Shown one piece after another: positions 1 through 64,000 of a stretch of DNA of 64,000 nucleotides. Each line of letters opens with the position of its first letter. The stretch's first letter is position 1. Below the pieces are notes generated by a model. It worked only from the letters and a program-made list of their open reading frames with translations, made no database searches and was not told the origin of the DNA. The position numbers were made by a program, and so were the translations under genes. This DNA comes from Branchiostoma floridae (lineage: Eukaryota > Chordata > Leptocardii > Amphioxiformes > Branchiostomatidae): assembly GCF_000003815.2 (NCBI RefSeq), contig NC_049995.1, positions 13,354,062-13,418,061 on the forward strand, given 5' to 3'.

Positions 1-2834
1 TGACGGATTCTTAGAAAGTGTTTGATAGCGTTCAGGGAGGCTTCCAGTTGAATGGGGTACCTCCCTAATTCCGCTCTTGTGGCAAGGTTAGATGCTGGTC
101 TGGGGATATTTAGTGCTTGTTTGCAGAATTTAAGGTGAACAGATTCAATGGGACAGGTTTTAGGGCTTTTTAATGCGCCCCAGATTTCTGAGCCATAAAG
201 TAGAATAGGTTTGACACATGCATCGAAAAGTTTGTTTCTAACTGGTAATGAGGCGGTGGCTTTATCTAAAGATTGTTTTATTCCGAATAAAGCCTTCAGA
301 CCTTTGCCACTCAGGTATTTGTTGTTAGCTTTAAACGTGCCAGCTGCACTCACAATAATACCGAGATAAGTATAACAAGTTACAATTTCTATTTCACGAT
401 TATCAAACAGGAGAGAACAGTTTTTAGGTAGACTGCCACCCTTTTTAAATACAATAATTTTTGTTTTCCTAAGATTTACTTTTAATTTCCAAAGTGCACA
501 ATAATTTTCCAGATTGTTCAAGGAATGCTGTAATCCCTGTTTGGACTCGGAAAAAATTACCAAGTCGTCAGCATACAACAAGCAAGGGACAGTTTTGTTG
601 TACATAAATGGAGGATTACAGGGAGCACCGTCAAATTGGGACACAATATCGCTAAGAAAAAGGTTAAATAATGTAGGGCTTAAATTACACCCTTGTCTCA
701 CACCACAATTAGTAACAAAAGTTTCAGTCAATCCATTTTTAGATTTAACGCAGTTTATAGTCTTTGAATACATGCCTTCTATTACTTTTAGAAATTTACC
801 ACCAATACCGAGCTTACTCAATTTAAACAAGAGGCCGTTTCTCCAAACAGAATCAAATGCTTTGCTAAAATCAATGAAGCAAGCGTAAAGTTGACGGTTT
901 TTGTTTAGATATTTGCTAACTAGTGTACTTAAAACAAACAGATTATCGGTAGTTCTAAAGTTTTGTCTGAAGCCTGCTTGGTGTGGCTGGAAGAGGTTAT
1001 TGTGTTCTGCGTATTTGACAAGGCGTGAATTTAGAATGGAGGAAAATAATTTCCCTAAACAGCTGATTATAGAAATCCCTCTGTAGTTATCTGGCAGGGA
1101 GGTGTCTCCTGACTTGTGGATAGGAACAATATGACTTACTGACCATTCTTGCGGAAAATGACCATTTTGTAAGCAAGTGTTAAACAAGTGGAGTATAGGT
1201 TCTTTAAGCAACATTTTACCAGATTTTAGCATTTCATTCAAAATTCTGTCATTGCCGCTTGACTTACTGTTTTTTAGTTTTAAAACTGCGGTGTCCAATT
1301 CTTCTGGAGTAATTGCGGAATCTAGTTCTGACGAGTTTGGTGGGGTGTTCGAAAAGTCTGTTTGAACGTTTTCACTGGGAAGGTCGTTGTCTGTAGAGCT
1401 ATCAGGAAATTTGTCAAGATTCTTGAAGTGATTTACCCATTCCTCCTCTGTAATCTGGTTATCGTCATTTGGCTTTCCTGGTTTCAGTTTATTTATCAAG
1501 TTCCAGAATGCACTCGGGTTTCTTTCCTTTAGTGAAGACAATTGATCCATGATTTGTTGGTGGAAATCTCGTTTTTTCTTTTTTAACAATTTCTTATATT
1601 CTTTTTTACTTTTGAAGAATCTACCCCTTATGTCTGGATTCGAAGGATTTTTTTCCAGTAAAGATGCTATGTTTTTCACTTCCCTTTTCATTTCCATGCA
1701 GGTTTTGTCAAACCATTTCTTGTTTTGTCTTTTACGTGGGCGTTTCCTTACCCTTTTCAAACATAGCGACTGATCACCTGCTTCTCTCAGAATGGAACCA
1801 AACTCAGACACATAATCATCGATTTCCGAAGTGCTGTTTATGTTGTTTGGAACATTAGAACAAAGTAAACGTAGTCTGTCGACGAAATGAGACTGGCCGA
1901 GAGAAGAAAGAAACTTCTGGGCTGATTTATCGTTCCATTTATATTGTTTGGGGAGAGGTTTTGCATTTGATATTTTCCGGCTTTCTTGATAGGAGTGATT
2001 TGTTGATTTTGATTGGATTAATGCCCAAACCATGCAGTGATCAGAGAATAACGTTAATGGTTTTATGTGAAACGATAAGATATGTGGGATCAGGGACTGA
2101 CTGCAAATTATGTAGTCAACTGTGCTGCTTCCACGCGGTTGGTGACAGGTAAATTTCCCCTGTAAATCCCCAGCTACCCTCCCGTTTAAAACTCTTAGGT
2201 TAGCTTGAACACATAGGTCAGCGATATGCCTGCCGAATTTATTCGGAGGGGCCTTATCCATGTGTTGTCTATCTGAGGAGTAAGGGAAGCTGTCTGGATT
2301 ACAATCGTCGGGAGTGCTATCATCTACATAATCGCGCAAATCACCAAGACGAGCGTTTAAGTCGCCGCCAAGTAAAATAAATCCGTCTGAACTATATCTG
2401 GATATTTCGCTTTCTAGGATTTCTAATGTATGATTTTCTGCGTATTTGTGGGTGGTTGATGTACTGGGACTAATATATGCCGAACAGATGAACAAGTCTT
2501 TTGGTAGGCCCAGTAGCTTTCGGTCTATCTGTACCCAGAGAACATCTGTGGATTTTGATTGTGCTTTCTTGACGTAGTTTCTGTACTCAGTCTTGTAGAA
2601 GAAAATTATACCCCCCGATGAGCGCTTTGCTCGCTTGTTTTTTTGTCTGCATTGGTGGAAATAACTGTAGCCGGGAATGTTAATTTTTGTGTTTTCTGTG
2701 CTCCAGGTTTCTAGGAGCGAGAAGAAGTCAAACTTGTTTACATAAGACACGAAATCTATATCCTCTAATTTGGTACCTAAGCCATGAACGTTCCAGGCAC
2801 CAAAGCTTTTGCTTCCGCCTGGGAAAGTTTTCAT
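1..2834 (-). CDS. LINE ORF2: AP endonuclease plus reverse transcriptase (C-terminus off the window)
   Basis: The frame is open for 944 codons from the ATG at 2834 to the left edge. The N-terminus is an exonuclease-endonuclease-phosphatase fold: WNVHGLG around residue 15, LLETW around 42, GGDLNA at 156-161, DYIICS near 240 and SDHCMV at 264-269, all expected catalytic motifs of APE-type LINE endonucleases. The middle and C-terminal parts are reverse transcriptase, with PDNYRGIS, FIDFSKAFDSVWR, RQGCNLSPTLF, LLYADDLVIF (catalytic YADD near nucleotides 564-578) and the later LLYGSEIWG motif. The protein nicks target DNA and primes cDNA synthesis from the nick (family knowledge). The start was chosen because the ATG lies just upstream of the first endonuclease motif. 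Confidence 0.93.
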   Translation of the reverse strand, partial: MKTFPGGSKSFGAWNVHGLGTKLEDIDFVSYVNKFDFFSLLETWSTENTKINIPGYSYFHQCRQKNKRAKRSSGGIIFFYKTEYRNYVKKAQSKSTDVLWVQIDRKLLGLPKDLFICSAYISPSTSTTHKYAENHTLEILESEISRYSSDGFILLGGDLNARLGDLRDYVDDSTPDDCNPDSFPYSSDRQHMDKAPPNKFGRHIADLCVQANLRVLNGRVAGDLQGKFTCHQPRGSSTVDYIICSQSLIPHILSFHIKPLTLFSDHCMVWALIQSKSTNHSYQESRKISNAKPLPKQYKWNDKSAQKFLSSLGQSHFVDRLRLLCSNVPNNINSTSEIDDYVSEFGSILREAGDQSLCLKRVRKRPRKRQNKKWFDKTCMEMKREVKNIASLLEKNPSNPDIRGRFFKSKKEYKKLLKKKKRDFHQQIMDQLSSLKERNPSAFWNLINKLKPGKPNDDNQITEEEWVNHFKNLDKFPDSSTDNDLPSENVQTDFSNTPPNSSELDSAITPEELDTAVLKLKNSKSSGNDRILNEMLKSGKMLLKEPILHLFNTCLQNGHFPQEWSVSHIVPIHKSGDTSLPDNYRGISIISCLGKLFSSILNSRLVKYAEHNNLFQPHQAGFRQNFRTTDNLFVLSTLVSKYLNKNRQLYACFIDFSKAFDSVWRNGLLFKLSKLGIGGKFLKVIEGMYSKTINCVKSKNGLTETFVTNCGVRQGCNLSPTLFNLFLSDIVSQFDGAPCNPPFMYNKTVPCLLYADDLVIFSESKQGLQHSLNNLENYCALWKLKVNLRKTKIIVFKKGGSLPKNCSLLFDNREIEIVTCYTYLGIIVSAAGTFKANNKYLSGKGLKALFGIKQSLDKATASLPVRNKLFDACVKPILLYGSEIWGALKSPKTCPIESVHLKFCKQALNIPRPASNLATRAELGRYPIQLEASLNAIKHFLRIR

Positions 2835-3131
2835 ACTGTTGATTAAGTACTAGTACTAAGAAAAATTGTGTCTTTACGGTCCGAATCCACAATACTTGAC
2901 AATACTTAACTAGTTAAACATTTAAATAGAGATACTATGACAATGAATTCTAAAACTTCAGTGAGATACTATAAATTGGAAGTCTAAAACTACTACTATA
3001 TGTTTATGAAATACCAACGTTAGCAAACAATGAGTCTAGCAGTTCTTTAAGAGATAACAAACAAAAACAGAAAAGGGAATTTAAAAGTAAAGGCACATAG
3101 GGTGACGCAAAGTACAGTCCCAGTACACATC
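2835..3131 (-). other. LINE inter-ORF spacer
   Basis: This 297-bp AT-rich stretch separates the ORF1 stop from the ORF2 ATG. I see no coding signal in it. The spacing means ORF2 must be translated by reinitiation or another unconventional route. Confidence 0.7.
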
Positions 3132-5660
3132 CTACCACATGGCGAACATTGGCGGCCACATCATACTTGGGTGCCATGGCCAGGGCGGTGGGTTCATCAG
3201 CGGTGGATGTCGGGGCGGGATGGGGATGTTGGCGTTCGGGTGGGGTCCCCAGGGCACGGGAGGAGGCTGGAACATGGGCCGGCTCCAAGGTCCGGAGGGT
3301 GGGGGCTGGTTCCAGGGTCCTGCACGGTGTCTGGGCGTGATCGCTGTTTCCCCCGTCTGGCCATTCGAAGTAGAGGACTTTGACCCTTGCAGGGTGATAG
3401 GGCCGCTAACCCTTGGCGCATCGAACGTCTGTCCTGTTCTCTGTGTTGAAGGTCCGGTAGGAATGACAGGCATACATTCTGTCGGGCCTCTCTCAGGTGC
3501 CGGTGCAGGGCGTCCATGCACGGGGTGGTGACTTGAAGTTGGAGCGGGTTGGGAGCGAGTAGGAGACTGAGTTGGTCTTGGAGCGGGTTGGGGTTGGAAT
3601 CGAGGAGGTGTCTGACTGGGTCTGTCCATCTGTGCACCAACTACTGCGTCTCTGTACGAGCGGTTCGGAGAACTTAGCTTGATGTTTGCTGTAGGTTGGT
3701 TGTTGTTGATGATAGGGTCGTTCCTTCGGCCCATGTAATGGCCCAGGCCTACGAGGGGGTTGATCGTTCGCTTTATGTTGGCTGCCAGAACCCGAGTCCC
3801 ATTTCTGTTGAGATGATATCCGTCTGATGAGTACAGGGGTCTCTTGATGGTCCCAGAGGTGGCAAAGTTCGAGTTGTCGATAGTGTGAATGTAAGACGTC
3901 TCATCAGCGGCGACCTTCAGGAAGGTGTTGACGTCATCACCAAATTGTTGGAGGGTGGGGTCATCTCTTGGTAGCACTGAAGATAAGACAAGGTTGGTGC
4001 GTGGATACTTCTCGTGGGTTACCTGGATTAGCTCGCGAAAGTTCTCTGTCACCAATGTAGCGTCTCTAGCATCCCGTATGTCATTCGTCCCAACATGGAA
4101 CAAAATGACCTTTGGGTCAGGTCGGGCCGAACTCTGAATGTAGTCTAGGCATTGAGAAATGTTGAAGGCCAATTCTTTATTCACACGTTTGTTTGGGTAC
4201 AGTACGTCCGTTTTTAGCGCTTTGGTGTTGGAGTCTCCCAGGATGAGTATGTCGGGCTGGGTTTCTTTGTTTTGTAGATTGGTCGTCATTGTCTCCTTCG
4301 GCGGGATCTCAGTGTTGTCTCTGGCTGCACGCGGGCGGTGATTAGCTTCTGAATGGCTTTTCTGTACACCTTGTTTCTCCGACATATGTGAACTGCCAGC
4401 GGCGGTACCATCAATGGCCTCGTTCAGCACCTCGAATCTGTTGTGTACCTTTATTGTCGCCACTTCGCGGATTAGCCTGTCGGCGCGTTCTGAATCCTGA
4501 TTTTCCCTGGTTTGAGTTCCCGCCGATGTCACCTGCCGCTTTGATGTGGTCTTGACTAATTCGTCGAATCTGTCTCGTAACGTCTTGACTTCACGTGCAA
4601 GATCGCGCTTTTCCCTTTCAAGACGCACAATGTCATCTTTCAGCTTTTTCCCTTCTTCAATAGTGAGGCCACTACACCTGTGGTTTTGGCCGGAGGATTT
4701 CAGTTTGTCTTCAAGGACAGACAGCCGTTGTGAAATAGAGTCCTCAAACGTTTTTCTGTCGGCGATTGAATCAACTAGACACGTTTCCAGCTTGTTTACG
4801 CTGTCTTGAACAATAGAGCAATTGGAAGAGGAACACCGATCCGCCACATTTGTCTGAGTGTTAGACATATTGTCAGATACACCTTCAGTCTCATTACTGT
4901 TTACATCAAGCAAACCTTTAGGTACAGTTCTGCACAGCGGACACACATCAGACGCAAGGGGTTGATCACACGTTTGGCAAAGTGTAGTGCTGCTATTCAC
5001 TGTCGTTATAGAACCCTCCAGGCTTGTGTTCTGAGGTAAAACAACCGTATTATTGTTCACGAGAGGAGTGGAGCTAATGTTCTGTTGTACCTTCTGTCTG
5101 AGACCAGGGAACACTTCCGAAAACCAAAGCAAGTACGCCGAACCTTGAATCAGCAACTTCTGGGTCGATTCGTAGATTTTGATGCTCACAGAACCAACCG
5201 ACTGTTTGGTTTGGAAGTCAACGAACGTGGTTTTGATGTGATGACCGTCACTGGACTCGTCTTTTGCTCGAGTGTTGTAGAACTCCTCACATTTAGAAAG
5301 CCAGGAAATCGCATGATTGGGGGGAAGGTATATTGTGATACTTTGAGCGTTGTGTTGTATACAATAGTTCCTAGGCTGTTTCAGCGATTTCTTGGAGAAT
5401 CTGGGCGCGCCGGGGATGGTATGGCTGTCGTTGTACTGTTGTCTACGGGAAGCGTCCGAAAGAACAGTAAAAGCCTTCCTCACCTCTTTGTGCTTTACAT
5501 GAGCTTTCTTGAAGACGCTGTCTGTCCTGCTGAGCTTGCACGCTTCTTCATACAACAGGAGCTCTGTCGTGTAGGCAGCGACAATTTCATCGTGAGTCGC
5601 TGTGGGTGGAACACCGAGTGCCGAGTACAACTTTTCAGGGTCACTTCCATCGGTCGCCAT
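3132..5660 (-). CDS. LINE ORF1: J-like domain, zinc ribbon, coiled coil, SGNH esterase, Pro-rich tail
   Basis: The 842-residue ORF has these parts. Residues 9-78 resemble a DnaJ J domain, with LYSALGV at the start and AFTVLSDASRRQQYND at the end. The HPD tripeptide expected between helices II and III is absent; the sequence there reads YEEACK. Residues 145-190 carry a small domain around SVSIKIYESTQKLLIQG. Cysteines 228, 231, 240 and 243 form a CxxC-CxxC ribbon. Residues about 335-370 are heptad-rich. Residues 469-636 form an SGNH hydrolase with GDSN (475-478), GTND (524-527) and a terminal DGYH (613-616). Residues 665-842 are rich in Pro, Gln and Trp. ORF1 proteins of LINEs bind RNA and chaperone nucleic acid; esterase-bearing versions are known in CR1-like elements. 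I know of no established role for a J-like domain there. Confidence 0.88.
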   Translation of the reverse strand: MATDGSDPEKLYSALGVPPTATHDEIVAAYTTELLLYEEACKLSRTDSVFKKAHVKHKEVRKAFTVLSDASRRQQYNDSHTIPGAPRFSKKSLKQPRNYCIQHNAQSITIYLPPNHAISWLSKCEEFYNTRAKDESSDGHHIKTTFVDFQTKQSVGSVSIKIYESTQKLLIQGSAYLLWFSEVFPGLRQKVQQNISSTPLVNNNTVVLPQNTSLEGSITTVNSSTTLCQTCDQPLASDVCPLCRTVPKGLLDVNSNETEGVSDNMSNTQTNVADRCSSSNCSIVQDSVNKLETCLVDSIADRKTFEDSISQRLSVLEDKLKSSGQNHRCSGLTIEEGKKLKDDIVRLEREKRDLAREVKTLRDRFDELVKTTSKRQVTSAGTQTRENQDSERADRLIREVATIKVHNRFEVLNEAIDGTAAGSSHMSEKQGVQKSHSEANHRPRAARDNTEIPPKETMTTNLQNKETQPDILILGDSNTKALKTDVLYPNKRVNKELAFNISQCLDYIQSSARPDPKVILFHVGTNDIRDARDATLVTENFRELIQVTHEKYPRTNLVLSSVLPRDDPTLQQFGDDVNTFLKVAADETSYIHTIDNSNFATSGTIKRPLYSSDGYHLNRNGTRVLAANIKRTINPLVGLGHYMGRRNDPIINNNQPTANIKLSSPNRSYRDAVVGAQMDRPSQTPPRFQPQPAPRPTQSPTRSQPAPTSSHHPVHGRPAPAPERGPTECMPVIPTGPSTQRTGQTFDAPRVSGPITLQGSKSSTSNGQTGETAITPRHRAGPWNQPPPSGPWSRPMFQPPPVPWGPHPNANIPIPPRHPPLMNPPPWPWHPSMMWPPMFAMW

Positions 5661-5872
5661 TGTTCCGAGCGCTTGGGTCGGCTTGGGTTGTCTGTTGCTC
5701 CAAAATTACCGCCGTATTTGCAGCGAAAATAGACCAAAGTACGCAAAAACCTACTCAAGTAGAAGAAACTTACATCAGCAAACTAGTAGAATGTAAAATA
5801 TTGGATGGATCGCACGGTTAGACACAATTTAACTTATTCTAGCAGGAGCGTGCGATCGCCGTGACCGTCGTC

Positions 5873-5884
5873 GCCGCCATCTTG
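5873..5884 (-). promoter_or_regulatory. YY1-type motif at the LINE 5' end
   Basis: Read in the LINE sense this is CAAGATGGCGGC, the classical YY1 core. It lies just inside the presumed 5' terminus and about 215 bp upstream of the ORF1 ATG. The human L1 promoter also has a YY1 site at its extreme 5' end that positions transcription initiation. The parallel is an inference. Confidence 0.55.
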
Positions 5885-5895
5885 ATATAGTGAAT

Positions 5896-6490
5896 CAGCA
5901 AAGAAAAGGACTGATGAATATGGACTTGAGAATTGCAACTGCATGGAAAAGGACTGACGAATACGGACACTAGAGTAAAAAAAAAAAAAGGGTAGTTCTG
6001 AGTTATTAGACATTTTGTACTAGATATTCTAGGCCGCCGACGTTTCGAACGGACACTTGGACTTTAGTTTGATGGCAGTAGTTCGGTAATAGTAGTAATT
6101 TGTTATGTTAATATCTGTACAATGCGTGCCTACAGGACTCACACTGCAAAAGGATGTTTCTTGGAGTAGTGATGATTGTAACGAGTGTATCAATCAAAGA
6201 AACGGGGGCAGATTTGACGGAGTCACTGCAATAGTTTTAGGCATGCCCAAGGCTAACTGCGCATGAGCAGGGAGAAGGGGATAAGGAGACGAAAGTTCGG
6301 CAGTGTGAAGTCCTGCTATGTAGATTTAGAGGTTTCATGGATTAAAAGAGCAACATCGGAACAACAGCGTCGGTCTATCTTGTGACACTTACACAAGATT
6401 AATGTTTGAATGTTCAAAGAGTTTCCTTATCAAACACTAGTTTTCATCTAATCAACGTCAAGCACAGATAGGTAGTACTAATATAATATT
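5896..6490. other. Non-coding stretch between LINE and receptor A
   Basis: The stretch contains a poly(A) run near 5977-5989 and a short imperfect direct repeat of an AAAGGACTGAYGAATAYGGAC type near 5904 and 5948. I searched the minus strand for a last exon of receptor A and found none with a clear acceptor and stop. The terminal exon is either cryptic here or lies beyond the LINE. Confidence 0.5.
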
Positions 6491-6493
6491 TAC

Positions 6494-6742
6494 CTTCTGT
6501 CTGCGAGGCATCCTCAGACTCTCATATCCGTCGTTCGAATTACATGCCTAAACAAAACAAGTTATTATTGGCATATGGTGAAATTGCATATTTGTTGTAA
6601 AAAGAAGAGACTGCACCATATAAGAGTTGGAATGTTGACAGAGTACCTAGTATATGCTTTGCACTCTCAACATGTAAACCTGAATATTCACTTACTACTT
6701 GTTCCAATTCCATGCTACAAGATGTTTTGTTCGGCGGATTAT
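6494..6742 (-). CDS. Receptor A exons 16 and 17: cytoplasmic tail with YxxL
   Basis: The exons are 6742-6696 and 6547-6494. They read NPPNKTSCSMELEQV and then ACNSNDGYESLRMPRRQK. GYESL is a tyrosine motif of the YxxL class, usable for endocytic sorting or as half of an ITAM. The donor GTAAAT follows; if it is not used, a stop appears 12 codons later. The small exons are supported by good splice sites and phase, not by homology, so this part of the model is less certain. Confidence 0.6.
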
Positions 6743-9700
6743 CTGCAATAGATAAATCACAATCAAGTCATCATACACAATGGACAGAAAATGTGGGGGA
6801 TCGTATTGTACTTTGTGTTTTATTTTGTATGGGTTATGAAACTACATAATTTTGAAACTACATAAAAGTCCACATGCATGTCATAGGTTGACCATACCAT
6901 CATAATAGTTTTAATAAAAGGTTTAGAGAAAGATGCAAAACCTTTAGAGAAACTTGCAAATATATCATGTGAAATCTCCATATGTAGACAATCATATACC
7001 CACCACGGGCTGCATGTCTTCTCGCAATCACTACGACAACAACAACCACGGCAATCAGCACCACAGCACTGATCGCCACAGCTATGATTATAACCGTTGA
7101 GTCGACTCCGCTGATATCTGCGAAGACATGTAATAACAACTATAAAGTAACTTGTTTCGACCAGTCCTCTCAAATTGATCGGAGGGACTTAGGTGCAATT
7201 TTTTTATACATGAAATAAGATTTTGAATACGCGTTTTTTTTTGGGGGGGGGGGGGGGGGGTAACGACTAAAGAAGAATTAAACACAACATCCTCACAATG
7301 AAGGGTTACAATCACACATTAAAAACATATTTCTTACTGAATATAAGCACCTTTTTCTCGCTTAACTACCAAGGATGCAGAAAGCATTTTGTGCAAAAAG
7401 CTTCGGACTTTTTCACTCATTTGATACAAGAACAGACTTACCCGCAGGTTCGGTCTCACTAATCCTGCTGTTTTCAGGATCAACAGTGAATCCGTTCTCA
7501 TCGGGATTTCCCAACTGACCATCTATTAAGTTACTAGTGTAACTGGTCTGGGCTGCAGCCGACTCAGATTGGGCCACAGTAGCCTCAAAATCAGCAAGGA
7601 CACTGCCGGATCTGACAATAAAATGGGACATTCAGAATTTTCGATTATCTAGGACTGTACCTTTGTGGAGACTGCGAAACTTACAAATCACTACTTTAGT
7701 GACCGCAAGCACAAATTTCAAAAAATCTTTTTCAAATAATAATGATAAAAACTGCAATTCTTTACACTGAAATATATATGATAGCAAAGTCCATAAAATG
7801 CTTTCTAAGGAAATTGTTGATACCCACCTGCAGCCTGTCACCTCTGCTCCTTCATAGCCTTTGTATAGCTCAAATATAGAGTTCACCTAGAAGGAAAAAA
7901 AACGATGAAGGGCAATTTGCATAAGTCAAATATAATCCTGCATTACTCTAATGTGTTACAGCATGACAGCTAAACATTAGATTTAATTGCTGTGTTCATT
8001 AGATAGCAATTGCAAGTGAAGGAGCTCAAAGTTTCACATACCTGTGTTACTATCCTGTTTGAAAGCTCTCCATCACAAATCCCCTTGCTGTACTGAACAC
8101 TGGTGATGGCAAGGGTTCCATACAGGATTCGGTTGTCTGTGAGGAAAACAATACATGATCATGATTTGAAACTTAACTTCCAAGTAAACATGACAAACAT
8201 CTTGTACATTACAATGCTCATCGAAAATATAGATCAATGGCTTACTTGCAATTGAGGACTGACAACTGTGAGAATATGCTTGCTACATTGGTTATTGTAA
8301 CATCAGGAAAATAAAATGAGAATGCAAACAAGTGACAATGCTCTTCATATTTACCGTGTGTTTTGAGATTAACCTATAAGTACAAAGCACTTGAAGGAGT
8401 AGCAAAAACAATTATTACATTTTGGTCAAGACTTGTTCCTTATGTAATATACCTTCTATCAGAACCTGGATGACGTTAGAGTACACAGCTCCCTGACTGT
8501 TCTCTGCCTGGATGCGGATCTCGTACTGTCCTTTTCCAGGGAGTTTCACATTCTCTGTGAACTCGGGTCTGTTCTTGGAAGCTTCCTCAGTGACTTGTTT
8601 GACAATGACCCAGTCTGTAGTTCCGTCCAGCCTGTACTGTACAGTGTGATCTGTCTTCAGACCACCATTAGACGCCGCTGTCCATATCAAGGTGACATTG
8701 CCTGCTGCTGTCTTCTTAGTGTAGTCAAGGTTGGTGGAAGGTTCTGGTTTGGCTGGGTTTCAATCAGCAGTAAATCAAAATTCGACACTGCCAGGTTATT
8801 GTTATTGGTACTCATAGCACACTTAATTGAAGAGAAGAATGCAAAGAGTATGTACAATGCTACCTGTAAATTTGAAACTTGTTGTTTTTATTGTGAAAAT
8901 ATGGAAATGGTGAAAAATCCCAATTGTTTACACTTACTTTCAGCCACCAGTTGAATAACTGTTGCCCGTTGTCCATGCTCATTCGTTGCGGTACACGTGT
9001 AGTCCCCATAGTTCTCCCTCTCCACGTCTGCTATGTAGAAAGTGCTGACTCCATCCTGGCTGGTGGCATTACCAGTGATGTCATATCCACCCTTCATCCA
9101 TGTGTAGACTATCTGTGGCGGGTAGGCGAAGGCAGAACATTCCAGTGTGACAGGCTGGGACCTGCCTATGGCGTACCTGTCTCTGGTGTGGTTGAAGATT
9201 GGGATAACTGGGGAAACATTTAGAAAACAATAAACCAAAAGTCATACTAGACAATACGGCAGCCTACCCTCCTCTGTGGTTGGCCAGGCAGCTAGGTGCT
9301 GACTATAGTAAAAAAGAATCTCAACTTTTTTCTATATTTTACTATCGTACATAGATATCATTAATTAGAATGTGATTTGTCACAACATAAGCACAAGCCA
9401 TTTACAAATCTTAATCTAATGGATACTATTGTGAATAAAGCTATTACAATCAAAAATCATGCAAGGACTTACAGTTGACATTGAGAGTAGTTTCCTTGCT
9501 CACAGGTGATCCCACCACACCATTGTCAGCTGTACACCTGTAGACACCTGCATTTTCATGACTAACAAAATTGTTGGTATAGATGAGAGAATTTCCTGTA
9601 GTCTGCTGTAGTAGAGTTTCTCCTGTCTCCACAAACATCCACGTCATGGAGGTGACGTCAGGGTTACTGTTTGCCTCACAGGTCAGGCTGACGGACTGGG

Positions 9701-12700
9701 TTTCGTGCACGGGGTTGGGAGTGGCGGTTACTATCAACTCGGGGGAATCTAAGGGGACAGAATTCTCTATTTTAGGACCGCCATTTAATGTGGGTGAAAT
9801 CATGGTCCAACATTTCAAAGTACCAACATGTAAAGTATAAAACAGAACATGCAATCATGAACTGTGATGAGAAGTATTCAACCAACAAAAACTGCCTCAG
9901 GACATTTGTGGACAGGGACATACACGTATTATAATGTGTATGAGTAGATAATTCCAAACATTGTGTATTGAAGGAAACTAAACAAGCCAGGACAGACAGT
10001 TAATGGATGTACTTATAAGCAGACAATAATGCTAGGCTGTAGGCCATTATGCCATAGATTGATGCACCATGCTTGTCAGCATGAATGTTGTATGGTATGC
10101 AGGACAGACACCTTTGCCTAGTCTTACAGTATTAGTTATGTCCAGTGTACAAGAAAAGAGTCAGAAACTAGGTCATGAAAGTGTCAAGACTTCAACTTCA
10201 GTCATCATCATGATCAATCAAGAAAAATTAAGGCTGAGGTGACAGCTGATGACAAATAACACACCATGATTGTATACAAATGTGCAAATATATATTTGAC
10301 TTCCCATTGACCTTCATGGCAAGAAACAAATTAAAGGAATCTTAGAGGTAACTATCACAGCACGAAAACAACTTTTTAAGCAAAGTTTCAGAGATACGTA
10401 TAAAGCCCTTAAAGGCGGAGAAATATTTCAGCAGATTTTAAGATCTATCAAAGGCATCGGAAACATACATTTGGCATTTACGGAAGATTTCAGCGTTTGT
10501 AAATCTAACTTAATCTGTTGTGTTTCTTTACGTGAATTTTACATGTATTTGAGTATGCCGAAAAGACAACTTAAATGTCTCAAAAATATTTTCTGTCAAA
10601 ACGGACAAATGCCGTTTCTCTAGATCTGTTACAAAATACATGTTAACCGGCTATGTCAAATGTAATAAGCCTTTGTCTGGTGTTAGATAAAACATGGCGT
10701 CATCTGTTTTATAACAGTGGCAAGATTTACAGTCAAAACTGAAAATTATTGCGCTTTCTGGTACAAAATGTTATGTTTATACCTCAGCAAATACAAATAC
10801 AATACAATACAAAGTCAAATACCATAATATTCTGTGTTTTTTAGCAATTCCGAAAGCATTTGACGTATTCAAACTTTCTGTGCGCAAGGTTTAATTCGAA
10901 CAGGGGAGAACCTCTCACGGTTAGCTTATATGCGCTATTTTACGTTATATGAAATGTTGCGTATACCATGGTCAATATTGACCGAAGGATGCCATATATA
11001 TAATTTATTTCGAACCGTCATTTACGCAAAGAAGGGAAGACCTCCCCCGTTAACATATTTGCCAAGACGTATATGAAATGTTGCGTATTTCATTTGAATA
11101 TACGAAATGATTATTCTTTGAATCCGCGCAGTTTAAGCGAACTAGGGGAGACCTCTCCCGTTTAGCTTACTAGTATATGTTGCCAAAACGTATATGAAAT
11201 GTTGCGTTTTTCTTTTCAACATACGACATGTTTAATCTTTGAATCCGCGCAGTTTAAGCGAACTAGGGGAGACATCCCCCGTTTAGCTTATATGCTGCCA
11301 AAACGTATATGAAATGTTGCGTATTTCTGTAAAACATACAACAAGTTTAATCTTTGAATGCTCGCAGTTTAAACGAACTTCGGGAGACCAACCCCATTTA
11401 GCTTATATGTTGTCAAGACGTATATGAAATGTTGCGTATTTCTAAAACATACAACAAGTTTAATCTTTGAATCCGCGCAGTTTAAGCGAACTAGGGGAGA
11501 CCTCCCCCGTTTAGCTTAGATGTTGTTAAGACGTATATGAAATGTTGCGTATTTCTGTAAAACATACAACAAGTTTAATCTTTGAATCTAGGGGAGACCT
11601 CCCCTGTTTAGCTTATATGCTGCCAAAACGTATATGAAATGTTGCGTATTTCTGTTGAACATACGACATGTTTAATCTTTGAATCCGCGCAGTTTAAGCG
11701 AACTAGGGGAGACCTCCCCCGTTTAGCTTATATGTTGCCAAAACGTATTTGAAATGTTGCGTATTTCTGTTGAACATACGACATGTTTAATCTTTGAATC
11801 CGCTCAGTTTAAGCGAACTAGGGGAGACCTCCCCCGTTTAGCTTATATGTTGCCAAAACGTATATGTAATGTTGCGTATTTCTGTAAAACATACGACATG
11901 TTTAATCTTTGAATCCGCGCAGTTTAAGCGAACTAGGGGAGACCTCCCTTGTTTAGTTTATATGTTGCCAAGACGTATATGAAATGTTGCGTATTTCTGT
12001 TGAACATACGACATGTTTAATCTTTAAATCCGCGCAGTTTAAGCGAACTAGGGGAGACCTCCCTCGTTTAGCTTTTATGTTGTCAAGACGTATATGAAAT
12101 GTTGCGTATTTCTGTAAAACATGCAACAAGTTTAATCTTTGAATCCGCGCAGTTTAAGCGAACTAGGGGAGACCTCCCCCGTTTAGCTTATATGTTGCCA
12201 AAACGTATATGTAATGTTGCGTATTTCTGTAAAACATACGACATGTTTAATCTTTGAATCCGCGCAGTTTAAGCGAACTAGGGGAGACCTCCCTTGTTTA
12301 GTTTATATGTTGCCAAGACGTATATGAAATGTTGCGTATTTCTGTTGAACATACGACATGTTTAATCTTTAAATCCGCGCAGTTTAAGCGAACTAGGGGA
12401 GACCTCCCTCGTTTAGCTTTTATGTTGTCAAGACGTATATGAAATGTTGCGTATTTCTGTAAAACATGCAACAAGTTTAATCTTTGAATCCGCGCAGTTT
12501 AAGCGAACTAGGGGAGACCTCCCCCGTTTAGCTTATATGTTGCCAAAACGTATATGTAATGTTGCGTATTTCTGTAAAACATACGACATGTTTAATCTTT
12601 GAATCCGCGCAGTTTAAGCGAACTAGGGGAGACCTCCCTTGTTTAGTTTATATGTTGCCAAGACGTATATGAAATGTTGCGTATTTCTGTTGAACATACG

Positions 12701-15700
12701 ACATGTTTAATCTTTAAATCCGCGCAGTTTAAGCGAACTAGAGGAGACCTCCCTCGTTTAGCTTTTGTGTTGTCAAGACGTATATGAAATGTTGCGTATT
12801 TCTGTAAAACATACAACAAGTTTAATCTTTGAATCCGCGCAGTTTAAGCGAACTAGGGGAGACCTCCCCCGTTTAGCTTATATGTTGCCAAAACGTATAT
12901 GTAATGTTGCGTATTTCTGTAAAACATACGACATGTTTAATCTTTGAATCCGCGCAGTTTAAGCGAACTAGGGGAGACCTCCCCCGTTTAGCTTATATGT
13001 TGCCAAGACGTATATGAAATGTTGCGTATTTCTGTTGAACATACGACATGTTTAATTTTTGAATCCGCGTAGCTTAAGCAAACTTGGGGGCACTACCCCC
13101 GTTTTATCTATTAGCTAATACCGTCTCAAAGGTTATATGAAACGTTGCCTTTTTCTGCTGAACATACGGCATGTTTGAAGCGCAGTTTCTGCGAACAGGA
13201 GGAGACCCTTTCCTTTTTTTTTATACCGCATATATGTTCTGAAATTCCAGGGTCTAAATTAGGGTGAGGCCGCCTGTTTTCTTTGTGGCAAGTTGACACT
13301 CGAGCTAAGAGACGGTAGAAATCTCGACTACTGCTATGAATATCTCCGCGACTCAACCTCTGCTTGAAGAATAAGGATGTAGTAGGTATAGCGTTTTGTG
13401 CAGTGAGTTGTGTTTTCTCTATAAAACGGCAAGCAGTTCTTACGACAGGTAAATGTACGAAATATGTTTATTTCTTTATCTACAAGCAAGCGTCGAGAAA
13501 GAACAGTTTGTGCACACAGGCGGTGTCTTCTCGTGTTGCTCGTGTTTGTTTGGGTTAATTATGGTGATATGCGTGGGCAGGCAAGATGTAAATTTATTCA
13601 GCGTTATTTCGTACTCGCCATGGGGCGCACACCTCCGTCCGTCCAAGGAGGTTGAACTTCCTTGGTCCGTCTGTGGCACATCTGTGTCATGTGATAGGAT
13701 GTATCCAATGGCAGAAAAGAGTGGGAGGTTCAAATTTACGGGCCATACGTACGACAAGGAGCGGTTATTTTCCAGGCGTTCATTTTTGAAGAGAAGTATT
13801 GAAGAAAGTTTGGGCCTGTTGTAGCCCGCAAGTTGTGGCCGCGACGCCGCTTTTACCGCCTAGGACACCCGGTGACGGAATTTGACTCAAAGATACGAGG
13901 TGGCTATCATTCTGTACAAGCTGTTGTTGTTGGAAATCGACACAGAATGGAAATCACGGCCCTTGTACCATCCGGATTAATAGAAGCCGAGACCGCAAGC
14001 TGAACATGTTTCGCGTTCACAGAATCCAGGACCATCCAACAGCACGAGTCATATCGGCCACTACTCTAGATCTTACCGGATTCTTATTCCTGTGGTGACC
14101 AGATAGAACTGTACATGTGTGCTCTTTTTAACTTACGCCGAAACTCTTCACCCGACACTGGAAATGGGACTGTGGACTGCTGCACGGAATTGCGCAACCG
14201 TTGTGATTGTTTCAACTGCCGACTACATCAGAATGAAAGGCCACAAATACCTAGTAGGCTGTAGTTTTTTTTTTACTTTTCCATGTAATATTTTCTCGTA
14301 ATTCAATAAAATTTCAAAGTTTCATCCATTGTATTTTCTTGCTTTGAAATGTGCTAATGATTATTCTCCTAAAATGGCACTTATCCACACCTTATAATCA
14401 ACTTAATGCACACGTATATGAGACGTACAGAGGGAACTTTAAACATGTCTTAAGGGTGTTTTAGTACGTATTTATGACAACTTTAAGCTGCTAAAAAGAA
14501 AAATATAGACACATTAAATCCTCTTAATTCACACGTATATGAGACGTAAATAGGCTTTAGATCAAATAAACGTGAAGTTTAAACATGTCTTAAGGGCGTT
14601 TTAATAGATATTTATGGCGAATTTAAGCTACTGAAAAGGCATCTAAACACGTTATAATCCACTTAATTCACACGTATATGAGACGTAAATAGGCTTTAGA
14701 TCAAATAAACGTGAAGTTTAAACATGTCTTAAGGGCGTTTTAATAAGTATTTATGGCAAATTTAAGCTGCTGAAAAGGAACCTAAACACACATTATAATC
14801 CACTTAATGTACACGTATATGAGACGTAAACAGGCTTTAGATCAAATAAACGTGAAGTTTAAACAAGTCTTAAGGGCGTTATAATAGGTATTTATGGCAA
14901 ATTTAAGCTGCTGAAAAGGCACCTAAACACACGTTATAATCCACTTAATGCACACGTATATGAGACGTAAATAGGCTTTAGATCAAATATACGTGAAGTT
15001 TAAACATGTCTTAAGGGCGTTTTAATAGATATTTATGGCAACTTTAAACTGCTGAAAAGGCACCTAAACACACGTTATAATCCTCTTAATGGACACGTAT
15101 ATGAGACGTAAAGAGGCTTTAGATCAAATAAACGTGAAGTTTAAACATGTCTTAAGGGCGTTTTAATAAGTATTTATGGCAACTTTAAGCTGTTGAAAAG
15201 GCACTAAAACACATGTTATAATCCACTTAATGCAATTGTATATGAGACGTAAAGAGGCTTTAAATCAAATAAACGTGAACTTTAAACAAGTTTTAAGGGG
15301 GTTTTAAAAATCATTTACGACATCTTTAAGCTGCTGAAAGACAACGGGAAAACCGGAAAATAAGGACTAACACGGACCTACAGAAAGACCACTTAAAGGC
15401 AATATTTACGTACTCGTATAAGTGGTGTATAGATCCGTAAAGGAGGAAAATACGTCAACATTACGCATGGTTTCAGCATCCTTAAATACCGTTTTTCGTG
15501 CCGTGTATTAACATTGTGAACAATTTGTCAGAAGCTGATGACTCAGTTATTCACATAAAGCAGAACATCCATACTGTTCAGTCTTTTAGTAGACTGTCAA
15601 GAAGTATAGTTTCAGGAGCATTTGTACAGCGCGAAGACACATGCGGCAGGCTTGTCTGTGTGCGGTAAACTGTCAAAGCTTACAATTGATAATGATCTCC

Positions 15701-18700
15701 ATTGATACAGTTTTAGTGTCAGTTGTGCCCTTTTGATTGTTGAAAGCTTCACAGATGTAGGTTCCGGCATCGCTGCGGTTTGCTTGAGTGAAGGTCAAGA
15801 CCTCATTGTTCCATTGGTTTGAACTTTTTTGTTTGGTCCACTTGTTACCAGCAATAGGATATGCAACGGCTGAACACCTGACGCTTACAGAGTCTCCCTC
15901 TGACACGGTCACAGGTGAGGTTTGGTTCAGTGTTGGTGTGTCCAGATCTGAGCAGGTTTGTAGATACTGTTGATGTTATTATCATTTGATTATGACATTT
16001 ACCTTAGAATTTCAAATTTAAAGCTTACAATTTGACTCAAACTAAGACTGATGTTCGTCAAATAACTTACACAGCACATCCACAATGCTTGTAGCTGAGT
16101 CAGATTGTCCTATGCCGTTGTCAGCTGTACAGGTATATGTGCCTGCATCATTTCTGTGGAGACTTGTGATCTGTGTGGTATTGTTGTTGGCAATGCCTGC
16201 TGGGATTGGTCCTGGGGCCTTGCTCCATGTAAAGGTTGGATCAGGGTTCCCGTCAGCCGTACATGTAAGAGTGAGGGGGTCTCCTTCTTTCTCTACTGCC
16301 GTACTCGGTGTGACAGTGGTTCCTGACGGTTCATCTATTTATACAAGGTCCAACTTGTGAACGGTCTGGATTATTAATATAGTCTAGACACGAACAGCAC
16401 AGATTAAAAGGACTTCTTTGTGTGGCTGAAAAAAAAACCTTCAATCCATCAAAAATGCAGCGAACAGTAACTGCACTGTTTTTTTTAAATTACAAAAATA
16501 AAATATATTTAAATAGATTTGAAACAAACAGCTTAACTCACAGTTCACAGTTACAGTAAATCACTTTGGCAGCCAAGCTTATAATGTTACAGTCACTGTG
16601 ACAGACCCAACAAAATTAAGTGAACAGTAACAGTAACTGCATTTTCTCCGACATTACACAAACTCTCTAAAGTTGAAAGCACGGGTACTCACAATTCACC
16701 ACCAGTCCCACAGGACCACTCTCCTGTGACGTCCCAACCACGTTAGTAGCCGTGCACCTGTACTGTCCAGCCTCACCACGCTGTACATTGTTGATGGTCA
16801 GGGTCCCTCTACTGTGGGAGACAGACTGTCCATCTCGTGTCCAGGTGTAGGAGGTAGGAGGTGGGACGGACTCGTCAGAGCTGCACGTCAGGGTCACTGT
16901 CTGGTCTTCTACTACTGGGTTTGGGGTGATGTCAACAGTTGGCTGGGAGGGCTTGTCTGTGGAACATATGTCATGTATATCAAGTAAAAATTACGTTAAG
17001 GCCATAGAAAATAACTTTTATGGATGGCATCCCCTTAAGACCCCAAATGTAATGCAAAATTGCAAAATAATATTAGGAAAAAAGCAAAATATGTAGTTGG
17101 CATATTACACTAAGTCTTTCAGTTGGCCACTACACTAAAGAACTGAATTATAACTGTTGCATTTCCTTTTTTTTGCAGTATTTATTGTTCATGTGTATCA
17201 GTAATTTTAGTGTGATTTTTAAACTCTTTCTGTCATGTCCGTTATGTGATATTGTATTGATGTGCAATGAATTTCATGTGTTGGACCGCAGGACAAATAA
17301 CTAAGAGAACTTTCAAGCTGTTGATGTGTCTCAATTATAAAGCAGCATTAATGGAGAAGCCAAGAAATGATGTACAGTCATGTAGAAAGCTTAACAATCT
17401 CCATTAGCATTTTAATGCACAATACAAAGCGTACTCACAATTCACCACCAGTCCCACAGCACCACTCTCCTGTGACGTCCCCACCACGTTAGTAGCCGTG
17501 CACCTGTACTGTCCAGCCTCACCACGCTGTACATTGGTGAAGGTCAGAGTTCCTCCACTGTGGGAGACAGACTGTCCATCTCGTGTCCAGGAGTAGGAGG
17601 CTGGAGGTGGGACGGAGTCGTCAGAGCTGCACGTCAGGGTCACTGTCTGGTCTTCTACTACTGGGTTTGGGGTGATCTCAACAGTTGGCTGGGAGGGCTT
17701 GTCTGTGGAACACATGCAGAGGTCGAACAATTAGTTCTGAGAACAGATAGAATACAGTATTACAAATTTGTCGTAAACGTCTATGGTCGTAAACTGAACC
17801 AACTTACTTGAATCCAATGTTTTTGTCAAACATTGCTCCCTGAAAAGTGAAAAGCTACAGGAATTGTACGTATGTGCTAGTGAATACACTGAAAAGCTCG
17901 GATTTCCCGACAAATAAATGTTCATGTAAATTTACTGTGCACATGCTGATCAAATTCACAAAACGATGTAATACTGACTGATGAAATGCGGTACACTTAC
18001 ACTGCACAGTGACGACAGTGTTTGCTGTCCCAGTTCCAGCGCTGCCATCATGGAATGTGTTTGTTGCTGTACACACATACGTGCCAGCTGCTGCCTGCTG
18101 GATGTTTGAGATGGACAGCTGTGCTGTAGAGGAGACAGCTGTGCTGCTGCCCTGTTTCTTCCACTCCACACTGGCAGCAGGTCTGGCAGACACCGTGCAC
18201 TCCACAGTCAGGGTCTCATCTTCAGTCACGGTTTCCTCACTTGGAGCCGATACCTCAGGGGCATCTGGGTAGAAAAAAAACGTAAAAAATACGTCGGCCT
18301 TAAGGTTATGTTGTATGCCATTGGTTACGGTTTAGAAAGTAAATATGCTACATAGAAAAGAATGATCCTGCTTTTATGAAATGATATATACTGAATTATT
18401 GTTAAGATGAATCCAGTTATTTGTATGTCTTGTAATTGTATACTACAAAGTTGCATAAAATTCCAAAACAATTCAAAAGCATTTACCATTCACTTAGTAA
18501 ACATGCATATTTATATCATCCTTTGTCGTATATTCCGTGTATTGTATTAGATTTCGTCCATGTACATCGTACAATGACCTGGAACTTTCTAATAAAAGTT
18601 AGTAAAAACAGTATGACAGTTGAATGTCTTTACAATGTTTGCTGCGACAATATGCATGAGATTGTCTGTTCTGAATCACAGATGAAGAGGTCTCTTGACT

Positions 18701-21193
18701 ATCAAAAATTACGATCCGGTACCGAGCGCCTGGCCCGGACGGTTCCGTGCATGCCAGGCAGTGCAACACCCAGCTAAATGCGTCTTCAAAGGGGATGGCA
18801 ATACGAAAAAATGTTCAAATTTTGTTAAAATGTTGGCAGCTAAATTTCAGCAAATGTCACAAAATTTGGTGGCTCTATAGTGTAAGCTGATACGCGTTCA
18901 CGCGTTATGCGACATAAAAGTTGCCGCAGGCTTAAAAAGTACCCCCCCCCCCCACATACACCGTCTGAAAATAGGGTTAACAGCAATAGTGATTCATATC
19001 TGTTTGAATGATACAACAAACTTACATTCCACACTGAGAACTGTGGATGCTGTATCAGGCATTCCCACATTGTTGGTCACCTCACAGGTGTAGGTGGTAT
19101 CGTGTAGGCTTCTTGGGGTATTTGTGATGGTGAGAACACCGTTATCCTCACTATACTGGTCCTCTGTACTGGGGTCAATGACCCTGGTACCTTCCTTCCA
19201 TGTGTAGCTGAAGGTGTCAGGAGTTCCCTCAGCAGGACAGCTGATTGTGGCAGACTCGCCTTGTTTCACACGGGTTGTACCGGGTGGGGGTGTGGTGATG
19301 CTGGCAGGGACTGGAATGAAGTGAAACGTCTGATTCGGATTCACATAATCTTTATTTTCATTTTAGTCATACATCATTGATACCACATTAGTCATACTAT
19401 ACGGAAGTTTTGCTATAAGTAAATCATTATTTCTGCCTTATTAGTTACATATTAAGCTTTAAAAAAACAATGCTTTCTTTTTCAACTCTGTACGATAATC
19501 TGTTTCTCCACATCTGTAGGTTTATGAATCGATAAACCAGTTACTTATTTGGTGTTTTACAAGATTAGTATAGAATTCTGGCCTACTCACCACCAAATAA
19601 AACAAAATATATCTTTAAGTTTATGTACCGGTACAAAACCATTTTTTCTTATTGGATCAGTCTAGAAAAAACGGACCTAAAAAAATTTGGTGGATTGGAC
19701 CTATTGGAATGCATGAGATTGAAACTTATTACCATACAGAAAAATGAAAAAAGAACTTTAATAGTCACCTGCGAGTATGAGCTGTGTACTTTCCTCAGCT
19801 GGATTGCTACCGATACCGTCAACAGTGACAGAACACCTGTAGACCCCAACATCTGCAGACGTGACCCCGGTCAGCTGAAGACTGGCCTCACCATTGGTGC
19901 TTGTCCAGGTTGTTGTAGCTCGGCCAACATAAGCAGAGTAGATGTAGGCATTCCCACTTCTGTCTATTTCCAAAATGTCAACCACAGGGTCGGAACTTGT
20001 TTTTATCCAATTTATTCTCCTTAACGTTTCCCCAGATCCCACTGTATATCGCCATGGAAACGAGGCTGATCCTCCTTCCACCACGTAGTAGGTCGGCTCG
20101 TTGTTGGTGATGGTTGCTCCTGATGATAGGAGGTGATTAGTCTATTCACTCATTTATTCGTATTTTCGTACTTTCAATATAGCATGTTTTAGCCCTGTTT
20201 TCACCGTCCCGAACACGCATGTGCAGTGACAGGATTTGTGGATAATATGTCAAAGGATAAGACACAGACTTGTAAACAGTACTCACCATGACCATTGTCT
20301 CGATTTGCATAACCGTTATTCAGGCGTACTTTTTTATGTCTCAGAGACTTTGACACATCGCCTATAAATTCCTGTAGCTGCACATTGAGTGCTCACAAGC
20401 TTCCCTGGCACTCTGAGGTGTCACACCGAACAACTAATCTCTCCAAACTTGTTAGTGCCAACTCTGAGGCTATATCGACGTAAAAGATGCCACTATCGTA
20501 TGTAATGACTACATGTTACATACGAGCAGATCGCGATGGTTCGGGCTAACGTTGGCACAGTGGTAGACAAAAAGTGGGTGATGGACAAAATATTAATTTA
20601 CATGTCGATTAGTATTGTCTGATAAAAACGACGATAAACCTTGTTTTCACCAGAAATGATTTTTCAACAGACCGATCATATGAGATGTATACCAGACTCT
20701 GCAGTTAAAACGCTATTGAGAACAAGAATTTAGTCAGGTTTTCGCGGTGGCCACTTCACCGCGAATTTAAGACCACTGCGAAAAATTTTTCCATGGCAGT
20801 AAGAGACTACAATGCATGGTGCTATCGCGAAATTAAAACTACCGAGAAAAGTCATTTTTCCCACTACCGCGAAATTAGATCCACGCGAAACTGAAATGTA
20901 TTTACAGTATGCTTCCAAAGCACCGTAATAGGCTTATTATATCTTTGGTCTGCCTCGGGTAGAACAGATTATAATTTCAACATTTATCACCCAATGCCGG
21001 ACGGTGAACTTAGTAATACCTTGCTTGCATATATACAAAGTATAGCGTTACGTACACTCGGTGACCTTAACGTTACCATACAAACTTTCAATATACTTTA
21101 CAGTCAGCGGTGGTATTTATCTCAGTACATACCTGACACGATCGTTTCCTCACTCAGAAAGAAGACGCTCAAAACTATCAGTATGGACAGCAT
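6494..21193 (-). CDS. Receptor A: Ig(9)-FN3-SEA transmembrane protein (17 exons found, stop exon not found)
   Basis: Exons in transcript order: 21193-21133, 20119-19769, 19310-19026, 18264-18001, 17702-17439, 16956-16693, 16334-16071, 15947-15684, 9748-9473, 9207-8938, 8752-8453, 8136-8042, 7886-7828, 7611-7442, 7117-7004, 6742-6696, 6547-6494. Every junction has AG and GT sites and phases agree, giving 1134 codons with no stop. Order: signal peptide; Ig domain on the 351-bp exon; eight further Ig domains, most on 264-bp phase 1-1 exons; FN3; SEA over three exons; membrane helix; tail with YESL. It is a type I surface protein, presumably for recognition or adhesion. I do not recognise a vertebrate orthologue: nephrin-like proteins share many Ig domains plus FN3 but lack SEA. 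A 5150-bp insert lies in the 15683-9749 intron. Confidence 0.85.
7004..7117 (-). CDS. Receptor A exon 15: transmembrane segment
   Basis: The segment begins DISGVDST and continues as about 26 hydrophobic residues rich in Val, Ile and Ala, followed by the stop-transfer ARRHAAR. I placed the donor at GTGGGT (7003), not at the GTATAT three bases later, because only phase 1 keeps the next exon open. Confidence 0.78.
7442..8136 (-). CDS. Receptor A exons 12-14: SEA domain
   Basis: The exons are 8136-8042, 7886-7828 and 7611-7442 (phases 1-0, 0-2 and 2-1). The domain reads ILYGTLAITSVQYSKG, then FELYKGYEG, then SGSVLADFEATV. SEA domains that cut themselves do so in a G/SVVV turn; here the turn is G/SVLA followed by DF. 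If it cleaves, the ectodomain and the membrane stub stay associated as a heterodimer. The motif is conserved in receptor B. Confidence 0.78.
8453..8752 (-). CDS. Receptor A exon 11: fibronectin type III domain
   Basis: The 300-bp exon contains NVTLIWTAAS (strand B Trp), TVQYRLDG (strand C Tyr) and YEIRIQAENSQG (strands F-G), the standard FN3 landmarks. The receptor B counterpart is 312 bp, with four extra residues in the C-C' region. Confidence 0.85.
8938..9748 (-). CDS. Receptor A exons 9 and 10: two Ig domains
   Basis: The exons are 9748-9473 (276 bp) and 9207-8938 (270 bp). The first has QSVSLTCEAN, MTWMFVETG and AGVYRCTADN. The second has PVTLECSAFA, YTWMKGG and YGDYTCTATN. Both match receptor B exons of identical length (58605-58880 and 59138-59407). 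Confidence 0.88.
9749..10355 (-). other. Receptor A intron, 3' flank of the insert
   Basis: This non-coding stretch aligns by eye with receptor B intron 57940-58604. Shared blocks include TTGTTTCTTGCC, GTCATCAGCTGTCACCTC and CTTGTACACTGGA. It is the evidence that the insert is discrete. Confidence 0.75.
10880..13210. repeat. 115-bp satellite array with higher-order structure
   Basis: About 20 units are present. The landmark CCGCGCAG falls at 11685 and then, counting one CCGCTC variant at 11800, every 115 bp through 13065. Each unit contains AGGGGAGACCTCCC, GTTTAGCTTATATG and CGTATATGAAATGTTGCG. The outer units are diverged and the centre is nearly identical, the usual sign of unequal exchange. 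Between about 11870 and 12950 three unit types alternate, forming a 345-bp higher-order repeat. One unit near 11588 lacks about 20 bp. Confidence 0.95.
13420..13426 (+). promoter_or_regulatory. TATA-box candidate in the element core
   Basis: The sequence TATAAAA is followed by GC-richer DNA. It is the only clear TATA box in the single-copy core and is in phase with the downstream AATAAA as a transcription unit of about 860 nt. Confidence 0.3.
13453..13824 (+). CDS. Unrecognised 123-codon ORF in the element core
   Basis: The ORF starts shortly after a TATA box and ends before a poly(A) signal. Residues about 28-41 are hydrophobic, with CCSCLFGLIMVICVG. No family is recognised, and the overlapping frames also contain short ORFs. 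A short palindrome of the CCAAGGAGGTT family lies inside it, which argues against strong constraint. Confidence 0.15.
   Translation: MYEICLFLYLQASVEKEQFVHTGGVFSCCSCLFGLIMVICVGRQDVNLFSVISYSPWGAHLRPSKEVELPWSVCGTSVSCDRMYPMAEKSGRFKFTGHTYDKERLFSRRSFLKRSIEESLGLL
14395..15310. repeat. 140-bp satellite array, seven units
   Basis: The landmark ACGTATATGAGACGTAAA recurs at about 14411, 14532, 14671, 14812, 14953, 15093 and 15235, so the period is about 140 bp. Each unit also has CTTTAGATCAAATAAACGTG, CATGTCTTAAGGGCG and GCTGCTGAAAAGG. The outer units are diverged. It shares only the short motif CGTATATGA with the 115-bp array. Confidence 0.93.
15684..16334 (-). CDS. Receptor A exons 7 and 8: two Ig domains closest to receptor B
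   Basis: The exons are 16334-16071 and 15947-15684, each 264 bp. The first contains PLTLTCTADG, FTWSKAPG and AGTYTCTADN; the second contains SVSVRCSAVA, NKWTKQK and AGTYICEAFN. These are the counterparts of receptor B exons 57106-57369 and 57505-57768 and are the most similar pairs between the two genes, with about 11 differences in 88 residues in the first pair. The intron 3' of them is the site of the 5150-bp insert. Confidence 0.88.
16693..16956 (-). CDS. Receptor A exon 6: Ig domain, tandem duplicate 2
   Basis: This exon differs from its duplicate at about ten of 88 residues, for example DES/DDS, TSYTW/ASYSW and the RGTLTI/GGTLTF strand. The Cys-Trp-Cys core is intact and both phases are 1. 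Confidence 0.9.
16957..17438 (-). other. Receptor A intron between the duplicated Ig exons
   Basis: I see no exon. The acceptor side is a copy of the one upstream of exon 5, as expected for a tandem exon duplication. Confidence 0.6.
17439..17702 (-). CDS. Receptor A exon 5: Ig domain, tandem duplicate 1
   Basis: This is a 264-bp phase 1-1 exon with TVTLTCSSD, YSWTRDG and AGQYRCTATN. It is nearly identical to the next exon (16956-16693), including the flanking donor GTGAGT and the acceptor CCACAG, so the pair arose by a recent tandem exon duplication. Confidence 0.9.
18001..18264 (-). CDS. Receptor A exon 4: Ig domain
   Basis: This is a 264-bp phase 1-1 exon with TLTVECTVSA, VEWKKQG and AGTYVCTATN. 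It has the complete Cys-Trp-Cys pattern of a C2/I-set domain. Confidence 0.87.
18265..19025 (-). other. Receptor A intron
   Basis: I see no coding exon in it. A poly(C) run lies near 18942-18952. Confidence 0.6.
19026..19310 (-). CDS. Receptor A exon 3: Ig domain
   Basis: The acceptor is TTCATTCCAG and the donor GTAAGT. The domain shows GESATISCPA, YTWKEG and TYTCEV, with both disulphide cysteines and the core Trp present. It begins with a Pro/Thr-rich linker. Confidence 0.85.
19769..20119 (-). CDS. Receptor A exon 2: N-terminal V-type Ig domain
   Basis: The 351-bp exon starts after a CTATCATCAG acceptor and ends before GTGACT. It contains GGSASFPWRY, INWIK (the core Trp) and DVGVYRCSV (the DxGxYxC motif). 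The first Cys position is occupied by F/W around SFPWRY, so the canonical disulphide may be missing. Its length and the long C'-D region suit a V-set domain better than the C2-like domains that follow. Confidence 0.75.
20120..21132 (-). other. Receptor A first intron, with a MITE
   Basis: The intron holds a degraded MITE of the TTCGCGGTG family at about 20735-20912. Otherwise I see nothing coding. Confidence 0.6.
20735..20912. repeat. MITE, TTCGCGGTG/TTTACAGTA family, copy 1 (degraded)
   Basis: The copy shares TTCGCGGTGGCCACTTCACC, ACCGCGAAATTA blocks and a terminal TTTACAGTA with the copy at 32001-32203. The left terminus is eroded. Confidence 0.7.
21133..21193 (-). CDS. Receptor A exon 1: start codon and signal peptide
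   Basis: The exon encodes MLSILIVLSVFFLSEETIVS plus one base, followed by GTATGT. This is a typical signal peptide: hydrophobic core residues 3-13, then a polar stretch. It ends in phase 1 and joins the exon at 20119 to give SGATITNNEP. The exon is too short to be found as an ORF and was recognised from its splice site and hydrophobic core. Confidence 0.75.
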
Positions 21194-22636
21194 TTCTTGT
21201 GGTAAATTGTGGTCAGCACTGAGTTAGATACGTTCCCAACTTCATGTTACTTCCTGGTCGAGTATTCGTGTACTCAGATTACCTATGACTAAAGTCGTAG
21301 CGTAAAAGTAGTAGAGAATTCGCGACGTAACGAATTTTAATGGCGGAATGCTGTGTCACTATAATCAAGTATCAAGATTTATGGACTGAAATAATGTGAT
21401 ATATTTTGATGTATGTCACAAAATATATTGTGATATATCGCAAGGTACGAATCGGTGACTGGGATCAAAATCTACGAGGTTGAAAGTGATGAGGATGTAA
21501 CATCTATTGGCATAATACCGGTCGGTTTACTGCAATTTCTCAAGCAATGCTAATTTGGCAAATGATCAACGCATCATTTTCTCCAGTTACATGTTGCTGT
21601 TACAGCTTACCTTTGCCACTTCTTCTGTGTAAATTATTTTGTCTCTCTGGTCCTGCTAAAAACATAATACAGTCAAACCTGTCTATAGCGGCCACTCAAG
21701 GGACCGGACACATTTGGCCACTATAGACAGGTGGCCTCTGTATAGAGGTGGTAACTTGTAGATAAAGTACCCAAGGGACCGACAAAAAGTGGCCACTATG
21801 GACAGGTGGCCCCTCTGTAGAGGTGGCCCCTAATACAGGTTTGACTGTATCGTAATTGGAACACACCGCGGAATTGCACGGAGAACGGGCGCGTGGTTGG
21901 AAGGGGGTGCACTATACCGGTCGAACGAAACACGGCACAATTAACTGCCGCTATGTACCATTATTCATCCTCTGTTGTTCCTTTCTTTCCTGTTAGTAGT
22001 TGCACAAAACAAAAATCTGCATGAGCATACAAAAAGTCATGAGAAAATGGGCGTATACTGACAAGAATTTTCATTTAATTTTGGTCCGTCACAACCGCTA
22101 TGACGTAAAACTTTACTGCTGGCCGTAGCATTAAAAATGGCGGGAAAATGGCGGCGTACGTTCAATTTGACCCATTCAGCCGTAGATCCGGGCTATTATG
22201 CAACGGTTCCTCACACTTTTACACGAGTTGTAGGTCACCAAAAGAAATTCAAGATTGCTGTTGAATCATGGTCGTCTTGTGCCGTGAGCACATGTGATTA
22301 TTATCTACAAATCTGGCGATGAACGTGACAGTGTGTTTGTCCCACGACGAGCTCGCCTGCCCCGAAAATGACCTGAAAACTTTTGGCCTTGTTGTCTTCG
22401 AATGCATTGTTATCGATGCTTTGTAAATTATGTATTGGACACCTAGATGTCTGAAGTGTGCATACCTCAGAAATAACTATTGTTGCATGTGTAGATCTCT
22501 TTAAGTTCCACTATTTTTAATCGACCGGTATAAGGCTTATGACCGGTATTATGCCAATGCATGTTAATTACTTGTTACTATCAGAGCAGGCGGCAAAGTA
22601 AAACATGCTTTTCACAAAAACCACTCGAATTATCTT
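21194..22636. other. Upstream region of receptor A, with one MITE
   Basis: There is no recognisable gene. It should contain the promoter of receptor A. A complete TA-flanked MITE lies at 21670-21848. Two ATGGCGG-type motifs lie near 22136-22152. Confidence 0.5.
21670..21848. mobile_element. MITE with CAGTCAAACCTGT ends, copy 1
   Basis: The terminal inverted repeats are CAGTCAAACCTGT, flanked on both sides by TA. The interior is itself made of partly palindromic blocks (GGCCACTATAGACAGGTGGCC). The TA target suggests mobilisation by a Tc1/mariner-like transposase. An essentially identical copy lies inverted at 25674-25851. Confidence 0.85.
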
Positions 22637-22744
22637 AGGCCCTGGTCACAAGAATCGTACGATTGACTGCGATGGAGGTTTTATGCTTGGCATAGGCGTA
22701 GTACGTCGTAAGTCGGGGGAGAATCGGAAGCAATGGTTTAAATA

Positions 22745-23220
22745 TAGGTAGAACTTTATTGCTCGACATTTGTACATGGTACAAAGTATGGCAATGACTG
22801 TTACACAAAGTACAAAATAGGTGTAGAGAATAAAACTTGATATCCTAATTAACGTAACAAGAAGGGCTGACACATTAGTCTTTGATATAGTGTTACAATC
22901 GAGTTGGGCTATACATGAGATTCATTACTCTTTCTAATAGCAAAGCAGTCTTTGATATATTTGCCTATCCTTGCATTATGGGAGTCGTGGCATCCAAAGA
23001 TACATACAAATCTGTCTGTAGCATCGAGTCTCTTGAAATCTGCTGTACTGTATTCGAGAATTGTAAATAGCTCATTACGTAAAATAGCGTATCTAGAGCA
23101 TTCCATTAAAAAGTGAAATTCATCTTCAATATATAAAGCCGTACGCGTGGTCACAAGGATCGTAGTGCATCGCACGATGAGGTCATAAGAGCGTACCTGC
23201 GTCAATCGCAGGTGAATCAT
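22745..23220 (-). mobile_element. LINE 3' fragment (ORF2 C-terminus and 3' UTR)
   Basis: On the minus strand the frame 23220-22909 ends with IEDEFHFLMECSRYAILR and IGKYIKDCFAIRKSNESHV. This is the HxxxxC-type C-terminal segment of LINE ORF2 proteins. It is followed by a UTR ending in CAATAAAGTTCTACC near 22752. The fragment splits the GTCACAAGAATCG repeat, so it inserted later. Confidence 0.65.
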
Positions 23221-23339
23221 AGTAAATCGGGGAGCATCCTATGACGAAAATAGAGCTGAAATAGATTTTGAACATGTTCAAAATTTCTCCATCGTCGTAC
23301 GATTTTTATTGCCCCCATATCAGACTTCATTACGGCCAT

Positions 23340-24090
23340 TTATTTTTCTCTTCGCCAATGGCGAATGAGTATGTTTTTGCCGACTTGTCTCTGTATGTAG
23401 GTCAACAACATGTAAGTCGAGAAATTGTGGATGGAACTTTTTGATTTTTTGTAGGTGTGTAGCGGTTGTCTAAAGGCATGCCTAGTTTGAAAATGGTTTA
23501 CCTGGCGTTTTCCTACGGTACAGCAGCGAGCTTTGTATTTTTTCGAGGTTTGTTTCAGGAAGCATAAGTCAAAATGCAGCTGGGCGATTTCTACGATATT
23601 TGGTAGGTGAGTAGCGGTTGTGTAAAGGATTGTCATGTGCGAAAATGGTTTAGCTAGCTTTTACCTATGGTGCTATAGCTGGCTTTGTATGTAAGTGCGT
23701 TTGTCTGTATGCAAGATAACTCAAGATGCTTTTGATGAATGCTAATGATATTTTGTTGATAGGTAGGGGACACAGAAAGGAAGGTCAAGTTCGATAATGG
23801 GCCTCCTGGCGACTTGTTTTGGTACTGCAAGTGAGCGTCAAAGCTTTCAAAGTGAGCGTCAAAATTTTCCAGAAGTGCCAGGTTCATGATTTTTTAGTGG
23901 TGGATAGCTGTTAGGACTAGGAGTGAATGGTGTAATTTTGGGCCCCCTACCAGCTTGTTTGGAACTGCTGTGGGTCTTATAGTTCGTAACTTTTAAGAAG
24001 GATAACTCCAGAGGAGATTGTTGGATAGTTTTTGCTTTTGGTATGTAGTTACTTTGGGTGATAATGAACATAATGAGATGCAAATTATTT
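23340..24090. repeat. Diverged tandem/dispersed repeat block
   Basis: Four to five diverged units contain ATATTTGGTAGGTGAGTAGC, GATAACTCAAGATGC and GGGCCTCCTGGCGACTTG type blocks. Related blocks recur at 28690-28980, 29450-29690 and 33180-33560, so this is a dispersed family with a modular structure. No coding function is seen. Confidence 0.65.
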
Positions 24091-25000
24091 AATCACTATC
24101 TATTTGATATAATTACTTAGGGGAACTTCTATATAGGTTAAAAATATACTTGTGACGGAGTCACCCGAAAGAACTTGAATCGGCCCATAGATGTCTAAAA
24201 ATAGAGAAAAAGTAGGCCAAGACAGGCAGTCTTGACAAGCATAAAATTCTGATTGACCAGGGATGCTACCCGAGGTCATCTTTGGTCACAGTCCAAGGCC
24301 CCCTAAAATCAATACTATTCGGCCAGGCAGGTCAGTTTGGCGGTAGAGTCTGATTTTAACAAAACACTATGAAAGTTGTGCTGGAAAGTATCACAACATT
24401 GTACATCATTTCCTTGTCACCAGTTCGCCGAGAAGGTTATGTGGTTTTTTGGGGGGCATTTGTGGGTTTGTGAGGAACACACGTTCATGCAGTCATTGGC
24501 TATTGGGGTAGGTACTATTTAGTAATACATGATAAGACGTTAAAGTCTTAATAAAGGCATGATTATTTGGCGAAGAGATGTGTTCGTCGAACTCTAGTTC
24601 TACTGATGAATTTTAAATCATAAATTCTTAGCATGTGGTCATGGTTCTAGTTTCCCCTGATTTATTTATTTTTTTATTTATTCACATATATTTTGCGAGT
24701 ATGAGGCAAAAAGCACAAATTGCTTATATTAAGCCTTCTACTCAAGAAACATACGCATAAAACAAGAATAGTAAACCACATTACATACATAAGTACAAAA
24801 TGGATAACAGAAAAATAAATTTAAACAAGACAAGTTGGTGCTGAATCAATTAGGAGAACCTGCCTGTACAATGGATATAGGTAATGACAAGATCAAAAAT
24901 GTTACAGTTCTGTTGATGTGAGAGAGATGTTGATCCCTGATACAGTAAAGTACACATAAAGTAGTGTCGTTGAAGTGCTTTAGGTCTACTATAATATTTG
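24091..25000. other. Non-coding stretch
   Basis: AT-rich DNA with no gene, RNA gene or clear repeat that I can support. Confidence 0.5.
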
Positions 25001-25373
25001 NNNNNNNNNNNNNNNNNNNNNNNNNNNNNNNNNNNNNNNNNNNNNNNNNNNNNNNNNNNNNNNNNNNNNNNNNNNNNNNNNNNNNNNNNNNNNNNNNNNN
25101 NNNNNNNNNNNNNNNNNNNNNNNNNNNNNNNNNNNNNNNNNNNNNNNNNNNNNNNNNNNNNNNNNNNNNNNNNNNNNNNNNNNNNNNNNNNNNNNNNNNN
25201 NNNNNNNNNNNNNNNNNNNNNNNNNNNNNNNNNNNNNNNNNNNNNNNNNNNNNNNNNNNNNNNNNNNNNNNNNNNNNNNNNNNNNNNNNNNNNNNNNNNN
25301 NNNNNNNNNNNNNNNNNNNNNNNNNNNNNNNNNNNNNNNNNNNNNNNNNNNNNNNNNNNNNNNNNNNNNNNNN
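25001..25373. other. Assembly gap, 373 N
   Basis: A run of N. Frames crossing it are meaningless. Confidence 1.
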
Positions 25374-25673
25374 GAAGCAACCCGAGAACAAGGGCCCGTA
25401 GAAGAGCCTGCCTTCAAGGCAATGTTTTACACGTGGCAGATCCAGTATCACACACAGGTGATGCATGCATTTGTTTGATGGCTACATACACGTGGGTTAA
25501 TAATTAGATCATATCTCATCTCTCGCGATCGCCTGTCTTGGGTCAGTTGACCATGGCCGTAACCATAGGGAAAACTCGAACAGAAAGGCAGGCTTATGAT
25601 ATAATGTTTATGATATTTTTTGTCTGATGGCATTTTTTCTTGATAGCATATCATCACAAAAAAAAGCAAACTA

Positions 25674-25851
25674 CAGTCAAACCTGTATTAGGGGCCACCT
25701 CTACAGAGGGGCCACCTGTCCATAGTGGCCACTTTTTGTCGGTCCCTTGGGTACTTTATCTACAAGTTACCACCTCTATACAGAGGCCACCTGTCTATAG
25801 TGGCCAAATGTGTCCGGTCCCTTGAGTGGCCGCTATAGACAGGTTTGACTG
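25674..25851. mobile_element. MITE with CAGTCAAACCTGT ends, copy 2 (inverted)
   Basis: The reverse complement matches copy 1 (21670-21848) at essentially every base I compared. It is also flanked by TA. Confidence 0.85.
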
Positions 25852-26242
25852 TATAATTTTCGAAAAAGCCTGACTCGTAGAGCCGGCAAGAAGGCCGATA
25901 TAAGCATGCTAGTACTTGATTTGAACCTATGTTTGTAAAACTTTTGATGTTATGGTTTCTTTTGATTTTTTTCAGTAAAAGACATCATAGGAAAGTATTC
26001 AACTGCTATAGCTGGGTCCACATTTGGTTGGTTAAAGAAGCACAAAAGCGGACAGGCGGCTATTCAGAAGAGACGCAAGTGAAAAATCGTACGACGCTGG
26101 AAAAATTTTGAACATCATCCGATGCTCTGCGATGGCTGTTTTTGATTACGATTTAGCTGCGATTCACTGCGCTCATGATCATCGTACGATGTGCGGAATA
26201 TGCCATCGCAAGGACGTCGTACGATTCTTGTGACCGGGGCTT

Positions 26243-26945
26243 TACAAAGCACGTTTTGAGAAACAGTAGACCCACAACATTTTTATGATTTTGGTTTTGT
26301 TATATACGGCTTAACATCTTGTTGCAAAGGTTCACTTCCGTAATAGGCTCTCAGAAACAAGATGACAATGATTGAACTGAATGAAAAAAGAAATGGGATG
26401 AAACTGAGTAGAAGAAAAAATCGCACAGCCTGCGTTAACATTTTTGAGACAACAGATAACGTTGGGCGTGGTATTTGTTACTCTCCAAGCAGAGGTTGAT
26501 AATGAAAATCATGAAATTACCCCCACCAACCTCTGGTTGTAGAGTAGATATTGGTTACTAATCAGTCTACCTTAATTTGTAATAATGTCTTGTTTGGTAA
26601 CACGAGCCATGATAAGCCAAAGTGTAATCTTTCATAGTTTCCTTGAAGAAGCTAGGTATATGTTCCTGCTCGCTTTACGTGGTAGAAAAAAACACACACA
26701 CACACGTATACGCATAAAACATTCCGTTTATTGAGGAAACAATTTTGGAAAACACACTGAACATTTCAGCACATGTTCAATCATTCAGTAGAGCCGTCTT
26801 TGAAGACAGTGGCGAACTTTATTTCACAATAAAGCTGTTGAATTTAGTCAGCGTGCAATGTAGTGCATATTATCAAGAAAGACAACATTTGTAAGCAGAT
26901 GCATAATGTTTGCTTGCAAATGGGTAGGACTAACAAACTACTGCT
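26243..26945. other. Non-coding stretch with a CA microsatellite
   Basis: A short (CA)n lies at about 26692-26706. Nothing coding was recognised. Confidence 0.5.
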
Positions 26946-26949
26946 GTGT

Positions 26950-27800
26950 TGATTATGTTTACCTTCAAAGAAGGGAAACATTATTGTTTTTGCTCCGTTT
27001 CTTCTTCTTCAGGCAAAGGTCAATGACCTGGGCCAGACGATGCATTAGGTTTAGCAAACACCTAATGTGACAATCGATTACATAATGTAGCATTAGTACA
27101 TAATTGTAAGCTGCAGGACAGAGTTGTAGTGCTTTTTTTTATGACAAAGGAACACAAGATATACAATCTTGGTCACATAATCCAAAATTTAACAATTTTC
27201 AAATTATGTTTACTAAACGTGTGAATGTAGTTATGTGGGTACATACTATACGCACCCTCATACCAAGTTTTAGTTTATTTGGTTTTAATACGTACAAAGG
27301 CATAGGAGCCAAAACGTTAAATTGTTTTTCTTCAGATGAAAAAAAAACACCCAAAATTCAACAATTTTCAACTAATGTATGCCCGAAGTGAAAGTTACTG
27401 TGGGCACATGTCCTACACACCTTCATACCATATTTCAGGTCATTTGGTTTCAATACAAGGGTAAGGAGCCAAAAATATAAATTTGTCGTCAAAACAAATT
27501 TTTGAGTGATGTATATGCAAAAAAAGCGTGAATGGGTCATGTGCATGGGCAGATCTCCAATTCACCTCTGTACCAACTTTCGGGTCATTAAGTTGTAATA
27601 ACAGGGCACAGGGGCCCCAAATGTACATTTGTGGTCTACAATTGTATTCTTAATTTCTTGTTCATTATGTAATCAAACCCAAGGGTGTCTGCCACAACTA
27701 GAATAACCATCAACAGTCATCTGGTCTAGGTCATTGACCTTCTTAAATTGGAGAAAAAGGGAGCAAAAATAATGTGCATTTCCGTAAAGGTAAACAAACT
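26950..27800. mobile_element. TIR element with internal diverged tandem repeats
   Basis: The left arm (about 26955-27110) and right arm (about 27650-27800) are inverted copies. They share TTTACCTT, ATTATTKTTTTTGCTCC, GGTCAATGACCT and a GATTACATAATG block. The interior holds three diverged units of about 150 bp with TCATACCAWRTTTYAGKTCATTTGGTTT type cores. No ORF of note was seen. Confidence 0.6.
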
Positions 27801-28689
27801 TGATGATGTACAAGAATCCGCATTTACAAAGTCACAACAAGTTGTTATTTTGATTCCCCTCATGTAGTTAAACAATTCACGTTTGACTCAACACATTTTC
27901 TACATACGAATTATATGTAACACTGCGAGTCTAACATCCTTGGTTAATTCGAAAAAGCCTGGGAGAACCGTGGCACCTCAAGTCTTTGCTCGCGGTTACC
28001 ATAAGCCAAACACAGCCAACGTTCTTACACAAGTAGCACTGCAGACACAAACAGAATCATATGAAGGTTATACAGAAAGAGAACTGTGCATTGTCTTCTA
28101 GACCACTAGAATCAAATGTTGTGAATTCAATAGATGTCATTTCACATTATTTGTACAAATCATATCAAGCAAACTCAGCAGTACCGAGAAAAAGAATTCA
28201 ATATGTACAACTACGCAATATTCTGCAGAGAAATTAATGCTTACCATGTTTTACACATCTTTCCAGTTAATCACTTTCGCTGTACATCAACATTAAATAC
28301 CAGTTCATCTATATATGACGCACGAGTTTGAACACAAGCAACACAGCAATGGCACATACACAAATCGAGAGACAACAATTCATTCAACAGAATTTTTATC
28401 GTTTTGAAGACAAGTGGACAAACTTTGAAATTTTGTACCAAGTAATAAATAAGTGATAGTTATTAACTAGACTGTTAACATTGTAACTTTTGCATCAACA
28501 CCTTAAGTGATGAACTTAAAATTCCTTTTTATCAAGAGAAAATTAATTAATCATTATAGAGTCATACGCTGCTTTACATTATCAGCTACATTGATAATCT
28601 TGCTGTAAATACATCACATGAATATCTTCTGTACAGTATGACATCCTCAACTGGTATTTGAATTCAGGACACCATCATAATTACCTTTG
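27801..28689. other. Non-coding stretch
   Basis: AT-rich DNA. I see no supportable feature. Confidence 0.5.
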
Positions 28690-29695
28690 CAAGAAGGTTA
28701 TATTTTGTCTGTCTGTCAAAAGCATAACTTGAGAAGCCTGTGATGGATCATGATAGTATTAGGTAGGTGGGTAGGGGTCAGGAAAATGTGGGTTAAGATT
28801 ATGGGCCCCCTGAGAGCTTTCTAAGGCACTGCAGCGGAAATTTCGCTTTCGATATCTCGTGTTCTAGATCTGGACATGCCCTTGTCCTGACGTTTGAGTC
28901 ACTGTGGTAGATAGTTCTTGTGGAGGAGAGCAATATTGCTGTAAGTCTTGCCTAGCGGCCTTTTTAGACAATGTTTAGAGGAGAATTAATTAAGAACGTG
29001 TTGAATGATCATGATGATGTTTGGTACGTAGAGAGCCTAAGTGATAACGCACATAATAAGATAATAAAACCACAAATTAAGAATTATTTTGCAGTAACGA
29101 GGAACTTTGAAACCTCCACTGCATTCCATAATGGGTCTCTCAAACTTGTCACATATGTAACTGAAGAAGAGAGGAAATTGTCCATATCATCACTGATATG
29201 CAAATAATATCTCATTTGTAGCATTGATGAGAAAAATATTATTCTTCCATAATGGTATATGATGGAAACTTCATTGTTAGATAGTTTGACTTCTTTTCTG
29301 ATTCTGAAAGGTCAAACGTGTTCATACGAAAACAACACTTTTGTGTTCTTAATAACCTACGCTATATATATAGAAGGTGTTTTTGTTATTAATAATAAGC
29401 ATTCATTCGTACGTGGTTGAACAGCATACCTCCAAGTGGCCTAGTTGGATTGTATTGGTATTATATATGTAAGTAGGTCTTGATAGTGATAATGTCTCAA
29501 AATGATTAGACTTTGCATGGGTCGATCCCTAGCAATTTGTTACAATACTGCGACGTTTTGCCAGTTTTGGATATGCTATGATCGTCATTTTTGAGTGGTA
29601 AGTAGCTCTTGAAGCAGAGAGTGAGTGGAGTGTGTTTGGGCCTCCTAGCGACTTTTTTGTAACTGCAGGAACAGGTGATCATTACAGTCAACACA
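28690..29695. repeat. Dispersed repeat blocks (ATATTTGGTAGGT family)
   Basis: Blocks at 28690-28900 and 29450-29690 share the CATAACTTGAGAAGCCTGTG, GTAGGTGGGTAGGG and GGGCCTCCTAGCGACTT modules with 23340-24090 and 33180-33560. The copies are diverged and some are inverted relative to each other. Confidence 0.6.
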
Positions 29696-31689
29696 TACTA
29701 GAACACATTTTCCATGTATGACTGATGGATATACAAATAGAGCCCAATAGAATCATAGCTAAAATCTATGGTTAATTGATTTTTCACCCATATTTAGTCC
29801 CAGAGATGAGGACACAGGAGCCTGTTGTCCATCAACTCTGCCCAGCTCTCCTCCTAGGGTGTGACTGATTACCAGGAATCACTTGTCAAGAAGAACACAT
29901 AAGAATCACAGTCTCCAATCAGCAATTATAAGGAAACTTATCAGATATAACGTTATATCCTCTAAAACAAACATTAGAAGCTGGGAACTGGGGAAAAAGG
30001 CATGATAAACACAGGAGATATCTCCTCTTCTGCATGGTGCGATTCTCCTGCATTTCCCCTGTGCTTCGACTATTGAACTAAGCTTTGGATGGGTTTGAAG
30101 GAGAATGACTGAAAGATTAATGGATCATAATATCTATGTAGTTATAGCCTACATGTGCTGTTTTATACAATTGCATGGAAACTATGCAACTCAAGTCTTA
30201 TTTGCATATCAATGAGGAAATTTGATAAACCTGCTGCATTCTATGACAGGACTTTTCAAACGTCTGAGATAAATGTTAATGAGAAAGCTAGGACCATTGA
30301 CAAAAATTTGCATACTTAAGTGAAAAGATCATACTGGTGGCATTTTGCACATACCTGATGGTAAACATCATAATTATGACCTCATTTGCATGATTATCAA
30401 GATAAGTCTGTGATGATTTGAGAAACATAATTTTTGGGGTGGAGATGGACATGTTTTGCCACTTCCATGGAAGCAAATGATCTTCTTCTTCCATAATCCA
30501 CCTGTCAGAATGACGTTCCACACCGAAAGCTTGTTTCTAGTACTACATCGTGAGTGCTTCCCTGATGGGTATAACCTTAAACTTTTCAAGTCAAAGGTCA
30601 ACAAACAGCTGACATTATAATCAAGTACGGTAACATTTCAGTGGCTCTTAGAGTCTTGTTTTGAGGTGAATCTGAATTGAAAAAAAAATTATCCAAGATG
30701 TGTATTCAAAATACATCAGTCAGTAAAGGTATGAGCTCTTACATCTTCCTATTGTGAAATGTCATACAGTGTACCACTATGATGTAGTGCTAAAATATAC
30801 TGATGCCCTTTTTAAAAGCAGCTGCTGTTGAATGATGTGGTCTTGAATTATGCCATGATGCACTTGCCTCAGGAATCTTCCTTTTCAGCTTCCTTCTTTC
30901 TGTGAAACAGAACACATGGTACTTGTCAAACTGTGTAAAATTACCAGAAGTATACCTGCAGGACAATTGTGAAACTTAAATGATATAATCATGTCTTATC
31001 CAGTGGTATCTTCAACTTGTGGGTCTTGAAAATAAAAACTGGCATCCTACAGGGAAGTGAGAACATGCAAGTCTATCACCCGTCCGTCATGTATTGCAAT
31101 GTTCCCAGAAAGTCTCTTGACCCAATAATGCATGAGCTTCTTGCACCTTATATTATAGGGCCGAGCCAATCATTCACTTGTCACAATGTTTTTTTCCTTG
31201 TTAATATACAATACAAAACAGGGTGTGTTGTATTTGTTTATATCATCCAAACAAACAGAGCTAACTCAAGTTTATTGAAAAAAAAAGAGCAAAAGACACG
31301 GCATTAAATCTTGTGAACAATGTTATCTTTCAATTCAAACAAAAGAACCAGGCCAACAGTTTAGTGGCTGTTTGAATTTTCGACAGCAACGCAGGCAAGT
31401 GAGTTCCAATTATTTGAATCGAGGTATGGAGCCCCGGGCCTTACTGTATACATGTAAAATATGGACCCGTTGGAACAATATCAACGTGAACACTGCCAGG
31501 TATGATATGAAAGTAAATACACAAATTCTGGAGAAAAAAGGTCGAAATGTTTTGTTCTCTGCCCTCACTGTAGACTAATCGTGTTTAATTGTAATCTTGT
31601 ATATGACTGTACAGATTGAAAATTGATAGTATCATAATTAGTGATGAGGGACAGCCAAGAGCACACCACTCCAAAGAGAGGAAGACTTG
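29696..31689. other. Non-coding stretch
   Basis: I see no gene. A possible minus-strand terminal exon with acceptor TTTCACAG near 30915 encodes a few charged residues, too little to annotate. Confidence 0.4.
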
Positions 31690-31900
31690 TTAAAGGGCAA
31701 ACCTTTTTCCTTTCTTTTTCTTTTTTTGTTTTGGAAGAGGATCATGCGGTATGGGTGGGAGCATGCCAGGCTTTCCATGCATTGGCTTTATAGAGAGACT
31801 ATCTGGAATCGTCACCTCATTAGCAGGAGCCACCACAGGTTTGGCAGTATCTCCTTCTGCCTGTGTCATCTGATGTTCAAGGTCAACCTGGTTTTGTGAC
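31690..31900 (-). CDS. Candidate terminal exon with Lys-rich C-terminus
   Basis: The minus frame has VDLEHQMTQAEGDTAKP, then SLSIKPMHGKPGMLPPIP and ends KQKKKKKGKRFAL with a stop. The composition and the CATGTGTAG acceptor suggest a real last exon of an unidentified gene. I found no convincing upstream exons; a 25-bp candidate at 34482-34458 has good splice sites but does not match in phase. The family is unknown. Confidence 0.3.
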
Positions 31901-32000
31901 CTACACATGCACAAATCATGTAATATATATTTTTCTGTGTGAAATGCAAAGTATTAGAACAGTAGGCTCAATCTAGTACACCGTTAGCCTTAATCATACT

Positions 32001-32203
32001 ACTGTAAATGCAGAAATGTTCGCGGTGGATTAATGGTTGTGGTTTTTGCGGTGACCACTTCACCGCGAACATTTTTCTATTATGATATTAGATTGCAGGC
32101 TATGGTGTTACAGCGAATTTAAATCCACCGCGAAAAGTCCTTTTTCCCGCTACCACGAAATTAAATCCCCGCGAACTTATTTAATAAATACTTTTTACAG
32201 TAT
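32001..32203. repeat. MITE, TTCGCGGTG family, copy 2
   Basis: The ends are ACTGTAAATGCAGAAATG and TACTTTTTACAGT, giving ACTGTAAA-type inverted termini. The interior is built of GCGGTG/CACCGC inverted blocks. It is related to 20735-20912. Confidence 0.75.
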
Positions 32204-32410
32204 CTGTTTTTTCCAGATGTAGGGTTGGACAAGTCCACTAGCACTATTGTCCAGGGCAAATGCATGACTTACCCCACTTGCCCAATTGGGCAAGTAAGAT
32301 TTTTCCATTGAGTGAGATTTTGATACACTTGTTACTTTTTACAGTCATGACATCATTAGCTAAAGTTTACTTTAAACATAAAAAAAATTGAGGTGAGGCA
32401 ATAATTAAGG

Positions 32411-32584
32411 GTTAATGACCCGCCCCGAGGTGTATATTGTGTCATAACGCCTGGTCCTTTGCTATAACCCCCGAATAAAACCACCGAGTGAGCGAAGCGA
32501 ACAAGGTGGTTTTATGAGGTGGTTATTAGCAAAGGACCAGGCGTTATGACACCATGTACACCGAGGAACACGCGGGTCATTAAC
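32411..32584. repeat. Foldback repeat with long hairpin
   Basis: The arms read GTTAATGACCCGC...GTCATAACGCCTGGTCC and the inverse, with a loop around GAGTGAGCGAAGCGAACAA. The whole 174 bp folds on itself, with an inner stem ATAAAACCACC/GGTGGTTTTAT. It is a MITE-type foldback. Confidence 0.8.
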
Positions 32585-33180
32585 GTTATTATCATATAGC
32601 CTACCCAAACTTGCAAACTCCTATATGACGCATAGATCCCTTGGTACTATACGTGTGAATCCCTTTGTCGAATTTCTGAAAGTTCACATTTGTTCCTTGG
32701 TACATACATTTGTTTACAGATTGCAGTTTGGAACCAAAATTTCCACAGAAAATATTCAAAACATTGCAGTCTTTCGCTTTTTAGAACAACAAAACTCATT
32801 ATCAATGTTAACAGAAGGAGCTATTCCCTCCTTGCAGTCTGTACTTATTACATGCTTGAAAAAAGCATGTACTGTTTCTGGTAGGGATCTTTGTGATTCC
32901 GGACCTATATCTTTAGAACCTCTGGATGGATTGCGATTTCCTTTGCTATGGGGATAGAGTGTGTGACCTATTGTGCTACAATGTATTAAGTAGATTAATA
33001 GTTTGCTGTTGTTTTGTGGTTCGTTTTTAAAAAAATATTTACACCCCTTTTCCTGTTATGGAGTGATCTGGCCTCATTCCCTCTGTCTCAACCTCCTTGG
33101 GGACAGCTAGCAGCTGTAACATCTGTTTTGTGTTTTCAGTAGCATGGGAGTGTGTGGAAGGGTCGTTTCCAGTGCTATAT
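32585..33180. other. Repeat-derived non-coding stretch
   Basis: A block near 32790-32840 (TGTTAACAGAAGGAG) and the block around 34020-34130 reappear, inverted and shortened, at 37825-38110. This segment is part of a larger dispersed element. No gene. Confidence 0.45.
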
Positions 33181-33560
33181 CTCCAGAACAGAACGTGTGA
33201 TTGTGATGATATTTACCTCCATGAAAAATGGAGGTATAGTTTTTGGTGTGTCTGTGTGTGTGTCTGTTTGTGTTTCCACATATTTGTGGTCAGCATAACT
33301 TTAGAACCTGTTGATGGATTGTAATGATATTTGGTATTTGGGTAGGTGTTTGAAAGACGAAGGTCAAAGTCAAGTTTGGATCCCTTGGTGTGTGACCTTG
33401 GTACTGCAACAGAACTTGGATTTTTGTATCTTTTGACATGGATATGCTATGGTCTTGATTTTTTGGTGGCACATAGCTTGTGGTGTAAGGAAGAAGTGTT
33501 GTATGTTTGGGCCCTCTAGCAGCTTGCTCTAGAACTGCTGGGGCATTCTGGTCAAAATCT
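33180..33560. repeat. Dispersed repeat block (ATATTTGGTAGGT family)
   Basis: It shows GATATTTGGTATTTGGGTAG and GGGCCCTCTAGCAGCTTG modules. A short (TG)n lies near 33245-33275. Confidence 0.6.
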
Positions 33561-33944
33561 TCCAAGGAGCAAAAAAGAGCAACTGTGACCATCGCTGTCA
33601 CCTCTGTATGGTGTGAACCATTATATACACATTGAGATACAATGTATGTGCCAGGTGCAGGTGTAACAATAAGAAATAAAAATGAAATGGTGAGGACATC
33701 AGAAAGGTGTAGTTTTGGATCTGACTGTTTACCATAGGTAGATATATAACTTAAGAACACTGATGGAATAATTTTGCCAAACATCAAACCATATCAACCC
33801 CCACAACACACCATGCGCACCATCACAAAACAAAATATTTCAAGCAGGTTTGAGTTTTTAGACTCTTGTTCCCTCTGCTCTGACATATGTTTCGCTCCTT
33901 TTGATTGGCCAAACCCTCCATATCTTGTGTGTACCGCTCAGTCT

Positions 33945-34022
33945 GGTTGGTCAGAATGAATCAACACCAGCATCCGTGTCGATTTGCATCGACACCGGTG
34001 TCGATTCATTCTGACCAATCAG
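33945..34022. repeat. Palindrome, GGTCAGAATGAATC arms
   Basis: The arms TTGGTCAGAATGAATC and GATTCATTCTGACCAA flank a core that is itself nearly symmetric (GTCGATTTGCATCGAC). A related inverted copy of the surrounding sequence lies near 37850. Confidence 0.75.
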
Positions 34023-34199
34023 AAGGAGGATACACACCGGCCTGGCTGGAATCTAAGTGTTACGGCGTCATAACCAACGTGGAACGGGGCCTTCTGATTG
34101 GTCCGCGGCGCCTGTCTGTATGATAATAAAAATTCAATAGCTGAAACTGAAAATGCATATAAAAGTGACGTTTGTATATTGGGCAAATAAAAGAAACGT

Positions 34200-35940
34200 T
34201 CGGGCAAACACATTTTCTATGTGCCTGCCTGATAGGACAAGTTAATTATAGAAAACTTGTCCAACCCTGAGATGTCAGACAAATAAAAAAATTGCTACAC
34301 CCAAACATCTGATGAAGCTAATTATTGGACAAATCTTGAAGTTGTAAAATTAATACAATTTACATGCATTGTACTAGTTTGACAATGCCATTACTTCCAT
34401 TAGCGTGATCACTGTCTGAATAAAGTATTATAATTTAAATGCATTATTAGTGGCTTACCTTGCTTCACTGAACTCTTGGGAAACTGAAAAAAGAGGACAA
34501 AAGAAACTAATAATCAAACTGCAAATGCCTTCAGTTCATAAAAAGTACAATGATTATCATATAATACTTCAAGAATTTAACAGAATACAAAGGGTCATAA
34601 ATCCAACTGTTGATTTTGTTTGGTATGGGAAAAATGTGCCACTCAGGCACTTGTCATTTAATACACTAAAGTTTACAGTTGACCTTATAGCTTCTAACTT
34701 TAAGCCAATCAATGGTTGTTAAAACTGCCACTCATGGTGTAAATAATGTCTCTGCACTGTGAATATTCCAAACTTGTGCTGGAATATAGTTACCTAAAAA
34801 GGCATCTGATATTTCTAATTCATAGATTAAAATGCAGTAGAATCATTGATTAAACATAAATCAAAGTAATGACATAATTATACTATTAATATACAAAATG
34901 TACATAATTTTGACATGTCAATCAACATACGGGCATGTGTATACTAGCATTCTGAAAATTTCTTGCAATATCTGAATTAAGACAGGTAAATAACACTTAA
35001 CCTAAGGTATTGATGAAAGTATTACATCAATACTAGGTTCAAAATATACAATGCAGTCAGTCACGTATTTACAATAATTTATGATGTTAAAAGATTACAG
35101 TCTGCTAACAATGATTTTGAAAGTACAGTTTTGAAGGACTGTCTCAAGTGAAAACTAGACTTGTTTGCAGTTAAGTGAACAAGAATTTAAGTCAGCTAAT
35201 ATACTATCATAATGGTACACTGGGATCTATGGGCACTTGTACTAGTTGTAGCATATTCAATCAGCTCATCTTGGACAAATCATGACAATACTCGTAACTT
35301 CAACACAGAAATTTGATACAAACAACATTTTAAAACCTTCTAACTGTTGAAAAATAGTCTGCACATCAAAGATCATACCAGTCAAAGGACTATTCAGTAA
35401 TTTTTTCTACTTTGAAATTGCTTCTCGATGCAGCAATAAAAAAACACACAGACAAGTTATATCCATCTTTAACCCCATGGAAGCATCTGGGCTTACATGT
35501 CCAAAACAGAAGCATGATGCTAAGTCTCCTATTCCTGCCGGTTAATAGTAGGAGTCTCAGACTACAATTTTTATTAAGATCACCACTAGATTCAGCCAGA
35601 ATGCCTGAGTCCCACAAACTCAATCACACCCTCTCAGCACTGCTAGCCTACATTTAGGCTTTACAATGCTCAATACTATGAGCTCGAGTCTATAATATTA
35701 TATAGGCCTAGCTTGAATTTCAGCGGGCATGACTGTGCAATAGAACCATATATTATCAGAATCTACCGATCAGAGGGCTTGTAACTTTAGGAATTGACCA
35801 ATCAGGAGAATGTGTAATATCTGTGACAGTTGTGTGCTGTTTCTTGGACTTGGGTGAGGTTTCTGACTGCATTTTTTTTCAATTGGATGAAAGTGGTGAT
35901 AATTGTTAGAGGCCAAGAAGAGTGATGACAGGGAAATCTC
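34200..35940. other. Non-coding stretch
   Basis: No gene is recognised. A 25-bp minus-strand candidate micro-exon (34482-34458) has acceptor CTTTTTTCAG and donor GTAAGC but no confirmed neighbours. Confidence 0.4.
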
Positions 35941-36570
35941 CAGGGGCCTAAGCATTTGCACGAACCCTATGAAATTCGTACGGATATTATGTGATACACA
36001 TGAATCACTATGCGAAAACGCACAAATATTATGAAATTCGCACGAATCACTATGCAAAAACGCACGAATATTATGAAATTCGCACGAATCACTATGTGAT
36101 TCACACGAACCTTATGAGATTTGCCCAAACCTTATGCAAAATTGCGCAACCACTGCCGGGGTCACATGACAGACGGAGCGGGATTTTCAAGATGGCGCCA
36201 TCGATCGGCGGCGACGGAAAATACGATGTAACACGCCGAAATGAAGCAAAACAGTAGCTTACGGGCTATCAAATACATCTTTGCGACGGTAAATGTCCAT
36301 TCCATGCCTTGAAATATAAATATCACGGGTAGAAACGCTCAAAATTATGCCTCCTCTCGGTCGCCGTTTTTGCATAAGGATCGTGCAAATCTCATAAGGT
36401 TCATGTGAATCACATAGTGATTCGTGCGAATTTCATAATATTCGTGCGTTTTTGCATAGTGATTCGTGCAAATTTCATAATATTCGTGCATTTTCGCATA
36501 TAAAATTCGTGCGTATGCATAATATTCGTACAAATTTCATAGGGTTCGTGCAAATGCTTAGGCACCCCTG
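35941..36570. mobile_element. Foldback element with about 200-bp arms
   Basis: The ends are CAGGGG(T)GCCTAAGC. Each arm contains several ATTATGAAATTCGCACGAA and CACTATGCAAAAACGCACG units, so the arms are both inverted with respect to each other and internally repetitive. The unique centre (about 36160-36350) contains GGTCACATGAC and CAAGATGGCGCC, a promoter-like composition. CAGGGG termini are seen in hAT elements, but I see no clear 8-bp target duplication. Confidence 0.8.
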
Positions 36571-38115
36571 ATCTTTGGATGGCAAATCATCACACAGACT
36601 ATTGTACATTTGTTTTCATATCAAGTGGATAGTTTGCTTACTCAAAATAGCAGTTTGGATACAATTCAAAAATAATCAATGTACTTTTGTTATAAATCTT
36701 AAACAACCACTAAAAAGATTTCCTCCAGTACAGACTATAAGGAAGATATACAAAATTTGCCCTGAACAAAATAAATTTTTAAAAAGTCACATTCCCTATA
36801 CTTTCTGACAAGGGTAAAATTAATTTCCTCTTAGCATAAGTAAAACATGTAATTCTTGATAGAAAAAGGGGCAAATGTTACTTCCAAACTTTTGTAAAAC
36901 TAATATTATACTGTATGAAATATTGTGTATTCCTGTCAAGTACTGCAGGTAATCACTTCTTCAGTAGCTTGGCAATGAACTACAGCTGCAAGATCATACT
37001 GGGTGCCTGCAATTGAAGAGTAAACTTACTTTAGACGCTTGCACATTTTTTCTTTTAAATCTGCATGATACAAAAAATAACAAATTCGAAGTGGTAACAA
37101 TCTTCAATAAAAGTATGATTGATAAGCACCCATTTTCCCTGAATGCAAATGTTAGATCTCTTCCCCCACCACCCAAAGGAAAATCTAAAGCAGGCATGCA
37201 AGTGCATATCTGACAAAGGTTTACAGTAACCGTTGTTACAGTTACTGTAGTAGCACAACTAAGACTTAGGTCTTTCATCCAAAATATGCATCTGATTAAC
37301 ATTTTGACAAATTTTTGCATTAAATGTAGTGACTGAAATAGTGTAACAATTATATTTTGCATGACTAGTAACTTGATATTCAATCTATACGTCACTACCA
37401 ATTACAATCTTCTAAATCTATTGCAGATGGGGGTAACAGATTGTAAGGTTTGATAAGATACAACTCCTTGTATCTCTTACACAATATGTAAATTCTATCT
37501 TATTCGCTAGGTCTAATCTTTCATGCATTACATCATTGCTATATATGATAAGACCATGCTGTAATAAAATGAACATGCCTATGAAACAAGTGTCAAATGT
37601 TTCTGCAATTTCTGTCACTTCACGGCATCTCCTTTGCCATGGCCTGCAATTGAACTGGCTCCCGATTGCCTGTAGGTTGAGAGGGCCCCCCAGGGCCTTC
37701 AGGTGGGCCAGGCAAATCTAGGATGTCCAGAAAGAAAATATTGTTGGGAGATTGTTTTTGTATTACCCTTTTGTGAGTAGAAGATGACATTTATTAGAGG
37801 CACTTGTAAGGGCATTTATTAATTTTGATTATCATATAGCCAGGGGACGTGGACCAATCAGAAGGCCCCATTTCATGCTGGTTATGACACCGTAACAGAT
37901 GGAAATTCATCAACAGCCGTGCATTAATCATTTCATTAAATGCACACGTGCATTATAATGACTTTTGAAAGTTTGAACCATCAGAAGGACAGGCAGAGAG
38001 GGACAAGGGACATTGCAGGGGGGTGGTGGCTCCTTCTGTTAACATTGATAGCGCTTTTCTTTCTTCAGAAAAAAACTTAACCGTCTTTAAATAACACAAA
38101 TAAACGTAAAATATA
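36571..38115. other. Non-coding stretch
   Basis: No supportable gene. A minus-strand stretch at 37013-36960 encodes TQYDLAAVV, reminiscent of ubiquitin-specific protease C-termini, but the motif does not continue. The end (37825-38110) is a shortened copy of the 32.6-34.2 kb repeat. Confidence 0.4.
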
Positions 38116-38215
38116 NNNNNNNNNNNNNNNNNNNNNNNNNNNNNNNNNNNNNNNNNNNNNNNNNNNNNNNNNNNNNNNNNNNNNNNNNNNNNNNNNNNNN
38201 NNNNNNNNNNNNNNN
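38116..38215. other. Assembly gap, 100 N
   Basis: A run of 100 N, the usual placeholder for a gap of unknown size. Confidence 1.
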
Positions 38216-41200
38216 GCGGGTCTAGTGTTACACTACAAACTACACAGCCTTACATGCTACTAGGAACTAGCCAACATGTCCACATATATACCTGAATCCC
38301 AGGAGCACGAACAGACTGATTAGATAAATGCATATTCCAAGCTTAACTAACATAACAATGGTATATCTACTTACCCATACAGGTACTCATACTATCCTAT
38401 AATGACTTACCTAACCAGCTAATCTATGTGAGCCCCGCCTCCCATATCATATGGTCAAACAAAGCTCGAAAGATGACCAGCTCTAATATTGTGCGACTTT
38501 CGTACGCACACAGCATCAGTAGCCTGTTCTGTAAGTTGTGTGTGTTTGCACCACATACATGGAGTATAGCCCAAACACAACCCCTTGGGAATGCATAAGT
38601 TGGCTTCCTTAAAATATTTCAAATTTAGACATGCTCCGTCCCTGAGGCGTCACCAAAAATGTGGATTAACCAGTTTAGTGATTGCGCCGCCCCTCAGCTC
38701 ACCTTACCTCATGACCCCTTTGTGCATACAAACAAAAACGATCGAGTCAAAGTGTCTCTATTTATTCTTGGTCCAAACTTTCATATATCAAAATCGTTTT
38801 CTGATCATCTGAACTACGGACTTTCAACTTCACCACATTGGCTCCTGGCCAACATTTGGGCTCTAGTAGTAAACATAAAATACACATACCAGCATAAAAC
38901 GAAATGCTAATATAGAAACAAATCTTTTGCTATAATCACAAACTAAGATATGCCCTCATGGTTTCCCACGAAGAAAAAACAGGAGCGTGCCTTGTAATCC
39001 AGTATTACCTTGGTCTGAGTTGTGTAGACGTGCTCTGTGCTAACCAGTTGGAAGAGTCGCCAGTGACCGTTCTTTATAGCACGGTAGGCAAGTGACAAAT
39101 TACCTGAGGAATCTTGATGTACCGGTTTGGTTAGACCTTGGTTACGTGTACGCAAATGAACTTTACAATTGCATACGATCCAAAGTGTCACTATGGCACC
39201 CATACCAATTGGTAGCAAATGGTAACTCTGGCTAGCTGGCTGCTATTCAACAAATGTCCACTATTCCAGCAAACCATGGAGTAAATGTATGGTATCAAAC
39301 CTATTCTGGTCCCAGTCTGCTTCCACGATCGAAGTCTGCTTCTCAGCTGGCACCAATTGGCACTTGATTGACACCTGAAGATGAATAAGATATGCGAGAG
39401 TTCTTTTGGAGATTTCGATTGGCTCGAATCACACATTCCTCGTAACGGCATGGTTGTAGAGCTATTCGAACAGTCTATATACGGAAGTTTGATCACCGCA
39501 GTACTCTGTTTCTGAGAAATATTCCAACAATATTTCTGAATTAACGCTGGAAGCAAGAATCAAAGCGTTTTAATTTCAATAGAGATAGAAGATTTGAGCA
39601 GAGGAAGAAATTTTGGCTAGAATAGACATGATTTAATTTCGGCGAGGAGCCAAATATTTGCTCCGCTAGATTTTCGCTCCGTTGGGGAGTTTATTTTATT
39701 TTACCGGGGCCCCTATTAAAAACAGGAACAGTATACATATGCATATATTAATTTACATATTATAATTACATCAGGTAGTGTGTGTGCGTGGAGTTAGGGT
39801 TAGGACTGTGGCTGGGGTTTAAATTTAAGTTAGGGTTATACTCGCGCTCCAAAGTGTGATCCCTCCTCTCTAAACCCGCTCAGAATTCTGCTTGAAATTA
39901 CTACCCCCACGAGTGCGACGCACTTCTCTCCCCTAGCTCATCCAGGTATACTGGACACCCTTCTGCAGTGTTGGGGCAAGTATTTGGCAGGGTCAGAGAT
40001 TTGTCCTGACGCCGGTCGGTGCTTTCTCCCGCGCCCCTGATCCATCACACAGACGTCACTCCAGGCAGTTCCACTAAATCAAACACCTTCTGATGGATTT
40101 CTACTGGAGGCTTTCAAATTAAACATCATTAAGTACTGGAGGAAGTGGGGCAATTGCAATTGATCAGGACGAGGTGGAAAGCCCGTACGTCGATCACGAA
40201 AATTGGTCCAAAGGAAAATGATTTATTAGCCGGAGAGGATCGCCGAACACCTGGGACCAGGACGATAGCGATGTTTCAACTCGGGTCACATTGGATTTAG
40301 GAATTTCAAGATAGATGTTGATTTCAGATATCTCTAAGATATTAGATTAAAGGAATAACATTTAGAATATTCAATCCGTAAAATAATTGGTAAAATGGCT
40401 CACATTAGATTGACAATGACAAGAGGAATGGGAAGTATAAAGATGGTAATTTGACATTCTTTCAGTGTACATTTAATGGCAGCTGAGACCACTGCGATAG
40501 ATTGACAGAATAGGGATTGGGTTGGGACGTTGGCAATATTTTGATATGGGTCACATCATAGATACTAAAAATCAACACTTACATGTCAAATTATAATTTT
40601 CCACAAAAAATGTTTAATCCAATTTACCATCATCCAAAACATCATACTATACATGGAAAGGCACAAGATTCTATCACAAGCCCAAATTCTTCCAGAATAC
40701 CACAGTTATAAGTTATAACTGCAGCATGGCTAATCTATTACAATACAGAATCTCTAGAATACAATCTACTGTCTGATTTCTATTGCTTGGACTGAATCAT
40801 TATGCCGTGTACAATTCATCTGATCCAGCAGTAGCAATATAATCTTCAGCCTTCTATCATTTGGCATTAAAGCTCTGTGTTGGTAAAATTGTAATACCAG
40901 CATCATGGGAAATTTGAACTACTTCAAAATACAAGAGACCCGTCCATTTGATGCAATCTTGTTCAGATTAGAACAAGAATATCTTTTCTGCATGTTTTTG
41001 TACATTACAGCACACAGATATCATTCTTGCTTCCACAGTAGTGCGCTGCTAACTAGTCTGGGATCAGTGCACTTGTCAGTGTATCTGGTATCTATGCATT
41101 CCCCAAGAACTATGAATACCATCTATGGCATACCATCAGTTCATATCCTCTGATTTACAATATAGCTATTCTTTGATTCACCTGCTCTTCTGTCAATTGT

Positions 41201-41962
41201 ATCTGACCCTGTTGATCATACTCTTCATTTCTTATCCACAAACCTATTGTGGCATTGAAGACATAGCATGAGCATCTTACCGGAGGCATTGATTTATGCC
41301 ATGGCATGTCACCCAGCATTTATAACAATCCTTTCACAGGACAGTGATCAGCATTACTGTAATGTTACTGTAACATCATCATTGGTTACTCTGCACAAGG
41401 ACGTCCTTGCTCTGCACATTCTGAAATTCTTAGCGATAGGTTATTTGCAATTGAGTAAAAAAAGAAGTCCCATAGCCCCTTTTAGGCTGTAAGCATGGGT
41501 TGTTATCTACTGTATCTAGGGTATTGGATGGTGGAGCTGATCCCTCTCCTTCTGGTTCTGCTGCCTTTTACCTCCACAAGTAAAGTCAGGTACCAATTTT
41601 CACACCTGTGTGGAGTGAGGAAAGTAACTTTCCACAATATCTACCTATTAGGAATGCCAGGGATTGTACCTATGACCTCTCCATTGGACAATTGGGTAAC
41701 ACATCATAACGAGGTCACGAATTTGCAAGTACATCAGCAGACACGTCAATGACATCAGTCTTGCTTACTGGGCACGCTCTTGATTGATATGAAAATGACA
41801 GCATGAAGGTAATGTGAGCATGCTCTACAAGTGAGCAAGCGAGTCTAAAGTATCATTTTGTGCTGTGTGCATGGATTGAACAGATGGCTACAAAGCTGTT
41901 GAAAATACAGATAGGCAGTCATCCATCTCAACTTACATGGACTTAATTCAGACGGCAACCAA
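38216..41962. other. Non-coding stretch
   Basis: I found no gene with domain or splice support. A block at about 41590-41740 (GTGTGGAGTGAGG, ATTGTACCTATGACCTC) looks like a dispersed repeat. Minus-strand ORFs near 38943-39556 have no recognisable family. Confidence 0.4.
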
Positions 41963-42078
41963 GCCTGGCATCCAGCCATATCATAGCTCCTGAGTCTTTT
42001 CTGTCCTCTCTGCAAAATTTACAGAGAGGACAGAAGAGACTCGGGAGCTATATATAATAGTATGGCTGGATACCAGGC
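41963..42078. repeat. Foldback MITE, GCCTGGCATCCAGCC arms
   Basis: The left arm (41963-42012) and right arm (42022-42078) are inverted with a few mismatches. The 9-bp loop is CAAAATTTA-like and the inner stem is CTGTCCTCTCTG. Short AAGGCAACC-type sequence borders the right side and GGCAACC the left. Confidence 0.8.
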
Positions 42079-42174
42079 TAAAGGCAACCTAGGCTCACAA
42101 CTAGGTGAGCTGGACAACGTTCATTTTCACAAGCAAAGTTTGCTGCAAGATCATTTCTATTGTGTGGGTTGGTA

Positions 42175-42393
42175 TCAGCCTGTGGACGTTGGTCTGTTAT
42201 CACCAATAGGTGGCCGTGGAACATCCGGTTTTCTCCACCAGTACACGAACCACACAACCATCCCCACAGGGAACAGCCACAGCACCCCACCCAGCACATA
42301 CACCAGCAACAGCACCGCTATCACCACAGGGTGCAGGGTACGGTCAAACACAATCATTGCCAGGCTGTGTCCGCACACAATTATATATCTCAA
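42175..42393 (-). CDS. Possible membrane-protein exon, unidentified
   Basis: The minus frame has a run of two hydrophobic segments, HPVVIAVLLLVYVLGG and LWLFPVGMVVWFVYWW, then RKPDVPRPP and a stop. Codon use looks coding-like. It lies 184 bp downstream of FAM241B on the same strand. It might be an alternative or separate exon, but no phase-compatible partner was found. Confidence 0.3.
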   Translation of the reverse strand: MRYIIVCGHSLAMIVFDRTLHPVVIAVLLLVYVLGGVLWLFPVGMVVWFVYWWRKPDVPRPPIGDNRPTSTG

Positions 42394-42576
42394 CCAACGT
42401 CTGATTATCTTCGCAACTTGTTAGCTTTACAGTCCCAGTAGTAACTGTAGACTTTGTAATTCTAATGACATTCCTTAGTAAATAACTTCGAAAACTATGA
42501 CTGAGTATGAGATACAATGTAGGAAGGTGGAAATGAGATTGATTTCTGCAATGTTTTAATGGTGCCCTGGCAGCCC

Positions 42577-43434
42577 TCACTGTTGTCGGCTGAGGTACGA
42601 CACTCCAAACAGCAGCCCAATGAACAGCAGTCCTCTCACACCCATCAACAGGAACACAACGGTCACGCCAACAGTCGCAATGGGTTCCACGGTCGTGCCC
42701 ATGAGCTGAAAACGAGGGATTCCCAGCGCCAAGAGTTTCTGGTTTATAGCGTCGAACATGGAAACTTGCTGTACATGCTGTCCTCCTGGACCAACATTTG
42801 GCTGCTCATCATGCTGGATGTACCCCTGGAGTTTGCAAAGAGAAGGCAGAAAGCTTTCTTTCATCTGTGTCTGTAACATGCAATTCAAGCAAATCTCTTA
42901 AGGTGGCACTGCTAACAAGACAAGACTCGTGCCCCAAGGGGCAGTGATTATCAATAGCTCTTTCACAAAGGTCAAGCAAACGTAAAATCACGTGCGTCTT
43001 TTTATTCTAAGGATATGCACTGTAAAATTTGATGCCGTTATTTCATTATTTACAAAATGGGCACATTGGCGACGGAAATTATGGGGTGGGAGGGGGGCGT
43101 TGTCCAAATTATTCTGCAATTTTTTTTTTTTTTCTTGAATACGCTACTGTACATGTATCAATCTTATTTAATTTCCTTACGTTAGACTGGTTAACCGCCC
43201 TGACGAATGCAAACAAGATATCGGGCAGTGTAGTATGTAGATCGAAAAAAAAATGTTTAAGTACTATTAAAGGACACGTCGACGACGACCGTAAACATCT
43301 GATTCATTTTTCGCCACTCTACGTTGTTTGCCTCTCACCTGCCTCCGTGTGGCTTGCTGGCGTTGTTGGTTGGGTCTCCGTACTCTTGGATCGTCGTCCT
43401 GTACGATTTCACCGTTAGCTAAAATTCTAACCAT
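42577..43434 (-). CDS. FAM241B: FAM241B-like small membrane protein (DUF4605 family)
   Basis: There are two exons, 43434-43339 and 42825-42577, joined in phase 0, giving 114 residues (human protein about 121). The first exon encodes MVRILANGEIVQDDDPRVR, the highly conserved N-terminus of FAM241B. The second encodes FDAINQKLLALGIPRF and then VEPIATVGVTVVFLLMGVRG, the conserved region with one or two membrane segments, ending SYLSRQQ. I chose the acceptor CTCCAG at 42826 because of its strong pyrimidine tract and family length; an upstream acceptor at about 42873 would add 16 residues. The function is poorly known; family members are small membrane proteins. Confidence 0.88.
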
Positions 43435-45283
43435 ACTGTGGTGGTCAAAACAACGGGCAAAAAGGATAAATTTAACTCATGATGTGGGGAGGGACAGACA
43501 TGTTGTGGTCCCACGATGCACAGCGACGGACGATACTATTGCCAAAAGGGGAGGTTTCAAATATCTAACCTTTGACCTAATGTAAAATTTACTACACAAT
43601 ATTGACAGTATGCCCCATATCACATTAAGTTTTACTAGGTGAAATGTAGAAAGCAAATGAGAACGTGATGACATAAAATGGATGAAATGAACGAAAAAAC
43701 TTTTGCTGCCATTTTTTAAAGTCTAGTCATGAGTCAACCTTGACATCTGCATGTGTATTAATGTTAACATTAACGTTACTATACTTCTGATTAGCCAAGG
43801 AGGTTTAAAAAGACTTTTTTAACCTCCTTGGATGAGCCAAGTTAATTGTTGTAGTGTCATTAAGTTCAGTCATCAGGAAGATTAGACAATTATGCATATG
43901 GCACATGGTTGGTTATATCATCTACTTTCTTTCTAGTTCTGCTTGGAAAGTAGTTGATGACACTTCAAAAACACAGACCTGATCTATACTGAAGATTGTT
44001 GTCATTCTATCTTTGAGGGAAGGGGCAATAAATCTTAATACTAGTAGTTTTCATCCCATCATCAAATAATAATACAGCATATAACCTTTGTGGTAATGGG
44101 TAAGGACTAATTCAAATCAGTTTGAGCTTATCTTCATTAGCAGTACATATGTACCTTTGGTTTATGTATTAGTAAAGTTTTTAATTTACTAAACCGTAGT
44201 CTACAGTGCCTGAGACCTCTAGAGAGGAGCCAGGAGACCTCTCTACATCCATGACTACCTTGTCTCGCCAACAACCTGGAGGTCAAGGGACTAGGTAAGT
44301 AGGTAGGCATCACCAAGAAGCTTTTATCAAGCTTGATAAAAGCTCCTTGGTATCACTATGAACTCCTCCATGCTATTCATAATGTTTTGGAGACTTAGTG
44401 TTTGTGTACATTTGTGCAATAGCCAGTGAGACAGAACAAGGATGAAGCGAACACACGTGTAAGGCATAATCCAATTAGTTTTATACAACGGTTTCCTAAT
44501 CGCATCATAGCATATCACACTAACATGATTTTGAAATTGATGCATACACATTCTAACTGTGTAATTTGACCCCCTTTGCCCAATAAAAAGAAATGGTGGT
44601 GACTAATTGCAATGAATGAGGACACTAGTTTGAGTACAATAGAAAGGGCTGGACAAATGGTGTTAAGAAATTAAAGGAGCCCCCTTTAACTTATCTTTCC
44701 TTTCGCTACAAGAATAAAAAAAAGATGGTTTTCCTTAGCAATCTTCTATCAGTTCATGCATTCAAAATTTCCAGCACTTTCAAATTGGCACTGATACAAT
44801 TTTACTAAATTCTACAAGCTCGTACCTTTCTGCTCATTCAGAGAAAATTTTCAAGTCAAACATGAAACCATCTTCTCTATCATCTAAACCATGTGAGAAT
44901 CATCATGTAATGTCCAAATCTATGAAATGCTGTCATTGTTAATACACTAAAGGTGTTCAATTTACTAGTAGTAAGAGCATGTTCAAAATAAATCCCATTT
45001 CAAGACCACAAGATATTACTATTTAATCACAGGATAGTTTAACAACACATGTTACCGTAACATAACATAGATGTATTAGTTTTGGTTTCAACAGTACAAC
45101 CTACAATAACAAGTTGATCCTCAGTCGATCATTAAAAGATCCATTGTCCAAACAAAAAGATAACTTTCTACAGAACATGCTCTAATTCATTAAAGCTTAC
45201 AGTAAAATAATTAGGTGAAAAGAACACCAACATAAATTCTTGTACATTCTATATATATTAAAGAGAGGTATCATACATTGCAT
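43435..45283. other. Intergenic region between FAM241B and NOLC1
   Basis: It holds the FAM241B promoter side and the NOLC1 3' UTR. There are hairpins at 43795-43831 (CCAAGGAGGTT family) and at 44321-44348 (AGCTTTTATCAAGCTTGATA). Confidence 0.5.
43795..43831. repeat. Short palindrome, CCAAGGAGGTT family
   Basis: Eleven-base arms CCAAGGAGGTT and AACCTCCTTGG with an A/T-rich loop, 37 bp in all. Relatives lie at 13647-13669, 50944-50988 and 51061-51101. Confidence 0.85.
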
Positions 45284-48200
45284 TTACTCAGAGTCAAACT
45301 TGATGGAGTTCACACCCATGTCTATAGGGCCTCCACGGTATGAGCCTCGCTTCTTCTTCGTCTTCTCGTGCCTGAAGGATTTTCCCTTGGTGAACTTCAG
45401 GTCCTTGTTAGCTTTGGCACCCCATGCATCGCCTCCCTGAAGAGACAAAATTCAATGCAACATTTAGCAATACCAGTACACATGTGTGATATAATTAATA
45501 TAATATTTTGGTTGTAGCCATTAGAAACTACTGTACTTTACATTTGTTTTTTTTAAGACCATAAAGATGTATTTCCTTGGTTCTTAATTTTAAAGAAGGA
45601 ATGAATAAGTTCCATATGAAAACTTAAATCTGATAATATTCACTCCATGAAGCTGCATACCAATGGACAGTCTTCCCCCCTCCTCAGATCTAAAACCCAA
45701 CAAATCAAAGAAGTCTGAACACAGGATTTTGAAGGACAAGTCAACTGACCTTGGACTCAAAGGCGTTGTTCTGCAGACGTGGGTCAATTTCAACCTCTTC
45801 TTCACGTACCCTCCTGAATGGCGTGTTCTTCTGTTGACAAAAAAAGATTTGTGTCAATACATTGTTTATTTCATTCATTTCAAAAGAATAATGCTTTCTT
45901 TTACTGCAAGGAACAATGTTAAAATGGTAAATCTTAAATAGTGCCAGTATGTTTTAAATACATACATTTCACTACAAAATACAAAAAGAATCTTTTCTTA
46001 TCCCCAAACCACTTCTACCTGGCATATGTTAAGTAAAACAGTATAAATGTATAACAATTGTTGTTGAAAATTCCACTAGCTACAGCTAATGTAGTAACAT
46101 GAAAGAACTAGAAATCCTGAAACTTAATACCTTTTCTTGTTGTTTCTTTGTCTGCGGTACTGTATTTGGGGTCTTCTTGTCTGCCTGTTGGTTGGAAGGA
46201 GTAGTCGTGGGAGTCTTGGGTTGGGATGTCTTGGCTGGTGTCTTCTTCTCCTCTTCCTCCTCTGAACTGCTGCTGTCTTCTGATGAACTGCTCTCAGCTT
46301 TCTTGCCATTGGCTGTGACAGAACACAGAGAGTATATCTTACACACAGTGAGAGACTCATCCTGGCCAGAATTTTTGAATTCCCTGAACAATGGTCAAGA
46401 ATCCTTGACATGCATTTTTGTACATTTCTCAGTCAGGATCTTGGTCTTTTTCAAAGATACTTGAATCCCTTTTTTCTAAGGCCTCATAAGATCCACCAAC
46501 CTCCATTACATCTGAGTTATTCTTCTCATAAACCAGTGCAAGGGACTAATGACTGATGGGGACAATATAATCTCTCTCATACATGTATAGGGGAAATTTC
46601 CTGACTCCTCCAGCTGCATTCTATGCAAAACTTGAATGAAATTCTAGAAGTTCTTACTGTAAATCATGAAATGTTTGCATGCAGGGGGTTAATTTTCAAA
46701 GTTGCTGTGGATACCTCTCTGCCACACCATGACACCACAAATAAGGTTTCCATTGAATTAACAATGTACTACATCAATACATAATCGTTTCAACTGCAAA
46801 CTCAAAACACAGCAAAAACCTCCTGACACAAAATCAAACTCACCTGTAGGCTTTTTCTCCACAGGTGCAGGTGTCTTGGGTTTGGGAGCCTCCTCTTCCT
46901 CAGAACTGTCTGAGCTGTCTGAGTCTGAAGAACTGTCTGCTTTGGCTTTCTTTGCAACTCCATTCACCTGTGACAACAAAGCAAATACAAACTATGTCAG
47001 TTTATATATCAGTAATCAACACAATATGTCTGCTTCTGAAAAATCTCAGTAAATCTAATTCCTACAGCAGTGTTATGGCTCTAATATGGAACTTTGTGTA
47101 CATTTCACAAGTATTGCCAGTATCTAATATACTCTCACTACCAATGCGTGTTGAACATTAGATACAAAATGACACCTACATATACACCTCTTGCTATTCT
47201 GAACAGACGTAATGTATTCATGTCTTGCAGTATCCATCTAATCATGTAGTATTCTACATATGGTTGGTGGGGCAAACACCTGCCACATGGCATTAAGTAG
47301 CTATCATGAGAAACATTGATCAGGGTCTTGCTACCTTTGGTGCTGCTTTTTCTGCAGGCTTTTTCTCCTCCTCATCTGAGTCACTCGACTCCTCTGAACT
47401 TGATTCATCCTTTTTTACAGGAGTTTTAGGCTTTGTCGGTGTTTTGTTGACTGTTGCTTTTGTGGGTGTTTTTGTTGCTGAAGTTTTAGTCGAAGCAGGC
47501 TTGGTTTCTTCCTCTGAACTACTGTCATCAGAACTTTCTTCCGAAGAACTGGACTCTTCCTTCTTGGCAGGAGGCTTTTGAACTTGAGGAGTGGCCTTTG
47601 CTGGTGCTTCATCTTCTGAATCTGAACTTTCCTCAGATGAGCTTGAGTCATCTTTCTTAGCTGCAGTTTTCTTCGGGGCAGGCGTGGCAGCTGGCTTTGT
47701 GACTGCTGGTTTCCCTACTTTTTTGGTAGATTCATCTTCTGAGCTGGATTCCTCTGAGCTGGATTCTTCTGAGCTGGATTCCTTCTTTTTGTTCACAGCT
47801 GCTTTAGCTGATGTTTTTGCTGGTGCCTTGTCGTCTTCTTCACTCTCTGATTCAGAGGAGCTTGAGCTACCATCTTTTTTCTTTGGGACAGTTTTTGCTA
47901 CTGCTGCCTTGTCTGTTACCGCCTTGACTTTGGACTCTTCTTCACTTTCACTTTCTGAGCTACTTTCTTCGGAGCTTGATGACGACTCCTTCTGCTTGGA
48001 TGCTGTTGTCTTCTGAACAACTTTTCCAGGCGTCTTTTCTTCTTCACTTTCTGAGCTTGAGTCACTAGAGGAACTTTCCTTCTTTTGGACTTGTGCTGCA
48101 ACCTTTTTAGCAGGTGGTGGTTTTGTAGTCTTGGAGGTTTCTTCTTCTTCAGATGATGAGTCAGAATCTTCAGATGAACTCTCTTCCTTAGGCGCTGGTG

Positions 48201-50319
48201 TTTTAACGGCAGGTTTTGCAGCTGGTACAGGCTTTTTTGCAGTTTCGTCGTCAGAGCTTGAGTCTGAATCTGAGCTGTCTGAGCTTTCTTGTGTAGCTTG
48301 TTTCTTGGCTGGTGGTTTGGGGCTAGCTTTGGACTGAGCAGGCTTTGCAGGTTCTTCCTCACTTTCTGAAGAGGAACTACTCTCTGAAGAACTTTCCTTT
48401 TTTCTCTTGACTCCTGTCTCCTTTTTTGGAGTAGGAGTTGGCTTGGCTTGTGGTTTTTCCTCTTCATCTGAACTGCTATCAGACTCCGAAGAGCTCTCTT
48501 TCTTTGCTACTGGCTTTTTTGTTGGAGTAGCTTTTTTCTTTGTTGGAGTTACTTTTGCAGGAGTGGACTTCTTCTGTTTTGGGGTGGCCTTTTTCTTGGT
48601 GGGTGTCGTTTTCTTATTAGCAGGGGTGGCTTTTTTAGATTCTGCTTCGCTGTCTGAGCTTTCATCATCAGAATCAGAGCCTGAACTGCTCTGTTGTTTC
48701 TTAACGGGAGGTTTTGCTGCTGGGGTCGATGTTTTGGCCTGTGCTGGTTTATCTTCGTCATCTGAACTACTGCTGCTAGAGGAGGAGTCCTTCTTCTGTC
48801 GTTTGACGGCAGGTTTGGCCTGGGGTGTGCCTGTCCTTTTTCTCTTCTTAGCACTGTCAGGTGACCTGTGTGAGGGGAAAGACCAAGTGTCAAAGGAAGC
48901 TTTTCACATTTCTTTAGCATTAATACTATCGGTATCTAAATGCGGTGTCAATTTTGATGACGACTGTAAAGATTTAGGACATACATGTACTCCCACGCAC
49001 AATTCCCGAGTGGAATGCCCTGCCTGGCACGGTTGTAAGCGCTCCCAACGTTGAGCACTTCCGTGCCAGGCAGGCGGCCTGCCCGCCCTAACCCGGGAGC
49101 CTCAGCTCCCCCCCCCTACTTTTGCCCCTCGCGGGGTCATTTGGGGGTATCCTATGCAGATGCAGATGCAGATGCAGAAAATGAGAGATGTTACTTGACA
49201 TTGCAGCTATGGAGAGAACAGTACTTTAAGTATAAAAGGATCCAGTAGTAGAGTACAAAATGTCATACTTAATTATTTTTGTGTGAAATTTAAGCCTTAA
49301 GGGCATTAAAAGACTTTCTGCATGTTGATTTTAAATGAAGCCTGATTCGCAAGAAGTCTATGTACTTACTTCTGCCACATTTCAAACCAATCCTCAACTG
49401 TGGGCTGCTCTTCATCTGGAGCCTGAAGTTTCTGCGAGACAAAGGAAATGCAAGATTTACTTTGCTGCAAAATGTTTATTTAATATTTCAAATGTACATC
49501 CAACAACAGCAATCCTGATTGGGTACAAAGTGAATTTAGTTGACTGTCAACTAAATTCACTTTGTACCCAGTCAATATAGTAGTACCTTCAATAAGTAAT
49601 GACTGAGACTGTTCCCTGGTTTGTCTAACATGGAACTATATTGCAATTCATGACTTTGGCTACTTTCTTCCTTATCCATGATCAAGATTTCAATGTACAA
49701 GTAAATTTAGTGTAATATGATTTGAAATATACAATGGGTTTTTAATGTCAGTTATGAGCAGGTTTATCTTTCTAACATTATTGAATATTCTATTGGATCA
49801 GACTAGAACTTTTCCTCCAAATACTGGTGGATATGATTTTGAAACTGGGGCCTTGCCCAGACCATACTCTCATCATAATGTAAAGGTTTTACTTGGTGTT
49901 GTTACCTGTTGAACTTAGGGTGCCCCCCTCCCACATGTTAACAAACACGGAACACGTGCGCACACGTGCAAAGTGTGTAGTTTTGTACCACTATGATCTT
50001 CCCAATTCTTGTCAAAAGCGATGATGTTGAAATGGACCGGTGACTTGGCAAGGACATCATCAGAGAATAGTATGGCCTTTAGGGCATTACAATATTCAAA
50101 CGATCGCACCACGCGTTAGAATTTTAAAGAAAGACGCCATCTTGACTTGCACAAGTTTCCAAGCAGGATGCTATAGGATGCTTGTAGAAACCCCCTCCCC
50201 AAGCGTCTTACCATTCCAGTCTGCTTCTGGAACCATTGTGCCGCCTTATCAAACTTGTGGTCCTTGAGGAACCCGTAGATGAAGGGGTAAATCACGCTGG
50301 GAACGGCGTTAGAAGACAT
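45284..50319 (-). CDS. NOLC1: Nucleolar and coiled-body phosphoprotein 1 (Nopp140)
   Basis: Seven exons: 50319-50212, 49431-49370, 48865-47335, 46967-46844, 46312-46131, 45830-45750, 45436-45284. Phases agree and give 746 residues (human 699). The N-terminus has a LisH motif ([19 protein letters not shown]), followed by EDWFEMWQK. The large third exon is the hallmark region: about 13 acidic Ser clusters ([13 protein letters not shown] type) alternate with Lys/Ala/Pro/Thr-rich segments, and two more clusters lie in the next exons. The C-terminus is the SRP40/Nopp140 domain: [37 protein letters not shown] and [16 protein letters not shown]. Nopp140 binds box C/D and H/ACA snoRNPs in nucleoli and Cajal bodies and is heavily phosphorylated by CK2. 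Exon 3 has no Met, so only splicing reveals the full frame. Confidence 0.95.
48965..49180 (+). mobile_element. LINE 3' fragment in NOLC1 intron 2
   Basis: The plus strand encodes [18 protein letters not shown] and [13 protein letters not shown] with a stop at 49089-49091. This is the C-terminal signature of L2/CR1-like LINE ORF2 proteins. It ends in a (GCAGAT)n tail at 49151-49178, the expected microsatellite 3' terminus. It is antisense to NOLC1. Confidence 0.75.
49520..49570. repeat. Perfect palindrome in NOLC1 intron 1
   Basis: 25-base arms, TGGGTACAAAGTGAATTTAG... and its exact complement, are separated by one base. It is a foldback remnant or an ultra-short MITE. Confidence 0.85.
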
Positions 50320-50710
50320 GGCGAAGATTTAAAGTCCTGAAACCGGTGCGCGACAACGTGCTGTCCCGCGGACGGAGAGCACATGCGTGGTGACCTGACC
50401 TGAACTCACACTTAGCGTAACACTGATCTGTTGTTCCGTACCAAGTTCTAGCAGTATAAATTAGTACCTATTATCCTCATAAAATATTCCAAATAATATG
50501 AAAAGTACACAATTGATTAATGTATAAAAGCTGATAGTATTTTTGTATGATTGTTTATGTTTAGTGGCATAAATTTATTTTTTCTTGTGAAGTATCCGAG
50601 CCCACGAATATGGGGCTTATTATTTCTGAGACTAGAAAATAGATAGGTCATCGTTTTCTCCGACATTCGACGTAGGAAACTCCTGAAGTTTTTCAGGGGA
50701 AACAAGGGCC
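50320..50710. promoter_or_regulatory. Shared NOLC1/NUDCD3 bidirectional promoter region
   Basis: The two start codons face away from each other across 391 bp. The NOLC1 side is GC-rich (GTCCCGCGGACGGAG near 50370) and no TATA box was seen close to either start. Head-to-head spacing below 1 kb usually means a shared promoter. Confidence 0.55.
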
Positions 50711-53700
50711 ATGGCGTCCCCTGAGATGTACGACACTGCTCTCCTGGGCATCCTACAACATCAGGGGAAGATAGAGAACTTCTTGGACGTGATGTTCGGC
50801 TTTTTGTACCGAAGAACGGACTTTTTCCGGACGATGCGCTCCAAGGAGGATCGGATGGGTTTCCCGCCAGGGGTCCAGGAGAAGATGCTGTATTCGGTAT
50901 GTGTGGATAGAGCCCATACAGCCCTAGCCTGGGTACCATCCTCCCAAGGAGGTTAAAAAAAGGAGGCCTGTGATTTTTTAACCTCCTTCATCCTCCATAG
51001 TATTAGTAACCCCTGGCACAATCTTTCGCTTGTAAACCACCGTTTGTGAGCGAAATATATTATCAAGGAGGTTAAAAATCTCTTTTTTAACCTCCTTGAT
51101 ATTATGAATATGAAGGATCATGGCATTATGAAGGATCAAAATGTTAGCAAGGATAAAGTAAAGGAGCTTTCATCAACATATATTATTTCTTCACCAGACA
51201 CCTTTGATACATTTCCTGCAAATTTCTATTCTAACTATTGTTAAGTAAAGCTGCTAGTGAGAGTAAAAAATGTAAGCACCTCTCTGGATCCCCATAGGTC
51301 AAATACCTTTTTATTATCATTAAAAGGGAAGGATTTATTTTATAATTTGTTTCAGATCTATTCTTTTATCATTTGTTTCAGATCTTCAAAAAGTGGCAGC
51401 ACTACGCCACCCAGGATGAGGAGAGGATGATGAAGAAGCTACAGGAGAAGGCAGAGAAGGAACGGCAGGCCGCTGCTGCAGGTAAAGGTGTGACGTGTGG
51501 AACAGGCCAGACCATATGCCTCTCCAGAATATACTGGGTATACTCTGACCAGGAGTTGTTTTGGCCTGTTACACTGGTCTGACATCATCCAAGAAACATA
51601 AATTACAAATATGTATCTGTATAGTACAGCTAACACTTGGAGTTACATATATACGCAGTGCTTGAGTTACAAGTTGGGTATGTCTGTATTATGTCATCAA
51701 ACTAATATAACCTAGTTACTAGTTAGCTGGATAAGAATGTTCTAATTTTGCCCTAGTACATGTACCATNNNNNNNNNNNNNNNNNNNNNNNNNNNNNNNN
51801 NNNNNNNNNNNNNNNNNNNNNNNNNNNNNNNNNNNNNNNNNNNNNNNNNNNNNNNNNNNNNNNNNNNNAATTTGTTGCAAACACATATTTGGGGGGTTAT
51901 GCATTTTGCTGTCAAAGGGCATAACTGCATGTGTAAAAGTTTTAACCACTGGGAACATTTCAAAATTAACAGTAAATGAAGTGTCTATTTGATCCAGAAT
52001 CATTCAAGTAACAACATTCCAATCATGCCTTCTTGTTCCACTGCAAATCAGCATCAGCAGTCGTGGAAGAAGTGGAGGTGGAGACAACACAAGCACCAGA
52101 AAACACAGAAAACAAGACGGACAAGCCGTCATCACCAGAACAGGCAAAGACTCAGACAGTTGCAACCAGCAATGTAGATACTGCTCCTGCAAGTGAGGGG
52201 CAAAGTGGTGGACAAAAAGATGAAGAAAGGAAAGAAAGGACAGAAGGAGAAACTGTAGATACTAAAGAGGCACCGAAGGATGCCAGTAAGACTGATGCGA
52301 AGACAGTGGAGGGAACAGAGGCAAAGGAAGGGGCAGCAGCAAAACCAACTAGGTGAGTTGCATGCAAGGCTAGGTTATGTCACGAACGTGGCTTGTATCT
52401 TTCAAGAGTTTTTGAACTAGAAAATCCGTACACATTTGTGAATTTGCAATTGTACTAAGGCCAGTTTTGATGCACATATGAAAGTTGATATATATGTAAA
52501 CCTATTGTCACTCTTGCATCTAGTTTATAATTATAGGTCATTGTCATTATAATTATAGGGTGACTAAAAAACAAAGGCAAATACATGTAGTTCACACACA
52601 AATACATGTAGTGCTTGCAAAGTTATATCTTTCCTTCAATTTCTGAACTTCACCGTCAGTAGCTAGTAACATTCACTGTAGTGTAGAGTGTAGAGTGACA
52701 GGAAGTGGTTAATACTAAAACATATTTTTAAAATTAACGAACTAGCGTGACTACCATTAGGAATACAAGAAACTCTTTCACAGAGGAGTCAGGTCTTTGA
52801 TCTTTTGTTGTTAGCTGTACTTACATTGGACATGTTAAAGATAGCCATTGATTCAAGCAATTTTTTCATATTTAATGGTTCTAACAATTTTTGAAACATT
52901 GGTGTCCAGCCAAGAGGAGTTTCAGCAGGATGCTGAGAGCTGGAACGGAGCTGTTCGAGAGAACTACAAGTGGGCCCAGCACATACACGAGGTGGAGATT
53001 AGGGTACATGTTCCTCAGAACATCAAGAAGGCAAAGGACTGTGTAGTGGATATCAAGAACAACTTCGTAAAGGTGGGGTTTGATAAATTTTCCGTTATAG
53101 CAGTGACAAAATGTTACAATTGAATGGAAAATCTAGAGTGACGAATATACTATTGACTATAGTGTATGTTGTCCAGTGGTACGTGACCCTGCTTTTGGGT
53201 CCAGAGTTTGAAACTTGGCTTTTGCCACTAACCTGACACACATGCTACTGGAAAGAGTCTTTGGAAATGATGTTGAACTGCAGTCAACTCTTCATTGTGC
53301 TAGTTCAGGTACTTAGAAGTTGAAAAGTCCAGTCCTGTAAATACTGTAGGTATCACTTGCATGCTCTTTCACAACCAGTGAATAGAACTGGATCAACATC
53401 ACTTTCTCTTACTTTAGTGCTTGGTTAATTGAATCTTTTATTGTATTGCTGTAGCCAGCAAGTTGGACAGAACTGTGTCTAAGGCTCTCTTAAGTCTTAT
53501 GCTGCTTGGTGACATGTTTGAGTTTTCATACTAGACAGTCCTACATTTCTTACCTTTTTGTAGGTTGCTATTAAAGATGGAGGCCAGGTGAAGGTGCTGA
53601 TGGAGGGGAAGCTGACCAATAAAATCATCTGTGAGGAGAGTATGTGGAGTCTGGAGCCAGGCAAATGTGTGCAGGTAAGCACATAGGGATGAACACATGT

Positions 53701-54251
53701 AAGCTCTTTATTTGTAGTGGCACTTCTGCCCCAAAACTATACCTTGACTGAAAACTACTTCTGGTTGCTGATGCTGATCCAACATGTATGCTACTAGAAA
53801 GGGTAGCAGGACTTCGGAGAGAATATTAAGCCTAATGTCAGTCCCATGTGGGAGGAAACTACACCACTCTCCTCTCTATTTGTTTCTTTTGTCCTTTTTA
53901 CTGCTTTTTCTTCTCCTTAAATTTGTACAAAACTAGAAGAGAACCAATGTTGCAAATAATGGCATAAAGCACTGAGAATGAGCTGAATCCTTATGTCTGT
54001 TTGCAGACAGGATGTTTATAACCTCTCCGGTCACCTCACCTCTCCTGTCCTGTCCTCTCCAGGTGAATCTAGAGAAAGAGAAGGAGTACTGGTGGAAGGC
54101 TGTCCTGGTAGGTGAGCCTGAGATCGACATCCAGAAGATAGAACCCATCAAACACATGCATGACATGGATGATGAGGAGCAGTCAGGGGTGCAGAGGATG
54201 ATGTTTGACCAGCACCAGAAGATGATGGGGAAACCCCAGAGCCATGAGATG
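50711..54251 (+). CDS. NUDCD3: NudC domain-containing protein 3, last exon missing
   Basis: Six exons: 50711-50896, 51382-51481, 52052-52352, 52910-53072, 53564-53674, 54063-54251. They encode 350 residues in consistent phase. The N-terminus ALLGILQHQGKIENFLDVMF with GFLYRRTDF and DRMGFPPG is diagnostic. Exon 2 is a charged coiled coil. Exon 3 is an acidic Glu/Thr/Lys linker. Exons 4-6 are the CS/NudC domain: WNGAVRENYKW, VEIRVHVPQNIKKAK, VLMEGKLTNKI, SMWSLEPGKCV, EYWWKAVLVGE and the tail QHQKMMGKPQSHEM. NUDCD3 is a co-chaperone acting with Hsp90 on beta-propeller proteins and dynein intermediate chain. The final exon expected after SHEM (about 36 residues in human) is not in the window; a LINE and receptor B follow instead. 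A 100-N gap lies in intron 2. Confidence 0.93.
50944..50988. repeat. Short palindrome, CCAAGGAGGTT family
   Basis: It lies 47 bp into NUDCD3 intron 1. The arms are AAGGAGGTTAAAAAA and its complement with a loop of about 14 bases. Confidence 0.85.
51061..51101. repeat. Short palindrome, CAAGGAGGTT family
   Basis: The arms are TATCAAGGAGGTTAAAAA and the complement. It is the second copy within about 120 bp in NUDCD3 intron 1. Confidence 0.85.
51769..51868. other. Assembly gap, 100 N
   Basis: A placeholder gap inside NUDCD3 intron 2, between exons 2 and 3. Confidence 1.
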
Positions 54252-54510
54252 GTCAGTTTGCTTCTTTTTCTTCACTGGGTTTTGCACCTCAGCCTTCTGC
54301 ACTTGAAGATCCATCGTGCTGCTTTCTTCAGTTTGCTTAGCTTAGTATAAAGGCCTGCTTTTGATGCTTACTAAATGCTGTGTTACTTTATTTAGTTACC
54401 AGTATACATTATTTTTAGTAATGTAGGGAACAGTAACTGTTTGCTGCATTTTTGTTGGTACCGTTAGATCGAATCCGGCAGGTTGGCTGGACGACGAACT
54501 CAGAGAAGTA

Positions 54511-56557
54511 ATGAGGCTCAGGGATGACGCCAGAAGAGAAGCCCATGCAACAGGCCTTGCTTCGGATATGAGTATATACAAGAAACTAAGGAATACAGTT
54601 GTCAAACTAAACCGGAAAAAGAAAGCTGCGTTTTTCAAATCTAAAATAGCGGAGTCCAGAAACAACCCAAAGGAAATGTGGAGAACGCTAAATGGAATAA
54701 TGAGCAGGGGACCTTCTCGGTCGGCCTGTACTGTAGAACGTGACGGAGTGATCCTCACCAAGGCGGGAGACATAGCCGACTACTTCAACTCATTCTTTAC
54801 ACAGAAGGTGAACTCTCTGAGGGAGGGGTTCGACTCGCAAGCAGATGGGGACCTTCTCGGGCTGATAAGGGATAAGATCATGGCGGGAAAAGACTGTAGT
54901 TTCCAGTTCAAACCTGTACACCACGAACAAATCCGCAAACACCTTTTGTCCTTGTCGGATGGGAAAGCTACTGGTCTAGACCAAGTTGACAACAACCTGT
55001 TAAAGTTAGCTGCCGACCATATTGCAAGACCACTGTGCTACATTATAAACTTATCGCTTACTACCTCTGTTTATCCGACGGCATGGAAAAGAGCCAAGGT
55101 TGTTCCCTTACCCAAGTCGGCAACGGCTCGTTTAAGCGGACCGAACAGCAGGCCAATTAGTCTCCTGCCTGCCTTTAGTAAAGTAATGGAGAAAGTTGTC
55201 AGTTCTCAAATATCGGACTATTTTCAAGGGAACGCCCTGATGTCACCTTACCAGCACGCCTACAGGAAGCATCACTCCACTGGGACTGCACTCTTGCAAC
55301 TAGTTGATGACTGGTACTGTAAAATCGACCAGGGGAACATCGTCGGGGTCATCTTTCTGGATTTCTCCGCTGCTTTTGACTTGGTGGATCACAGTCATTT
55401 GTTGCAAAAACTGACATGCTACGGTTTCTCAGATACAGCGGTTGGTTGGATGGGCAGTTACTTGGCAGGGAGAAAACAGTGTGTACATTTCAACGGCACG
55501 AATTCAACCTTCAGAGAGATACACTGTGGCGTTCCCCAAGGGAGTTGCCTTGGTCCGTTGTTGTTTACGATCTTTACCAACGACTTGCCACTTACCGTGA
55601 CGGAGACCACCCCCGCCATGTACGCAGACGATACATCAGCATATGCGTGTGCGCCATCAGTTGAGACAGTTACGGTTAAGTTACAGACAGACATGAATAA
55701 CATATGTGAATGGGTGCGTTTAAACAAACTCTTCTTGAATGCAAAAAAGACCAACTGTATGTTGATTGGGAGTAAACCAAAAATATCAAAGAAACCTGAA
55801 CTCACCTTATCTGCTGACGGGAGTCCTATACAACAAGTTACAACTATGAAGCTACTGGGGAGTACATTGGACGAGTGTCTTACATNNNNNNNNNNNNNNN
55901 NNNNNNNNNNNNNNNNNNNNNNNNNNNNNNNNNNNNNNNNNNNNNNNNNNNNNNNNNNNNNNNNNNNNNNNNNNNNNNNNNNNNNGACCTCCACATAAGA
56001 GACACTACTAAGAAAGAGTGGCTCGATCATTGGGCGCCATCAGAAGAAGTGCGGCATACTTGGATCAGTCGTTACTGAAATTGTTGACCGAAACACTTAC
56101 CTTGTCACACCTGGACTACTGTACAGCGGTTTGGACTTCTACTTCACAGAAGAACATCAACATACTACAAGTAATGCAGAATAAGGCGGGAAGACTTATT
56201 CTTGGATCTTACCGCATATCGGTCAGGCAGATGAACAGCGTCTTATCGTGGCAGACGGTTATGGAGAGACTTTACGTTACCAACATGTGTACTTTCCATA
56301 AAATACTCTACTTCAACCAACCTTCCACTCTTTACAGTAAACTACATCTCGTATCTCACCAACACACCTACAGCACAAGATCCGCAAAACGCAATGACTT
56401 CAAACTACCAAAACCAAAAACAACAGCTGCAACGAAGTCTTTTCTCTACCGGTGCTCAAAATCCTACAACACTCTTCCACAATATATCAGATCATCCGTT
56501 CCATCATCCTTCAAACTACTCATCAAAGACAGGCTAAAAAGGACTCAAACATTCTGA
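54511..56557 (+). pseudogene. LINE ORF2 remnant (RT), gapped and frameshifted
   Basis: The first open part (54511-55885) holds fingers and palm of the RT including YADD. The 100-N gap (55886-55985) interrupts the thumb region. Beyond the gap the frame reads HIRDTTKKE and must shift near 56015 to give VARSLGAIRRSAAYLDQ, so the gene is broken. The C-terminal part ends SFKLLIKDRLKRTQTF. Confidence 0.85.
55886..55985. other. Assembly gap, 100 N
   Basis: A placeholder gap inside the LINE RT. Confidence 1.
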
Positions 56558-56720
56558 TCTGGTAGCACTTTGAAATTGATGTAAATATGTATATACTATG
56601 TAATGTTATGTGTATGTGTACCAATGTAATGTATATGTTTTAATGTATGACCCCAGGAAGAGTAGTGGATGCACATGTGTATTCACTAATGGGTGTCATT
56701 TTAACAATAAACAATAAACA

Positions 56721-57105
56721 ATAATACTATCACATGTAACAATAAGCTTGGCTGCCCAAGTGATACTACATACACTACAGTCATACATAATAATTTTTTC
56801 AGCCACACCCTCTCTTCGGCTCTTTTCATCTCGTGAGACGGTCAACAGCTCAGTCCGGGCCTCAGTCAGTTACTGGCTACTGGTTACAGTTCTCGCCTCC
56901 GGGCAGTGCCTCTGCTGATGACTCCAGTTTATCGGTTTATCAGCCACACCAAGAATGTTTTTTTATTAGTCAAAGAGTTTATCAAAGAGTTTATCGGTAT
57001 ATCAGCCACACCAAGAATGTTCTTTTATTAGTCAAAGAATGCTGATAGTTATTCTCTAGCCTATATCAATAATCCAGACCGTTCACAAGTTGGACCTTTT
57101 AATAG
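56721..57105 (+). other. Start of the duplicated receptor arm, no exon
   Basis: Just after the LINE, AATAAGCTTGGCTGCC matches receptor A intron sequence near 16575 (opposite strand). So the duplicated segment begins within the intron upstream of the receptor A exon at 16334. A 62-bp direct repeat (GTTTATCGGTNTATCAGCC) lies at 56927-57042. No signal-peptide exon was found. Confidence 0.6.
56927..57042. repeat. 62-bp tandem duplication
   Basis: Two copies beginning GTTTATCGG and containing CAGCCACACCAAGAATGTT lie directly upstream of the first receptor B exon. Confidence 0.85.
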
Positions 57106-58176
57106 ATGAACCAACAGAAACCACCGTCACACCGAGTACGGCAGAAGAGAAAGAAGGAGACCCTCTCACTCTCACATGTACGGCTGACGGGAAACCTGAA
57201 CCAACCTTTACATGGAGCAAGGACCCAGGAACTATCCCAGCAGGCATTGCCAACAACAACGCTATACAGATCACAAGTCTCCACAGAAATGATGCAGGCA
57301 CATACACCTGTACAGCTGACAACGGCATAGGACAATCTGACTCAGCTACAAGCACTGTGGATGTGCTGTGTGAGTTGTAGAAAATATTATTGGTTTGACT
57401 AACATCAATCTTGATTTGAGTCAAATTTTAAGCTAAAAGTTTGAATTTTAAGGTAAATGCTAGTCAATAATAATAACGTCAACGGTATCTACAAACCTGT
57501 TCAGATCTGGACACACCAACCCTGAACCAAACCTCACCAGTGACCTTGTTAGAAGGAGATTCTGTCAGCATCATGTGCTCAGCTGTTGCCAACCCTACTG
57601 CTGGCTACAAGTGGACCAAACGGAACAGTTCATACCAATGGAACAATGATGCCTTGACCTTCTCTCAAGCAAACCGCAGCAATGCTGGAACCTACAACTG
57701 TGAAGCCTCCAACATTCAAAAGGGCACAACTGAGACTAAAACTGTAACACTGGAGATCATCGTCAATTGTAAGCTTTGACAGTTTACTGCACACAGACAA
57801 GCATGCCGTATGTGTCTTCACGATTCACAAACACTCACGAAACTATACTTCTTGACAGCCACTGAAAGACTGTCCTGCTTTATAATTTTAATAAAAGTCA
57901 TCAGCTGCTCCTCAGATGAATTGTCCACAACATCAATAGTTGCCTCTTAAGAGTCTTCTTGTTTCTTGCCAGAAATGGCAAAGGAAATTTAAGTCCTGCC
58001 ATACACATATGTTTGTACAGACATATATATGATGTGTCATCAGCTGTCACCTCAGCCTTCCTCTCTATTAACTGAAGTTGATTGGTTGTCATTTTAAATG
58101 GTCTTGAAACTTTCATAAATGTTTCTGACTTTTTTTCTTGTACACTGGAGATAACAGTACTGCTTGGCTAGGCAAA

Positions 58177-58207
<31 letters not shown>

Positions 58208-61200
58208 TTTATTTTGCGCTTTAAAAAATGATAACATACAGAAAATTATGGAAAACAACAGAACGTGCAAGGGGGGAGAAGTATCTGTGTTGCATACCAC
58301 ATAACATTGATCATACTGACAAGCATGGTTCCCATGTATTTTCTTTCCTGGCTTTTATTGTTTCCTTGAAGCTGAATGCATTATGTCTGGAATAATTTAC
58401 AAATATATGTCCCTGTCCACAAAATGTCCAGAGGCAGTCTTTGTTGGGTGAATACTTCTCATCAAAGTTTGTGATTGGATGTTCTGGTTTATATTTTACA
58501 TGTTGGTTTTTACATCAGATTTTTGTTACTTTAAAATGTTGGACCAGGATTTCACATAGTATACATTAAATGGAAGTCTCTAAAAAGATAATTCTCTCCC
58601 CCAGATCCCCCAGAGCTGACAGTAGAGGCTACTCCCGACCCCGTGAACGAGACCCAGTCCGTCAGCCTGACCTGTACAGCAGATAGTTACCCTGACGTCA
58701 CTTCCATGATGTGGATGTTTGTGGACACAGGAGAAACTCTTCTGCAGCAGGGAAGAGGAAACTCCATCATCTACACCAACAGTTCTGTCAGCCATGAAAA
58801 TGCAGGTGTCTACAGGTGTACAGCTGACAATGGTGTTGCTGGGTCACCTGTGAGTGAGGATATCACTCTTAATGTCAACTGTAAGTCATTGCCTGATTTG
58901 GAAAGTAGTAGCTTTATTCACAGTACTAAATTATAGACTTTTAAGATTTTGTAAATTACCCTTGTGCTGAGATTGTGACACATCTCATTCTTATACTCTA
59001 TTGAAGTAAAGTACTGCAAAATTGAGGTTTTTTTTGCCGTGGTCTTGGCACCTATCTTGCCTAAGCACATAGGAGGGTAGGATGCATCATTTTCTAGCAT
59101 GATTTTTTGTTTATTATCTTTTCATTGTTTTCCCCAGTTGTCCCCATCTTTAACCACACCAGAGACAGGTACGCTGTAGGCAGGTCTGAGCCCGTCACAC
59201 TGGAGTGTTCTGCCTTTGCCTACCCGCCAGATATAGTCTACATTTGGAGGAAGGGTGGATATGACATCACTGGTAATGCCACCAGCCAGGCTGGAGTCAG
59301 TACAATCTACATAGCGAGTGTGCAGAGGGAGAACTTGGGGGACTATACTTGTAGTGCCAGGAATGGGCATGGACAACGGTCAACAGTTATTCAACTCGTG
59401 ACTGAAAGTAAGTATAAACAACTGAGCTCTTTTGACCATTTCCATATTTTCACAACAAAACTGGGAAATGGGAAAAATGTCAAGACTTAGTTTAAAAATT
59501 TACAGTATTGAATACTCGTTGCAATATCCTCTTCATTTGATGATTGTGCTATAATTACAAGTAACAATAAACTGTCAGTACTGGGTGGACTTACCTTTTA
59601 ATTTGTTGATTCAAACCCAGCCGAACCAGAACCTTCCACCAACCTCGATTACATCAATAAGACAGCTGAAGGCAATGTCACCCTGACGTGGACAGCGGAG
59701 TTTAACGGTGGACTGCAGACAAATCACACTGTACAGTACAGGCTGGATACAGACAGTGATACAGACTGGGTCACTGATAACAGTACAGAAGTCACCGAGG
59801 AAGCTTCAGAGAACAAACCTGAGTTCACCCAGACCGTGCAAATCTCCAAGAAGGGACAGTACAAAATCCGCATCCAAGCAGGGAACAAGAATGGGACTGT
59901 GTACTCTAATGTCATCCAGGTCCTGATAGAAGGTGCATTTAACAAGTACATGTAGTCTTCACCGAAATGTAATGAATAACTACAGTAATGTTTTAACAAT
60001 TTCTTCAAGGGTAAATGCATTTTATAGGTAGATCTCCAAATGTAAGATAATTATAAAGAGTGTTCTAATGTACATTTAGAAGACTTTTCATTTTCTTATT
60101 TCCGTAATCAATCAAATTACCTCACAGTCATCAATCCATAATTTTGTGTAAGATATTGATGTGCATTTTCGATGAGAGTTTTAATTTGCTGAGCTTCTAT
60201 AAGAGATGTATGCAAGGAAAATAAGTTTATTAGTAATAAGTCTATTAGTAATTATAATGGTCATGTTTTTTTCCCCAGATAATCAGATCCTGTATGGAAC
60301 CCTCGCCATCACAAGTGTTAACTATACCAAGGGGATTTGTGATGGAGAGCTTTCTACCAGGATAGTATCACATGTATGTAAAACTTTGAGCTCCTTTACA
60401 TGTATCTGTTATTAGACAGTAATAATCTGTATCTATATCTATATAGCTGGTATAACCGCCCTTCAGTGTAACACACCAGCTTTGCAGGCACAATCGATTT
60501 ATACTATTCTGATTATCATAGAACCAATTCAATGCAATGTTGTGCTGTGGAGCTTGTTCAAAGCACTTCATGGAATATATTGAAATAACGCAAGATTATA
60601 CAATGTCATGTAGTTGACTTAATATTTAAGTTGCTCTTCATGTTTTCTACTTCTAGCTGAAAGCCATATTTGAGCAATACAAAGGCTATGAAGGAGCAAA
60701 GGTAACAGGTTGCAGGTGGGGCATCAACACTTCACTTTCCTTTGAATGCATTTTCTATTGACTTTGTTATCTGAATTATAGCAGTTTTCAGCATTATTAC
60801 TTGAACAAAATTTGTGCTTGTAGTCATTTCACTAAAGGATAGTGTTGTGATTTTAAGTTTCCAGGTTTATAGAAGCTCACAAAGGTCTGAATATCCAATT
60901 TTTATTGCTAGGTCTGGCAGCGTCCTTGCTGATTTTGAGGCTACAGTGGCCCAGTCAGAGTCAGCTGAAGCCCTGACTACATTCAAAGAGAACCTGTCAG
61001 CTGGCGAGTTCACAGTGGATCCTGAGAAGAGCAAGATCAGTGATGTCAAACCTGCAGGTCAGTTTTGCTCAATGCAAAAAAAAATGTTGTTTTTTTGTTT
61101 GTTGTACAGTATCTTTTTTGTTATTGCTGTTGATATTGCGAGTGACTGTAACACTTTGCATTGAGTATTACAGTGTTACAGTACGAAAACTTGATATCTT

Positions 61201-62358
61201 TGTTTTCATCATTAGTATTGTCTAATAAATATTTATCATTGAAAAATGACAAGTCTGTGTCATATAATGGAAAAATATTTTTGTTAGTATATACTTAAAA
61301 CAACATTGCTGCTTCTATTGTCACATGTAAGATTTGTATCCTTTTTTTCGGGGGGGGGGCAAGAAAGAACTTAACACAGATCATTTCCCACAATTCCCTT
61401 GTCTTCTTCACCGTTGGAGTACACTCCAGATCTGTCCAATATCATACCCGCTTCTCTTTTGTGTGCATGTGCGTTACTTACTCTCTGACTGATTGTTCTC
61501 GAGTCTGTACATGTAAACTATGCTACTGTTCATGTCTCCCCTGGCTTACAGAGAAACTGATTGGCCCTGGTAAGTCATTACCTTTCTATGCTTTAGCTTG
61601 ATGATACTGTATCGAGAATCATAAATTCTAAGGTCATGAATTATTTATTGGTATCAATTGCATGTGTTTTACATTCAGGTAAAATGCAATATTTTATGTT
61701 TGCTGAACTCTGAACATAAGTGTCATTGTTTAAATTTCAATTGATTCAATGACCTGTTGCATGGTAGTTTAAAAAAAAAAAAAACTTATGACAGTTTTAG
61801 AGTTAAAACCTGTAGTGTTTGAGCTTGGATAAATTAAGTTGTCCACCCAAACTGGATACAAACGGGGCAGGCCTATTTTAAAATCAAGCATGCAGAAGAT
61901 TTTGATCCTGTGTCACTTTTAATACCTTGAAATAGATCAGAGTCAAAATTATAACGATCTGTGATTTTTAACTTCAGAAATGTCTTTGCTGTGTTATATA
62001 GTAGACAATGGTTATAGTTGAAGATGAAGGCATCAGGTGGTCAGAACACTTTGTAAACTAGCGTGTATTTCTAGGTACGGAATCCGATAACCAAATGGGG
62101 ATAGGCCGGATAGTTCCTGCTATCATAGCGGCAGTTGTTACAGTACTGATAGTGGTGGCTCTGCTCCTCACTATCAAGTACTGTGAGAAAAGAAAGAAGA
62201 AAAACCAAGTTGGAAGTCATGTGAATGGAGGCGTGAGGAGGACAGCTGCTGAGAGTCCTGGGTCGGATGGACCTAGACATCTGATTAATGGGGATGTGGG
62301 GGAGGGAAATGGGGAGGACTTCCCTAGAAATAACGATGACTTTGAAACAGGATTTTGA
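57106..62358 (+). CDS. Receptor B: Ig(4)-FN3-SEA transmembrane protein, 5' truncated paralogue of A
   Basis: Exons: 57106-57369, 57505-57768, 58605-58880, 59138-59407, 59621-59932, 60279-60373, 60657-60715, 60912-61057, 61552-61569, 62075-62358. All have AG/GT borders; phases agree and the frame ends in TGA at 62356-62358. Order: four Ig domains (for example PLTLTCTADG, FTWSKDPG, AGTYTCTADN), FN3 (NVTLTWTAEF), SEA (ILYGTLAITSV, SGSVLADFEATV), an 18-bp micro-exon, a membrane helix (about 23 residues after GIGRIVPA) and a tail starting KYCEKRKKKNQ. It matches receptor A exons 7-14 in length and phase. There is no signal peptide or upstream Ig exon in the window, so the gene is either headless or uses a distant promoter. 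The tail shares nothing with A. Confidence 0.85.
57769..58604 (+). other. Receptor B intron, empty site of the 5150-bp insert
   Basis: CATCAATAGTTGCC at 57931-57944 is the uninterrupted counterpart of the two sides of the insert in receptor A. A (TGAT)n microsatellite lies at 58177-58208. Confidence 0.75.
58177..58208. repeat. (ATTG)n microsatellite
   Basis: About eight perfect tetranucleotide units. Confidence 0.95.
60279..61057 (+). CDS. Receptor B SEA domain exons
   Basis: The exons are 60279-60373, 60657-60715 and 60912-61057, with the same phases as receptor A. The cleavage-type turn SGSVLADF is identical to A. The segment after it (EALTTFKENLSAGEF) is shorter than in A by eight residues. 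Confidence 0.8.
61552..61569 (+). CDS. Receptor B 18-bp micro-exon
   Basis: It encodes EKLIGP between the SEA and transmembrane exons. The acceptor is CTGGCTTACAG and the donor GTAAGTC; both phases are 1. It can be skipped without changing the frame. I did not find a counterpart in receptor A. Confidence 0.6.
62075..62358 (+). CDS. Receptor B last exon: membrane helix and tail
   Basis: After TESDNQMGIG comes RIVPAIIAAVVTVLIVVA, continuing to LLLTIKY, then a basic stop-transfer (CEKRKKKNQ) and an Asn/Gly/Asp-rich tail ending NDDFETGF with a stop. No tyrosine signalling motif is present in the tail. Confidence 0.85.
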
Positions 62359-62825
62359 GTTCCCTTCTTGCTTTCAGCTTTGACCTTCTGTTATTGTTCT
62401 GTAGTCATTTTGTTTTCTGTAAGCAATCAATTTTATGCATGGATGCCTTTGCCATGCTGTCTTGTAGGAGGTGACGCATCTACTTTTCGGCGGCTCCAGG
62501 AATCGTCCAAAAACCTTACGAAAACTAGATATCCAGGATTCGTACTTCCGGTGCCGTCAATCATGGTGATTGACAGTACAGAAAACATTATTATGCACGC
62601 CCATGTTTCCATATATGGGTCGACCTCGTGAGACCTCGACAGACTCAAGTTGCGAGAGATTAAAACCCGGAAGTGACCGCTGCCCTCCCCATGATAGGAG
62701 GTCATCTGAATGCTACTAACACGTAAATAGAATGTGATGCTACACGAAAAACAACTTCAAACACACAACACATAATATAGTCGTGCGACTGTTATTGTCT
62801 ATCGTTGTGGACAACGGTTGTCTTT
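62359..62825 (+). other. Downstream of receptor B
   Basis: This is the 3' flank. A segment near 62698-62750 (CATCTGAATGCTACTAACACG) recurs in diverged form at 63882-63935, showing a direct repeat around the following TIR element. Confidence 0.5.
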
Positions 62826-63573
62826 AGAGGGTCTGCATGGGGGGGTCTTGGTAACGCTTAACGGTGAATTCAGGAGGCCCGGTAACGCTTAACGGTAAAT
62901 TCAGGAGGCCCGGTAACGCTTAACGGTAAATTCAGAATGAGTTACAAAGCATAACAGTAACATTGACGTGCATTCCTATTCATACAACGCTAGAGTACTA
63001 GTAGTTATATCAATGGGTGAAAATACATTGTGAGAAGCAAAAGGTGCCGAAGGCGCGACGCATTCCAGGGTGGTCCGGGGGATGCTCCCCCGGAAAAAAA
63101 AAATTAAAATCAAGACCCTCTTAAATGCTATTTCCTGCATTTTCGGCAAATTTTGCCGACCGACTAAGCTAGGTCGATTTTGACATTTTGCCCGAAACTA
63201 AGCTATGTTTGACACTGAAATCTGTATGAGTGATAAAGTTTTGAGGTCGACGCTTCCGCAACAAGGCCGGGAGGCTCGGAGAAATTTTGAAATCTGGACC
63301 CTTTGAAACGCCATTTCTTGCATTTTCAGGGGTTCTATCTGACATTTGACTTCGTGTGTATAGTATAACGGGTTACGAACAATTTCTTGGTAACGCTTAA
63401 CGGTGAATATTCAGGATAACAAATAACGATTAACGTTGAATTAAAACGACCAATAACGCTTCACGAAGAATATACCGATAACGATTCACGTTGAATTAGA
63501 GCGGGTCGGTAACGATTAACGGTGAATTAAAATGGCTCGTAACGCTTAACGGAAAAAGGCATGCAGACCCTCT
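62826..63573. mobile_element. TIR element with about 30-bp internal repeats
   Basis: The termini are AGAGGGTCTGCATG and its exact inverse at 63560-63573, with CTTT on both outer sides. Inside are about nine direct copies of GGTAACGCTTAACGGTGAATT, clustered at 62850-62945 and 63388-63555, around a central region with CCGGGGGATGCTCCCCCGG. No transposase was seen, so it is probably non-autonomous. Confidence 0.7.
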
Positions 63574-63689
63574 CTTTAGACATGCGTTCAGAGTATTTCG
63601 GGGCACCCGCGGTGCAGGATACCATTGCGGTGCGTGCGTGACCCACAGTGACCGCTTGCTCGCAAATCAAAAATGGCGGGAGAATTCCT

Positions 63690-63860
63690 TATTTTCGTCA
63701 GGCGTTCAGGCCGTTTTCTGGATATCCAGGAAGCGTCCTCCTGTTCAAGCCGTTTCCTGGATATCCAGGATTCGTCCTGAGCCTGTTCAAGCCGTTTCTG
63801 GATATCCAGGAAGCGTCCTCCTGTTCAAGCCGTTTCCTGGATATCCAGGATGTGGACCAG
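63690..63860. repeat. Minisatellite, TTCCTGGATATCCAGGA units
   Basis: Four units contain GTTCAAGCCGTTTCCTGGAT and the palindromic core CTGGATATCCAG, with alternating spacers (AAGCGTCCTCCT and TTCGTCCTGAGCCT). A single related unit lies near 62528. Confidence 0.85.
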
Positions 63861-64000
63861 ACCTTGTGTGACAAAGGGACGCCATCTGGATGCTATTAAC
63901 ACGTTACCGTGAATGTGTCGCTATACGGAAACTTTGACAACAGTAACTTTATCCGATCTTGACTGCCATTTGTTAATTACGCAAAAAGCATTTGGGCCTG

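Follow-up and report, generated by a model that had tools for sequence, protein, structure and literature searches.

The 64,000-nucleotide window of Branchiostoma floridae DNA analysed in this study contains, at positions 10356-15505, one copy of an abundant and young mobile family, and comparison of its copies supports the conclusion that the two satellite arrays inside it multiplied through transposition of their carrier element. We consider it probable that these are DNA transposons of the cut-and-paste kind, non-autonomous and most likely belonging to CACTA/EnSpm. No description of the family was found among the listed results of a literature search, and it may already be catalogued in Repbase.

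Element boundaries and distribution of the family

The element begins with the terminal inverted repeat CACAGCACGAAAA (10356-10368, plus strand) and ends with CACGGCACGAAAA (15493-15505, minus strand). These are the only matches to CACNGCACGAAAA with at most one mismatch in the 64-kb window, where 0.24 matches would be expected by chance and two were reached in 3 of 100 shuffles. The inverted match between the two ends extends over 25 nt at 76%, and the CAC...GTG termini that CACTA/EnSpm membership requires are present. A TAT duplication flanks the element at 10353-10355 and 15506-15508; when the flanks are joined minus one TAT, they align to an inverted paralogous segment (57920-57960, minus strand) that has TAT only once (plus-strand ATA at 57937-57939), and the junction is gapless. 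The inverted termini, the TAT duplication and an empty site near 57935-57939, all proposed in an initial annotation of this DNA, are thus borne out.

Across the genome, the two end patterns gave 140 and 109 matches. Among the ends listed, 64 inward-facing pairs were identified, 63 of them spanning 2.5-6.7 kb, and 36 of the 100 5' ends and 13 of the 77 3' ends had no partner among the matches listed. The window element and 19 fetched siblings have identical start and end bases (20 of 20), and every copy carries a perfect 3-bp target duplication of varied sequence (20 of 20, with a chance of 1 in 64 per copy), while the flanking DNA differs between copies. Other loci with coinciding boundaries and 3-bp duplications, for which a search had been suggested in the initial annotation, therefore exist. 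The 20 copies come from the end matches with the best scores, and selection thus accounts for part of the near-identity of their ends. Substitution divergence, measured in 17 copies, amounts to 1.9% for the core, 1.4% over the first 300 bp and 0.3% over the last 190 bp. One further locus (L014), where similarity to the family is lost 1.1 kb in, was excluded from the full-length count.

Internal organization and coding capacity

On the plus strand, the element comprises a 5' single-copy subterminal region (10356-10870, inner limit judged by eye), array A of 115-bp units (10870-13200, with degenerate edges judged by eye around a TRF core at 11033-13104), a single-copy core (13230-14330), array B of 141-bp units (14434-15339, delimited by TRF) and a 3' single-copy subterminal region (15340-15505), which is near-invariant among the compared copies, these having been partly chosen for this. 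The TRF arrays make up 58% of the element, close to the 60% estimated earlier, and of the periods first given, 115 bp stands and 140 bp becomes 141 bp by TRF. Array A of the window copy has 20 unit anchors, the highest number among the 15 gap-free copies, and contains an expanded 3-unit (345-bp) higher-order repeat. Judged by eye, its edge units fade into single-copy element sequence.

A Pfam scan of nine element frames yielded nothing above the cut-off, and no open reading frame is retained across the 20 copies. A coding core was rejected on these results, and because the core shows nothing coding-like, the family is taken as non-autonomous. A search for RNA families across 10300-15560 returned a single match, far under the gathering score. 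An AATAAA was noticed by eye in the core at 14305-14310.

Aligned against each other, the A and B consensus units show no significant similarity in either orientation (inverted, p 0.145; direct, p 0.555), and homology of the two satellites was rejected on these values. Their initial description as unrelated is therefore roughly right, although they have short words in common. ACGTATATGA occurs in both on the same strand and GACATGTTTAA on opposite strands, and six 9-mers are shared (a count of at least four arose in 0.7% of the 4000 Markov simulations), evidence that is weak because a TRF consensus for A was compared with one single unit of B. ACGTATATGA is well conserved in A, where two anchors place it 15th and 10th among 106 windows, and average in B (37th of 131); the second word common to both is poorly conserved in each (89th of 105 in A and 81st of 130 in B).

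Candidate transposase systems

The subterminal repeats of CACTA/EnSpm elements are bound by the transposase, and their autonomous members code for a Transposase_21 (PF02992) protein. The present family has tandem repeats close to both ends, which would be putative binding sites, and its target duplications are 3 bp long and variable in sequence in all 20 copies; CAC/GTG ends and 3-bp duplications are described for CACTA elements in excerpts of PMC8978399 and PMC12810828. While mobility, boundaries, duplications, transfer of the arrays as blocks and the lack of a conserved coding frame are demonstrated for the family, we infer the class of transposase and any help that the arrays may give in binding it. 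The genome contains 28 hits to PF02992, of which 22 were comparable with the listed 5' ends, all at least 17 kb away from them, and 25 with the listed 3' ends, all at least 23 kb away. The CMC/EnSpm mobilization first proposed is plausible and agrees with the ends and the arbitrary 3-bp duplications, but no transposase is linked to the family among the comparable hits, and the suggested search for a CMC transposase with matching ends found none among them.

On the CACTA/EnSpm reading, a transposase from another element would recognize the CACRGCACGAAAA ends, and the whole unit would be inserted into varied sequences with a 3-bp duplication being made. Both subterminal regions, which are mostly tandem arrays, are copied with the element, and the number of array units may shift between transpositions by whole units via unequal exchange or slippage. 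The 13-bp end is common to other transposon families in the genome, and two longer elements whose ends are related (C286:10801-18765, 7,965 bp, and C13:9165603-9172734, 7,132 bp) overlap no Transposase_21 hit; these 7-8 kb elements sharing the 13-bp end are partner candidates. In favour of the CACTA/EnSpm reading, a 124-bp element with CACTGCACGAAAAG ends (L086) has a 3-bp duplication, ACA; against it, two elements with related ends are without a duplication (L085, TGG/TAG; C286, AAG/ATT).

It is possible, though unlikely, that the family is instead moved by a transposase of CMC type that falls outside classical CACTA, for example that of Chapaev or of a relative that Transposase_21 does not match. 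The distance of Transposase_21 hits from the end sets that were comparable and the two longer elements free of such hits would agree with this explanation, and excerpts of PMC4079192 give CAC/GTG ends as a hallmark of Chapaev too, itself a CMC member, together with a 3- to 4-bp duplication for Chapaev in general and, for Chapaev3, a TWA target with insertion between A and T. Yet the duplications found here are TWA in 4 of 20 copies and are preceded by A and followed by T in 0 of 20, which argues against Chapaev3. Chapaev elements of the 4-bp type produce a 4-bp duplication, which was seen in 0 of 20 copies, and this type was likewise set aside. Helitrons and Helentrons have neither a target duplication nor a terminal inverted repeat and are ruled out by the presence of both. 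Foldback elements, in which long terminal inverted repeats form much of the element, were rejected on the short inverted end match (just 25 nt) and the lack of a significant inverted alignment between the A and B consensus units (p 0.145).

A more speculative and, in our estimation, unlikely proposal is that the arrays, instead of being passengers, are expanded transposase-loading platforms selected for mobilization at both ends, with an undescribed CMC transposase that also serves other CACNGCACGAAAA families. The occurrence of ACGTATATGA and GACATGTTTAA in both A and B would suggest that the satellites at the two ends were built by such selection.

Origin and transfer of the arrays

Exact words from the arrays were located across the genome. 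For the 115-bp array, the first 100 of 789 sites all lie at most 7 kb inside a family end. For the 141-bp array, 98 of the first 100 of 179 sites are no more than 2.5 kb from a listed 3' end. Of the remaining two, one falls 2,742 bp into a copy of 6.7 kb, and the other, correctly oriented, is 4.7 kb away from a 5' end (with looser coordinates). No free satellite array was therefore present among the first 100 sites for each repeat, and the seeding of new satellite loci that had been envisaged for this element was not seen there. Within the sites sampled, this is a useful negative against the easy assumption that dispersal by a transposon leads to satellite seeding. It also bears on whether both arrays are host satellites that already existed and were captured by the transposon rather than grown inside it. 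Capture has a plant CACTA precedent in excerpts of PMC8978399 and would be compatible with two units lacking significant overall alignment, but the lack of free arrays of either unit in these sites and the fading (by eye) of A edge units into the element make it quite improbable.

Across 15 gap-free copies, copy length follows array span closely (r = 0.994), so that nearly all of the length variation stems from the two arrays, and the non-array portion measures 2132-2264 bp in each; copies that share ends but differ in array length, for which the initial annotation had suggested looking, are thus present. The nearest relative of an A unit (n = 231) was found in another copy in 175 cases, in its own copy in 32 and in a tie in 24, and the corresponding numbers for B units (n = 82) were 79, 2 and 1. 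The nearest relative also tends to occupy a similar relative position, with a mean offset of 0.168 for A (0.331 when shuffled) and 0.069 for B (0.322 when shuffled), both beyond all 500 shuffles. The order of repeat units is collinear from copy to copy, which indicates that the arrays move as ready-made blocks. Shared boundaries, end pairs, collinear units and the length correlation together uphold the original claim that whole arrays are packaged in a mobile unit.

Independent growth of the arrays after insertion, which would make them a local feature and not cargo, might be sought in the differing unit numbers, in local higher-order duplications in some copies (L061, L064) and in the A units whose closest unit belongs to the same copy (32 of 231); it is strongly contradicted, and very improbable, as most units are closer to same-position units of other copies than to their neighbours. 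Segmental duplication of a satellite-bearing locus would account for the high similarity of copies, but the chance of it is negligible in view of the differing flanks, base-exact ends, 3-bp duplications in 20 of 20 copies and empty site.

Comparison with known systems

Satellites within mobile DNA are already known from oyster Helentrons, Tetris and plant CACTA elements, as described in excerpts of the papers cited below, so the present family varies a known theme in a new way, through its two-array layout. The Cg_HINE Helentrons of Crassostrea gigas (PMC7492417) are likewise dispersed and non-autonomous and carry satellite-like arrays, with one element exceptionally holding repeats of two clusters consecutively; in contrast to these, the present family has terminal inverted repeats and 3-bp duplications, and its two dissimilar arrays are separated by a single-copy core. 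Jozin, a CACTA-like element of Chenopodium (PMC8978399), also combines CACTA-type ends with an internal satellite array near the 3' end. It is, however, a 16.5-kb plant element with a Transposase_21 domain, whereas the family described here carries an array on each side, shows no coding capacity and is present in many young copies. The Tetris foldback element of Drosophila virilis (PMC4079207), apparently non-autonomous and likely moved by another element, has tandem repeats inside its terminal inverted repeats, and its TIR-220 repeats also form longer free satellite-like arrays, whereas none were present among the sites examined here. Galileo (PMC3688188), of the P-element superfamily, likewise has tandem repeats near its ends, and these contain binding sites for its transposase (THAP domain), a role that is hypothetical for the present arrays. 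CNIRT6 of Cryptococcus (PMC12810828) is a member of CMC whose ends are CACTG and whose 3-bp duplications vary, but it is approximately 7.5 kb long and has a transposase gene, and the excerpt makes no mention of satellite arrays.

The origin and dispersal of satellites is a long-standing question. Because the same two arrays occur in 20 base-exact insertions, with more than 100 matching ends in the genome, the birth, loss and homogenization of repeat units could be tracked in individual copies, with each insertion event serving as a point of reference.

A long interval between family ends

Just one of the stretches separating family ends is very long (C13:3380291-3395154, 14,864 bp), and 3,404 bases of it were sampled in four loci. 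The sample includes an open frame of 397 aa on the minus strand, whose weak zinc-knuckle match falls under the cut-off. A second close copy of this frame, on C2, is over 5 Mb away from every listed family end, and the frame is therefore probably a nested, unrelated element. Two observations run against that reading: one of the four sampled stretches (L081) has an excess of CGTATA and GTATATG (p 0.002 and <0.001, uncorrected for choice), and a sequence weakly related to the frame (E 6.6e-4) is found on C11 at a distance of 3.2 kb from a Transposase_21 relic. The C13 interval itself may be a long relative.

Copies in the Genome and Evidence of Transposition

The transposon copy at window positions 10356-15505 was flanked at each end by TAT, and a paralogous empty site was found near window 57937-57939; the initial annotation was thus right about the duplication and the empty site, while the second of its two satellite periods, reported as 140, proved to be 141 bp. 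Arrays with periods of 115 (A, on the 5' side) and 141 bp (B, on the 3' side) made up 58% of the element (TRF limits). By eye, immunoglobulin-domain-like exons in opposite orientation adjoined the element (window 15673-15975) and the empty site (57600-57770).

Other loci sharing these ends were numerous in the genome searched (a 513-Mb assembly in 431 contigs). The first 205 bp of the element gave 215 first-look candidates and the last 190 bp gave 153, and for each query all 40 candidates scored were full length at 99-100%. The 5'-end pattern had 140 genome matches, some of them variant ends, compared to 5 for its reversed control, and the 3'-end pattern (at most one mismatch) had 109 compared to 0. 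Pairing used 100 listed 5' places and 77 of the 100 3' places listed; the 23 set aside lay beyond C15:2.99 Mb, where the listed 5' places stop, or on later or unplaced contigs. Among these, 64 inward-facing pairs were identified, 63 spanning 2,471-6,711 bp and one 14,864 bp. Thirty-six of the 100 5' ends and 13 of the 77 3' ends had no partner, which could reflect truncation, divergence, interruption by gaps or membership of other families.

Twenty full copies, including the window element, were fetched by pairing top end matches; good ends were the selection criterion, and duplications played no part. All 20 began and ended at the same base and carried a perfect 3-bp target duplication (TAT, TAT, TTT, CTC, TAA, AGG, TTC, TAA, CAA, TGT, ATA, CTG, TGT, TTA, AAA, TAA, GTT, CAC, AAG and GCC). 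Boundaries coincide at other loci, so the initial observation stands against its own refuting test; these boundaries and the duplications, together with the empty site, establish that the family moved by transposition. Across the 17 copies with a full core, mean pairwise substitution (gaps excluded) stood at 1.9% for the core, 1.4% for the first 300 bp and 2.2% for the 320 bp that follow. For the last 190 bp it was 0.3%, a value partly reflecting selection because the ends served to find the copies.

Satellite Arrays as Cargo

Copy length ranged from 3,686 to 5,150 bp in the 15 gap-free copies (five with N runs were excluded) and was correlated with array span (r = 0.994), while the non-array remainder was 2,132-2,264 bp. 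When units containing N or of unusual length were set aside, the closest relative of an A unit (n = 231, 20 copies) lay in another copy for 175 units, in its own copy for 32 and was tied for 24; for B units (n = 82) the counts were 79, 2 and 1. The offset in relative position to the closest unit was 0.168 for A (0.331 shuffled) and 0.069 for B (0.322 shuffled), each beyond 500 of 500 shuffles. Since the closest units are mostly in other copies and at similar relative positions, the arrays travelled as ordered blocks, and the proposal that whole arrays are packaged in a mobile unit is borne out by both array span and the unit order common to copies. Local array changes do occur: among the 15 gap-free copies, none has a longer A array than the window copy, in which a three-unit repeat is expanded.

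It had also been suggested that the element could seed new satellite loci; no free array of A or B was seen among the first 100 exact-word matches for each. The 29-base A word had 789 genome matches, the first 100 of which (C1-C3) fell into 20 clusters, all 100 within 7 kb inside a correctly oriented family end (in 99 cases a 5' end, in the remaining one a 3' end). The 32-base B word had 179, and of the first 100 (C1-C11), 98 had a listed 3' end no more than 2.5 kb away, one was 2,742 bp inside a 6.7-kb family copy, and that at C1:1201443 was 4.7 kb from a correctly oriented 5' end.

Satellites inside mobile DNA are already known from oyster Cg_HINE Helentrons (PMC7492417), Drosophila Tetris (PMC4079207) and a plant CACTA element containing an array (PMC8978399). 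The terms CMC, EnSpm and Chapaev are absent from the main text of an amphioxus transposable-element paper (PMC5802833). No description was found of a CACTA-like layout with two unlike arrays either side of a single-copy core, combined with numerous young copies and direct evidence that arrays are transferred as blocks.

Two words recur in the units of both A and B: ACGTATATGA, which is on the same strand in each, and GACATGTTTAA, for which the strands are opposite. The first is among the better conserved words in A (ranks 15 and 10 of 106) and average in B (37 of 131); the second is poorly conserved (89 of 105 in A, 81 of 130 in B). In Galileo, transposase binding sites lie within tandem repeats of the long ends (PMC3688188), and by analogy the shared words may be a weak hint that the arrays bind transposase.

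Classification and Candidate Transposase Sources

CAC ends and arbitrary 3-bp duplications are CACTA traits (PMC8978399, PMC12810828). Chapaev3, which requires TWA between A and T (PMC4079192), does not fit, as TWA occurred in 4 of 20 duplications and A/T flanks in 0 of 20. The family is filed as CACTA-like, a putative rather than a proven CACTA member. The initial hint of CMC/EnSpm mobilisation fits in ends and duplications, but no transposase could be linked to the family ends among the comparable Transposase_21 (PF02992) matches. Nothing coding-like was found in the core. PF02992 had 28 genome matches, several in open frames of 760-956 aa. Against 5' ends, 22 of the 28 were compared on nine contigs (58 of 100 listed ends; three of the 22 sit on C15 past the listed stretch), and the nearest was 17.3 kb away; against the 100 listed 3' ends, 25 were comparable (the remaining three sit on small contigs for which no end is listed) and the nearest was 23.2 kb away.

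Related ends were also examined. CACNGCACGAAAAK had 112 genome matches (control 16) and CACTGCACGAAAAM had 59 (control 17); no PF02992 match lay within 20 kb of the 157 ends compared (98 of 100 listed for CACNGCACGAAAAK, two family ends being dropped, and all 59 for CACTGCACGAAAAM). Eighteen of the 20 C1 places listed for CACNGCACGAAAAK were CACTGCACGAAAAT, at C1:29.9-34.1 Mb, often at intervals of 1.8-3.8 kb and in a single orientation, a pattern that resembles a cluster of tandem genes or repeats more than transposon ends. A 27-base end derived from contig C286 (at most 3 mismatches) had 114 genome matches (control 0), and among the 100 listed, 33 pairs up to 10 kb apart face inward whereas none faces outward. 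Given these related ends, the genome holds further transposon families that share the 13-base end. This second group, with 27-base ends like CACTGCACGAAAAMCCTMATTTCCAGG, is mostly 2-4 kb long; two members of 7-8 kb (C286:10801-18765, 7,965 bp, and C13:9165603-9172734, alongside 31 other inward pairs) are candidate transposase sources and possibly autonomous relatives. At C12:2138928-2139081 (L086) lies a 124-bp miniature element whose ends are CACTGCACGAAAAG and whose 3-bp duplication is ACA; such a duplication was absent at a 244-bp element (L085) and at the 7,965-bp C286 element.

The 14.9-kb interval between two family ends (C13:3380291-3395154) may be a long relative. At C13:3388900-3390690 (L083/L084), inside it, is a minus-strand 397-aa open frame that carries proline-rich repeats together with a weak zinc knuckle; a weak relative of this frame is at C11:1654099, 3.2 kb from a Transposase_21 relic.

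Other Repeats in the Window

Two arrays of 20/42-bp repeats, apparently mutual reverse complements by eye, occupy window 35954-36541, and two 31-bp minisatellites and one of 39 bp are closely spaced at 62850-63850.
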